Shown here: positions 1 to 39,858 of the stretch, in pieces | Numbering within the stretch: position 1 is the stretch's first letter | Layout: each line of letters opens with the position of its first letter | DNA from: Cytophagaceae bacterium | Lineage (GTDB): Bacteria; Bacteroidota; Bacteroidia; Cytophagales; Spirosomataceae | Assembly: GCA_947450865.1 (NCBI GenBank) | Contig: CANFWR010000008.1 | Span: 1-39,858, forward strand | DNA: 39,858 nt | Reading direction: 5' to 3' | Notes under the pieces: model-generated | Told to the model about the DNA's origin: nothing | Seen by the model: the letters and a program-made list of their open reading frames with translations, nothing else | Database searches by the model: none | Program-made: the position numbers and the translations under genes

Positions 1-29
1 ATTTTCCTTAATTTATACGAAAATACGAT

Positions 30-37
30 TAATTTTA
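30..37 (+). promoter_or_regulatory. Putative -7 element of gldC
   Basis: TAATTTTA matches the Bacteroidota -7 consensus TAnnTTTG at 7 of 8 positions. Only five bases (CATCC) separate it from the gldC ATG, so a transcript from it would have almost no leader. The -33 region cannot be judged this close to the window edge. Confidence 0.4.
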
Positions 38-42
38 CATCC

Positions 43-396
43 ATGAAACATTCTGAAATCAATTTTAAAATACAATTAGACGACCAAAATATCCCGGAGC
101 AAATCTCTTGGTCAGCTACTGATAATCCGAACGAAGGCATCGAGGAAACGAAAGCCATTTTAGTCGCGACTTGGGATCCTTATCATAAAGGGACGTTGAC
201 TTTACCGCTTTGGACAAAAGATATGGAAGTGTTAGACATGAAACGTTTCTTCATCGAAATCGTAGGAACCGTAGCAGATGCTTCGTTACAAGCCACAGGT
301 GATAATTTCTTCGCTCAAGAATTAGAGGCCACCTGTCGCACGCTATCATCGCATTTACAGAAAGAAATCGTAGCGTTAGAAAAAGGCGCGAAATAA
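43..396 (+). CDS. gldC: Gliding motility protein GldC
   Basis: 117 aa, the usual GldC length. The central stretch with LTLPLWTKDMEVLDMKRFF and the acidic, mostly soluble composition match the GldC family of Bacteroidota. There is no signal peptide or membrane segment, so a cytoplasmic protein is expected. In Flavobacterium johnsoniae gldC follows gldB and supports efficient gliding and type IX secretion; a gldB would lie outside the left edge, so this cannot be checked. The start follows a near-consensus -7 element by five bases. A thioredoxin-like gene begins two bases after its stop and is probably co-transcribed. Whether the organism actually glides cannot be inferred from gldC alone, because non-gliding Bacteroidota also carry it. 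Confidence 0.85.
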   Translation: MKHSEINFKIQLDDQNIPEQISWSATDNPNEGIEETKAILVATWDPYHKGTLTLPLWTKDMEVLDMKRFFIEIVGTVADASLQATGDNFFAQELEATCRTLSSHLQKEIVALEKGAK

Positions 397-398
397 GT

Positions 399-1433
399 AT
401 GAAAAAAATACTCCTATTCCTGATATTACCCTTTATTGGATCCTCACAAGGCATCAATTTCAGCACCTCTTCCTCCTTGCAAGAAGCTCGAGCAGAAGCG
501 ATCAAGCAAAAAAAATTGCTTTTCATGGAGATTTATGCCCCAGATTGCCACATTTGCAATTCATTTAAAGGCGTATTTAATCAACCAGCGGTAGGAGCAG
601 TATACAACAAGCATTTCGTTAATTATCAATTAGATATTCGCAACCCAGCGAATCAAATGGTCTTAAAACAAGCCGGAATTACTGTAAATGCCACACCCAC
701 ATTTGTTTTCTTTGAGCCTAAATCGATGAAAATTGTACAGGCGAGAATCTTTGGAGAGAAAGAGAATACTGTACCGATGGTAAACGGAATAGGAGCTAAA
801 GCGGCAAATCCAGCCGAGCAAGCAACTCAATTCCCTAAGCGCTTATCCTCAGGAGAAAAGAATCCAGGTATGTTATTGAACTACGCTGAGTATGCGCGAA
901 TCACCGGTGATACGTTATCAAATATCAAGGCTATGAATGCCTATATCGCCTTATTAACGCCGGCGCAATACAGTTCACAATCTACATTTAACTTAATGCA
1001 AGTGGCCTTAATGAGCCACGATAATCAACTTTTTGATTATTTCATTCGCAATTTGAATTACTATAATTCGATTTATGATCCGTCTGTAGTGCGAATGATT
1101 TATGAGAATATTTTCCAAATCACCTTAACTAGCTCACGAGCTGCGCAATTAGGCGAGGCAGGTATTTCAAAATTAAAAGTTCAAATGGCTAAAACAGGGC
1201 TCGACCGTTCTAGTATCGTTCGTAGAACATGGATGGTAGAATCGGATATGCTTTTCAAGCAACGAAAAGCAACGCAAGCGATGAAGGTAATCGATGAACT
1301 AATTAATTCGATGCCGAGCGCTTTAGGGCCTAAAGAAAATCAATTCTTGTGTGATTATGTCAAAGGCAAAACAAAAGATGCCGTTGCTTTGAAAAAAGCA
1401 AAGTCTAATTGGTGCCTGTACGGTACGAAATAA
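399..1433 (+). CDS. Secreted thioredoxin-fold protein with helical C-terminal region
   Basis: 344 aa. An N-terminal hydrophobic signal (MKKILLFLILPFIGSSQG) is followed by a thioredoxin-like domain over about residues 22-125, with the redox motif C50-H-I-C53 in APDCHICNSF and a likely cis-proline loop in NATPTFVFF. The CHIC motif resembles the DsbA-like CPHC type more than thioredoxin CGPC. The remaining 200 residues look alpha-helical, possibly TPR-like, with no recognised domain. Predicted periplasmic or surface thiol-disulfide protein; the partner is unknown. It starts two bases after gldC, so the two genes probably share a transcript. Its stop codon directly abuts the stop of the convergent small membrane protein gene, leaving no room for a separate terminator. 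Confidence 0.75.
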   Translation: MKKILLFLILPFIGSSQGINFSTSSSLQEARAEAIKQKKLLFMEIYAPDCHICNSFKGVFNQPAVGAVYNKHFVNYQLDIRNPANQMVLKQAGITVNATPTFVFFEPKSMKIVQARIFGEKENTVPMVNGIGAKAANPAEQATQFPKRLSSGEKNPGMLLNYAEYARITGDTLSNIKAMNAYIALLTPAQYSSQSTFNLMQVALMSHDNQLFDYFIRNLNYYNSIYDPSVVRMIYENIFQITLTSSRAAQLGEAGISKLKVQMAKTGLDRSSIVRRTWMVESDMLFKQRKATQAMKVIDELINSMPSALGPKENQFLCDYVKGKTKDAVALKKAKSNWCLYGTK

Positions 1434-1622
1434 TTAGCGAATAAACGCGCGGTAAATCATTACAATCAAACAAACGAGAAACATCAAGATCGAGATCTTG
1501 TTAATCGTGTGCATGGCACGGATGTTAAAGTTTGCTGGAGCGCCTGGCTTTGGTTTTTGGAAGACACGAATGAAATACGTGAAAACTTCACCCACCTTAA
1601 ATTGTTCTCTTAATCTGCTCAT
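1434..1622 (-). CDS. Small membrane protein, DUF6728-like
   Basis: 62 aa with one C-terminal transmembrane helix (about residues 42-60, ISILMFLVCLIVMIYRAF) and a basic cytosolic N-terminus containing GEVFTYFIR and NFNIRAMHTINK. These motifs match, from memory, a small protein family found in Bacteroidota (DUF6728); no function is known. The start ATG lies three bases downstream of the ispG stop, so the gene is probably the last member of the ispG transcript. Family assignment is moderately sure; that it is a real gene is well supported by its typical composition, spacing and position. Confidence 0.65.
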   Translation of the reverse strand: MSRLREQFKVGEVFTYFIRVFQKPKPGAPANFNIRAMHTINKISILMFLVCLIVMIYRAFIR

Positions 1623-1625
1623 AAT

Positions 1626-3611
1626 CTAGTCGTTTACAGACGGCTCGCGCCAATCTCCATGTTCTTTTATTAAGGTGATCAATTCATCCACCGCATAATC
1701 GGCTGGAACTGACTTTTTCACTACTTCTTGCCCTTTGTAGAGCGCAATTTTATCTTTTCCAATCCCTACATACCCATAATCTGCATCCGCCATTTCACCC
1801 GGACCATTCACAATGCAGCCCATAATACCAATCTTGATGCCTTTCAGGTGATCCGTTTTTTGGCGAATCATAGCCGTCGTTTCTTGCAAGTCAAATAAGG
1901 TACGACCACAAGACGGACATGAAATGTATTCTGTTTTAGAAATTCGCATTCTACTTGCTTGTAGCGTCCCAAAATTCGTTGAATTACACAAGGCTTCTTT
2001 ATTCTTCGAATGCTTTATGCTTAGCAGCAATCCATCCCCTAAACCATCAATAAACAAGGCGCCACCATCCGTAGGAGCGAACAATTGGAATTGATCATCT
2101 GAAACTGAGGTATAGTTCAAGTGAATTATGACCGGATTTACGATTCCCTTTTCGATCAAATGAAAGAAAGCGCGGCGTAAAGCCGGCATCTGATGCGTAT
2201 TCGTAGAACTTAAAAGAATGACGCAAGTTGAATCAAACAGGTCAGCACCTGACGCTAACTCAGCAGCGTCTATAGAGACGAAATTTAATGTTGAATGCTT
2301 TTGAGGGGCTTTTTGATAATCCGTATAGTCAAATAACGGATATACATAGTCAGAAGGCGTCCAAACCGAGGCATCCTGAATTTGACGTAAACCATTAGGC
2401 AACATAAAATCAAGTGACTGCTGGCCTGTATAAATAAAATCTGCTCCTAGATCATTCATCGCCCATTTATCCGGTTCTGGCAAATAGAAATGTCCTATCG
2501 CTTTTAGATCCGAAATGCTAATGTTCGATTTAGCAGAGAAATCAGCGATTACGCGAGGAACCTGATGCCCGCCTATCGAAAAGATTTCTGTTGTCTTTCT
2601 ACGTGAATGTGCAAAGGGATTAATAGGGGAGTCAAACGCAACAGAATGACCTGAAAAAACGGAAATAGGATCCTGAGACGCGGCACGCGTATCATACCGA
2701 CGCACTAAGTCTTGTGCTACTGGAATTTCAAATTCTGGATCTTCTGTTAATGAAACGCGAATGGTATCTCCTAATCCATCTTCTAATAAAGTGCCAATCC
2801 CTACAGCAGATTTAATCCGACCATCCTCGCCCTCTCCAGCCTCTGTTACCCCTAAGTGCATTGGATATGCCTTAAATCCGCCATCCTTTAATTTCTTACT
2901 TAATAAACGATAAGCTTCCACCATCACCTGTGTATTCGATGATTTCATCGAAAGCACAATGTTGAAATAGTTTTCATCCTCACAAATGCGTAAGAACTCT
3001 AAAGCCGATTCCACCATCCCATGTGGTGTATCACCATAGCGACTTAAAATACGATCTGAAAGCGAACCATGGTTCGTTCCAATACGCATCGCCGTGCCAT
3101 ATTCTTTGCAGATTTTGACTAATGGAAGGAATTTATCCCGAATACGGTCTAGTTCTGATGCATAGGAAGCATCGGTATAATCAATCGTCTCAAAACGTTT
3201 TTTATCAGCATAGTTACCTGGATTGATACGCACCTTTTCCACTATTCTTGCAGCCAATTCAGCTGCGTTAGGGGTAAAGTGAATATCAGCCACTAAAGGT
3301 GTGGTATAACCACGCTCGCGTAATCCTTTTCGAATATTCTCGAGGTTTTGGGCCTCTTTCACAGATGGAGCAGTAATGCGAACTAATTCACAACCGGCAT
3401 CAATCATTCGGATGGATTGCTCAATGGAACCTTGCGTATCCATCGTATCCACTGTAGTCATCGACTGAATTCGAATAGGGAAGTCAGAACCTAAATAGAG
3501 ATCACCTATTTGTACTGGGATAGTATTACGTCTTTCATACGCATAGAGCGACGAAGCGTACTGATTTCCATCAGCAATAAGAGGATCTGTCAAATTCAAC
3601 ATGTTAGACAT
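1626..3611 (-). CDS. ispG: 4-hydroxy-3-methylbut-2-enyl diphosphate synthase, three-domain type
   Basis: IspG (GcpE) converts 2-C-methyl-D-erythritol 2,4-cyclodiphosphate to HMBPP in the MEP isoprenoid pathway. The N-terminal TIM barrel starts near PVQIGDLYLG and carries IQSMTTVDTMD. The C-terminal half holds the [4Fe-4S] ligands, cysteines at CPSC (about residues 565 and 568) and MGC (about 599), followed by the IVNGPGEMADADYGYVG signature. At 661 aa it is much longer than the roughly 370-aa enterobacterial enzyme because of an extra domain of about 270 residues in the middle, as known for Bacteroidota, Chlamydiae and plants. The ORF track begins at a TTG (3629), but that TTG is part of a perfect -7 promoter element, so the ATG at 3611 is the better start. 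Confidence 0.93.
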   Translation of the reverse strand: MSNMLNLTDPLIADGNQYASSLYAYERRNTIPVQIGDLYLGSDFPIRIQSMTTVDTMDTQGSIEQSIRMIDAGCELVRITAPSVKEAQNLENIRKGLRERGYTTPLVADIHFTPNAAELAARIVEKVRINPGNYADKKRFETIDYTDASYASELDRIRDKFLPLVKICKEYGTAMRIGTNHGSLSDRILSRYGDTPHGMVESALEFLRICEDENYFNIVLSMKSSNTQVMVEAYRLLSKKLKDGGFKAYPMHLGVTEAGEGEDGRIKSAVGIGTLLEDGLGDTIRVSLTEDPEFEIPVAQDLVRRYDTRAASQDPISVFSGHSVAFDSPINPFAHSRRKTTEIFSIGGHQVPRVIADFSAKSNISISDLKAIGHFYLPEPDKWAMNDLGADFIYTGQQSLDFMLPNGLRQIQDASVWTPSDYVYPLFDYTDYQKAPQKHSTLNFVSIDAAELASGADLFDSTCVILLSSTNTHQMPALRRAFFHLIEKGIVNPVIIHLNYTSVSDDQFQLFAPTDGGALFIDGLGDGLLLSIKHSKNKEALCNSTNFGTLQASRMRISKTEYISCPSCGRTLFDLQETTAMIRQKTDHLKGIKIGIMGCIVNGPGEMADADYGYVGIGKDKIALYKGQEVVKKSVPADYAVDELITLIKEHGDWREPSVND

Positions 3612-3626
3612 ATTAGAAACAAAACG

Positions 3627-3634
3627 CAAAAATA
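3627..3634 (-). promoter_or_regulatory. -7 promoter element of ispG
   Basis: Read on the minus strand this is TATTTTTG, a perfect TAnnTTTG. It lies in the short gap between the MFS gene and ispG, 15 bases before the ATG at 3611. It implies that ispG can be transcribed independently of the upstream sugar genes. It also rules out the TTG at 3629 as a start for transcripts from this promoter. Confidence 0.6.
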
Positions 3635-3641
3635 GGCAATT

Positions 3642-4844
3642 CTACTTCCAAGAACTCTTTTTATGACCAATTGTTGCGTAATAATAGATAAAAATATAGC
3701 AAGGGATCAAAATAAGGTAAGCGCTCTGCGTATTTCTGATTTGGTCAGCAATTTTACCATATAACAAAGGCATTAGCGCACCACCTGAAATCATCATAAT
3801 GATTAAAGCACTACCAATCTTCGTAAACTTACCTAATCCATTAATCGCTAGTGGCCACAATGCCGGCCACATTAACGCATTCGCTAAACCTAGTAAGGCT
3901 AAACATAAGACGGAGTTAAATCCAGTAAATGCAATAGCTCCAATCGAGAATAGAACACCTAAAATGGCCGAATAATTCAAGGCCTTTTGTTGAGATAAGT
4001 ATTTGGGAATAAAGAAGATACCAATAACATAACCCGCTAACATCCCATATAATGTATAGGTCGTAAAACTCTTTGCCACATCTTGACTAAAGCCTTGAGA
4101 AACCCCATAATTAATAATTGTATCTCCCGCGATCACTTCTACACCTACATAAACGAAAAAAGCGACTAAGCCTAAGACTAAACTAGGGTAAGCCCAAACA
4201 CTTGATTTAGCATTTCCTGCTTCCTCCACGGTTTCCTCTGCTTCCACTTCAGGTAAAGAAGAAAACCATACCCAAATGGCTAAAACTACTAAAACCGCCG
4301 TCATAATACCATAAGGCATAATGACGATGGCTAATTTTTTAGATCCGGCCACCGCACTTGAAAGAAATAATCCACCAAAAATAAACTGGCTCAAAATCCC
4401 TGCCACTTTATTGCAAATTCCCATCACAGAAATACGTTGAGCAGCTGAATCGGCAGGTCCCAAAATCGTTACATAAGGATTCGAAGCCGTTTGTAAAAGT
4501 GCTAAACCAGTTCCAATGACAAAAAGCCCAAATAAGAACATGGGATAATTTTCCATTTGAGCAGCTGGAATAAATAATAAGGTTCCCACAGCCATCGCTA
4601 ATAAACCAAGCGACATCCCTTTTTTAAAGCCTGTCTTAGCTAAGACCCAAGAAGACGGAATCGCCATCACGAAATAAGAGATAAAAAAGGCAAAGGTGAC
4701 TAATAAGGAATCGAAATTATTTAATTGAAAAGCATCCTTAAAGAAGGCGATTAGCACCGAATTCACCCAGGTCACAAAACCAAAGACAAAGAATAGAATA
4801 CCGATAATTAAAAGAGGTCCGTTAACGTTTTTTGATTGGTTCAT
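3642..4844 (-). CDS. Sugar MFS transporter, FucP/GluP family
   Basis: 400 aa, about 12 transmembrane helices. The first helices (FFVFGFVTWVNSVLIAFFKDAF), the GFKKGMSLGLL loop and LLQTASNPYVTILGP are typical of the fucose/glucose/galactose:proton symporter family (FucP, GluP, NagP). The substrate cannot be read from the sequence; the upstream GH109-like enzyme, four bases away, suggests an amino sugar or a hexose released from glycoconjugates. The protein sits in the inner membrane. It is the second gene of a probable minus-strand operon, with ispG following 30 bases beyond its stop under its own promoter. Confidence 0.85.
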   Translation of the reverse strand: MNQSKNVNGPLLIIGILFFVFGFVTWVNSVLIAFFKDAFQLNNFDSLLVTFAFFISYFVMAIPSSWVLAKTGFKKGMSLGLLAMAVGTLLFIPAAQMENYPMFLFGLFVIGTGLALLQTASNPYVTILGPADSAAQRISVMGICNKVAGILSQFIFGGLFLSSAVAGSKKLAIVIMPYGIMTAVLVVLAIWVWFSSLPEVEAEETVEEAGNAKSSVWAYPSLVLGLVAFFVYVGVEVIAGDTIINYGVSQGFSQDVAKSFTTYTLYGMLAGYVIGIFFIPKYLSQQKALNYSAILGVLFSIGAIAFTGFNSVLCLALLGLANALMWPALWPLAINGLGKFTKIGSALIIMMISGGALMPLLYGKIADQIRNTQSAYLILIPCYIFIYYYATIGHKKSSWK

Positions 4845-4848
4845 AGGT

Positions 4849-6201
4849 TTAGTATTGATCGTTTAAAGCAAAAATGGGTTGATTTTTTTTCCATTTACCG
4901 CGGGTAAAATCAGGTATTTGGATAGGAGCGGAGCCCTTTTTAATTGATTCCTCAGACAATGGCGCAATGGCCGACCAAGCCGCCGCATCATACACGTCGA
5001 TCGGTGGCGCAACTTTCGCCTTAATCGCCTCAATAAAGGCTCTTAAAACGAAATAATCGATACCTCCGTGGCCCGCATTCTCCGCATCAGCGGCATGCGC
5101 TTTCCATAATGGGTGATCGTATTTCTCTAAATAAGGCTTCGCTTCTTCCCAGCGGTGTGCTTTAGCAGAAACTCCCTCTAAATAAATTGATTTATTGTCT
5201 TCCATCCAAAGTCCTTTTGTGCCTTGAACTCGGAATCCAAGTGAATAAGGACGTGGTGAATTCGTATCATGCGTAATGAGAATCGTTTCTCCATTGACAC
5301 ATTTGATCATGGTTTGGACGATGTCACCGCATTTGAAATTGACTTTCGCATTTGGATGATCAGCGCCTCCTTTTTCAACGATGTAATTATGTAGTCCCAA
5401 AGATGGCGTAGCCATTGATGTCAAATAAGCAAACTGATTTCCACGATTAATATTCAACATCTCAGCCACCGGTCCTAAACCGTGTGTTGGATACAAATCG
5501 CCATTGCGATCGACAGAGTGCTGGGTACGCCATTTGGCCTCAGAAAAACCTTTCTCCCCAAACTCCACTCCACCACCGTAGGCTTGCTTTCCATCATTAA
5601 ATTTCACTTCACGCAAATCGTGCTGGTAGCCACACTGTACGTGATTTAAGGTACCAAACATCCCTTGACGAACCATATTTAACGTGGCGAGCACATCACG
5701 ACGGTAACACACATTCTCCAAAATCATGCAATGAGAACCCGTTTTCTCGTACATATTGACGAGATCCCACGATTCTTTCAAGGTGACAGTCGCTGATACT
5801 TCTACGCCCGCGTATTTGCCTTGCTTCATCACTTCTAAGGCCATCGGAACGTGCCACTCCCAAGGAGTCGCAATCACCACGCCATCGATATCTGTACGCT
5901 TAGCTAAATTTTCAAAATCTTTTTCAGTTTTGCCATAGACCGCAGGAGCAGGACGCCCTTTGTCTGAAACCATCTTTAAAGCGATGTCAATGGCTTTAGG
6001 GTCAATATCACAAATGGCTACCACCTCGACATCCGGTCGATACATGGCCATTTCGAGGTGATTTTGGCCTCTTAATCCCACGCCAATAAAACCTAAACGT
6101 ACTTTTGTTTGTTCTTCTGGTAGCTGTCGTAGGAAAGTGGGGAATAAAGCGGTACCTGAGGTATATACTAAGGAATCGGAGATAAATTTCCTTCTTTTCA
6201 T
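4849..6201 (-). CDS. Gfo/Idh/MocA family protein of the GH109 type
   Basis: 450 aa. The N-terminus MKRRKFIS resembles a Tat signal (RRxFI). The Rossmann domain has GFIGVGLRG and AICDIDPKA for NAD binding. ENVCYRRDVLATLNMVRQG, GDLYPTHGLGPV and GHGGIDYFVLRAF are hallmarks of GH109 alpha-N-acetylgalactosaminidases, which cleave by an NAD-dependent redox-elimination mechanism. Likely role is removal of terminal GalNAc or a related sugar, with the product taken up by the MFS transporter encoded four bases downstream. GH109 members have varied specificity, so the substrate is inferred. It is divergent from the PTPS gene, with a 70-bp gap holding promoters for both directions. Confidence 0.82.
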   Translation of the reverse strand: MKRRKFISDSLVYTSGTALFPTFLRQLPEEQTKVRLGFIGVGLRGQNHLEMAMYRPDVEVVAICDIDPKAIDIALKMVSDKGRPAPAVYGKTEKDFENLAKRTDIDGVVIATPWEWHVPMALEVMKQGKYAGVEVSATVTLKESWDLVNMYEKTGSHCMILENVCYRRDVLATLNMVRQGMFGTLNHVQCGYQHDLREVKFNDGKQAYGGGVEFGEKGFSEAKWRTQHSVDRNGDLYPTHGLGPVAEMLNINRGNQFAYLTSMATPSLGLHNYIVEKGGADHPNAKVNFKCGDIVQTMIKCVNGETILITHDTNSPRPYSLGFRVQGTKGLWMEDNKSIYLEGVSAKAHRWEEAKPYLEKYDHPLWKAHAADAENAGHGGIDYFVLRAFIEAIKAKVAPPIDVYDAAAWSAIAPLSEESIKKGSAPIQIPDFTRGKWKKNQPIFALNDQY

Positions 6202-6271
6202 TTTGTTAACGATAGGTTTTAAAAGATGAAATTTAAGGAAAATACTTTAAATTTATAAGAATTTAGAAAAA

Positions 6272-6694
6272 ATGACTGAAGCTCCTCGCGTTACCGTATT
6301 CCGAAAAGAACATTTCAATGCTGCGCATCGTTTGCATAATCCACTTTGGATAGCTGAGAAAAACAAAGAAATTTTCGGGTTATGTAACAATCCGAACTAC
6401 CATGGACATAATTATGAAATTATTATTCAGGTAACCGGAACAATTGACCCAGAAACGGGTTATGTCATTGATACGAAGTTTTTATCGGATTTAGCCCAAA
6501 CAGAGGTTTGCAAAAAATTCGATCACAAGAATTTAAATTTAGACGTACCTGAGTTCGCTAATTTGAATCCTTCCGCCGAAAACATCGTTATGGTGATTTA
6601 TAATAAACTGAGGGCTAAACTCCCTTCTAAATTAGATTTAAAAATCAGATTGTATGAAACAGAAAGAAATTTCGTTGAATTCCCTGCTAATTGA
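6272..6694 (+). CDS. 6-pyruvoyl-tetrahydropterin synthase / QueD family enzyme
   Basis: 140 aa. Zinc ligands are the His in FNAAHRL and both His of HGHNY. The catalytic Cys is in GLCNNPNYHGHNY, the Asp-His pair in KKFDHKNLN, and the pterin-anchoring Glu in YETERNF. The CNNPNxHGHNY form is the one seen in eukaryotic-type PTPS rather than the shorter CxxLHGH of E. coli QueD. It acts on dihydroneopterin triphosphate, the product of FolE, whose gene overlaps its 3' end by 41 bases. No queC, queE or queF is in the window. With folE and an SDR in the same transcript, 6-pyruvoyl-tetrahydropterin formation is the favoured reading; 6-carboxytetrahydropterin synthase for queuosine remains possible. Confidence 0.85.
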   Translation: MTEAPRVTVFRKEHFNAAHRLHNPLWIAEKNKEIFGLCNNPNYHGHNYEIIIQVTGTIDPETGYVIDTKFLSDLAQTEVCKKFDHKNLNLDVPEFANLNPSAENIVMVIYNKLRAKLPSKLDLKIRLYETERNFVEFPAN

Positions 6695-7355
6695 TACCGA
6701 CCGTTTCTTGTTAACTGACGAGGAAATTGGAGATAATCATGTAGCCACCTCTATCGAAACACCGATGAGGGAGGATGCTTTTGATCTTTCTGATTCGGAG
6801 AAAATAGCCATTATTGAATCGCATTTCCGTGAAATCATGTTAACCTTAGGGTTAGATTTGACGGATGATTCATTACGCGGTACTCCTAAAAGAGTCGCAA
6901 AAATGTACATAGAGGAAATCTTTAGTGGGTTAAATCCTGCTAATGAGCCTAAAATAGCCTTATTTGAAAATAAATATGGTTATAATGAAATGTTGATCGA
7001 AAAGAACATTTCGTTCTATTCTAATTGCGAGCACCATTTCGTACCTATCATGGGTAAGACGCACATCGCTTATATTTCTTCTGGACAAGTCATTGGCCTT
7101 TCTAAACTGAATCGTATTGTACAGTTTTATGCCAAAAGACCGCAGGTTCAAGAGCGTCTAACGATGCAAATTGCGAAGCATCTTCAGAGAGTATTGAAAA
7201 CAGATCACGTTGCCGTTTTCATCGATGCTAAACACTTGTGTGTTTCTTCGAGAGGGGTAAAAGACGAGGCAACCTCTACCATTACTTCCTACTATGGTGG
7301 TAAATTCCAAGAGGACAATACCAGAAGAGAATTCTTACAATCTATTCAAGCCTAA
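6654..7355 (+). CDS. folE: GTP cyclohydrolase I
   Basis: 233 aa. Converts GTP to 7,8-dihydroneopterin triphosphate, the first step of folate, biopterin and queuosine synthesis. Zinc ligands are visible in SNCEHHFVP and HLCVSSRG, with the signature GLSKLNRIVQFYAKRPQVQERL between them. The first 45 or so residues are a variable acidic extension, normal in this family. The ATG at 6654 lies 41 bases inside the PTPS gene, suggesting translational coupling; the next in-frame ATG (6765) would also leave the core domain intact. The downstream SDR begins three bases after its stop. Position between PTPS and an SDR points to a dedicated reduced-pterin pathway, although the enzyme could serve folate synthesis as well. 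Confidence 0.95.
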   Translation: MKQKEISLNSLLIDTDRFLLTDEEIGDNHVATSIETPMREDAFDLSDSEKIAIIESHFREIMLTLGLDLTDDSLRGTPKRVAKMYIEEIFSGLNPANEPKIALFENKYGYNEMLIEKNISFYSNCEHHFVPIMGKTHIAYISSGQVIGLSKLNRIVQFYAKRPQVQERLTMQIAKHLQRVLKTDHVAVFIDAKHLCVSSRGVKDEATSTITSYYGGKFQEDNTRREFLQSIQA

Positions 7356-7358
7356 ATC

Positions 7359-8057
7359 ATGGGAAAATACGTTATTGTAGGGGCTAGCCAAGGAATTGGT
7401 GAGTCCATTGCTACTGCTTTGCTTACCGCTGGCCACGAAGTGATTAACTTCTCTAGAAATCCTTCATCGATTAATGGGATTGAAAACCATTCTTGGGATG
7501 CATTAGGATCGGACGATTCTGCCATTTCAGCTTTCACTGGACCTGTAGATGGGATCGCCTATTGCCCAGGTAGCATTAATTTAAAACCTTTCCACCGCTT
7601 GACTTCGGCAGACTTTGAGAAAGACTTTCAGATTAATGTGTTAGGTGCGGTTCGCGTTATTCAGGCGCTTTTACCAGCTTTGAAACAATCTGAGACTTCC
7701 TCCATTGTGCTTTTTAGCACCGTAGCGGTGCAGACGGGTATGGGCTTTCACGCCTCCATTGCCAGCTCAAAAGGGGCCATCGAAGGTCTGACACGTTCGT
7801 TAGCGGCGGAATTAGCGGCAAACAAGATTCGCGTCAATGCGATTGCGCCTTCTTTAACACAAACACCATTAGCGGGAGCTTTATTAAATTCTCCGGAGAA
7901 AATCGAGGCAGGGGGTAAAAGACATCCATTAGGACGTGTAGGACAAGCTGAAGATGTGGCTAATTTGGCAACATTTTTGTTAAATCCAGCGAATTCGTGG
8001 ATAACGGGACAAATTATTGGGGTAGACGGAGGAATCGGATCCCTAAGAACGAGCTAA
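7359..8057 (+). CDS. Atypical short-chain dehydrogenase linked to folE
   Basis: 232 aa, Rossmann fold. The nucleotide-binding loop is VGASQGIG. The usual NNAG is replaced by YCPGSINLKPF. The active-site region reads STVAVQTGMGFHASIASSKGA: the lysine is present, but the residue four before it, normally the catalytic Tyr of YxxxK, is Ile. The C-terminal part is classical (RVNAIAPSLTQTPLA, ITGQIIGVDGG). It starts three bases after folE, so it is probably the third gene of the pterin operon, where a sepiapterin-reductase-like step is expected. The missing Tyr makes ordinary SDR catalysis doubtful; His in FHAS or another residue might substitute. I recall similar Tyr-less SDRs in other bacteria, so this is probably a subfamily and not decay. 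Its 3' end overlaps the convergent CDF gene by 15 bases. Confidence 0.8.
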   Translation: MGKYVIVGASQGIGESIATALLTAGHEVINFSRNPSSINGIENHSWDALGSDDSAISAFTGPVDGIAYCPGSINLKPFHRLTSADFEKDFQINVLGAVRVIQALLPALKQSETSSIVLFSTVAVQTGMGFHASIASSKGAIEGLTRSLAAELAANKIRVNAIAPSLTQTPLAGALLNSPEKIEAGGKRHPLGRVGQAEDVANLATFLLNPANSWITGQIIGVDGGIGSLRTS

Positions 8058-9029
8058 TTTTTCGTTAAAATGTTTTTGGTTTAAGGCCAAATTCATCTGG
8101 TTCCACTCTATTTTCTTCGAAAATGGTGCTTTTCTAATCGCACAATCAGCGATCGAGCAATGACTACAACATTCATCTAAACAAGGATCCGCGTGGACAA
8201 ATATCTCCACGTGGGTAGCTTGTAACTCACCTAACATTTCTTCAAAGGCGTGTATTTCCTCGTGTGTTCTGTTTAAATCCCAATAACGCGGCAATGTCAA
8301 GTGGCAATCGATATGCAAATCTCCGCCATATTGTTGCACGCGCAAATTGTGTAAATCAATCCATTCCTCTTTCTTATTCTCCACAACCCAATCTGTTACT
8401 TTTTGGAACAAAGCAGGGTTTGTTTCATCCATTAAAGCTGCCACAGATTCCCTGATCAGATGAACACCTTGCCAGCACATAAAGCCAGCAAATAAAAAGG
8501 AGACCACTGAATCGACCCAAAACCAATGGGTATAATAGGTGAGGGCTAACGCAGCTACCACTAAAATCCCATTATAGGCATCTAAACGTAGATGTTTCCC
8601 ATCTGCGATAAGCGCAGGAGAGTGGGAGGAACGCCCTTTTTGGACTAAGAAATAACCCATTAATCCGTTAATTCCGGCAGAAACAAAAGAAACGGCCATA
8701 CCCACATCTAAGCTCTTCAACTCAGGTGATGCATACAAATGCTGAGAAGCGTGAAGGAAAATGTAGGCAGCGGCTAAAAGAATAAGTACACCCTCTAATC
8801 CAGACGCAAAAAATTCAATCTTTCCATGACCATACGGATGGTTTAAATCTTTAGGTAACGAAGCTAAATAGATAGAATAATAAGCAAAACAGGCCGCTAC
8901 GACATTAATAATCGAATCCAAGGCATCTGTCAACAAAGTCGTGGAACCACTTGCATAGTAAACCGCAAACTTCGCTGCCATGATCAGCACCGAAACGACA
9001 AAAGAAAGAAGGACAAGCCGCTGTTTCAT
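8043..9029 (-). CDS. Cation diffusion facilitator family metal transporter
   Basis: 328 aa from the ATG at 9029. Five or six transmembrane helices, the motif HPYGHGKIEFFASGLEG, and metal-site residues in LLTDALDSI and GKHLRLDAYNG identify the CDF family (proton-driven efflux of Zn, Fe, Mn or similar from the cytosol). The cytosolic C-terminal domain has HADPCLDECCSHCSIADC, a cluster of five cysteines that could bind metal. The ORF track starts at 9086, but that would overlap the divergent Nudix gene and run through a perfect -7 element; the ATG at 9029 gives a normal N-terminus (MKQRLVLLSFVVS). The metal cannot be named from sequence. Confidence 0.9.
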   Translation of the reverse strand: MKQRLVLLSFVVSVLIMAAKFAVYYASGSTTLLTDALDSIINVVAACFAYYSIYLASLPKDLNHPYGHGKIEFFASGLEGVLILLAAAYIFLHASQHLYASPELKSLDVGMAVSFVSAGINGLMGYFLVQKGRSSHSPALIADGKHLRLDAYNGILVVAALALTYYTHWFWVDSVVSFLFAGFMCWQGVHLIRESVAALMDETNPALFQKVTDWVVENKKEEWIDLHNLRVQQYGGDLHIDCHLTLPRYWDLNRTHEEIHAFEEMLGELQATHVEIFVHADPCLDECCSHCSIADCAIRKAPFSKKIEWNQMNLALNQKHFNEKLARS

Positions 9030-9034
9030 TAAGA

Positions 9035-9042
9035 CAAAGATA
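9035..9042 (-). promoter_or_regulatory. -7 promoter element of the CDF transporter
   Basis: On the minus strand TATCTTTG, a perfect TAnnTTTG, five bases before the ATG at 9029. The transcript would begin at or just before the start codon, so a leaderless mRNA is predicted. Confidence 0.6.
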
Positions 9043-9043
9043 G

Positions 9044-9051
9044 TATTTTTA
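9044..9051 (+). promoter_or_regulatory. Putative -7 element of the Nudix gene
   Basis: TATTTTTA matches TAnnTTTG at 7 of 8 positions and is followed by CCGA and then the ATG at 9056. The 26-bp divergent intergenic region thus appears to carry back-to-back promoters, each abutting its start codon. Confidence 0.4.
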
Positions 9052-9055
9052 CCGA

Positions 9056-9610
9056 ATGGAATCGGAAAACAATCCTTGGAAAACACTCAGTCAAGAAACA
9101 GCCTACGAGAATGCCTGGATTCGGGTGGAACACCATGAAGTCTTGAATCCGGCCGGCAATCCCGGAATTTATGGGAAGGTACATTTTAAAAATACGGCTA
9201 TATCCATTGTGGCTATCGACTCCGAGTGTTTCACGTATTTGGTTGGTCAATATCGATTTACTTTGAATGCCTATTCTTGGGAGGTTCCGGAGGGTGGTTG
9301 TTCCATCGAATCAGGGGAATCTACTTTAGCCGCTGCTAAACGCGAATTATTGGAAGAAACAGGCTTAATCGCCGCAGAGTGGACAGAACTAGGGGAGGTG
9401 TACCTTTCGAATTCGGTGAGTGATGAGAAAGCGGTGATGTATTTGGCCCAAAACCTCAGCCAACACCAAGCCTGCCCAGAAGAAACCGAACAATTAAAAA
9501 TCCGTAAAATCCCTTTAAAAGAAGCGATCGAAATGGCTCAAAATGGCCAGATTACTGACGCCCTGAGTGTATTGACGCTCTTAAAGATCCCAGCTTTGCA
9601 TTTGCTTTAA
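9056..9610 (+). CDS. Nudix hydrolase, ADP-ribose pyrophosphatase-like
   Basis: 184 aa. The Nudix box is recognisable as EGGCSIESGE...KRELLEETGL. The catalytic REx2EE core (RELLEE) is intact, while the first glycine region has an extra residue relative to the strict GX5E pattern. YLVGQYRFTLNAYSWEVPEGG is typical of ADP-ribose/nucleotide-sugar hydrolases, which cleave NDP-X to NMP plus phosphate-X. The exact substrate is open. The 3' end overlaps the convergent surE gene by 30 bases, so the last residues of both proteins are encoded on opposite strands of the same DNA. Confidence 0.85.
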   Translation: MESENNPWKTLSQETAYENAWIRVEHHEVLNPAGNPGIYGKVHFKNTAISIVAIDSECFTYLVGQYRFTLNAYSWEVPEGGCSIESGESTLAAAKRELLEETGLIAAEWTELGEVYLSNSVSDEKAVMYLAQNLSQHQACPEETEQLKIRKIPLKEAIEMAQNGQITDALSVLTLLKIPALHLL

Positions 9611-10348
9611 CTCATCATAATCGGTCAAATCATATTTGACAGGTACAATGCTGACATAATTTTCTGCTAGAGCATCTAGATCGGTGTTGTTGTTCAAATC
9701 CTCGTTGTACAAATCCCCGTCCATCCAATAATAAGGTTTTCCATAGGGATCTTTACGCTCTTCAAATCGCTCTCTAAAAATCGCATTCGCTTGTTTCACC
9801 ACTTTAACCCCTTGCAATGGCATTGAGGAGTGGGCAGGAAAATTCACGTTTAAGGTAAGTCCTTTAGGTAATCCGTGAACTAATACTTGTTGGCAAATTT
9901 TGATGATATAATCGTGGCAATGGGAGAAATTAGCATCCGATGCAAAATCGCAAAGAGAGAATCCAATTGCCGGAATACCTTCCATGGCCGCTTCAATGGC
10001 CGCAGACATCGTACCTGAGTATAAAACGGCAATCGAAGCATTCGAGCCGTGATTAATACCTGAAACAACTAAATCGATTTTACGATCTTTTAGAATCTGG
10101 TGTTTACCTATTTTCACACAATCAGCCGGGGTTCCTGAACATTTGTAGGATTGAATGTGATCGCCAAAATCATTCGTTTTCACCACGCGCAACGGTTCTC
10201 CTAAGGTAATCGCATGCCCCATTCCCGATTGATGCGTATCAGGAGCCACTACTACGACTTCGCCCATTTCGGACATGATTTCCGTAAGAACGCGGATACC
10301 TTTAGAATAGATTGAATCGTCGTTTGCGATGAGAATAAGTGGCTTCAT
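9581..10348 (-). CDS. surE: 5'/3'-nucleotidase SurE
   Basis: 255 aa, normal for SurE, a metal-dependent survival-protein phosphatase acting on nucleoside monophosphates. Metal ligands are the NDD in LILIANDDSIYSKGI; the usual NDDG glycine is Ser here. VVAPDTHQSGMGHAITL, SGTPADCVKIG, SGINHGSNASIAVLYSGTMSAA and LNVNFP are the family signatures in the right order. It lies tail to tail with the Nudix gene (30-base overlap) and head to head with the GNAT gene, with a 37-bp gap. Confidence 0.93.
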   Translation of the reverse strand: MKPLILIANDDSIYSKGIRVLTEIMSEMGEVVVVAPDTHQSGMGHAITLGEPLRVVKTNDFGDHIQSYKCSGTPADCVKIGKHQILKDRKIDLVVSGINHGSNASIAVLYSGTMSAAIEAAMEGIPAIGFSLCDFASDANFSHCHDYIIKICQQVLVHGLPKGLTLNVNFPAHSSMPLQGVKVVKQANAIFRERFEERKDPYGKPYYWMDGDLYNEDLNNNTDLDALAENYVSIVPVKYDLTDYDELKQMQSWDL

Positions 10349-10385
10349 ATGTTGCTATTTTGATTGCAATTTACAAATTTTGGCT

Positions 10386-10862
10386 ATGATTTTACGCAAA
10401 GCGACGCTCGAAGACATTCCCCTCATTCAAGAAATTGCAGAAGAAGCCTGGAGACCCACCTACGGCCATATTTTAACGGAGGAGCAAACTTTGTACATGA
10501 TTCCGCTGATGTACAATACGGAATTAATTAGCAGTCAAATTCACTTATTCTCTATAGTAGAATCGGACGGTAGCGCAATCGGATATTGTGCTTTTGAAAA
10601 GACTTCAGAGACTGACGGTAAATTACATAAACTCTATTTACGACCATCCGTCAAACAAAAAGGCGCAGGAAGCTTCATTATCGAACAGATTAGTCATCAA
10701 GCTCGATTGATGGGACTCACATCCATCTATTTAAACGTCAACAAACACAATTCAGCTGTCGAATTTTACCTGAAGAAAGGTTTTATAAAAGACCACGAAA
10801 TGGTCTTAGATATAGGCAATGGCTACGTAATGGATGATTACGTTATGCGATTAATGCTATAG
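10386..10862 (+). CDS. GNAT family N-acetyltransferase
   Basis: 158 aa from the ATG at 10386. MILRKATLEDIPLIQEIAEEAWRPTYG is a typical GNAT opening, and LHKLYLRPSVKQKGAGSFIIEQ is the acetyl-CoA-binding motif A (with QKGAGS in place of the commoner QxxGxG). LNVNKHNSAVEFYLKKGF is the usual motif B. The substrate is unknown. The ORF-track start at 10329 lies inside surE on the other strand and adds an unrelated N-terminus. Its ATG follows AAATTTTGGCT, a near -7 element. The 3' end overlaps the convergent nucleoside phosphorylase gene by 20 bases. Confidence 0.8.
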   Translation: MILRKATLEDIPLIQEIAEEAWRPTYGHILTEEQTLYMIPLMYNTELISSQIHLFSIVESDGSAIGYCAFEKTSETDGKLHKLYLRPSVKQKGAGSFIIEQISHQARLMGLTSIYLNVNKHNSAVEFYLKKGFIKDHEMVLDIGNGYVMDDYVMRLML

Positions 10863-11709
10863 CTTTCTCGATCAAAGACCTAATTTGGCCTTCTGGGTCT
10901 TTAGAAAATTCATTCGTGATGCGATTCGCTAAAATAGCATTCAATGAAATCATTTCGTGCCCCATAGCACCCCCAAAAGCGTAATAGGCAGCAGTTTCCA
11001 TTTCGATATTGGTAATTTCTTGTTCACCTAACTTAGCAGCAGCGACTTTTTCTAAAAAATCGGGTCTTATCGAATGCATTCGAATCGTACGACCCTGCGG
11101 AGCATAAAATCCTGGTGCCGTTAAGGTAACTCCATTATACGCTTTCAACGGCGCAAATTGAACGCAAAGTGAAGCACTAGCTTTGGCTGCATATAGAGGC
11201 AATGGATAATCAATTGCTTTAGTCCAAGCGGCTAAAAAATCTTCAGATATCGACATTACAGAATCAAAACCGTAGAATTGGGCTAAATTATCAAATCCAA
11301 TCGCAGCAGTCGAAATCAAAATCGAATCCACTGGGATATGCGCTTGAATACTTCCTGATGTACCTATTCGGATGAGCCGCAAGGATCTTTTTTCGGTTTT
11401 CTCCAGACGCGTTTGGAAATCAATATTGACCAAAGCGTCTAATTCATTCATCACAATCTCCACATTATCCGCTCCAATACCGCTGGATAATACACCGATC
11501 TTTTTACCCCTTAAAACGCCTAAATGAGTCACAAATTCCCTTTTATGAACGATTTCAGTCACTTCATCAAAAAAGGCAGAAACAGTGGGAACACGCTCTG
11601 GATCACCCACCAAAATAAGGGTATCCGGAATTTGATCAGGCCGTAAGTTCAAATGATAGGAACTTCCATCCGGATTTATAATCAAGTCTGTGGGAGAGAA
11701 ATAGGTCAT
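10843..11709 (-). CDS. Nucleoside phosphorylase, uridine phosphorylase-like
   Basis: 288 aa. A PNP_UDP-family enzyme for phosphorolysis of nucleosides to base and ribose-1-phosphate. Visible motifs are LVGDPERVP (phosphate binding), SGIGADNVEIVMNEL, RLIRIGTSGS and the substrate-binding NIEMETAAYYAFGG. It is closer in form to uridine phosphorylase than to trimeric PNP, but base preference is not certain. The ORF track starts at a TTG (11715) that is the last part of a perfect TAnnTTTG promoter element; the ATG at 11709 is preferred and gives MTYFSPTDLIINPDG. Salvage role in the cytosol. Confidence 0.88.
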   Translation of the reverse strand: MTYFSPTDLIINPDGSSYHLNLRPDQIPDTLILVGDPERVPTVSAFFDEVTEIVHKREFVTHLGVLRGKKIGVLSSGIGADNVEIVMNELDALVNIDFQTRLEKTEKRSLRLIRIGTSGSIQAHIPVDSILISTAAIGFDNLAQFYGFDSVMSISEDFLAAWTKAIDYPLPLYAAKASASLCVQFAPLKAYNGVTLTAPGFYAPQGRTIRMHSIRPDFLEKVAAAKLGEQEITNIEMETAAYYAFGGAMGHEMISLNAILANRITNEFSKDPEGQIRSLIEKAIALIA

Positions 11710-11712
11710 GCG

Positions 11713-11720
11713 CAAATTTA
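11713..11720 (-). promoter_or_regulatory. -7 promoter element of the nucleoside phosphorylase gene
   Basis: TAAATTTG on the minus strand, a perfect TAnnTTTG, only three bases (CGC) before the ATG at 11709. A leaderless transcript starting at or next to the A of the ATG is predicted. Confidence 0.55.
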
Positions 11721-11750
11721 TTGATAATTTTCCAATGTAATAAGCCCCTC

Positions 11751-12191
11751 ATGAAAAGCACCAAGTCTCAAATACAGGCAAATCTGCGTTCCATCTTGGA
11801 AAATACGCTAGAAGAAGCTCGTAGAGAATATGTTTTGGCCAAAGAATCCCGCGATTCTGATACAAAAAGTAGTGCCGGAGATAAATTTGAAACGGGTCGA
11901 GAGATGATGCAACGAGAAATGGATAAGCTAAGTGCTTTGGTAGATAATACCCTTAATTCTATCGCCAAATTAGACAGACTAGCGGATTTACCTGCTTCAG
12001 CAGTCATTTCTGAGGGAAGCCTAGTAGAAACAGATCAAGAAACTTATTTTATTTCCATCGGATACGGCAAACTCGATTCCATTTACGCAATTTCCATTGA
12101 ATCACCACTTGGAGTCGAATTAAAGGGCAAAAAAGTGGGGGATCGCGTCGAAATGCGCGGCCGAAATATCACCATTAAATCAATCTTATGA
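11751..12191 (+). CDS. GreA/GreB-like protein of Bacteroidota
   Basis: 146 aa. An N-terminal helical, coiled-coil-like segment (about residues 5-75) contains DTKSSAGDKFETGREMMQREMDKL, and a C-terminal beta-rich FKBP-like domain contains GSLVETDQETYFISIGYGKL and SPLGVELKGKKVGDRVEMRG. This is the layout of Gre-type transcription factors that act in the RNA polymerase secondary channel. Related Bacteroidota proteins are often mislabelled 3-oxoacyl-ACP synthase; nothing here supports that. Whether it stimulates transcript cleavage is not shown. The ATG at 11751 is preferred over the upstream TTG at 11721. Its stop overlaps the next start as ATGA, so the genes are translationally coupled. Confidence 0.7.
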   Translation: MKSTKSQIQANLRSILENTLEEARREYVLAKESRDSDTKSSAGDKFETGREMMQREMDKLSALVDNTLNSIAKLDRLADLPASAVISEGSLVETDQETYFISIGYGKLDSIYAISIESPLGVELKGKKVGDRVEMRGRNITIKSIL

Positions 12192-12514
12192 AAAATGCAC
12201 ACTATCTCTATTTAGTTCTTTCCCTTGTAGGGGGGAGCATCACCTTTTACTATGTATACGAGGGAATGATGCTAAACAACGGGAAATTTGATGTCATTGA
12301 TTTTGTCCAAAGCACTTGGACGGCAAACCCTTACGCTAAAAGTTTAAGTTGTGACTTTTGGACCGGCGCCATCGCAGGCACCTTTTTTATACTGGCAGAA
12401 GGATTACGGATTAAAATCAAATACCTGTACCTTTATTTATTGGCAACCGTTTTAATAGGTTTTGCCTTTGCATTTCCCTTATTTTTATTCGTTAGACATA
12501 GACAATTAGCCTAA
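12188..12514 (+). CDS. DUF2834 membrane protein
   Basis: 108 aa with three predicted transmembrane helices: LYLVLSLVGGSITFYYVY, FWTGAIAGTFFILAEGL, and YLLATVLIGFAFAFPLFLFV, ending in the RHRQL tail. The FPLFLFVR ending and the W-T-A-N-P-Y/D-F-W loop match the DUF2834 family. Function unknown. It overlaps the Gre-like gene by four bases and is followed five bases later by a DUF1801 gene, inside a compact four-gene operon. Confidence 0.75.
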   Translation: MKNAHYLYLVLSLVGGSITFYYVYEGMMLNNGKFDVIDFVQSTWTANPYAKSLSCDFWTGAIAGTFFILAEGLRIKIKYLYLYLLATVLIGFAFAFPLFLFVRHRQLA

Positions 12515-12519
12515 TATTT

Positions 12520-12864
12520 ATGGAAGAATACATCAAGACCTTTCCGGAGGCCACGCAGAAAATTTTAATTGAAGTCCGTGATGCGATTCGTTCGGTCGTA
12601 CCGGAGGAAACAGAAGAAACGATGTCTTACGGGATGCCCACCTTCAAGTTAAATGGTAATTTAATCCACTTTGCGGCCTGGAATAATCATTTAGGTTTTT
12701 ATCCAACCCCTAGCGGGATTAAGAATTTTGTACAAGAATTAGCTCCCTACGAGGGTTCAAAAGGAGCGATTAAGTTTCCGTATCATTCACCTATGCCTTT
12801 GGAACTCATTAAAGAGATTACCTTATTTAGAGTTCAGGAGAATTTAGCCAAAAAGAAACGATGA
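12520..12864 (+). CDS. DUF1801 / YdhG-type protein
   Basis: 114 aa. EEYIKTFPEATQKILIEVRDAIRSVVPE, ETMSYGMPTFKLNG and HLGFYPTPSGIKNF are the conserved segments of the DUF1801 (YdhG, sometimes called iron-chaperone-like) family of small alpha/beta cytosolic proteins. C-terminal KGAIKFPYHSPMPLELIKEI also fits. The biochemical role is unproven. The stop overlaps the ATG of the following serine hydrolase gene (ATGA), a coupling arrangement. Confidence 0.8.
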   Translation: MEEYIKTFPEATQKILIEVRDAIRSVVPEETEETMSYGMPTFKLNGNLIHFAAWNNHLGFYPTPSGIKNFVQELAPYEGSKGAIKFPYHSPMPLELIKEITLFRVQENLAKKKR

Positions 12865-14366
12865 AAAAACTCCTATTCTGCTGCCTCCTTGCGGCAACTT
12901 TCAGCCTCAATGCTCAAACGAATGAAGAAAAGATCCATTCATTCATTCCCACCCTTGATTCCCTATTTAAACAGCAAGCGAACCTTTCTAAAATGCCTGG
13001 TCTCGTATATGGAATCGTATATAATGGCCGCTTAATTCATTCCAATGCGCTAGGTCTCGCACAAATCGAGAACGGCATAAAGGCCGACAAAACGATTGAT
13101 TTTCGCATTGCTTCAATGTCCAAAAGCTTTGCCAGCATGGCCATTCTTCAGCTGAGAGATGCGGGGAAATTACGCTTAGACGATCCGGCAGCCAATTACA
13201 TTCCGGAATTGAAAACCACTCAATCGCTCACAAAAGATGCCCCTGTCATCACCATTCGTCATTTATTAACACATGCGGCTGGATTTCCAGAAGATAATCC
13301 TTGGGGCGATCGCCAATTAGGCATTTCAGATGAGACCTTTAGAGCGATGATCAAAAAAGGAATTACTTTCTCGACAAACCCAGGCGTGAGCTATGAATAC
13401 AGCAATATGGGTTTTGCGATGTTAGGTTTAATCATCAAAAACGTGAGTGGCCAAAGCTACCAATCTTACATCAAAGAACACATTTTCAAGCCCTTAGGAA
13501 TGAATAATACCTATTGGGAATACAGTGAAGTCCCGGCAAACAAATTAGCCTATGGATACCGTTGGCTAGATAATAAATGGGTAAAACAACCCATGGAGCA
13601 CGATGGAGCCTATGGTGCGATGGGGGGATTGATCACTACTTTGGAAGATTTCAGCAAATACACGGCTTTGCACTTATCTGCCTGGCCAGAGCGAGATGAA
13701 ACAGAAAAAGGCCCACTTAAACGTAGTTCCTTACGAGAAATGCAATTCCCTTGGAATATCAGCGGATTTAATCCCAAATACACCTATCCAAACGGCCGAA
13801 TCGGTAGTTCCTTTACTTCGTATGGCTATGGTTTAAGCTTCTTACAAGATGATCAAGGAAGACGCTCTGTGGGACATTCAGGAGGATTACCTGGTTTTGG
13901 AAGTAATTGGCGGATTTATCCAGATTATGATTTAGGTATCATTTCCTTCGCGAATGTTACCTATGCACCCGCTAGTTTTATCAATCTCAAAGTGCTCGAT
14001 TCCTTAATTTCTTCTACTCAGCTAAGTCCTAGAAAATTACCGGCGTCTGCCATTTTAAAGCAAAGACAATCCGAATTAGTTCGCTTATTACCGGAATGGA
14101 AGAATGCGCCTGAATCAGGTATTTTCGCCGAAAACTTCTTTCTAGATTATTTCCCAGATAAGTTAGCAGCTGAAGCAAAGGCTATTTTTGAAAAGATTGG
14201 AACCATTCGATCCATTCAAGAAATCGAACCAGAAAATAACCTGAGAGGCACCTTTCGAATCATTGGCGAAAAGGGAAATGCAGCAGTGTACTTTACGCTA
14301 AGTCCTGAAACTCCAGCTCTCATCCAGGAATACCATATCCAAGAAATAAAAAAGGCTCATAATTGA
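12861..14366 (+). CDS. Secreted serine hydrolase, class C beta-lactamase fold
   Basis: 501 aa. A signal peptide (MKKLLFCCLLAATFSLNAQ) precedes a beta-lactamase/DD-peptidase-like domain of about 370 residues. Catalytic residues are S85-x-x-K88 in SMSKSF, the YSN triad in YEYSNMGF, and HSG in VGHSGGLPGFGS. The C-terminal 110 residues form a separate small domain often found in this group. It is likely a periplasmic or surface esterase, peptidase or carboxypeptidase; a true beta-lactamase role is not implied. Last gene of the four-gene operon. Its stop codon lies inside a bidirectional terminator and overlaps the end of convergent trhO by ten bases. Confidence 0.88.
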   Translation: MKKLLFCCLLAATFSLNAQTNEEKIHSFIPTLDSLFKQQANLSKMPGLVYGIVYNGRLIHSNALGLAQIENGIKADKTIDFRIASMSKSFASMAILQLRDAGKLRLDDPAANYIPELKTTQSLTKDAPVITIRHLLTHAAGFPEDNPWGDRQLGISDETFRAMIKKGITFSTNPGVSYEYSNMGFAMLGLIIKNVSGQSYQSYIKEHIFKPLGMNNTYWEYSEVPANKLAYGYRWLDNKWVKQPMEHDGAYGAMGGLITTLEDFSKYTALHLSAWPERDETEKGPLKRSSLREMQFPWNISGFNPKYTYPNGRIGSSFTSYGYGLSFLQDDQGRRSVGHSGGLPGFGSNWRIYPDYDLGIISFANVTYAPASFINLKVLDSLISSTQLSPRKLPASAILKQRQSELVRLLPEWKNAPESGIFAENFFLDYFPDKLAAEAKAIFEKIGTIRSIQEIEPENNLRGTFRIIGEKGNAAVYFTLSPETPALIQEYHIQEIKKAHN

Positions 14367-14376
14367 GCCTTTTTTT
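14348..14376. terminator. Bidirectional terminator that encodes both stop codons
   Basis: AAAAAAGGCTC-ATAATT-GAGCCTTTTTTT: an 11-bp stem flanked by A and T tracts, so it works as an intrinsic terminator on either strand. The TGA of the plus-strand serine hydrolase (14364-14366) and the TGA of the minus-strand trhO (14357-14359) both fall within it. The stem makes the two proteins end in similar residues, KKAHN and KKAQL. Confidence 0.85.
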
Positions 14377-15355
14377 GTTTTTCTATTTTCTCTGTCCGTT
14401 TAAAGGACTTGAATCCTAATTCAGGGGAATAACCCACTGAGTTTTTGGAATAATATCCTTTCTCATTGTAAGGGCGCTTCCGGGGATGCTCTTTACATTC
14501 AGTAGAGCAGGCTCCTTCCATCTCTTTAAGACAGGATGGGCAAATAGCTAAATGCTCATTGCATTCCGGATTGGCGCAATTGACCATGTGATCTGATTTC
14601 GTATGACAAACATGGCATTCTGAAACAACCTCTGGATTCACTGAATTCACTGCCGTAGCGACACGGTTATCAAACACATAGCAAGAACCATCAAAATCCT
14701 CTCCACCTTCTTCTAAACCATATTTAATGATACCGCCATGCAATTGATATACATCCGTAAATCCTTTTTCAATTAGATAAGCGGATGCTTTCTCGCACTT
14801 AATCCCACCAGTGCAATAGGTAATGACCTTTTTGTTTTTCAAATGCTCAATTTCCTGTACGTGATCAGGTAAATCGCGCAGATTCTCCATATCAAACGTG
14901 TAGGCACCTTTAAAACGACCTAATTCGTGTTCATAATTCGAACGCATATCGACTAAAACCACATCTGGATCATTCTTCAATAATTGCTTGAATTCTTTCG
15001 GCTTCAAATGCTTGCCCGTTCTAACGCGAGGATCAACTACTAAATCAGAATGAACGATTTCATTTTTTACTCGAACGTGCAATTTGTTGAATGTATGCGC
15101 TTCGTGATAATCAATTTTGAAGTCAAAATCAGAGCCAGCGAAAATCGGATCATTTTCTAACCACTTCATGTAAGAATCGCAATCCGCTTTTAAACCCGAA
15201 ACGGTTCCATTCAAACCCTCAGCGGCGACGATTACACGTCCCAAAAGGTTATTTTCAATGCAAAAAAGGTGATGTTTTACTCGGTACTCTTCCGGATTCG
15301 GAATAGGAGTATAGTTATAGTAAAGCAATACACTGTAAGGTTTCATCTTCAACAT
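14357..15355 (-). CDS. trhO: tRNA uridine(34) hydroxylase TrhO (rhodanese family)
   Basis: 332 aa. TrhO (formerly YceA) uses oxygen to hydroxylate U34 of certain tRNAs on the way to 5-methoxy- or carboxymethoxyuridine. The N-terminal region (PYSVLLYYNYTPIPNPEEYR) is the UPF0176 domain. The rhodanese domain (about residues 125-225) has DVVLVDMRSNYEHELGRF and the catalytic cysteine loop YCTGGIKCEKAS. The C-terminal part has several cysteine pairs (CHVC, CANPEC, CPSC, CSTEC) suggesting zinc binding. Start may be the ATG at 15355 or the in-frame ATG at 15346. Downstream of tRNA-Leu on the same strand; the gap is 27 bases, so co-transcription with the tRNA is possible. Confidence 0.9.
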   Translation of the reverse strand: MLKMKPYSVLLYYNYTPIPNPEEYRVKHHLFCIENNLLGRVIVAAEGLNGTVSGLKADCDSYMKWLENDPIFAGSDFDFKIDYHEAHTFNKLHVRVKNEIVHSDLVVDPRVRTGKHLKPKEFKQLLKNDPDVVLVDMRSNYEHELGRFKGAYTFDMENLRDLPDHVQEIEHLKNKKVITYCTGGIKCEKASAYLIEKGFTDVYQLHGGIIKYGLEEGGEDFDGSCYVFDNRVATAVNSVNPEVVSECHVCHTKSDHMVNCANPECNEHLAICPSCLKEMEGACSTECKEHPRKRPYNEKGYYSKNSVGYSPELGFKSFKRTEKIEKQKKAQL

Positions 15356-15382
15356 GATTTACAGATTAAACAAAAAATTAAG

Positions 15383-15465
15383 TGACGATGGGGAGATTCG
15401 AACTCCCAAACCTTAACGGCACTACCACCTCAAGGTAGCGTGTCTACCAATTTCACCACATCGCC
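15383..15465 (-). tRNA. tRNA-Leu (anticodon GAG)
   Basis: 83 nt on the minus strand. Acceptor GGCGATG pairs with CATCGTC (one G-T pair), discriminator A. The D arm contains GTGGTGAAATTGGTAGACAC. The anticodon stem-loop is CTACC-TTGAGGT-GGTAG with anticodon GAG, reading CUC and CUU. The variable arm is a short leucine type (TGCCGTTAAGGT). The T arm is GGGAG-TTCGAAT-CTCCC. CCA is not encoded: the discriminator is followed by CTT, so the end must be added by CCA transferase. Confidence 0.95.
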
Positions 15466-15477
15466 AAAAACGGTTAG

Positions 15478-15485
15478 TAAAATTA
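15478..15485 (-). promoter_or_regulatory. Putative -7 element of tRNA-Leu
   Basis: Minus-strand TAATTTTA, 7 of 8 matches to TAnnTTTG, 12 bases before the 5' end of the mature tRNA. This is a sensible distance for a tRNA promoter with a very short 5' leader. Confidence 0.35.
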
Positions 15486-15536
15486 CCAATTATTTACTTA
15501 CTTGCCAAGAATTACAGAACTCAAAAAATTCTTACA

Positions 15537-15905
15537 ATGGCTTTAGAAATAAGCGGAAAATTAATCAAGAAATTACCTGAGGTTACAGGAACAGGTAAAA
15601 ACGGCACCAACTGGATCAAGCAAGAATTTGTGATCGAAACACAAGATCAATACCCTAAAAAGGTGTGTATGTCAGTTTGGGGTGATAAAACACAAGATTT
15701 AGGTCCGGTTCAAGAGGGCGAAATCGTAAAAGTGCAATTCAACGTAGAATCAAGAGAATACAACGAGCGTTGGTATACAGAAATCCGTGCATATCGTTTA
15801 GATCGCACTGGTTCAATCCCAGCAGGAGTGGAGCCTACACCGGCAGCAGGCGGATACCAATTTCCTCCATTAGCTGCGGAGAGTGGGGATGATTTACCAT
15901 TCTAA
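15537..15905 (+). CDS. DUF3127 protein with SSB-like acidic tail
   Basis: 122 aa. LEISGKLIKKLPEVTGTGKNG, IKQEFVIETQDQYPKKVC and FNVESREYNERWYTEIRAYR are the conserved blocks of DUF3127, a small OB-fold-like family of Bacteroidota. After about residue 98 comes a low-complexity linker rich in Pro, Ala and Gly, ending in GDDLPF. That ending closely resembles the DDxIPF tip with which bacterial single-stranded DNA-binding proteins recruit partner proteins. A nucleic-acid-binding role with docking of replication or repair proteins is therefore an inference; no direct function is known to me. It stands alone between divergent tRNA-Leu and a repeat-rich terminator region. Confidence 0.85.
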   Translation: MALEISGKLIKKLPEVTGTGKNGTNWIKQEFVIETQDQYPKKVCMSVWGDKTQDLGPVQEGEIVKVQFNVESREYNERWYTEIRAYRLDRTGSIPAGVEPTPAAGGYQFPPLAAESGDDLPF

Positions 15906-15939
15906 TTAGCTTCGCTACTTCATTTAATTAGCTTCGCTA
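15903..15939 (+). repeat. Two direct copies of TAATTAGCTTCGCTA
   Basis: The 15-base unit occurs at 15903-15917 and 15925-15939, 22 bases apart. The first copy contains the stop codon of the DUF3127 gene; the second forms the tip of the following hairpin. Confidence 0.8.
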
Positions 15940-15949
15940 TTTAAATGAA
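15919..15949. repeat. Hairpin with TTC loop after the DUF3127 gene
   Basis: Arms TTCATTTAATTAGC and GCTATTTAAATGAA pair over 13 of 14 positions around a TTC loop. It has no T tract, so it is not a standard terminator. A similar hairpin (19155-19184) precedes the second copy of the same heptad repeat. Confidence 0.7.
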
Positions 15950-15980
15950 AGCACAAATAACAAAGCAAAAAGTACAAAGT
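15946..15980 (+). repeat. Heptad repeat ACAAAGN, copy A
   Basis: Five seven-base units in register: TGAAAGC, ACAAATA, ACAAAGC, AAAAAGT, ACAAAGT. With flanking bases it matches copy B (19186-19220) at 34 of 36 positions over 15948-15983. It lies between a hairpin and the terminator that follows. Confidence 0.8.
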
Positions 15981-15986
15981 TTGCAT

Positions 15987-16014
15987 AAAAAAGGGGCCAT
16001 AAAGCCCCTTTTTT
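15987..16014. terminator. Bidirectional intrinsic terminator
   Basis: AAAAAAGGGGC-CATAAA-GCCCCTTTTTT: an 11-bp stem with A and T tracts, placed between the plus-strand DUF3127 gene and the minus-strand GNAT gene, and able to stop both. The ORF-track entry 15945-16130 spans this hairpin and the repeats and is not a gene. Confidence 0.9.
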
Positions 16015-16060
16015 ATTATTTCAGAAACATTTCAAAAAACCATCTCCGGAGGAGATTCCA

Positions 16061-16088
16061 TCTTTGTACTTTGTTCTTTATGCTTTGT
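16061..16088 (-). repeat. Heptad repeat ACAAAGN, copy C (inverted)
   Basis: On the minus strand four units in register: ACAAAGC, ATAAAGA, ACAAAGT, ACAAAGA. The copy invades the 3' end of the GNAT gene: its last sense codons (AAA GCA) and its TAA stop are made from the first two units. Confidence 0.75.
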
Positions 16089-16527
16089 AATTTAATGACA
16101 TCGCCTGATGCACAATATCCGCCTCAATAAACGTATCTCCATAAGGCTGAAAACCTAAAGAAGCATACAAAGGCATCACAGAAACTTGAGCGTGTAAATA
16201 GTAATGATGGCAATAGGGATATTCAGCAGCAGATTCTGCAAAAATATGCTGAATAATTAAAGAAGCGTAACCTTTACCGCGGGCTGACTCCAACGTAGCG
16301 ATTCTCTCCACCTTAATACCTTTATCTGTTTTGCGGTATCGACCGGTTGCCACTGGTGTGGCGTCTTCCAACAGTAAATAATGTTTGGCTACTGCATCTA
16401 ACTCATCAAATTCCTCAGACGGCAAGCACTTTTGTTCTTTGACAAACACCTCCGTCCGAATGGCAAATACCTGTTCGATTTCTTCCGGACTAATCGCCTG
16501 AATGATCTTACTTTTCTTGCTTTCCAT
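16078..16527 (-). CDS. GNAT family N-acetyltransferase (ElaA-like)
   Basis: 149 aa. IEQVFAIRTEVFVKEQKCLPSEEFDELD is the typical opening of the GNAT subgroup related to ElaA/YjcF, and IERV-type motif A is seen as KVERIATLESARGKGYASLI with the acetyl-CoA loop RGKGYAS. YLHAQVSVMPLYASLGFQPYGD is the usual C-terminal motif. The acceptor is unknown. Its ATG lies 20 bases inside the end of phoH, so the two are co-transcribed and possibly coupled. The stop codon is formed by a unit of the heptad repeat, suggesting that the repeat arose next to, or into, the gene end. Confidence 0.83.
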   Translation of the reverse strand: MESKKSKIIQAISPEEIEQVFAIRTEVFVKEQKCLPSEEFDELDAVAKHYLLLEDATPVATGRYRKTDKGIKVERIATLESARGKGYASLIIQHIFAESAAEYPYCHHYYLHAQVSVMPLYASLGFQPYGDTFIEADIVHQAMSLNYKA

Positions 16528-17467
16528 ACGCTTCGATGATTTTACGCACTAATCGGTGACGAACAACGTCTGAACCATCCAATTCGACAAAGGCAATCCC
16601 ATTAATTCCAGAAAGGATGCGTTCTGCTTCTCCAAGACCTGAAGTTTGGTTTTTAGGTAAATCAACTTGGGATTTATCGCCTGTAATAATCGTCTTCGAT
16701 TGGATACCCATACGTGTCAAAAACATCTTCATTTGCATGGAAGTGGTGTTTTGAGCCTCATCTAATAAAATAAAAGCTTTATTTAAGGTACGTCCACGCA
16801 TGTAGGCCAAAGGCGCAATTTCAATCGTCCGATTTTCTAAATAGAATTTCAATTTCTCTGCGGGAATCATATCATCCAATGCATCATAAATGGGACGCAA
16901 ATAGGGATCAATTTTTTCTTTCAAATCCCCTGGCAAGAATCCTAGGTTTTCTCCGGCTTCTACTGCAGGTCGAGTGATGATGATTTTCTTAACTTCTTTG
17001 TTCTTCAAAGCCTTTACAGCAAGTGCCACCGCTGTATAGGTTTTGCCTGTACCAGCAGGTCCAATAGCAAAGACGATGTCATTCGTGGTAGCAGCATCAA
17101 CCAGTTTACGTTGATTCGGAGTTTTGGCCTTAATAACAATCCCTTTATTGCCAAAAAGGAGCACATCCTTATCCTCCACCCATGGCTGCTCGGTTTCTTC
17201 ACCCGTCGGATTTAGCACCGCATCGATATAGGCTTGCATATGCTTTTCCATAAGTGAGTGGTGTTTATCCAAATGAGCCACACAGGAGTTCACAATGGCT
17301 TCCACTAAAGCAATTTGATCGTTCGATCCACGGACTGTTAATTGCTCGCCACGAGCGATGATTTTTGACTGAGGAAAGGCGTTTATCAATAAAGAGATAT
17401 TAGCATTTGCAACGCCTAAAAAGTCAATTAGAGAGACCTCTGAGAGGGAAATTATTTTTTCTAACAA
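16508..17467 (-). CDS. phoH: PhoH-like ATPase, TTG start
   Basis: 319 aa. PhoH family P-loop ATPase, linked to RNA metabolism and ribosome-associated functions but with no settled reaction. Walker A is GPAGTGKTYTA and Walker B is AFILLDEAQN; TRPAVEAGENLGFLPGDL, LAYMRGRTL and IITGDKSQVDLP are family signatures. The N-terminal part (about residues 1-100) includes a KH-like segment. No ATG exists before residue 73, an in-frame stop lies a few codons upstream, and the TTG at 17467 gives MLEKIISLSEVSLIDFLG, which fits the conserved family N-terminus, so initiation at TTG is likely. It overlaps the downstream GNAT gene by 20 bases. Confidence 0.92.
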   Translation of the reverse strand: MLEKIISLSEVSLIDFLGVANANISLLINAFPQSKIIARGEQLTVRGSNDQIALVEAIVNSCVAHLDKHHSLMEKHMQAYIDAVLNPTGEETEQPWVEDKDVLLFGNKGIVIKAKTPNQRKLVDAATTNDIVFAIGPAGTGKTYTAVALAVKALKNKEVKKIIITRPAVEAGENLGFLPGDLKEKIDPYLRPIYDALDDMIPAEKLKFYLENRTIEIAPLAYMRGRTLNKAFILLDEAQNTTSMQMKMFLTRMGIQSKTIITGDKSQVDLPKNQTSGLGEAERILSGINGIAFVELDGSDVVRHRLVRKIIEAYGKQEK

Positions 17468-17539
17468 GTAAAAATGGGTTTAAATCGTATGGGAGTAAAA
17501 ATAAGAAATTCTTGAAATTTAATATCTTCCTTTATAAGA

Positions 17540-17547
17540 TAATTTTG
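17540..17547 (+). promoter_or_regulatory. -7 promoter element of dnaB
   Basis: TAATTTTG, a perfect TAnnTTTG, 23 bases before the dnaB ATG. A TTG lies 25 bases upstream, longer than the usual -33/-7 spacing, so only the -7 element is claimed. Confidence 0.55.
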
Positions 17548-17570
17548 AAAATTTAACGTAAAATTGTGGT

Positions 17571-19160
17571 ATGGAATCTAACACCCCTTCATCCATTTAT
17601 AAAAAAGGAAATCAGTCTGCTGGCGTTCGTACGCAAGCAGGGCCCACGCGTTTAAGCGATTTGGGTTTAGGAAAATTACCTCCTCAGGCGGTAGACCTAG
17701 AAGAAGCCTTATTAGGAGCTTTGATGTTAGAGAAAGAACCTTTGGCAAATGTCATCGAATTACTACGACCTGCGTCCTTTTATAAAGAAGGGCACCAGTT
17801 AATATTTGAGGCAATTCAAGGTTTATTCCAAGCTTCTCAACCAGTTGATTTACTTACCGTTAACAATTTTTTAAAGCAAAACGGTAGCCTAGAAAAAGCA
17901 GGTGGCACCAGCTATTTAGCCCAATTAACTTCGCGTGTTAGTTCCACTTCGAACGTTGAATTCCACGCTAGAATCATCATTGAGCAATATTTAAAGCGTC
18001 AGCTTATTCAAATATCTTCCGAAATCCAACGCCTATCTTATGAAGACACGTCTGACGTGTTTCATTTATTAGATAAAATGGAGCAGGAACTTTTCACTAT
18101 CGCTGAATCCAATATCCGCAAGAATTACGAGAGTATGTCGGATATTTTGAAGAAGGCCGTGGATGAATTAGAAAAGAAACAACTCCAAAAAAGTGGTTTA
18201 ACAGGTATTCCGTCCGGATTTACGGACTTAGACCGTTTGACATCTGGCTGGCAAAGACAAGAATTAATCATTATCGCAGCTCGTCCAGGTATGGGTAAGA
18301 CGGCTTTTGTCGTTTCAGCTTGCCGTAATGCTGCTGTTGATTTTGGACACTCTGTGGCTCTTTTCTCGCTTGAGATGAGCGCCGTTCAACTAGTGAATCG
18401 TATTATTTCGGCAGAAGCCGAAATTGAAGCTGAGAAAATCCGTAAAGGAAAATTGGAGCCACATGAATGGCAGCAATTACACACGAAAATCAATAAATTA
18501 TTCGAAGCGAATATGTTTATTGATGACACGCCAGCCTTATCCATTTTAGAGTTAAGAGCGAAATGTCGTCGTTTAAAAGCCCAAAAAGGCATCGACCTCA
18601 TCGTCATCGATTACTTGCAGCTAATGACCGGAGATAGTTCTGGAAAAGGAGCCAGCGGTAACCGGGAGCAAGAAATTGCCCAAATTTCGCGCGCCTTGAA
18701 GCAATTAGCCAAGGAGTTAGATGTACCAGTAATCGCCCTTTCTCAATTAAACCGGTCTACAGAGACGCGTGGAGGAAATAAGAAGCCACAACTTTCTGAC
18801 CTTCGTGAATCTGGAGCCATTGAGCAAGACGCCGATCAGGTAATGTTCATTTACCGTCCAGAATACTATGGCATCACAGCGGATGATCAAGGAAATTCCA
18901 TTACGGGAATGGGAGAGATTATTATGGCCAAAAACCGTTCAGGTTCTCTCGATAATGTTTGGCTGAAATTCATCGGTAAATTCACTAAATACTGCGATTT
19001 AGACTTCCAACCCTTCTCAAACAATGAAGGCGGCAATTTCGATTTAAGTGCTTTAGGTGATCAAACATCCGCTTTTGAGTCTAGCAACGATGCGGTATTT
19101 AAGGGAAGCAAGATGAATCTTCCGCCGGAGGATTATGATCCGTTGAACACGCCGTTTTAA
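17571..19160 (+). CDS. dnaB: Replicative DNA helicase DnaB
   Basis: 529 aa. The hexameric helicase that unwinds DNA at the replication fork. The N-terminal domain (LPPQAVDLEEALLGALMLE) is the DnaG-interacting helical domain. The C-terminal RecA-like domain has Walker A ARPGMGKTA, Walker B LIVIDYLQLM, the SQLNRSTETR element and DLRESGAIEQDADQVMFIYRP. The first 35 residues and the last 60 (acidic, ending PPEDYDPLNTPF) are variable extensions. No intein is present. A perfect -7 element precedes it, and a long hairpin, heptad repeat and bidirectional terminator follow; its TAA stop lies inside the first hairpin. Confidence 0.96.
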   Translation: MESNTPSSIYKKGNQSAGVRTQAGPTRLSDLGLGKLPPQAVDLEEALLGALMLEKEPLANVIELLRPASFYKEGHQLIFEAIQGLFQASQPVDLLTVNNFLKQNGSLEKAGGTSYLAQLTSRVSSTSNVEFHARIIIEQYLKRQLIQISSEIQRLSYEDTSDVFHLLDKMEQELFTIAESNIRKNYESMSDILKKAVDELEKKQLQKSGLTGIPSGFTDLDRLTSGWQRQELIIIAARPGMGKTAFVVSACRNAAVDFGHSVALFSLEMSAVQLVNRIISAEAEIEAEKIRKGKLEPHEWQQLHTKINKLFEANMFIDDTPALSILELRAKCRRLKAQKGIDLIVIDYLQLMTGDSSGKGASGNREQEIAQISRALKQLAKELDVPVIALSQLNRSTETRGGNKKPQLSDLRESGAIEQDADQVMFIYRPEYYGITADDQGNSITGMGEIIMAKNRSGSLDNVWLKFIGKFTKYCDLDFQPFSNNEGGNFDLSALGDQTSAFESSNDAVFKGSKMNLPPEDYDPLNTPF

Positions 19161-19184
19161 AAATTGCGTTCGCAATTTTTAAAA
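19155..19184. repeat. Hairpin with GTTC loop at the dnaB stop codon
   Basis: TTTTAAAAATTGC-GTTC-GCAATTTTTAAAA: a perfect 13-bp stem that includes the dnaB TAA. The format resembles the hairpin at 15919-15949, and both are followed directly by the heptad repeat. Confidence 0.8.
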
Positions 19185-19185
19185 C

Positions 19186-19220
19186 TTAAAGCACAAAGAA
19201 CAAAGCAAAAAGAACAAAGT
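19186..19220 (+). repeat. Heptad repeat ACAAAGN, copy B
   Basis: Five units in register: TTAAAGC, ACAAAGA, ACAAAGC, AAAAAGA, ACAAAGT. It is followed by TTGAATCCCC and a small hairpin ATCCCC-TTC-GGGGAT (19225-19239). Confidence 0.8.
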
Positions 19221-19244
19221 TTGAATCCCCTTCGGGGATAAACA

Positions 19245-19290
19245 TTTGAAATGCAAAAAGGCCGAATTATCGCCCTTTTTGCATTTCAAA
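19245..19290. terminator. Long bidirectional terminator between dnaB and rlmD
   Basis: Arms TTTGAAATGCAAAAAGGCCG and CGCCCTTTTTGCATTTCAAA pair over 19 of 20 positions around a six-base loop. The GC-rich core with T-rich arms serves both the plus-strand dnaB and the minus-strand rlmD transcripts. Confidence 0.75.
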
Positions 19291-19329
19291 ACAGTTAGAT
19301 TAGAGTTAAATTAGGCATTAAAATATTTT

Positions 19330-19380
19330 ATTGCGCGATTTAAGAAATTATTGCGCAGCACAATTTCGGAATCGCGTAAT
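19330..19380. other. Nested inverted repeat downstream of rlmD
   Basis: Outer arms ATTGCGCGATT and AATCGCGTAAT pair with one mismatch; an inner stem GAAATT/AATTTC lies between them. It begins 8 bases after the rlmD stop on the minus strand. It could be a 3' UTR structure or auxiliary terminator. No known RNA family was recognised. Confidence 0.4.
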
Positions 19381-19388
19381 GAAATAAT

Positions 19389-20810
19389 CTATGCTCTAAG
19401 TTTCAACCTCACAATATTCTCCACATGATGCGTCTGCGGGAACATGTCCACCGGATGAACTACATCGACTTCATACGCTACATCTAATAGCGCTAAATCG
19501 CGGGCTTGAGTTGCTGGGTTACAAGAAACATAGACTATTTTCTTTGGCTTAACCGCTAAGATTTGATTCACTACATCTACATCCATTCCCGCGCGTGGGG
19601 GATCCGTAATAATCACGTCAGGTGCTCCATGAATAGATATGAATTCTTCTGTCAACACTTTCTTCATGTCACCGGCAAAGAAGGTTGCATTCTTAATGCC
19701 ATTTAATTCGGCATTAATTCGGGCATCTTCTACGGCCATCTCGACGTATTCGAGTCCGACAACTTTGGAGGCATGTTTCGCTAAAAATAAACCGATGGTT
19801 CCGGTACCAGTGTACAAGTCATATACGACTTCATTTCCTTGCAAATCTGCGTATTCACGCACCAACTGGTATAGTTTTAGGGCTTGCTTTGCATTGGTTT
19901 GGAAGAAGGATTTAGGGCCAATTTGGAACTTCAAATCCTCCATCGTTTCGACCATAAAAGGTTTTCCGTGGTAGCAAACGACTTCTAAATCATGGAAAGT
20001 GTCGTTCCCTTTTTGGTTTACAACATAATTCAATGAAGTAATCATCGGAAATGAGGACTTCAAATATTCCATTACCTGTTTGATTTCCTCTTCCGTGGCA
20101 TAGGCAAACTGTACGGTAACCATCCATTCTCCTGTCACCGTATTTCGGATGATGAGATTACGTAAAGCTCCCTCTTTTTGGTTTTTTAGTTCATAATAGG
20201 AGATTCCATTCGCCTCAGCGAAATCACGCACTCCATTGCGAATTGCATTGGATGGATCAGGTTGCAAGAAACAATGATCGACAGGTAAAATCTTATCAAA
20301 ACGGCCTGGAACGTGGAATCCTAGGGCATTCATTGATCCTAAATCTTCTTTACCAATTTCATCCTCTGTGAGCCAACGCGCACAAGAAAAGGTAAATTCT
20401 AATTTATTGCGGTAGTAATAAGTCTCCTCAGAACCTAGAATGGGTTGAAATTCGGGCAATTTCACTTTAGCGATGCGGGTCAAATTGTCTTTGACTTGTT
20501 GCGCTTTAAAGGCTGTTTGAGCTTCGTAAGAAACATGTTGCCACTTACATCCGCCACATATGCCAAAATGGCTACAAGCTACGTCTGTACGGTGTTTGGA
20601 AAGAGGCTGAATGTTGATGGCTTGGGCTTGTTTGAAGCTTTTTTTGGACTTCAAAATACGTAAATCAGCAATATCGCCAGGAGCGACAGCGCCTTGAACA
20701 AAAATCACTTCATCGTTTACTTTGGCAATACACTTTGCCTCTGCGGCAAAATCCAAAATCGCAATTTGCTCCAACACCACAGGGGCTTTCTTTTCTTTTT
20801 TCTTACTCAT
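19389..20810 (-). CDS. rlmD: 23S rRNA (uracil-C5)-methyltransferase, RlmD/RumA family
   Basis: 473 aa from the ATG at 20810. A TRAM-like N-terminal domain is followed by an iron-sulfur cysteine cluster in CSHFGICGGCKWQH. The methyltransferase domain has the SAM motif DLYTGTGTIGLFLA, ITDPPRAGMD, the catalytic cysteine in VYVSCNPATQARDL, and HVENIVRL at the end. It methylates a specific uridine of 23S rRNA (U1939 in E. coli RlmD); RlmCD-type dual activity cannot be excluded. The ORF-track start at 20828 is a GTG lying within the promoter -7 element, so the ATG six codons later is preferred. Confidence 0.9.
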   Translation of the reverse strand: MSKKKEKKAPVVLEQIAILDFAAEAKCIAKVNDEVIFVQGAVAPGDIADLRILKSKKSFKQAQAINIQPLSKHRTDVACSHFGICGGCKWQHVSYEAQTAFKAQQVKDNLTRIAKVKLPEFQPILGSEETYYYRNKLEFTFSCARWLTEDEIGKEDLGSMNALGFHVPGRFDKILPVDHCFLQPDPSNAIRNGVRDFAEANGISYYELKNQKEGALRNLIIRNTVTGEWMVTVQFAYATEEEIKQVMEYLKSSFPMITSLNYVVNQKGNDTFHDLEVVCYHGKPFMVETMEDLKFQIGPKSFFQTNAKQALKLYQLVREYADLQGNEVVYDLYTGTGTIGLFLAKHASKVVGLEYVEMAVEDARINAELNGIKNATFFAGDMKKVLTEEFISIHGAPDVIITDPPRAGMDVDVVNQILAVKPKKIVYVSCNPATQARDLALLDVAYEVDVVHPVDMFPQTHHVENIVRLKLRA

Positions 20811-20827
20811 GCTGCTAAAAATGTGCA

Positions 20828-20857
20828 CAAAAATACGGCTTTATATGGGCAAGCCAA
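20828..20857 (-). promoter_or_regulatory. Promoter of rlmD
   Basis: On the minus strand TTG, a 19-base spacer, then TATTTTTG (20828-20835), a perfect -7 element. This matches the Bacteroidota -33/-7 layout. The ATG lies 17 bases downstream, leaving a leader of about 10 bases. Confidence 0.65.
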
Positions 20858-20901
20858 CCAATTCAAGATAAAACCTTAACTTCGCAAGGAAATTAATTCA
20901 C

Positions 20902-21708
20902 ATGGAGAATCAAGTAGTTATCATCACGGGAGCTAGTTCTGGAATCGGAAAAGCCTTAGCCTATGAATACGGCAGAAAAGGAGCTCAGATCGTCATCACA
21001 GGTAGAAATGAGCAAAATCTACATGCGGCAGAAGCAGAATTACAAGAAGCAGGCATAGCTGCCAAAGGTATCGTCTGCGACTCAGCCTCTGAGGAGCAAA
21101 CCCGCGCAATGGTAGAACAGGTGATGCAATTATATGGCAGAATTGATCTATTAATCAATAACGCAGGTATTTCAATGCGATCGATGTTTGAGACCGTTGA
21201 CCTGAAAGTGCTCAAGCAAGTAATGGACATAAATTTCTGGGGGACGGTCTACGCCACCCATGCCGCATTACCGCATATAAAAGCCGTAAAAGGCGGAATA
21301 ATTGGTATTTCTTCCATTGCAGGCTACCGAGGTCTTCCGGTTAGAACAGGTTATTCAGCTTCCAAATTCGCGATGAATGGATTCTTAGAAGCTTTGAGAA
21401 CGGAGTTATTAGAAACGGGTGTACATGTATTAATCGCTTGCCCTGGATTCACTGCCTCTAATATCAGAGCAGCCTCCTTAAATAGTGAAGGAAATGTGAC
21501 AGGGGACTCGATGCGCGATGAAGGAAAAATGATGTCCGCTGAAGAAGTGGCTAAACGTATTTATGAAGCTTACGATTCTAAAAAGAAAACATTAGTCCTC
21601 ACTTTCCAAGGGAAATTAACCGTATTCCTGAATAAATGGATGAATGGATTTTTAGACAAAATGGTCTATAATACCCTGAAAAAGGAAAAGGATAGCCCCT
21701 TAAAATAA
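20902..21708 (+). CDS. Short-chain dehydrogenase/reductase
   Basis: 268 aa classical SDR. TGASSGIG binds the cofactor, LINNAGISMRS is the NNAG motif, and the catalytic residues are Ser in GISSIAGYRG and Tyr/Lys in YSASKFAMNG. Arg in ITGRNEQNL after the second strand suggests NADPH preference. The C-terminal extension, with KLTVFLNKWMNGFLDKMVYNTLKK, is amphipathic and basic, as in DHRS7-like and dehydrogenase DltE-like members that associate with membranes. The substrate is unknown. It stands alone, divergent from rlmD. Confidence 0.85.
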   Translation: MENQVVIITGASSGIGKALAYEYGRKGAQIVITGRNEQNLHAAEAELQEAGIAAKGIVCDSASEEQTRAMVEQVMQLYGRIDLLINNAGISMRSMFETVDLKVLKQVMDINFWGTVYATHAALPHIKAVKGGIIGISSIAGYRGLPVRTGYSASKFAMNGFLEALRTELLETGVHVLIACPGFTASNIRAASLNSEGNVTGDSMRDEGKMMSAEEVAKRIYEAYDSKKKTLVLTFQGKLTVFLNKWMNGFLDKMVYNTLKKEKDSPLK

Positions 21709-21710
21709 AG

Positions 21711-21737
21711 CTCCCTTCCGCTAAAAGCAAAAGGGAG
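21711..21737. terminator. Stem-loop between the SDR and the cNMP-domain gene
   Basis: CTCCCTT-cc-GCT-aaa-AGC-aa-AAGGGAG. On the minus strand it is followed by CTTTATTTT, so it may end the transcript of the cNMP-domain gene; on the plus strand there is no T tract. Confidence 0.5.
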
Positions 21738-21768
21738 TCCAAACCCAATTAAATACCACTCTAAACTT

Positions 21769-22155
21769 TTATATCGTTGCGTATTTCTGCTGAACCTTTT
21801 TTAGCAGTTCATTCAATTCCGCTTTTTTAAACTCAAAATAGGGAAGAGCTAAATCGAATTCATCGATCAATAGTTGAAAATACTTCCGCTCAAAAACCAA
21901 AAATTGCGAGTAGCTCGAAGTCATTGCTGAATACACATGATTTTTCTCTTCGATCGCTTCCTCTATCCCAATAAATACGCCTTTACGATCAATCGATACA
22001 AAGCCCACAGGACTTTCTAACACTAAACTTCCTTCTTGCAGGTAAAACACAAATTCTGCTTTTTGGCCTTGACGAAATAAATATTCATCTGGCAGATAGC
22101 GGAGTTCGATTCCACTGGCTAACACTTTCCGTTCCGTATCTGAAAAATTGTTCAT
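21769..22155 (-). CDS. Stand-alone cyclic-nucleotide-binding-domain protein
   Basis: 128 aa. The sequence reads as the effector domain of a Crp/Fnr-type regulator: ELRYLPDEYLFRQGQKAEFVFYLQEGSLVLE is the beta-roll start, and the C-terminal helix (FDLALPYFEFKKAELNELLKKVQQKY) corresponds to the dimerisation helix. There is no helix-turn-helix domain after it and no frameshifted remnant downstream. The phosphate-binding cassette is not clearly conserved, so cAMP binding is doubtful. It is divergent from ccoI, and an FNR/FixK-like palindrome sits in the shared 130-bp gap. It may act as a sensor or dimer partner in oxygen or redox regulation; that is inference. Confidence 0.7.
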   Translation of the reverse strand: MNNFSDTERKVLASGIELRYLPDEYLFRQGQKAEFVFYLQEGSLVLESPVGFVSIDRKGVFIGIEEAIEEKNHVYSAMTSSYSQFLVFERKYFQLLIDEFDLALPYFEFKKAELNELLKKVQQKYATI

Positions 22156-22202
22156 TGGCTTAAATAATAAGGCGAAAATACAAGGATATAAAATCCCAAT
22201 AC

Positions 22203-22216
22203 CTGACGTTGATCAG
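22203..22216. promoter_or_regulatory. FNR/FixK-like palindrome upstream of ccoI
   Basis: CTGA-CGTTGA-TCAG: perfect inverted half sites with a six-base spacer, giving the TGA-N6-TCA core of Crp/Fnr-family operators. It lies between the divergent cNMP-domain gene and ccoI. The same CTGA-N6-TCAG format recurs before ccoS. The REC-Crp/Fnr protein encoded at 30714-31769 is the obvious candidate ligand. Confidence 0.55.
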
Positions 22217-22273
22217 TTTTCAAATTGCTATTTATCACGATTAGCAAAGCGGAATCTCCGGAAATTTGAACAT

Positions 22274-22281
22274 TAGATTTT
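22274..22281 (+). promoter_or_regulatory. Putative -7 element of ccoI
   Basis: TAGATTTT matches TAnnTTTG at 7 of 8 positions and is followed by AACC and the ATG at 22286, predicting a leaderless ccoI transcript. The palindrome centre would then lie roughly 75 bases upstream of the transcription start. Confidence 0.4.
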
Positions 22282-22285
22282 AACC

Positions 22286-24694
22286 ATGTACACGGAGGTT
22301 CTTGAAGAGGTTATTTGTTATCATTGTGGAGATGAATGTTCAGAAACGCCCATCATTCATCAGGAAAAGACTTTTTGTTGCCATGGATGCGAACAAGTTT
22401 ATGAGTTACTGAATGATAATCAGCTAGAAGAATATTATAACTGTGATCTTAATCCGGGCATTTCTCCTACAGACAAGAATTTTGATTTTCTAAACAACAA
22501 AGCATTCAGGGATCGCTTAATCACCTTTTCGAACGCAGAGTTTTCCAAAGTCAGCTTCCATCTTCCAGCGATTCACTGCCGCTCTTGTCTGTATCTACTG
22601 GAGAATCTGCAAAAGTTGAATCCAGAGATTATTAAGACCAGTTTGAATTTTGGGAAGAAGGACCTAACGGTTTGGTTTAAAGAAGATCAACTTAGTTTAG
22701 GCGCACTTGCTACTTTGATAGCTAGCTTAGGTTATGAACCGCATATTTCGAATGCGGCCGAAATACCCCAAAATAATGATCAAAAAAAGCTATTTCTTAA
22801 GCTCGGAATCGCCGGTTTTTGCGCCGGTAATGCCATGCTTTTCAGCTTTCCGGAGTATTTAGGTATTGAAGATGGATCCTTACAGCAGTTGTTTAGCTAT
22901 TTGAATCTTGCTTTAGGAACTGTAGCAGTATTCTATTCCGGTTCAGACTATTTCAGCAATGTCTACGCGCACCTCAAATTGCGCAAAATGACCATCGAAT
23001 TACCCATTTTATTGGGCATTTTGGTAGGATATGGTCGTAGTGTATTTGAAATTTTATCACATACGGGGGCGGGCTACATCGATTCAGTTTCAGGCCTCAT
23101 ATTCTTCTTATTAATAGGGAAGTGGTTCCAGCAGAAATCCTTTGATTTCCTCTCATTTGAACGCAATTACAAGGCCTATTTCCCTTTAGTGGTCACAAAA
23201 ATCGCCAATGGCCAAGAAGAAACCGCTCCCTTAGAGGATATTCAAGTGGGGGATCGCTTATTGATTCGAAACCAGGAAATCATTCCAGCCGATGCCTATT
23301 TATTAAAGGGCCAAAGTCAAATGGATTACAGCTTTGTCACCGGCGAGAGTGAATTAATTCCTATTCAGGCGGGTCAATCCATTTATGCAGGAGGAAAACA
23401 CCTAGGGGAAGCCATCGAAATTCAAATCAGCAAAGAGCTAAATCAAAGTCATTTAACTCAACTTTGGGAACAACAAGCCTTTAAAGATCCGAATCGCAAA
23501 ACGGAAAACTGGGAAAATTTTGCGAATAAAGTGGGCATGTATTTCACGGTGGTGCTTCTAAGCCTAGCAACGATGGCGGGTATCTATTGGTACAATGTAG
23601 ATCAAAGCCGTTGGTCTAATGCAGTAGTCAGTATTCTGGTGATTGCCTGTCCTTGTGCCTTGGCCGTTTCATATCCTTTTGCCTTAGGCCACGGAATCAG
23701 GTGGCTCGCCAAGTTTAACTTTTTTATCAAAGACATTCAGACATTCGAGCGAATGGCACAGGTCGACACCTTGGTTTTTGATAAAACAGGAACGCTAACA
23801 TTACAAAGTCAACAAGAACCTAGCGTTCATTTCAACCGTGATTTGAACGATACAGAATGGAATGCCATTTACTCTTTGGTATTTCAATCAACCCATCCAC
23901 TTTCGAAGCAGGTAAAAAAATTCCTACAACATCGTAGTATTTTACCCTTAACCGAATTTAAAGAACTCAGTGGAAAAGGGCTTCAAGCGACATTTGATGA
24001 CTTATTTGTCCATATTGGAAGCGCTAAATACACATTGAATAAACTCAATTCACCGGAAGGATTTATAAGCTCGGAAACACGCTTATTCGTTTCAATCAAC
24101 CAAGAGCCCATCGGATTCATCGAATTTCCGTGGGAAAACAGACCAGGCGTAGAAGGGATGTTGCATAGCTTAAGACATCAATATGAAGTCCATTTGATTT
24201 CAGGTGATAAAAAAGAACACGCGGCACACGTATTGGATTGGTTTGAAAATCAAGATCATGTAAAATTCGAATGTAGTCCTTTGGAGAAGATGGAATATAT
24301 CCAAGCACTTCAAAAACAAGGCAAAATCGTAGCGATGATAGGGGATGGATTGAACGATGCGGGAGCCTTAAAACAGGCAGCAGTAGGTATCGCCGTTTCA
24401 GACGATCATCTGCATTTTACTCCCTCATCTGATGCCATTTTAAAGGGATCCGAATTGCCTCGATTAGGGGAGTATTTTCGCTACTCTAAATTTGGCCTAC
24501 AACTCATCAAAGCTAGCTTTTTACTCTCCTTAGTCTATAATGGTTTTGGGTTAAGTTATGCGATCCAAGGCAACTTATACCCCTTGGTAGCAGCCATTTT
24601 AATGCCGATCAATTCCATTAGTATGTTAGTGATTGCGACCTGGGGGATGAATTGGAAAGGACGGCAATTATACCGTTCTAAAATCAGATTTTAA
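22286..24694 (+). CDS. ccoI: Copper-transporting P-type ATPase for cbb3 oxidase assembly (CcoI/FixI)
   Basis: 802 aa. Delivers copper across the inner membrane for the CuB centre of cbb3 oxidase. The N-terminus carries a cysteine-rich zinc-binding-type domain (CYHCGDECSE, CCHGCEQVYELL), then an HMA domain with HCRSCLYLLENL. Eight transmembrane helices include the ion-binding CPC in IACPCALAVS. Phosphorylation motif DKTGTLT, TGES loop (VTGESELIP), the SThPLS motif and the hinge GDGLNDAGAL are all present. First gene of the cbb3 locus; its context with ccoS and ccoNO identifies it as CcoI rather than a general CopA. An FNR-like palindrome lies about 70 bases upstream of its start. Confidence 0.93.
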   Translation: MYTEVLEEVICYHCGDECSETPIIHQEKTFCCHGCEQVYELLNDNQLEEYYNCDLNPGISPTDKNFDFLNNKAFRDRLITFSNAEFSKVSFHLPAIHCRSCLYLLENLQKLNPEIIKTSLNFGKKDLTVWFKEDQLSLGALATLIASLGYEPHISNAAEIPQNNDQKKLFLKLGIAGFCAGNAMLFSFPEYLGIEDGSLQQLFSYLNLALGTVAVFYSGSDYFSNVYAHLKLRKMTIELPILLGILVGYGRSVFEILSHTGAGYIDSVSGLIFFLLIGKWFQQKSFDFLSFERNYKAYFPLVVTKIANGQEETAPLEDIQVGDRLLIRNQEIIPADAYLLKGQSQMDYSFVTGESELIPIQAGQSIYAGGKHLGEAIEIQISKELNQSHLTQLWEQQAFKDPNRKTENWENFANKVGMYFTVVLLSLATMAGIYWYNVDQSRWSNAVVSILVIACPCALAVSYPFALGHGIRWLAKFNFFIKDIQTFERMAQVDTLVFDKTGTLTLQSQQEPSVHFNRDLNDTEWNAIYSLVFQSTHPLSKQVKKFLQHRSILPLTEFKELSGKGLQATFDDLFVHIGSAKYTLNKLNSPEGFISSETRLFVSINQEPIGFIEFPWENRPGVEGMLHSLRHQYEVHLISGDKKEHAAHVLDWFENQDHVKFECSPLEKMEYIQALQKQGKIVAMIGDGLNDAGALKQAAVGIAVSDDHLHFTPSSDAILKGSELPRLGEYFRYSKFGLQLIKASFLLSLVYNGFGLSYAIQGNLYPLVAAILMPINSISMLVIATWGMNWKGRQLYRSKIRF

Positions 24695-24695
24695 T

Positions 24696-24709
24696 CTGAT
24701 TAAAGTCAG
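24696..24709. promoter_or_regulatory. FNR/FixK-like palindrome upstream of ccoS-ccoNO
   Basis: CTGA-TTAAAG-TCAG, the same format as the site before ccoI, starting two bases after the ccoI stop and 51 bases before the ccoS ATG. It implies a second, regulated promoter for the structural genes of the oxidase. Confidence 0.55.
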
Positions 24710-24760
24710 GTTTTGCGAGGGGCTTTGTCCCGAAATTGCAACAAATAAAATGCGAAGACA

Positions 24761-24916
24761 ATGGAAATAATGTACCTAATGATCGGATTAAGCCTCTTTA
24801 TGGCGATCGGATTTGTTATTGCCTTTGTTTGGTCCATTAAAACGGGACAACAAGAGGATTTAATCACTCCGGCGATGCGCATTTTACAAGATGACCAAAA
24901 AACAAACAAGCTATGA
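24761..24916 (+). CDS. ccoS: cbb3 oxidase assembly protein CcoS
   Basis: 51 aa, too short for the ORF track, which shows only an antisense shadow here. The sequence MEIMYLMIGLSLFMAIGFVI begins a single transmembrane helix ending in AFVWSIKTGQQEDL, followed by a short polar tail containing TPAMRIL. This is the usual CcoS layout: one helix, then a motif with GQ(Y/F/Q)-D-(D/L). CcoS is required for insertion of haem or copper in cbb3 oxidase. The gene sits exactly between ccoI and ccoNO, and its TGA overlaps the ccoNO ATG (ATGA), a translational-coupling arrangement. Confidence 0.9.
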   Translation: MEIMYLMIGLSLFMAIGFVIAFVWSIKTGQQEDLITPAMRILQDDQKTNKL

Positions 24917-27039
24917 GTACAAAAACTACCTCATTTGAGCAATTTTATTACGACAATAAAATCGTTCGAAATTTCTCCATTGCCACGATTATTTGGGGTA
25001 TTGTGGGGATGCTAGTAGGTGTGATAATCGCCACGCAACTTTTCGCGCCTTCTTTGAACATTACCCAATACGGAACTTTTGGCCGTATCAGACCACTACA
25101 TACTAATGCAGTGATTTTTGCCTTTGTGGGTAACGCCATTTTTGCGGGGGTATACTACTCATTGCAACGCCTTTTGAAAGCGCGTATGTTCAGTGATTTC
25201 TTATCTAATTTCCATTTCTGGGGTTGGCAATTAATCATTGTAGCGGCAGCGATCACCTTACCCTTAGGGATCACAACTTCTCATGAATATGCAGAATTAG
25301 AGTGGCCTATCGATATTGCGATAACCTTAGTTTGGGTGGCATTTGGCATTAATATGTTTGGTACCATCTTTAAAAGAAGAGAGCGTCACTTGTATGTGGC
25401 GATTTGGTTCTACATCGCGACGTTTATTACGGTGGCTGTATTGCACTTGACGAACTCAATGCAATTACCTATTTCGATATTTAAATCCTATTATGTGTAT
25501 GCAGGCGTCCAAGATGCACTTATACAATGGTGGTATGGCCATAATGCGGTGGCGTTTTTCTTAACGACTCCTTTCTTAGGGTTGATGTATTATTTCTTGC
25601 CAAAAATGGCGAATCGTCCGGTCTACTCATACCGTCTTTCGATACTGCACTTTTGGGCCTTGATCTTTATTTACATCTGGGCTGGACCTCACCACTTGTT
25701 GTATTCGTCATTACCTGATTGGGCTCAGTCTTTAGGGGTTGTTTTCTCGATTATGTTAATTGCTCCGTCTTGGGGTGGTATGATCAATGGTCTTTTAACC
25801 TTACGCGGTGCTTGGGATCAAGTTAGAGAGAATACCATTTTGAAATTTATGGTAGTGGGGATTACCTGCTACGGTATGGCCACTTTTGAAGGCCCCATGT
25901 TATCGTTGAAGAATATTAATGCGATTGCCCACTTTACAGACTGGATCGTAGCACACGTACACGTAGGAGCTTTAGGCTGGAATGGTTTCTTGACTTTCGC
26001 GATGTTGTATTGGTTAGTTCCACGCATCTTCCAAACAAATCTTTATTCTGAGAAATTAGTTAAAACCCACTTCTGGATTGGAACAATTGGAATCGCTTTC
26101 TACGCCATCCCCATGTACATCTCTGGTTTCACCCAAGGGATGATGTGGAAACAATTCACGGCAGAAGGCACTTTGCAATATGGCAACTTCCTAGATACAA
26201 CTTTGCAATTATTGCCGATGCACATGATGCGCGCATTAGGCGGAACCTTGTACTTAACAGGGGCAATTTTAATGGCCTTTAACTTGTTCAAAACCATGGC
26301 TCAAGGTACTTTGTTAGCGAATGAGAAAGCGGAAGCAGCCCCATTAGCCATCATCGAGGAGCAACACGAAAGTGATGGACACTGGCACCGTTGGATTGAA
26401 AAACGCCCTATCCAGTTATTAGTGGCTTCTTTAGTGATGATTTTAGTGGGTTCTTTGGTGGAATTAGTTCCTACGTTTATGGTCAAATCAAACGTTCCTA
26501 CGATTGAATCCGTAAAACCATATAGCTCTTTAGAATTAGAAGGACGTGATATTTATATCCGCGAAGGTTGTGTGAGTTGTCACTCGCAATTAGTTCGTCC
26601 TTTTAGAAGTGAGACAGAACGCTATGGAGAATTCTCTAAATCAGGAGAGTTCGTTTACGATCATCCATTCCTATGGGGATCCAAACGTACAGGACCCGAT
26701 TTGCATAGAGAAGGAGGGAAATACCCTGATTCTTGGCACTATCACCACATGAGAGAACCAAGTAGCATGTCACCTGGTTCGATTATGCCAAATTATGCGT
26801 GGCTTTTAGAGCAAACGTTGAACACATCTCAAACGCAGGATAAGTTAGCCGCGATGAAAAAATTAGGTGTGCCTTATTCTACAGATGAGATTGCTAATGC
26901 GGTGAAAGACTTACATACACAGGCCAAAGTGATCCAAGCTAATTTAGCTGCAGAGAAAATTAAGGTAAGCCAAGACAAAGAAATTATTGCTTTGATTGCC
27001 TACTTACAACGTTTAGGTACGGACATTTCTAAAAAATAA
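24913..27039 (+). CDS. ccoNO: cbb3 cytochrome c oxidase, fused subunits I and II (CcoN-CcoO)
   Basis: 708 aa. The N-terminal part (to about residue 480) is CcoN with 12 or more helices. Haem and CuB ligands are seen in LHTNAVIF, QWWYGHNAV, AGPHHLLYSSLPDW and DWIVAHVHVGALGW. After one further helix (about 490-510) comes a CcoO-type cytochrome c domain with EGCVSCHSQLVRPF and the axial Met in GSIMPNYAWL. In Proteobacteria these are two proteins; the fusion is known in Bacteroidota. It is the catalytic core of a high-affinity terminal oxidase in the inner membrane. Start overlaps the end of ccoS by four bases. Confidence 0.96.
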   Translation: MSTKTTSFEQFYYDNKIVRNFSIATIIWGIVGMLVGVIIATQLFAPSLNITQYGTFGRIRPLHTNAVIFAFVGNAIFAGVYYSLQRLLKARMFSDFLSNFHFWGWQLIIVAAAITLPLGITTSHEYAELEWPIDIAITLVWVAFGINMFGTIFKRRERHLYVAIWFYIATFITVAVLHLTNSMQLPISIFKSYYVYAGVQDALIQWWYGHNAVAFFLTTPFLGLMYYFLPKMANRPVYSYRLSILHFWALIFIYIWAGPHHLLYSSLPDWAQSLGVVFSIMLIAPSWGGMINGLLTLRGAWDQVRENTILKFMVVGITCYGMATFEGPMLSLKNINAIAHFTDWIVAHVHVGALGWNGFLTFAMLYWLVPRIFQTNLYSEKLVKTHFWIGTIGIAFYAIPMYISGFTQGMMWKQFTAEGTLQYGNFLDTTLQLLPMHMMRALGGTLYLTGAILMAFNLFKTMAQGTLLANEKAEAAPLAIIEEQHESDGHWHRWIEKRPIQLLVASLVMILVGSLVELVPTFMVKSNVPTIESVKPYSSLELEGRDIYIREGCVSCHSQLVRPFRSETERYGEFSKSGEFVYDHPFLWGSKRTGPDLHREGGKYPDSWHYHHMREPSSMSPGSIMPNYAWLLEQTLNTSQTQDKLAAMKKLGVPYSTDEIANAVKDLHTQAKVIQANLAAEKIKVSQDKEIIALIAYLQRLGTDISKK

Positions 27040-27043
27040 GCGC

Positions 27044-27232
27044 ATGTTTAAGCAATTTATATCGAACATTCCAGGAGCAGATAATTATCTGATTTTCTCG
27101 CTGCTAACCTTTTTGACATTCTTCGTTCTAGTAGGCGTCTACTTGATTTGGATGGACAAAAAGCACCTCGTTGAAATGGAGCAAATGCCCTTCAATGAGG
27201 GAAATAACCTAAATGAGAACTCAAAACCTTAA
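27044..27232 (+). CDS. ccoQ: cbb3 oxidase small subunit CcoQ
   Basis: 62 aa with one transmembrane helix (IFSLLTFLTFFVLVGVYLIWM) and a charged C-terminal tail. Position between ccoNO (four bases upstream) and ccoP (four bases downstream), length and topology fit CcoQ/FixQ, which stabilises the oxidase. Sequence conservation in this family is weak, so the call rests mostly on context. Confidence 0.8.
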   Translation: MFKQFISNIPGADNYLIFSLLTFLTFFVLVGVYLIWMDKKHLVEMEQMPFNEGNNLNENSKP

Positions 27233-27236
27233 TATT

Positions 27237-27980
27237 ATGTCAGTTAACGTTGTTGAAATTTGGTTAGTAAGTATGATCCTAATGACTGGGATTGTCATTT
27301 TAGTCGTAACGCTCCAATTGCATGTAGCCTTGAAAAAACTGGCCGAAAAAGCTGCCCCGGAAACGGCTGAAAAGCAATCCTGGTGGGATGGATTCACAGG
27401 CTTAAAACCTTTGGAAAAAGAAAAAGATCTCTTAATGGATCACAAATACGATGATATTGCGGAATTAGATAATCCTACACCGCCCTGGTTCATGTATTTA
27501 TTTTATTTAACAATTCTTTTCGCTGTCGTTTATGGCCTGTATTACCACGTTTACCAAGATGGGAATATTCAAGAGACGGAATATAAAACCGAGGTGTCGA
27601 TTGCCGAAAAAGCGAGAGTAGAATACATGAAGAAGTTTGCAAATTCGGTAAACGAAGACAATGTGACCGTGGTAAAAGAAGCTAAAGATTTAACAGAAGG
27701 GTCACAAATTTATTCGACAAATTGCGTAGCTTGTCATGGTGATAAGGGGCAAGGAGGCGTAGGACCTAACTTAACGGATAAGTTTTGGTTACATGGTGGA
27801 GACATAAAATCCATCTTCAAGACCCTAACGCATGGCGTTCCCGAAAAGGGGATGATTGCCTGGAATAAAACCTTAAACCCATTACAAATTCAAAAAGTAG
27901 CCTCTTTCATCTTATCACTGCAAGGATCTAATCCTCCAGGTGCGAAGGAGCCACAAGGAACAGAAACTAAAACACCCTGA
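27237..27980 (+). CDS. ccoP: cbb3 oxidase subunit III (CcoP), single haem
   Basis: 247 aa from the ATG at 27237. An N-terminal helix (VVEIWLVSMILMTGIVILVV), a linker, the CcoP N-terminal signature YDDIAELDNPTPPWFMYLF with a second helix, and one cytochrome c domain: CVACHGDKGQGGVGPNLTDKFW with the axial Met probably in GMIAWNKTL. Proteobacterial CcoP has two CxxCH haem sites; only one is present, so electron entry is simplified. The ORF-track start (27213) would overlap ccoQ; the ATG four bases after the ccoQ stop gives the expected N-terminus. It hands electrons to the CcoO domain. Confidence 0.93.
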   Translation: MSVNVVEIWLVSMILMTGIVILVVTLQLHVALKKLAEKAAPETAEKQSWWDGFTGLKPLEKEKDLLMDHKYDDIAELDNPTPPWFMYLFYLTILFAVVYGLYYHVYQDGNIQETEYKTEVSIAEKARVEYMKKFANSVNEDNVTVVKEAKDLTEGSQIYSTNCVACHGDKGQGGVGPNLTDKFWLHGGDIKSIFKTLTHGVPEKGMIAWNKTLNPLQIQKVASFILSLQGSNPPGAKEPQGTETKTP

Positions 27981-27982
27981 TT

Positions 27983-28195
27983 ATGAAACTGAACGTTGGT
28001 AAAATGGATCGTCTCTTTCGATTAGCGATCGCTGTCAGTTTAGCCATTTTAGCTTATGCAAAAATCATTCCAGCAAATCTAACCTTAACGGTCTACATTG
28101 TGGCCGTTGTGATCGCTCTTACTGGAATATTTCGATTTTGCTTACTCTACAAACCTTTTGGGTTGAGTACCTGCCGAGAAAAGTCTCCATTTTAA
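27983..28195 (+). CDS. DUF2892 small membrane protein
   Basis: 70 aa. Starts VGKMDRLFRLAIAV and ends CLLYKPFGLSTC, the conserved ends of DUF2892 (YgaP-like membrane domain), with two transmembrane helices between. It begins two bases after ccoP. DUF2892 domains often accompany rhodanese or redox proteins; the cysteine pair near the C-terminus (C-x10-C) could be redox active or bind copper. A role in oxidase assembly is suggested only by position. Confidence 0.8.
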   Translation: MKLNVGKMDRLFRLAIAVSLAILAYAKIIPANLTLTVYIVAVVIALTGIFRFCLLYKPFGLSTCREKSPF

Positions 28196-28197
28196 TG

Positions 28198-28229
28198 TAA
28201 AAGGGGTCCGGCAACGGACCCTCTTTTTT
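28198..28229 (+). terminator. Intrinsic terminator or attenuator directly before ccoG
   Basis: GGGTCCG-GCAA-CGGACCC, a GC-rich stem with a GCAA loop, followed by TCTTTTTTTA and immediately the ccoG ATG at 28231. It ends the ccoNOQP-DUF2892 unit. Because no space remains for a promoter between the T tract and the start codon, ccoG expression must depend on read-through or on RNA initiated before or in the hairpin. Confidence 0.8.
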
Positions 28230-28230
28230 T

Positions 28231-29616
28231 ATGTCAGAATTCAATATAGATAATGATGATTACCGGAACCATCTGTACAACCAGACGAAGGATGGAAAAC
28301 GACTTTGGATCTACCCAGGTCGCATTATCGGTCAGTTTTATCGCCTAAGAACGTATTTCTCCTACCTGTTATTAACGCTATTATTTGGATTACCTTGGTT
28401 AGAATATAAAGGAAATCCAATATTTCTGTTCAATGTATTGGAGCGAAAATTCATCTTTTGGGGTGTGCCATTTTTTCCTCAGGACTTTCATTTAGTGGCC
28501 TTAGGACTCGTAGCATTCCTCTTGTTTGTCAGTTTGTTTACCGTATTATTCGGTCGCATTTGGTGTGGCTGGGCTTGCCCGCAAACCATCTTCATGGAGA
28601 TGTTATTTCGGAAGATTGAATATTGGATAGAGGGGGATGATAAAGCGCAAAGAAAACTGGCTGAATCCCCTTGGAATACCGAGAAGATTTTGAAAAGGGG
28701 AACAAAGCATATCTTGTTCATTCTCTTGTCATTTGCCATAGCGAATACCTTTTTGATGTATATCATTAGCAAAAAGGAATGGTTAAAATTAGTGACCGAG
28801 TCTCCACTAGACCATGTAGTAGGATTAGTCGCCATTCTTATTTTTACCGCCGTCTTTTACTTTGTATTTGCCCGATTTAGAGAGATGGTTTGTATGGTTA
28901 TTTGCCCCTATGGTCGTTTGCAAGGGGTTTTATTAGATAACAATTCGATTCTAGTTCAATATGATCATAAGAGAGGAGAACCGCGCGGAAAAGGAGACGA
29001 TAAAGGCGCCTGCATCGATTGCCATTGGTGTGTACGCGTTTGTCCTACGGGAATTGATATCCGAAATGGTAGTAATCAATTAGAATGCATTGGATGCACG
29101 GCGTGTATTGATGCATGTGATATGGTGATGGAAAAGACCCACCAGCCTACCGGTTTAATTCGCTATGATTCATTGAATGGAGTTAATGCAGGCCAAAAAC
29201 TTAAATTCACCTTACGGATTGGAGCTTATAGCACCGTTTTGGCCTTAATCATCGCGGGATTAGCCTATATGCTCCTGACTCGGACAAATTTTGAAACCAC
29301 ACTGCTGCGTACGCCAGGAATGATTTTCCAGCTGGATGAAAAGACCCATGAGGTAAGTAATTTGTACCAAATGGAGGTTTTGAATAAGTCGATGGAAAAG
29401 CAAAGCTTTAGGATTGAAGCGCCTGAGCCATTCAAGATTGTTTGGGTAGGGAAACCTCTGAATTTAGTGGGCCCAGGAAAAATGGCAAAAGGGGAGTTTT
29501 TCCTCCGAATCAAACCAGGCAAATGGAAGAATGGAGAGAAGGTTCCGGTACAAATAACCGAAACAAGTGGAAAAGAAGAGATTATCAAAACTAGTTTTAT
29601 ACAACCAGATGAATAA
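28231..29616 (+). CDS. ccoG: cbb3 oxidase accessory protein CcoG (FixG/RdxA)
   Basis: 461 aa. Membrane-bound iron-sulfur protein that reduces Cu(II) to Cu(I) during oxidase assembly. Five or so helices; the NapH-like signature FGRIWCGWACPQTIFMEMLF and MVCMVICPYGRLQGVL; two 4Fe-4S clusters in CIDCHWCVRVCPTG and CIGCTACIDACD; and a C-terminal periplasmic immunoglobulin-like domain after the last helix (about residues 330-350). The start follows a terminator T tract by one base. The downstream fixH ATG overlaps its end by eight bases. Confidence 0.95.
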   Translation: MSEFNIDNDDYRNHLYNQTKDGKRLWIYPGRIIGQFYRLRTYFSYLLLTLLFGLPWLEYKGNPIFLFNVLERKFIFWGVPFFPQDFHLVALGLVAFLLFVSLFTVLFGRIWCGWACPQTIFMEMLFRKIEYWIEGDDKAQRKLAESPWNTEKILKRGTKHILFILLSFAIANTFLMYIISKKEWLKLVTESPLDHVVGLVAILIFTAVFYFVFARFREMVCMVICPYGRLQGVLLDNNSILVQYDHKRGEPRGKGDDKGACIDCHWCVRVCPTGIDIRNGSNQLECIGCTACIDACDMVMEKTHQPTGLIRYDSLNGVNAGQKLKFTLRIGAYSTVLALIIAGLAYMLLTRTNFETTLLRTPGMIFQLDEKTHEVSNLYQMEVLNKSMEKQSFRIEAPEPFKIVWVGKPLNLVGPGKMAKGEFFLRIKPGKWKNGEKVPVQITETSGKEEIIKTSFIQPDE

Positions 29617-30055
29617 ATTTAGCTTTAATTGGGGGCATGGGATTATTGTCACCTTTGTGCTTTTTGGGGCATTTATGGCGTATTTTTATGTCAATATGTC
29701 CAAAGAATCCATCGAATTAGTGGGCAAAAACTACAATGCGGATGGTCAGGCATTTCAGAAAAAAATCAATGAGCGGAAACAAACGGAAGCCTTAACTTCA
29801 AAGGCTAGTTTAGCGTTTTCGGCCGATTTTCAGCAAGCCAAAATTCAGTTCCCGGCTTCCATTTCAAAAGGGAGTTTAGTTTTTTACCGTCCATCCAATG
29901 CCAATTTAGATAAAACACTTGGCGTTTCTGCGGATTCGGCTGGTCTTGCACTAATCAATACGCCCTTTTTAGTCAAAGGTCCTTGGAACGTGAGTTTAAG
30001 CTGGGAGAAAGACGGCAAAAGCTACATCGAAGAACAACGAATACTCATTCCTTAA
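29609..30055 (+). CDS. ccoH: FixH/CcoH family protein
   Basis: 148 aa from the ATG at 29609. One N-terminal transmembrane helix (WGHGIIVTFVLFGAFMAYFYVNM) followed by a periplasmic beta-rich domain with GPWNVSLSWEKDGKSYIEEQ near the end, as in FixH/CcoH, which helps assemble cbb3 oxidase. The ORF-track start (29567) lies inside ccoG and adds an unrelated tail; the ATG at 29609 overlaps the ccoG stop by eight bases, a common coupling. Its TAA overlaps the next ATG (TAATG). Confidence 0.87.
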   Translation: MNKFSFNWGHGIIVTFVLFGAFMAYFYVNMSKESIELVGKNYNADGQAFQKKINERKQTEALTSKASLAFSADFQQAKIQFPASISKGSLVFYRPSNANLDKTLGVSADSAGLALINTPFLVKGPWNVSLSWEKDGKSYIEEQRILIP

Positions 30056-30717
30056 TGCATACCTGGTATTACACCTTTCTGATTGGTTTAGCAGGAAGCT
30101 GGCATTGCTTCGCCATGTGTGGACCGATAGTGGCTCAAATTAACGCGCGCGGGAAATCACCTGCTAGGATGCTGCTTTATCCGCTTGGACGTATTTTCAT
30201 ATATGGCGCACTGGGTTATTTTGTAGCTGGAATAGGTTCTATTTGGTTATTTCCGAATCTATGGTCCTATTATTATGTACTAGCTGGCGTTTTTATACTC
30301 CTAATTATTAGCCAAAATATAGGGGAGGGGCCGCTCGCTTTTTTACATCAATCCATAGGAAAGAAATTGCAAAAAATAGGGGCAAAAATGGGGCCTTCAG
30401 GGTATTTCCTTTTAGGAATGGCCAATGGACTATTACCTTGTGGTCTCGTGGTGGCCGGCTTAAGCGTGGCGTTGATTCAACCCAAACCTCTCTACGGAGC
30501 TTTTAGTATGGTTGTCTTAGGAATTGCGACATTACCTGCCTTGCAACTGTATATTTGGGGATCTTCCAAATTAAATAAACAACCCATCTTTCAATACCTG
30601 GGTTGGTTTGTTGCAGGAATACTCCTTTTCAGGGGAGCTTGGGGCATCGGAATGGCGTATTCTGACTATTTAGCCCATTCGAGCCTAAGTCCGATTATCT
30701 GTCATCCGTTTAGCTAG
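30055..30717 (+). CDS. Sulfite exporter TauE/SafE family protein (cbb3-linked)
   Basis: 220 aa, about six transmembrane helices. FLIGLAGSWHCFAMCGPIV is the hallmark of the cbb3-associated TauE/SafE (heavy-metal transport/DsbD-like) subgroup, with His and Cys in the first helix; GMANGLLPCGLVVAGL is the second repeat. The CxxCG/PCG cysteines suggest copper handling, consistent with the last position in the oxidase locus. The ORF-track start (29983) runs through fixH in another frame; the ATG at 30055 overlaps the fixH stop by one base. It converges on the REC-Crp gene with a four-base overlap of stop codons. Confidence 0.88.
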   Translation: MHTWYYTFLIGLAGSWHCFAMCGPIVAQINARGKSPARMLLYPLGRIFIYGALGYFVAGIGSIWLFPNLWSYYYVLAGVFILLIISQNIGEGPLAFLHQSIGKKLQKIGAKMGPSGYFLLGMANGLLPCGLVVAGLSVALIQPKPLYGAFSMVVLGIATLPALQLYIWGSSKLNKQPIFQYLGWFVAGILLFRGAWGIGMAYSDYLAHSSLSPIICHPFS

Positions 30718-31769
30718 TATTTGAGTTTAGCTAGTCCTTCAATGTTTTTCAAGGTCATTTCGCCCCCTTTTACATCTAAGTATCCCTCTTTTTTGAAGTC
30801 ACTCAAAGTCCGAATGACCGATTCAGTGGCAGTTCCCACACGAGAAGCGAGATCTTCGCGCGAAAGTTTTATCACTAAAGGCTCAGAACTGTTAGTTCCA
30901 TAGGTTTGTGCTAGTTCGACTAAAACCATGGCTACCCGCATACGTAGACTCTGGTAAGCCATTTCGACCATCAACTTTTCGTTTTTCAACAAATAGCTGG
31001 TTAAAGCTTTTCTGAAAAAGACTTCCAAGTGAATGTTTTCCTTTATTCGTTGTTGGAAATCGACAGCTGAGACGCTGATGATTTGAGATTCTTCTAAGGC
31101 TTCCGCACTTTCGCGGTAAGATTGGTTTTCTAAGATGTCGACAAAGCCGAAAAATTCACCTTCTTGAATAAAGGAGGTGATAAAATACTTGCCATCCTTG
31201 TTCGTGTGGTAGGCTTTTACTTTTCCTTTGGCCAAATAATACAAACGAATCGGATGATCGCCTTCTGCATAAATCACCTGTTTTTTCGCGTGAGTTTGTG
31301 TTTTCTTTTCTCCTTCCCAAGTGGGCAGATCTAAAAAGCGTAACGCCTCATGAACTGAAGTAACATCGGAAATCCCTTCAATGACCGGTGTTATCGTTTT
31401 TGCTTTCTTCAAACGAGCATCGATGGCTTTTAATAATTCCACTTCTTGGAAAGGTTTTGTCAAATAATCATCAGCACCCATTTCCATACCCTTGCGCATA
31501 TCGGCTCGATCGGTTTTAGCGGTCAAGAAAATAAAGGGAATCGAGGCTAATTCAGGTTGACTGGAGAAGACTTGTAAAACGCCAAATCCATCCAAATTAG
31601 GCATCATAATATCACAAATCACTACATCAGGATTCCAAGAACGTGCTAATCGTACACCTTCCAAGCCATCAGAAGCGGTTTCAACTTTAAATCCAGATAA
31701 TTCCAACAGCTCTGCCGTATTCTCCCGAATATCCACACTGTCTTCAATAATTAATATGCGCTTGCTCAT
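30714..31769 (-). CDS. Response regulator: receiver fused to Crp/Fnr regulator
   Basis: 351 aa with three domains. Receiver, residues 1-120: phospho-acceptor Asp in DVVICDIMMPNLDG, LTAK threonine and DYLTKPF lysine. Cyclic-nucleotide-binding-like beta-roll, about 165-280: YAEGDHPIRLYYLAKGKVKAYH. Crp-type winged helix-turn-helix, about 295-350: KLSREDLASRVGTATESVIRTLSDFKKEG. The recognition helix keeps the E-x4-R pattern that reads TGA-type half sites. No N-terminal FNR cysteine cluster is present, so oxygen sensing must come through phosphorylation. Four bases downstream of its partner kinase and tail to tail with the cbb3 locus. It looks like FixJ receiver and FixK output in one chain. Confidence 0.92.
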   Translation of the reverse strand: MSKRILIIEDSVDIRENTAELLELSGFKVETASDGLEGVRLARSWNPDVVICDIMMPNLDGFGVLQVFSSQPELASIPFIFLTAKTDRADMRKGMEMGADDYLTKPFQEVELLKAIDARLKKAKTITPVIEGISDVTSVHEALRFLDLPTWEGEKKTQTHAKKQVIYAEGDHPIRLYYLAKGKVKAYHTNKDGKYFITSFIQEGEFFGFVDILENQSYRESAEALEESQIISVSAVDFQQRIKENIHLEVFFRKALTSYLLKNEKLMVEMAYQSLRMRVAMVLVELAQTYGTNSSEPLVIKLSREDLASRVGTATESVIRTLSDFKKEGYLDVKGGEMTLKNIEGLAKLKY

Positions 31770-31773
31770 AATG

Positions 31774-32979
31774 CTATCTCCATGGAAACTGAATATGTAA
31801 TTCAGTCCCTTTATTTAATTCACTCTTTATTTCTACTTTTCCACCCAATAAGCGCATATATCGATCCACTAGGTGCAATCCTAAACCGGTTCCTTGAATA
31901 ACCGTGGCATTTCCGCCTCGGAAGAAACGCTCAAATAAATGTTTTTGATCCTCTTCACTAATTCCAATCCCTTGATCAATAATGGTAATCATTACTTGAT
32001 TCGTTTGTTTCTCCGCTTTCAACATAATTTCCTTCTGCGAGAATTTCAAGGCATTAGACAAACCATTAAAAATGACTTTACGTAAAATTGATGCATCTTG
32101 GATACAAGTGAAATCTTCATCCAATTGCAGGTGAATGGCCTGCTGATAGGTACTAAAGTCCGAAAGAATATCTTGTAAAAAGTCGCGAATAGAAAACTCG
32201 GTTGGGTGAATTTCTAATTTACCATCCTCTAATTTACCTACTGACAAAAACTCTTCTAAAATCTCTGTCAAATGACTCACAGACGATTTTATGCGATTGA
32301 TATGTTGCTCTCTTTTAGGTTGATCCTCTGCCTTCGTATATTTTTCAATCAAAGTTGCAGAACCCAATATGGAAGTTAAAGGCGTTCTGAATTCATGCGA
32401 GGCCATAGATACAAAACGCGTCTTTAAATCCCCTAATACTTTCTCTTTCTCCAGTGATATTTCTAATTCTTTCGCATTTACCTCTAGTTTATCTAGCGTA
32501 TTTTGAAGCGCCTGTGTTCTAGCAGCCACTTCTTGCTCTAACGTTTCGTTCAGTTGGTTGATTTGTTGATTCTTTAAAATCAACTCCATTTCTACTTTCC
32601 GCTTGAGTGTTAAATCACTAACGAATGCGATGTAATGCATACCACGCTCCGCTTTAAAGTGACTTAGAGAAATTTCAATAGGGAATAAGGAACCATCTTT
32701 TCGTTTGGCCTTTAAATCTAAACCCACGCCCATGGGTCTAGAGATGGGTTTTTCTGCTCCCAAATTATTCAGATGAGCGTGATGTCTATCCTTCAGATGA
32801 TTCGGAATTAATAAAGAAATATTTTCGCCATTTAATTCATTCTCTTCATAACCAAATAACTTATCTGCGAATCGATTCGACAGAATAATTTCAAAAAGCG
32901 AATTGGTAACTATAATGCCAATGGCCGCCTCTTGGAAGATAGCTTCAAACTCGAATCCGGCTTGTATTTGATTAGGCAT
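31774..32979 (-). CDS. Soluble PAS-domain sensor histidine kinase (FixL-like)
   Basis: 401 aa, no transmembrane helix. PAS domain about residues 8-125 with ANRF-like LSNRFADKLFGYEENELNG, SLLIPNHLKDRHHAHL and KRKDGSLFPIEISLSHF. A coiled coil (about 130-180) leads to HisKA with the phospho-acceptor His in MASHEFRTPLTS and an HATPase with NGLSNALKF, IIDQGIGISEED and GTGLGLHLVDRY. H66 in KDRHHAH falls where FixL carries its haem-binding His, but the position of the oxygen-contacting Arg is Leu. Encoded with the REC-Crp regulator next to the oxidase genes. Haem binding is a hypothesis; a flavin-free or ligand-binding PAS is possible. Confidence 0.9.
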   Translation of the reverse strand: MPNQIQAGFEFEAIFQEAAIGIIVTNSLFEIILSNRFADKLFGYEENELNGENISLLIPNHLKDRHHAHLNNLGAEKPISRPMGVGLDLKAKRKDGSLFPIEISLSHFKAERGMHYIAFVSDLTLKRKVEMELILKNQQINQLNETLEQEVAARTQALQNTLDKLEVNAKELEISLEKEKVLGDLKTRFVSMASHEFRTPLTSILGSATLIEKYTKAEDQPKREQHINRIKSSVSHLTEILEEFLSVGKLEDGKLEIHPTEFSIRDFLQDILSDFSTYQQAIHLQLDEDFTCIQDASILRKVIFNGLSNALKFSQKEIMLKAEKQTNQVMITIIDQGIGISEEDQKHLFERFFRGGNATVIQGTGLGLHLVDRYMRLLGGKVEIKSELNKGTELHIQFPWR

Positions 32980-33009
32980 TGATTAATTTTTAATTTAAAT
33001 ATACAAAAA

Positions 33010-35124
33010 TTAGGGATGATAAGTGGAAACCGCGTGCTTCAATACATCGCTTTTATAAAAATAAATATCCTTGAATTTTCCTTCAACATACATTTGACCT
33101 TGATCGAAGAAATGAGGGGAGGCCGGATCACCATTTTGGCCACCTGCTAGCAGAGAGTAGGCCTTAATTTTAGGGCCAAATTCCACCGCAGCAATAAAAC
33201 TGTTGCCATTCACCCCGTACCATTTTTTAGATCCTTGAATCGATCGACTCGTGTAAGAGGGTAGTTGTCCCCATGCTGAGGAAGTAAAAGGGACTGGAAT
33301 ACTCGCCTTCGAATCATCCATTTGTAAAGCGTCACCATTGGAAATACGTTGAAATCTGTTTAATTCACCCCAAGCAACCCGCCAGGTGCCAAAATCTTTG
33401 GTTAAATCTGCCAGAACTTCCCTTAAAGCTTGAACCATTTCTGATTTAGACCCCGATTTCGCATAATCTTCCATATTTTGAACGACCTCCGTTTCTCCTC
33501 CAAATTGCTTTGGCTTAGGAATTTTAGGCATTATTTTCAGTCCCCAGCGAATAGCGATGGTTTGAGCAACAGAACTCGCAGACGCATTGTAATCCCAATT
33601 TTTCAATTCTTTCACCACCTCTGCTAAATCCGATTCGTTGCCAGCCGCATTTATAAGTGCAGGCAGTAAAGTTTCGAAAGCCGTCAAACGACGGTCATAA
33701 CCTAACCTAATCAAACTCTGTAAATCCAATTTACCGGTCTGTGAGAACAAACGAACCGCATTGCGATCTCGAAAATTTTCGCCATCTGGGGCCATATAGA
33801 CAGGATAGTTTGCACGTAAAGGACTCGAAGTTCCTGAAACGGTAAAAGGAGTGGAATTGCAATTTTGAATCCACCCAGAAGAAGGATTATATACGTGAAC
33901 GATTTCCTCAACAGAATGAAGCCCATTCCAATCAATTTTACTAGAGGAACCGTCTTGGGGAATGCCCCAGTCTTTTGTGTCGTCTCTTCGCGGAACATAA
34001 TTGCCGTGCCAATAAGCGATATTGCCCTTATTGTCTGCATAAACGGTATTGTTCGAAGTGTTTGCCCGCATATCCATCACGCGTTTATAATCAGCTAATC
34101 CTTTTGTTTTCGTGCGCAACCAGCTTTGCATTAAACTCTTTCGAGCTCTGTTATAGGAACGAACTGAGATCCATTTCCCATTTCTAGCTGCCAAAACGGG
34201 ACCGCGGTGGTTAAAATAAGCTTTAATTTTTCTTGAACCCAAGGTGATTATTTTCGTTTGAAAAGGAATCCATTTGCCATCTAGGAGGTATTCCATCTGT
34301 CCATCTCGCGAGCGGGTAGTCTCTATATACGCATCCGCCACATCGACTTCAGAAGAGGTATGCATCCAGCCATTGTAAGGATTAAAACCTTGATAGACAA
34401 AGAATTGACCCCACGTTACTGCTCCATAAACCGATAAGCCTTCCTCACTTACTACGTGCACTTCAGGACGGAAATAAAAGGTCACGTGCGGATTAATATA
34501 GAGTAAAGAATGACCGGATTTAGAGAGGGAAGGGCCTACTGCGAAGCCATTTGACCCTGTCAACTTCTCATCTGGATTTTGGTATTTCACACTAGCGACT
34601 TGAGCTGATAAACCATAAAACAAGGCTGTTTCCTGTTCTGTGACATCTCCCGTAGAAATGGCCCCAATGGATCCATCAGTCCATAATAGGGGATACCAAG
34701 GTTCAAAATGAGTGATTAATCGAGGCTTAACCTGAGGGTGTTTTTGGAGGTAATAATTGATTCCGTCCGCGTAGGCGTTTAGGAGTTTTTTAAGCCAAAC
34801 AGGAGAGGTTTTGTATTCTGCTTTGGCCTCCTTCTCATTTATTAACAATTTGATATACAGGTCATAAGCTAATTCCTTTTCGCCCTTTATTTCAGACATT
34901 CGACCTAATTTCTCGATGTAATTCATCTCAACCCGGGCAAAATCATCCTCGCACTGGGCATACATCAAGCCAAAAACAGCATCTGCATCCGTTTTACCAT
35001 AGATATGGGGGATTCCCCATTCATCCCGGTGAATCGTAACGCGTTTAGCCTGATCCTCAAACGGATTCGCTTGAATTACAAAGGAGATGAATAATAAGAA
35101 AAGTCCCTTTTTCATAGTTTGCAT
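33010..35124 (-). CDS. Penicillin acylase family protein (Ntn hydrolase)
   Basis: 704 aa. Signal peptide MKKGLFLLFISFVIQANPFE (ATG at 35115 or, with three more residues, 35124). VTIHRDEWGIPHIYGKTDADAVFGLMYAQCEDDF is the canonical start of the penicillin/acyl-homoserine-lactone acylase family. The autocatalytic site is GSNGFAVGPSLS: cleavage before Ser would yield alpha and beta chains, with Ser as the nucleophile. NTVYADNKGNIAYWHGNYVPRR and the late GGQNGDPASPHFFDQGQMY are also family motifs. Periplasmic amide hydrolase; substrate unknown (N-acyl amino acids, acyl lactones or lactams). A TAnnTTTA-type element precedes it. The kinase gene follows after 30 bases on the same strand. Confidence 0.88.
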   Translation of the reverse strand: MQTMKKGLFLLFISFVIQANPFEDQAKRVTIHRDEWGIPHIYGKTDADAVFGLMYAQCEDDFARVEMNYIEKLGRMSEIKGEKELAYDLYIKLLINEKEAKAEYKTSPVWLKKLLNAYADGINYYLQKHPQVKPRLITHFEPWYPLLWTDGSIGAISTGDVTEQETALFYGLSAQVASVKYQNPDEKLTGSNGFAVGPSLSKSGHSLLYINPHVTFYFRPEVHVVSEEGLSVYGAVTWGQFFVYQGFNPYNGWMHTSSEVDVADAYIETTRSRDGQMEYLLDGKWIPFQTKIITLGSRKIKAYFNHRGPVLAARNGKWISVRSYNRARKSLMQSWLRTKTKGLADYKRVMDMRANTSNNTVYADNKGNIAYWHGNYVPRRDDTKDWGIPQDGSSSKIDWNGLHSVEEIVHVYNPSSGWIQNCNSTPFTVSGTSSPLRANYPVYMAPDGENFRDRNAVRLFSQTGKLDLQSLIRLGYDRRLTAFETLLPALINAAGNESDLAEVVKELKNWDYNASASSVAQTIAIRWGLKIMPKIPKPKQFGGETEVVQNMEDYAKSGSKSEMVQALREVLADLTKDFGTWRVAWGELNRFQRISNGDALQMDDSKASIPVPFTSSAWGQLPSYTSRSIQGSKKWYGVNGNSFIAAVEFGPKIKAYSLLAGGQNGDPASPHFFDQGQMYVEGKFKDIYFYKSDVLKHAVSTYHP

Positions 35125-35220
35125 TTTTTCATCTAAAAATAAGAATAAAAATCGGGTCAGAAGGGTATAAACAATGTAAAATTGTCTTTCTAACTTACAA
35201 GAATATTCTAAACCTATTAT

Positions 35221-37620
35221 ATGAAAAACGTTCGGCTTCTTCCGATACTACTCTTATTGTGCGTTTCCAGCCTATTTGCCCAAACAAAAATTAAGATTCA
35301 AGGGGAAGTGAACGTCCCATTTTCTAGCATTCGTCTTTTTAAAGGTACTTCACTAGTTACTGGAACGATCGGGAATGAAAAGGGGAAATTCGTAGTCGAA
35401 GTAGCGCCAGGAACGTATGATCTTTTGATCGAAAGTATCGGATATGAAGCCTTGAAGATGTCTAATCAGTCTTTTACAAGCTCCATTAATTTAGGTACTA
35501 TTAGCGTTAAGGAAAGTAATCAGACCTTAAATGAGGTAGTGGTGAAGGGCCAAAAAGCCTCCATGGAACTCAACCTCGATAAGCGTATTTTTAATGTAGG
35601 AACGGATTTAGCTAATAAAGGGGCGACAGCCTCTGAAATTTTAGGAAACTTACCCTCGATTCAAGTAGACCCAGAAGGGGCGATTAAACTGCGTGGAAGC
35701 GATAATGTACGGATTTTGATCGATGGAAAGCCATCGACACTCGCAGGAATAAATGGATCATCAGGTTTACAATCTTTGCAAGGAAATTTAATAGATAAGG
35801 TAGAAATTATTACGAATCCATCCGCACGCTATGAGGCAGAAGGAATGGCCGGAATCATTAATATTGTGCTTAAAAAGAACCAAAACCAGGGTTTCAATGG
35901 CGCGATTGAAGCGACTTCTGGGTATCCTGAGAATTTTGGGGGAACGGCGATCGTTAATTACCGAAAGAATAAATTCAATTTCTTCATCAATTATGGGGTA
36001 TTCTACCGCAGAACTCCTGGCAGAAATACTATTTATCAAGAAGTTTATACAGGGAAACAAACCAATTATTTAGATCAGCATTCCTCCAATAACGTTACAG
36101 GCTTAGTTAATAATGTTCGAGGTGGAGCCGATTATTTCTTTAACGATAAAACCATTTTAACGGCTTCTTACATCTACAGACGTACCGATGTGAGACGTAT
36201 AACTGATTTTTTCTACCTTGATTACCGTGGAAACCTATCGAATCTGTACAGTGATACCTATCGCCAGCAAGATGAAAAAGAAGCAGAACCCAATGGAGAA
36301 TATGCGTTAACTTTTAAGAAAAGCTACGCGAAGAAAGGGCAAGAATTTACAGCAGATTTACGTTATTTAGATTATTGGGAACGCTCAGATCAATTGTATA
36401 CGCAAATAGGAAAGAAACCCAATGGGTCCGCTTTTCCTGAATTAACTAAGGTACAAAAAGCGCTAAATGACGAATTTGAACGCCAATGGATCTTGCAAGC
36501 TGATTATGTAAACCCCATAGGTAAAGACGCTAAACTCGAAATGGGACTTCGCACGAGTTTTAGAAATATGATCAATGATTATATCGTGACGGAACAGCAA
36601 CCCTCTGGTATTTTCACGATTGTTCCGGGACTTCGAAACGTGTTTAATTACCAAGAGAATATTTCTGCTGCTTATCTGATTTTTGGAAGTAAAGTAAAGA
36701 AATTCTCGTACCAGTTCGGGTTAAGAGCGGAGACAACTGATATCCAAACAGAACTAGAGCAAACAAAGGAAAAGAATCCCAGAAATTACGCAAATTTGTT
36801 TCCTAGCGCCCATTTTACCTATACCATCACACCGGATAATTCGTTTCAATTAAGTTATTCTAGACGCGTCAGAAGACCTACTTATAATGATTTGACTCCC
36901 TTTGTCACGTTCTCAGATAACCGAAATTTCTTTTCTGGAAATCCGAATTTAAATCCTGAATTCACGAATTCATTTGATTTAGGGCATTTGAAATATTTTG
37001 ATCAAGGGAGTATCAGTTCTTCGATTTATTACCGCCAAACTTTTGGCAAAATTGATCGATTTAGAACAGTGGATAGTTTAGGATTTTCCAAAACTTTACC
37101 AGCTAACTTAGCTGACCAACAATCCATGGGAATTGAAGTGGCGAGTTACTGGAATTTCACGAAAGCTTATAAAGCTGATTTGAGCTTTAATGCGTTTAGA
37201 GCCATCACGGACGCCTCGAACATTAATGCAGCCTATAAAAGCGATACCTATTCCTGGTTTGTCAGACATGCATCCCGCATCAAAATAGGGGCCACAGACT
37301 TTCAAATCAGGGCAAATTACGAAGCACCTCAATTAACCCCACAAGGTTCACGTGGTTATATGGCTTGGATGGATTTATCTGCCTCGAAGGACATTATGAA
37401 AGGGAATGGTACACTAAGTTTTAGTATTTTAGATATCTTTAACTCCCGAATAAATCGCTACGAATCACGTTATATTTCTCCTGCAGATGGATCTGGTTTC
37501 TTTACTAGCGGTGAATCACAAGGACGTTTGCGTTCCTTTAATTTGACCTTTAATTACCGATTTAAAACCACCAAACAGGCAGCCAAACAACGCCGCAGTA
37601 TGATGGACGAAGAAAATTAA
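35221..37620 (+). CDS. TonB-dependent outer-membrane receptor
   Basis: 799 aa. Signal peptide MKNVRLLPILLLLCVSSLFAQ; a carboxypeptidase-regulatory-like domain (about 25-100, ending ISVKESNQTLNEVVVKG); a plug domain (about 110-220, with LGNLPSIQVDPEGAIKLRGS and VEIITNPSARYEAEGMAGIINIVLKK); then a 22-strand-type barrel of the OMP_b-brl_3 class. It would import a large nutrient such as a siderophore, peptide or oligosaccharide using TonB energy. No SusD partner follows; a PQQ/HEAT lipoprotein gene begins eight bases after its stop and is probably co-transcribed, so the two may handle one substrate. The 96-bp upstream gap holds no recognised site. Confidence 0.92.
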   Translation: MKNVRLLPILLLLCVSSLFAQTKIKIQGEVNVPFSSIRLFKGTSLVTGTIGNEKGKFVVEVAPGTYDLLIESIGYEALKMSNQSFTSSINLGTISVKESNQTLNEVVVKGQKASMELNLDKRIFNVGTDLANKGATASEILGNLPSIQVDPEGAIKLRGSDNVRILIDGKPSTLAGINGSSGLQSLQGNLIDKVEIITNPSARYEAEGMAGIINIVLKKNQNQGFNGAIEATSGYPENFGGTAIVNYRKNKFNFFINYGVFYRRTPGRNTIYQEVYTGKQTNYLDQHSSNNVTGLVNNVRGGADYFFNDKTILTASYIYRRTDVRRITDFFYLDYRGNLSNLYSDTYRQQDEKEAEPNGEYALTFKKSYAKKGQEFTADLRYLDYWERSDQLYTQIGKKPNGSAFPELTKVQKALNDEFERQWILQADYVNPIGKDAKLEMGLRTSFRNMINDYIVTEQQPSGIFTIVPGLRNVFNYQENISAAYLIFGSKVKKFSYQFGLRAETTDIQTELEQTKEKNPRNYANLFPSAHFTYTITPDNSFQLSYSRRVRRPTYNDLTPFVTFSDNRNFFSGNPNLNPEFTNSFDLGHLKYFDQGSISSSIYYRQTFGKIDRFRTVDSLGFSKTLPANLADQQSMGIEVASYWNFTKAYKADLSFNAFRAITDASNINAAYKSDTYSWFVRHASRIKIGATDFQIRANYEAPQLTPQGSRGYMAWMDLSASKDIMKGNGTLSFSILDIFNSRINRYESRYISPADGSGFFTSGESQGRLRSFNLTFNYRFKTTKQAAKQRRSMMDEEN

Positions 37621-37628
37621 TGACAACT

Positions 37629-39858
37629 ATGAAAAGAATAATTCTACTTTCTTGCACTGCTTTATCTCTTTTTTCTTGTTCAAAACAAGGCAAAGATGAT
37701 ACCTACAAAATCATTTATGAAGACCAAAGTAAAGTGGCCGAAAATGCCAAAGCAATCAAAGAAAAACAACCCATTAAACTGATTTCAGGTCTTAAAATCA
37801 ATTTATGGGCGTCAGATTCCTTGCTACAAGATCCTGTTGCCATCGCTGTAGATGATAAAGGAGCCATTTTTGTCAATAGTACAAATCGAAATAAAGCATC
37901 AGAATTTGATATTCGTGGGCACCGCGATTGGATGACAGAATCGATTGGTTTTCAAACAGTAGAAGATCGCAGAGCCTTTCTACGCCGCACATTCGCACCG
38001 GAAAATTCAGCCAAAAATGCGTGGTTACCGGATATGAATGGAGACGGGTCGCACGATTGGTTGGATCTAAAAGTCGAGAAAGAAGAAATTTACAAAGTGG
38101 AAGACCTGAATGGTGATGGCTATGCGGATCAATCTACGCGCGTTTTCAATGGCTTTAATGAAGAAGTAACGGATGTTGCCGGCGGTCTATTAGTTCGCAA
38201 GAAAGATGCATTTGTGGCCATAGGACCAGACTTAATGCGCCTAAAACACAAGGGAGGACAATGGACAAACCCGGAATCAATTTCGACGGGATATGCGGTT
38301 CACATTGGTTTTGGCGGTCATGGCATGTCAGGTTTGACGGAAGGACCAGACGGTAAGATTTATTGGCAAATCGGAGATATTGGTGCAAATATTACGGCTA
38401 AAGACGGTAAACAATACAAAAACCCTAATTCAGGGGTAATCGTTCGTTCGAATCCTGATGGTTCTGAATTCGAAGTATATGCCAGCGGTTTGCGTAACAC
38501 GCACGAATTCGTATTTGATAACTATGGTAATTTAATTAGCTCTGATAATGATGGGGATCATCCAGGCGAAAGTGAGCGATTAGTGCACGTGGTGGAAGGT
38601 TCTGATGCTGGATGGCGCTCGAACTGGCAGTATGGAAAATACACAGACCCACGTAATAATTCATACAAAGTTTGGATGGATGAAAAATTATATATCCCAC
38701 GTTGGGAAGGCCAAGCAGCCTATATTATACCGCCAATCCGCAACTTTCACAATGGTCCTACGGGAATGCTTTGGAACCCAGGAACGGCTTTAGGAAAGCG
38801 CTGGACGAATAAATTTTTCCTAGTGGAATTCGTGGGGAACACGAATAATTCCCACATTTGGTCATTTGACCTAAAGCCGAAAGGCGCTTCTTTTGACTTC
38901 AAATCAGAAGAAGATGTAGTGAAAGGAATTTTACCGACGGGGATTCGTTTCGGGCCTGAGGGAGCACTTTACGCATCTGATTGGATCTTTGGATGGGATA
39001 CCAAGAACTACGGCCGTATCTGGAAAATCGATGTAGACGAGAAAGAGAATGATTTAAAAGCGGAACGAGAGCAAACGAAGCAGTATATTCAGCAGGATTA
39101 TGCTAAGCAAAGTTTGACACAACTATATGATTTGTTATTCTATGCGGATCAACGCGTTCGTTTAAAGGCACAATATGAATTAGCTGAGAGAAAGGCCAGC
39201 GCTATTTTCGTTAAAGCCGTTCAGCAAAAGGAGAATCAGTTAGCTCGCGTACACGGCATTTGGGGATTAGGCCAAATTAAAGCAGCAGCTTCTATTCAGC
39301 CACTTTTAGCTGACAAGGATGAAGAAATCGTAGCGCAAGCGGCCAAGGCATTAGGGGATATTTTTGATGCATCCGCTGCAGAACAATTGATTCCATTAGT
39401 GGCATCAACTAACCCACGTGTTTCTTTCTTTGCAGCGCAGGCTTTAGGACGCATTCGTACGGAAAAAGCCATTCCAGCTTTATTGAAATTAATAGAAACC
39501 AACGCAGACAAGGACCTGTATTTGCGTCATGCTGCTGTTTTAGCCTTAAGCAGAATAGGGCAGGCGGAACCAATGTTAGCTTTGCAAAATTCGCCTAATC
39601 GTTCTTTGCGAATCGCGGCGGTACTCGTATTACGTCGGTTGGCTCATCCTGGAATTGCGGGATTCCTACAAGATTCAGATGAATACATCGTAGCAGAAGC
39701 GGCAAGAGCGATTAATGATGACGAATCCATTCCTGCGGCATTGCCAGCGTTAGCGGCGACTTTAGCTGATTCGCGCTTGAAAGATGAGGTGATCATTAGA
39801 AGAGCCATCAATGCCTGCTTGCGCGTGGGTTCAGCGAAAGAAATTGATTTATTGATTG
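37629..39858 (+). CDS. Lipoprotein with sugar-dehydrogenase-like propeller and HEAT repeats (partial, no stop in window)
   Basis: At least 743 codons, open at the right edge, so the ORF track omits it. The signal MKRIILLSCTALSLFSCSK has a lipobox LFSC, predicting a lipoprotein. The beta-propeller (about 50-470) resembles PQQ-dependent/soluble glucose dehydrogenase-like proteins: GLTEGPDGKIYWQIGD, RNTHEFVFDNYGNLISSDNDGD, GIRFGPEGALYASDW. It carries two DxNGDG calcium-type loops, DMNGDGSHDW and DLNGDGYADQ. From about residue 490 on there are HEAT repeats (LADKDEEIVAQAAKALGDIF and similar). A C-terminal cytochrome c domain is common in this group but would lie beyond the window. Eight bases after the TonB receptor stop. 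Confidence 0.85.
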   Translation, partial: MKRIILLSCTALSLFSCSKQGKDDTYKIIYEDQSKVAENAKAIKEKQPIKLISGLKINLWASDSLLQDPVAIAVDDKGAIFVNSTNRNKASEFDIRGHRDWMTESIGFQTVEDRRAFLRRTFAPENSAKNAWLPDMNGDGSHDWLDLKVEKEEIYKVEDLNGDGYADQSTRVFNGFNEEVTDVAGGLLVRKKDAFVAIGPDLMRLKHKGGQWTNPESISTGYAVHIGFGGHGMSGLTEGPDGKIYWQIGDIGANITAKDGKQYKNPNSGVIVRSNPDGSEFEVYASGLRNTHEFVFDNYGNLISSDNDGDHPGESERLVHVVEGSDAGWRSNWQYGKYTDPRNNSYKVWMDEKLYIPRWEGQAAYIIPPIRNFHNGPTGMLWNPGTALGKRWTNKFFLVEFVGNTNNSHIWSFDLKPKGASFDFKSEEDVVKGILPTGIRFGPEGALYASDWIFGWDTKNYGRIWKIDVDEKENDLKAEREQTKQYIQQDYAKQSLTQLYDLLFYADQRVRLKAQYELAERKASAIFVKAVQQKENQLARVHGIWGLGQIKAAASIQPLLADKDEEIVAQAAKALGDIFDASAAEQLIPLVASTNPRVSFFAAQALGRIRTEKAIPALLKLIETNADKDLYLRHAAVLALSRIGQAEPMLALQNSPNRSLRIAAVLVLRRLAHPGIAGFLQDSDEYIVAEAARAINDDESIPAALPALAATLADSRLKDEVIIRRAINACLRVGSAKEIDLLI

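Follow-up and report, generated by a model that had tools for sequence, protein, structure and literature searches.

The cbb3 oxidase locus carries two conserved palindromes

The locus described here raises the question of which regulator controls the genes of the cbb3 oxidase in Bacteroidota, and through which DNA sites. The literature searched contained no paper naming a regulator or an operator of this oxidase in the phylum, and no description of its control by a REC-Crp/Fnr protein. The locus (Table 1) lies in a window of 39,858 nucleotides, the whole stretch of DNA that was analyzed, from a genome that groups with Aquirufa (Cytophagales). Two copies of the palindrome CTGA-N6-TCAG reported by an earlier sequence-only reading were confirmed letter for letter and in position, each in a gap between genes. 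The first is flanked by the start of a divergent minus-strand gene, about 50 nt away, and by that of ccoI, about 70 nt away; the second begins 2 nt past the ccoI stop codon, about 50 nt before ccoS.

Table 1. Coordinates of the genes, putative operators and predicted promoter elements in the window.
Feature	Position	Strand	Basis or remark
cNMP-binding-domain protein of 128 aa, no DNA-binding domain	21769..22155	-	Pfam PF00027 only
Predicted -7 box TATTTTCG of the divergent cNMP-binding gene	22173..22180	-	operator core to TTCG, 27 nt; composite search
Putative operator 1, CTGACGTTGATCAG	22203..22216	.	core 22204-22215; common to two divergent promoters (predicted)
Predicted -7 box GAAATTTG of ccoI	22261..22268	+	TTTG 49 nt past operator core
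ccoI, copper P-type ATPase	22286..24694	+	PF00122, PF00702, PF12156; heavy-metal ATPase models
Putative operator 2, CTGATTAAAGTCAG	24696..24709	+	core 24697-24708; before ccoS-ccoNO
Predicted ccoS promoter	24711..24739	+	TTTTG (-33-like) right after operator 2; weak -7 box GAAATTGC
ccoS, 51 aa	24761..24916	+	TIGR00847 above cut-off
ccoNO fusion, cbb3 oxidase subunits I/II	24913..27039	+	PF00115 + PF02433; NF011053 above cut-off
ccoP	27213..27980	+	PF14715, PF13442
ccoG	28231..29616	+	TIGR02745 above cut-off
REC-Crp/Fnr fusion, candidate operator reader	30714..31769	-	PF00072 + PF00027 + PF13545
PAS histidine kinase, probable heme sensor and fusion partner	31774..32979	-	PAS + HisKA + HATPase

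The palindrome had been considered too rare for two copies in one locus to be expected by chance. An excess does exist in the window, but with four copies rather than the two claimed (0.5 expected; at least four in 0 of 100 shuffles), the remaining two being intragenic, at 3561 and, within ccoNO, at 25715. Genome-wide, 28 copies were found in 2.38 Mb (177 contigs), and the count is weak evidence alone because this number is close to chance and most copies (22 of 28) lie inside genes. The loose motif is thus frequent within unrelated genes, an outcome that the sequence-only reading had named as damaging, and its genome-wide count, being equal to chance, was dropped as proof. The case for operators rests instead on conservation and promoter geometry.

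Conservation within the genus was assessed in a set of 38 genomes, 24 of which carry ccoI; 22 of these, all Aquirufa, have both gaps readable, and the fusion protein of the source genome is 89-93% identical to those of its close relatives. A TGA-N6-TCA site precedes ccoS at the same place in all 22 genomes, and one precedes ccoI in 20, the other two carrying TAACATACATCA. Column conservation is partly forced by the way sites were selected, whereas selection does not account for their occurrence at a single set position in each gap. The CTGA and TCAG half-sites are mostly retained in the five closest genomes, with varying spacers; in the genus as a whole, both outer and inner bases are looser, the form being mostly (A/C)TGAY-N4-RTCA(G/T) and the inner base often C. 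Loss of the sites from relatives, the second outcome that would have spoken against the earlier proposal, is therefore not what we observed.

The same proposal had described the sites as FNR/FixK operators. Its TGA-N6-TCA core is indeed present at both window sites and in relatives, but these are not canonical anaeroboxes: neither window site matches TTGAT-N4-ATCAA within two mismatches, a search for that sequence gave no excess, and the conserved core is TGAY-N4-RTCA. Taken with the promoter offsets and phylum-level data given below, the sequence evidence supports the two palindromes as conserved operators to which a Crp/Fnr-family protein would bind.

Three further features were noted around such sites. 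An inverted repeat at the end of ccoI, ATCAGATT..AATCTGAT, overlaps site 2; a role as terminator was dismissed because the repeat is not conserved among relatives. A second conserved stretch resembling TTTGTCAC occurs in half of the genomes, 15 nt past operator 1 toward ccoI (window 22231-22238). Elsewhere in the source genome, CTGACTAAAATCAG (G000:C152:671-684) stands some 92 nt ahead of what is probably the gene for a fatty-acid desaturase, an oxygen-using enzyme.

A REC-Crp/Fnr fusion protein is the probable reader of the cco sites

The REC-Crp/Fnr fusion that the sequence-only reading placed beside the locus was confirmed in its domains, and it is the best candidate ligand, as it tracks the cco genes and adjoins them across genera. 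Its cNMP-binding and HTH_Crp_2 domains (PF00027 and PF13545) place it among Crp/Fnr transcription factors; the same output half sets it apart from FixJ, in which a receiver is joined to a LuxR/GerE-type HTH. Across 80 aligned sequences, the phospho-acceptor Asp 53 is kept in all 80 and the recognition helix GTATES[VL]IRTL is nearly invariant. The protein has a single cysteine, C52, and FNR-type iron-sulfur sensing through a 4Fe-4S cluster is excluded by sequence because this lone residue sits in the receiver.

Only three cNMP-binding proteins are encoded in the source genome, namely, the fusion, the regulator CRP2, and the 128-aa protein without HTH. In the 38 genomes, the fusion and ccoI occur together in 23, each alone in 1, and neither in 13, a pattern that derives partly from physical linkage and shared ancestry, many of the genomes being incomplete. 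Outside the genus, the kinase and fusion genes adjoin cco genes in several genera, in differing orientations. We consider it quite probable that the fusion is the protein reading the cco operators.

In one 98% complete genome (G007, L210 ~11000-13000), the cco cluster and the gene for the HTH-less protein are gone from between an SDR gene and a TauE-like gene. The kinase and fusion genes remain there, with the near-invariant arginine of the recognition helix changed to lysine, and no cco-type composite of operator and promoter box is left in this genome. As a single case, this is suggestive only.

An unlikely alternative is that the operators are read mainly by CRP2, a genus-wide regulator, with the fusion governing other targets. 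Of the 38 genomes, 36 encode CRP2, which has an FNR-type E-x-x-S-R helix, and sites of the non-CRP2 type before the gene of a PAP2/haloperoxidase-like lipoprotein persist where the fusion is absent. However, the genes in the neighborhood of CRP2, together with a peroxiredoxin and a cytochrome c gene, carry a distinguishable sequence, GTGAY-N4-RTCAC, whose right-hand C is never found at Aquirufa cco sites, and it is the fusion, not CRP2, that follows the presence of cco and adjoins it in many genera. As the PAP2 site is kept in genomes without the fusion, something else can therefore read such sites, and exclusive reading by the fusion is unproven.

CRP2 itself (G000:C35:13344-13961) has 206 aa, a GEACAISMTC motif with two cysteines and an EVISR helix, and its gene adjoins TauE/SafE. 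GTGAY-N4-RTCAC sites with -7 boxes precede genes for TauE, sulfide:quinone reductase, peroxiredoxin and cytochrome c (including G001:C5:54000-67000), suggesting that these genes may form a sulfide or thiol stress regulon.

Promoter geometry points to activation of three promoters

Bacteroidota promoters carry TAnnTTTG at -7, a motif seen in several publications, and Crp/Fnr proteins activate from about -41.5 (class II) or about -63.5 (class I). On the divergent side of site 1, TTYG was found at offset 27 from the operator in 23 of 24 relatives, often as TACTTTTG, and on the ccoI side TTTG was found at offset 49 in 22 of 24; one row of the offset table (L044) took a look-alike 12 bases off, and the counts are not inflated by it. 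For ccoS, a GAATTTTG-type box lies at offset ~27 in many relatives and is weaker in the source species, and all 22 Aquirufa genomes keep the T-run directly after operator 2. If TTTG is taken as approximately -8 to -5, the operator centers would fall at about -41.5 for the divergent gene, about -63.5 for ccoI and about -41.5 for ccoS. The offsets of 27 for the cNMP-binding gene and ~27 for ccoS thus correspond to class II operator spacing, and the offset of 49 differs from 27 by 22 bp, or two helical turns. The sequence-only reading had counted two regulated promoters, for ccoI and ccoS-ccoNO; apparently there are three, since site 1 is also placed at about -41.5 relative to the gene for the HTH-less protein, whose promoter is the best placed of them.

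One could argue that the sites serve repression or dual control, for example if binding on behalf of the divergent gene lowered ccoI expression. A single divergently shared site would permit such unequal control, and activation is read from spacing alone. We nevertheless judge this very unlikely, as all three spacings match Crp/Fnr activator positions, hemN has the same spacing (see below), and no site overlaps its own -7 box, which argues against repression.

The same operator-promoter unit precedes other genes

The composite of operator and TAnnTTTG was searched for in the 38 genomes, giving about 146 matches against about 14 for a reversed-pattern control, a roughly tenfold difference. The composite unit precedes hemN, also in the source genome (G000:C96), with the operator-promoter spacing seen at the cco sites; sites upstream of hemN occur in most Aquirufa clades and are absent from one. 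It also precedes the gene of a Rieske-type protein (G000:C18 and relatives) and genes of DoxX-like proteins and of the PAP2/haloperoxidase-like lipoprotein. At this last gene, the unit is perfect in the source genome and in relatives (G000:C12:4999-5041). The description of the locus as a self-contained module was thus abandoned, because the unit precedes hemN, the Rieske gene and others as well.

The site type extends to other Bacteroidota

Beyond the genus, 80 REC-Crp/Fnr fusion loci were examined with 10 kb flanks, and a spacer test was run on 33 ccoI or ccoNO upstream regions belonging to 20 non-Aquirufa loci. TGAY-N4-RTCA gave 27 matches in 21 of the 33 regions; other spacers (0 to 10) gave 0-3 matches each, and first-order simulations (500 runs) gave a mean of 0.62 regions with TGAY-N4-RTCA and a maximum of 4. 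In further genera of the phylum, ccoNO is likewise preceded by sites related to operator 2. That a frequent palindrome simply fell into two gaps, as the chance-level genome count of CTGA-N6-TCAG and its mostly intragenic copies might suggest, is refuted by this test and has a negligible probability, given sites that are conserved across the genus and in other genera and keep strictly to a spacer of 4 and to their promoter offsets.

In Pedobacter, all eight regions upstream of ccoI or ccoNO lacked TGAY-N4-RTCA. Instead, the hemN-ccoI-ccoS-ccoNO run that closely follows the fusion gene has a GTGATGATGATCAA-type site at its head, and the recognition helix of the Pedobacter fusion reads GTASETVSRML in place of GTATES[VL]IRTL. 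Four Pedobacter loci (L270, L275, L279 and L280) have hemN ahead of ccoI in one gene run directly after the fusion gene; the TGAT-N4-ATCA site at the head of this run was checked in L270 and L279.

A probable heme-PAS kinase is the likely sensor of the proposed circuit

Since the fusion lacks the iron-sulfur cysteines of FNR, oxygen sensing, if any, would lie in the neighboring PAS kinase, which the sequence-only reading had passed over and which accompanies the fusion in nearly all loci. The best PDB matches of its PAS domain are the heme PAS domains of DosP (1e-13) and FixL (1e-11), and the proximal histidine that serves as heme ligand is present in the window kinase and in 72 of 77 sequences. 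This domain is therefore likely to bind heme. Oxygen is a plausible ligand, though not a certain one, because a leucine replaces the distal arginine of FixL (R220 in BjFixL) in the window kinase; 28 of 77 sequences have arginine there. When oxygen is limiting, Flavobacterium psychrophilum strongly induces its cbb3 and heme biosynthesis genes (PMC9723704), which fits cco and hemN as targets.

Our preferred reading, to which we give a probability of roughly three in four, is that the kinase and fusion form a circuit that activates the cbb3 genes via both operators, low oxygen being the most likely condition. Through its heme-bound PAS domain, the soluble kinase would sense oxygen or a related signal and would then phosphorylate Asp53 in the receiver half of the fusion, which would then bind TGAY-N4-RTCA. 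Operator 2, at about -41.5 of ccoS-ccoNOQP, would support class II activation. Operator 1 would act in both directions, at about -41.5 for the gene of the HTH-less protein and about 22 bp farther from the ccoI promoter (class I), and the same unit elsewhere would recruit hemN and other genes.

This proposed circuit resembles the rhizobial FixL-FixJ-FixK system controlling fixNOQP, which also comprises a FixL-like PAS kinase, a response regulator and a Crp/Fnr activator acting on cbb3 operons and ccoI-type genes. It differs in that receiver and Crp/Fnr activator are combined in one protein, with no LuxR-type FixJ or separate fixK step, and in that the operator is not TTGAT-N4-ATCAA. The hFixL-FxkR-FixK pathway of Rhizobium leguminosarum likewise couples a FixL-type sensor to a non-FixJ receiver protein and drives fixNOQP. 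In that species, FxkR recognizes a K-box ahead of fixK, and the anaerobox is in turn bound by FixK (PMC7888657), whereas the single fused protein proposed here would take on both roles.

Relative to FNR/Anr operators, the sites share the TGA-N6-TCA core, the spacing of about -41.5, and cbb3 and hemN as targets. They differ in their outer bases, which are mostly A/C and G/T and not T and A, in an inner base that is C or T, and in a regulator without iron-sulfur cysteines. Within the same phylum, the F. psychrophilum response is alike in that cbb3 and heme genes rise together at low oxygen; the available part of that source (PMC9723704) names no regulator or operator of the oxidase.

These comparisons suggest that a FixL/FNR-like control of cbb3 in Bacteroidota most likely operates through a fused receiver-Crp/Fnr protein, a FixL-like route without FNR or a separate FixK, although the link between its parts is one that we infer. 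What results is a specific operator, a candidate two-component pair and three predicted transcription starts, about 5 nt beyond the boxes ending at 22268 (ccoI), 24738 (ccoS) and 22173 (the divergent gene, minus strand).

The divergent gene encodes a conserved HTH-less cNMP-binding protein

The cNMP-binding protein encoded divergently from ccoI occurs in all 24 genomes with ccoI and in one more. That it modulates the fusion is a guess. More tentatively than for the circuit itself, and with less than even odds in its favor, we envisage a low-oxygen circuit widespread among aerobic members of the Bacteroidota: a heme-PAS kinase would signal to a one-piece FixJ-FixK, and the co-regulated HTH-less protein would tune it, perhaps by forming a pair with the fusion. 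All relatives measured, Flectobacillus among them, have a protein of 121-130 aa, and the conserved absence of an HTH argues against a decayed gene.
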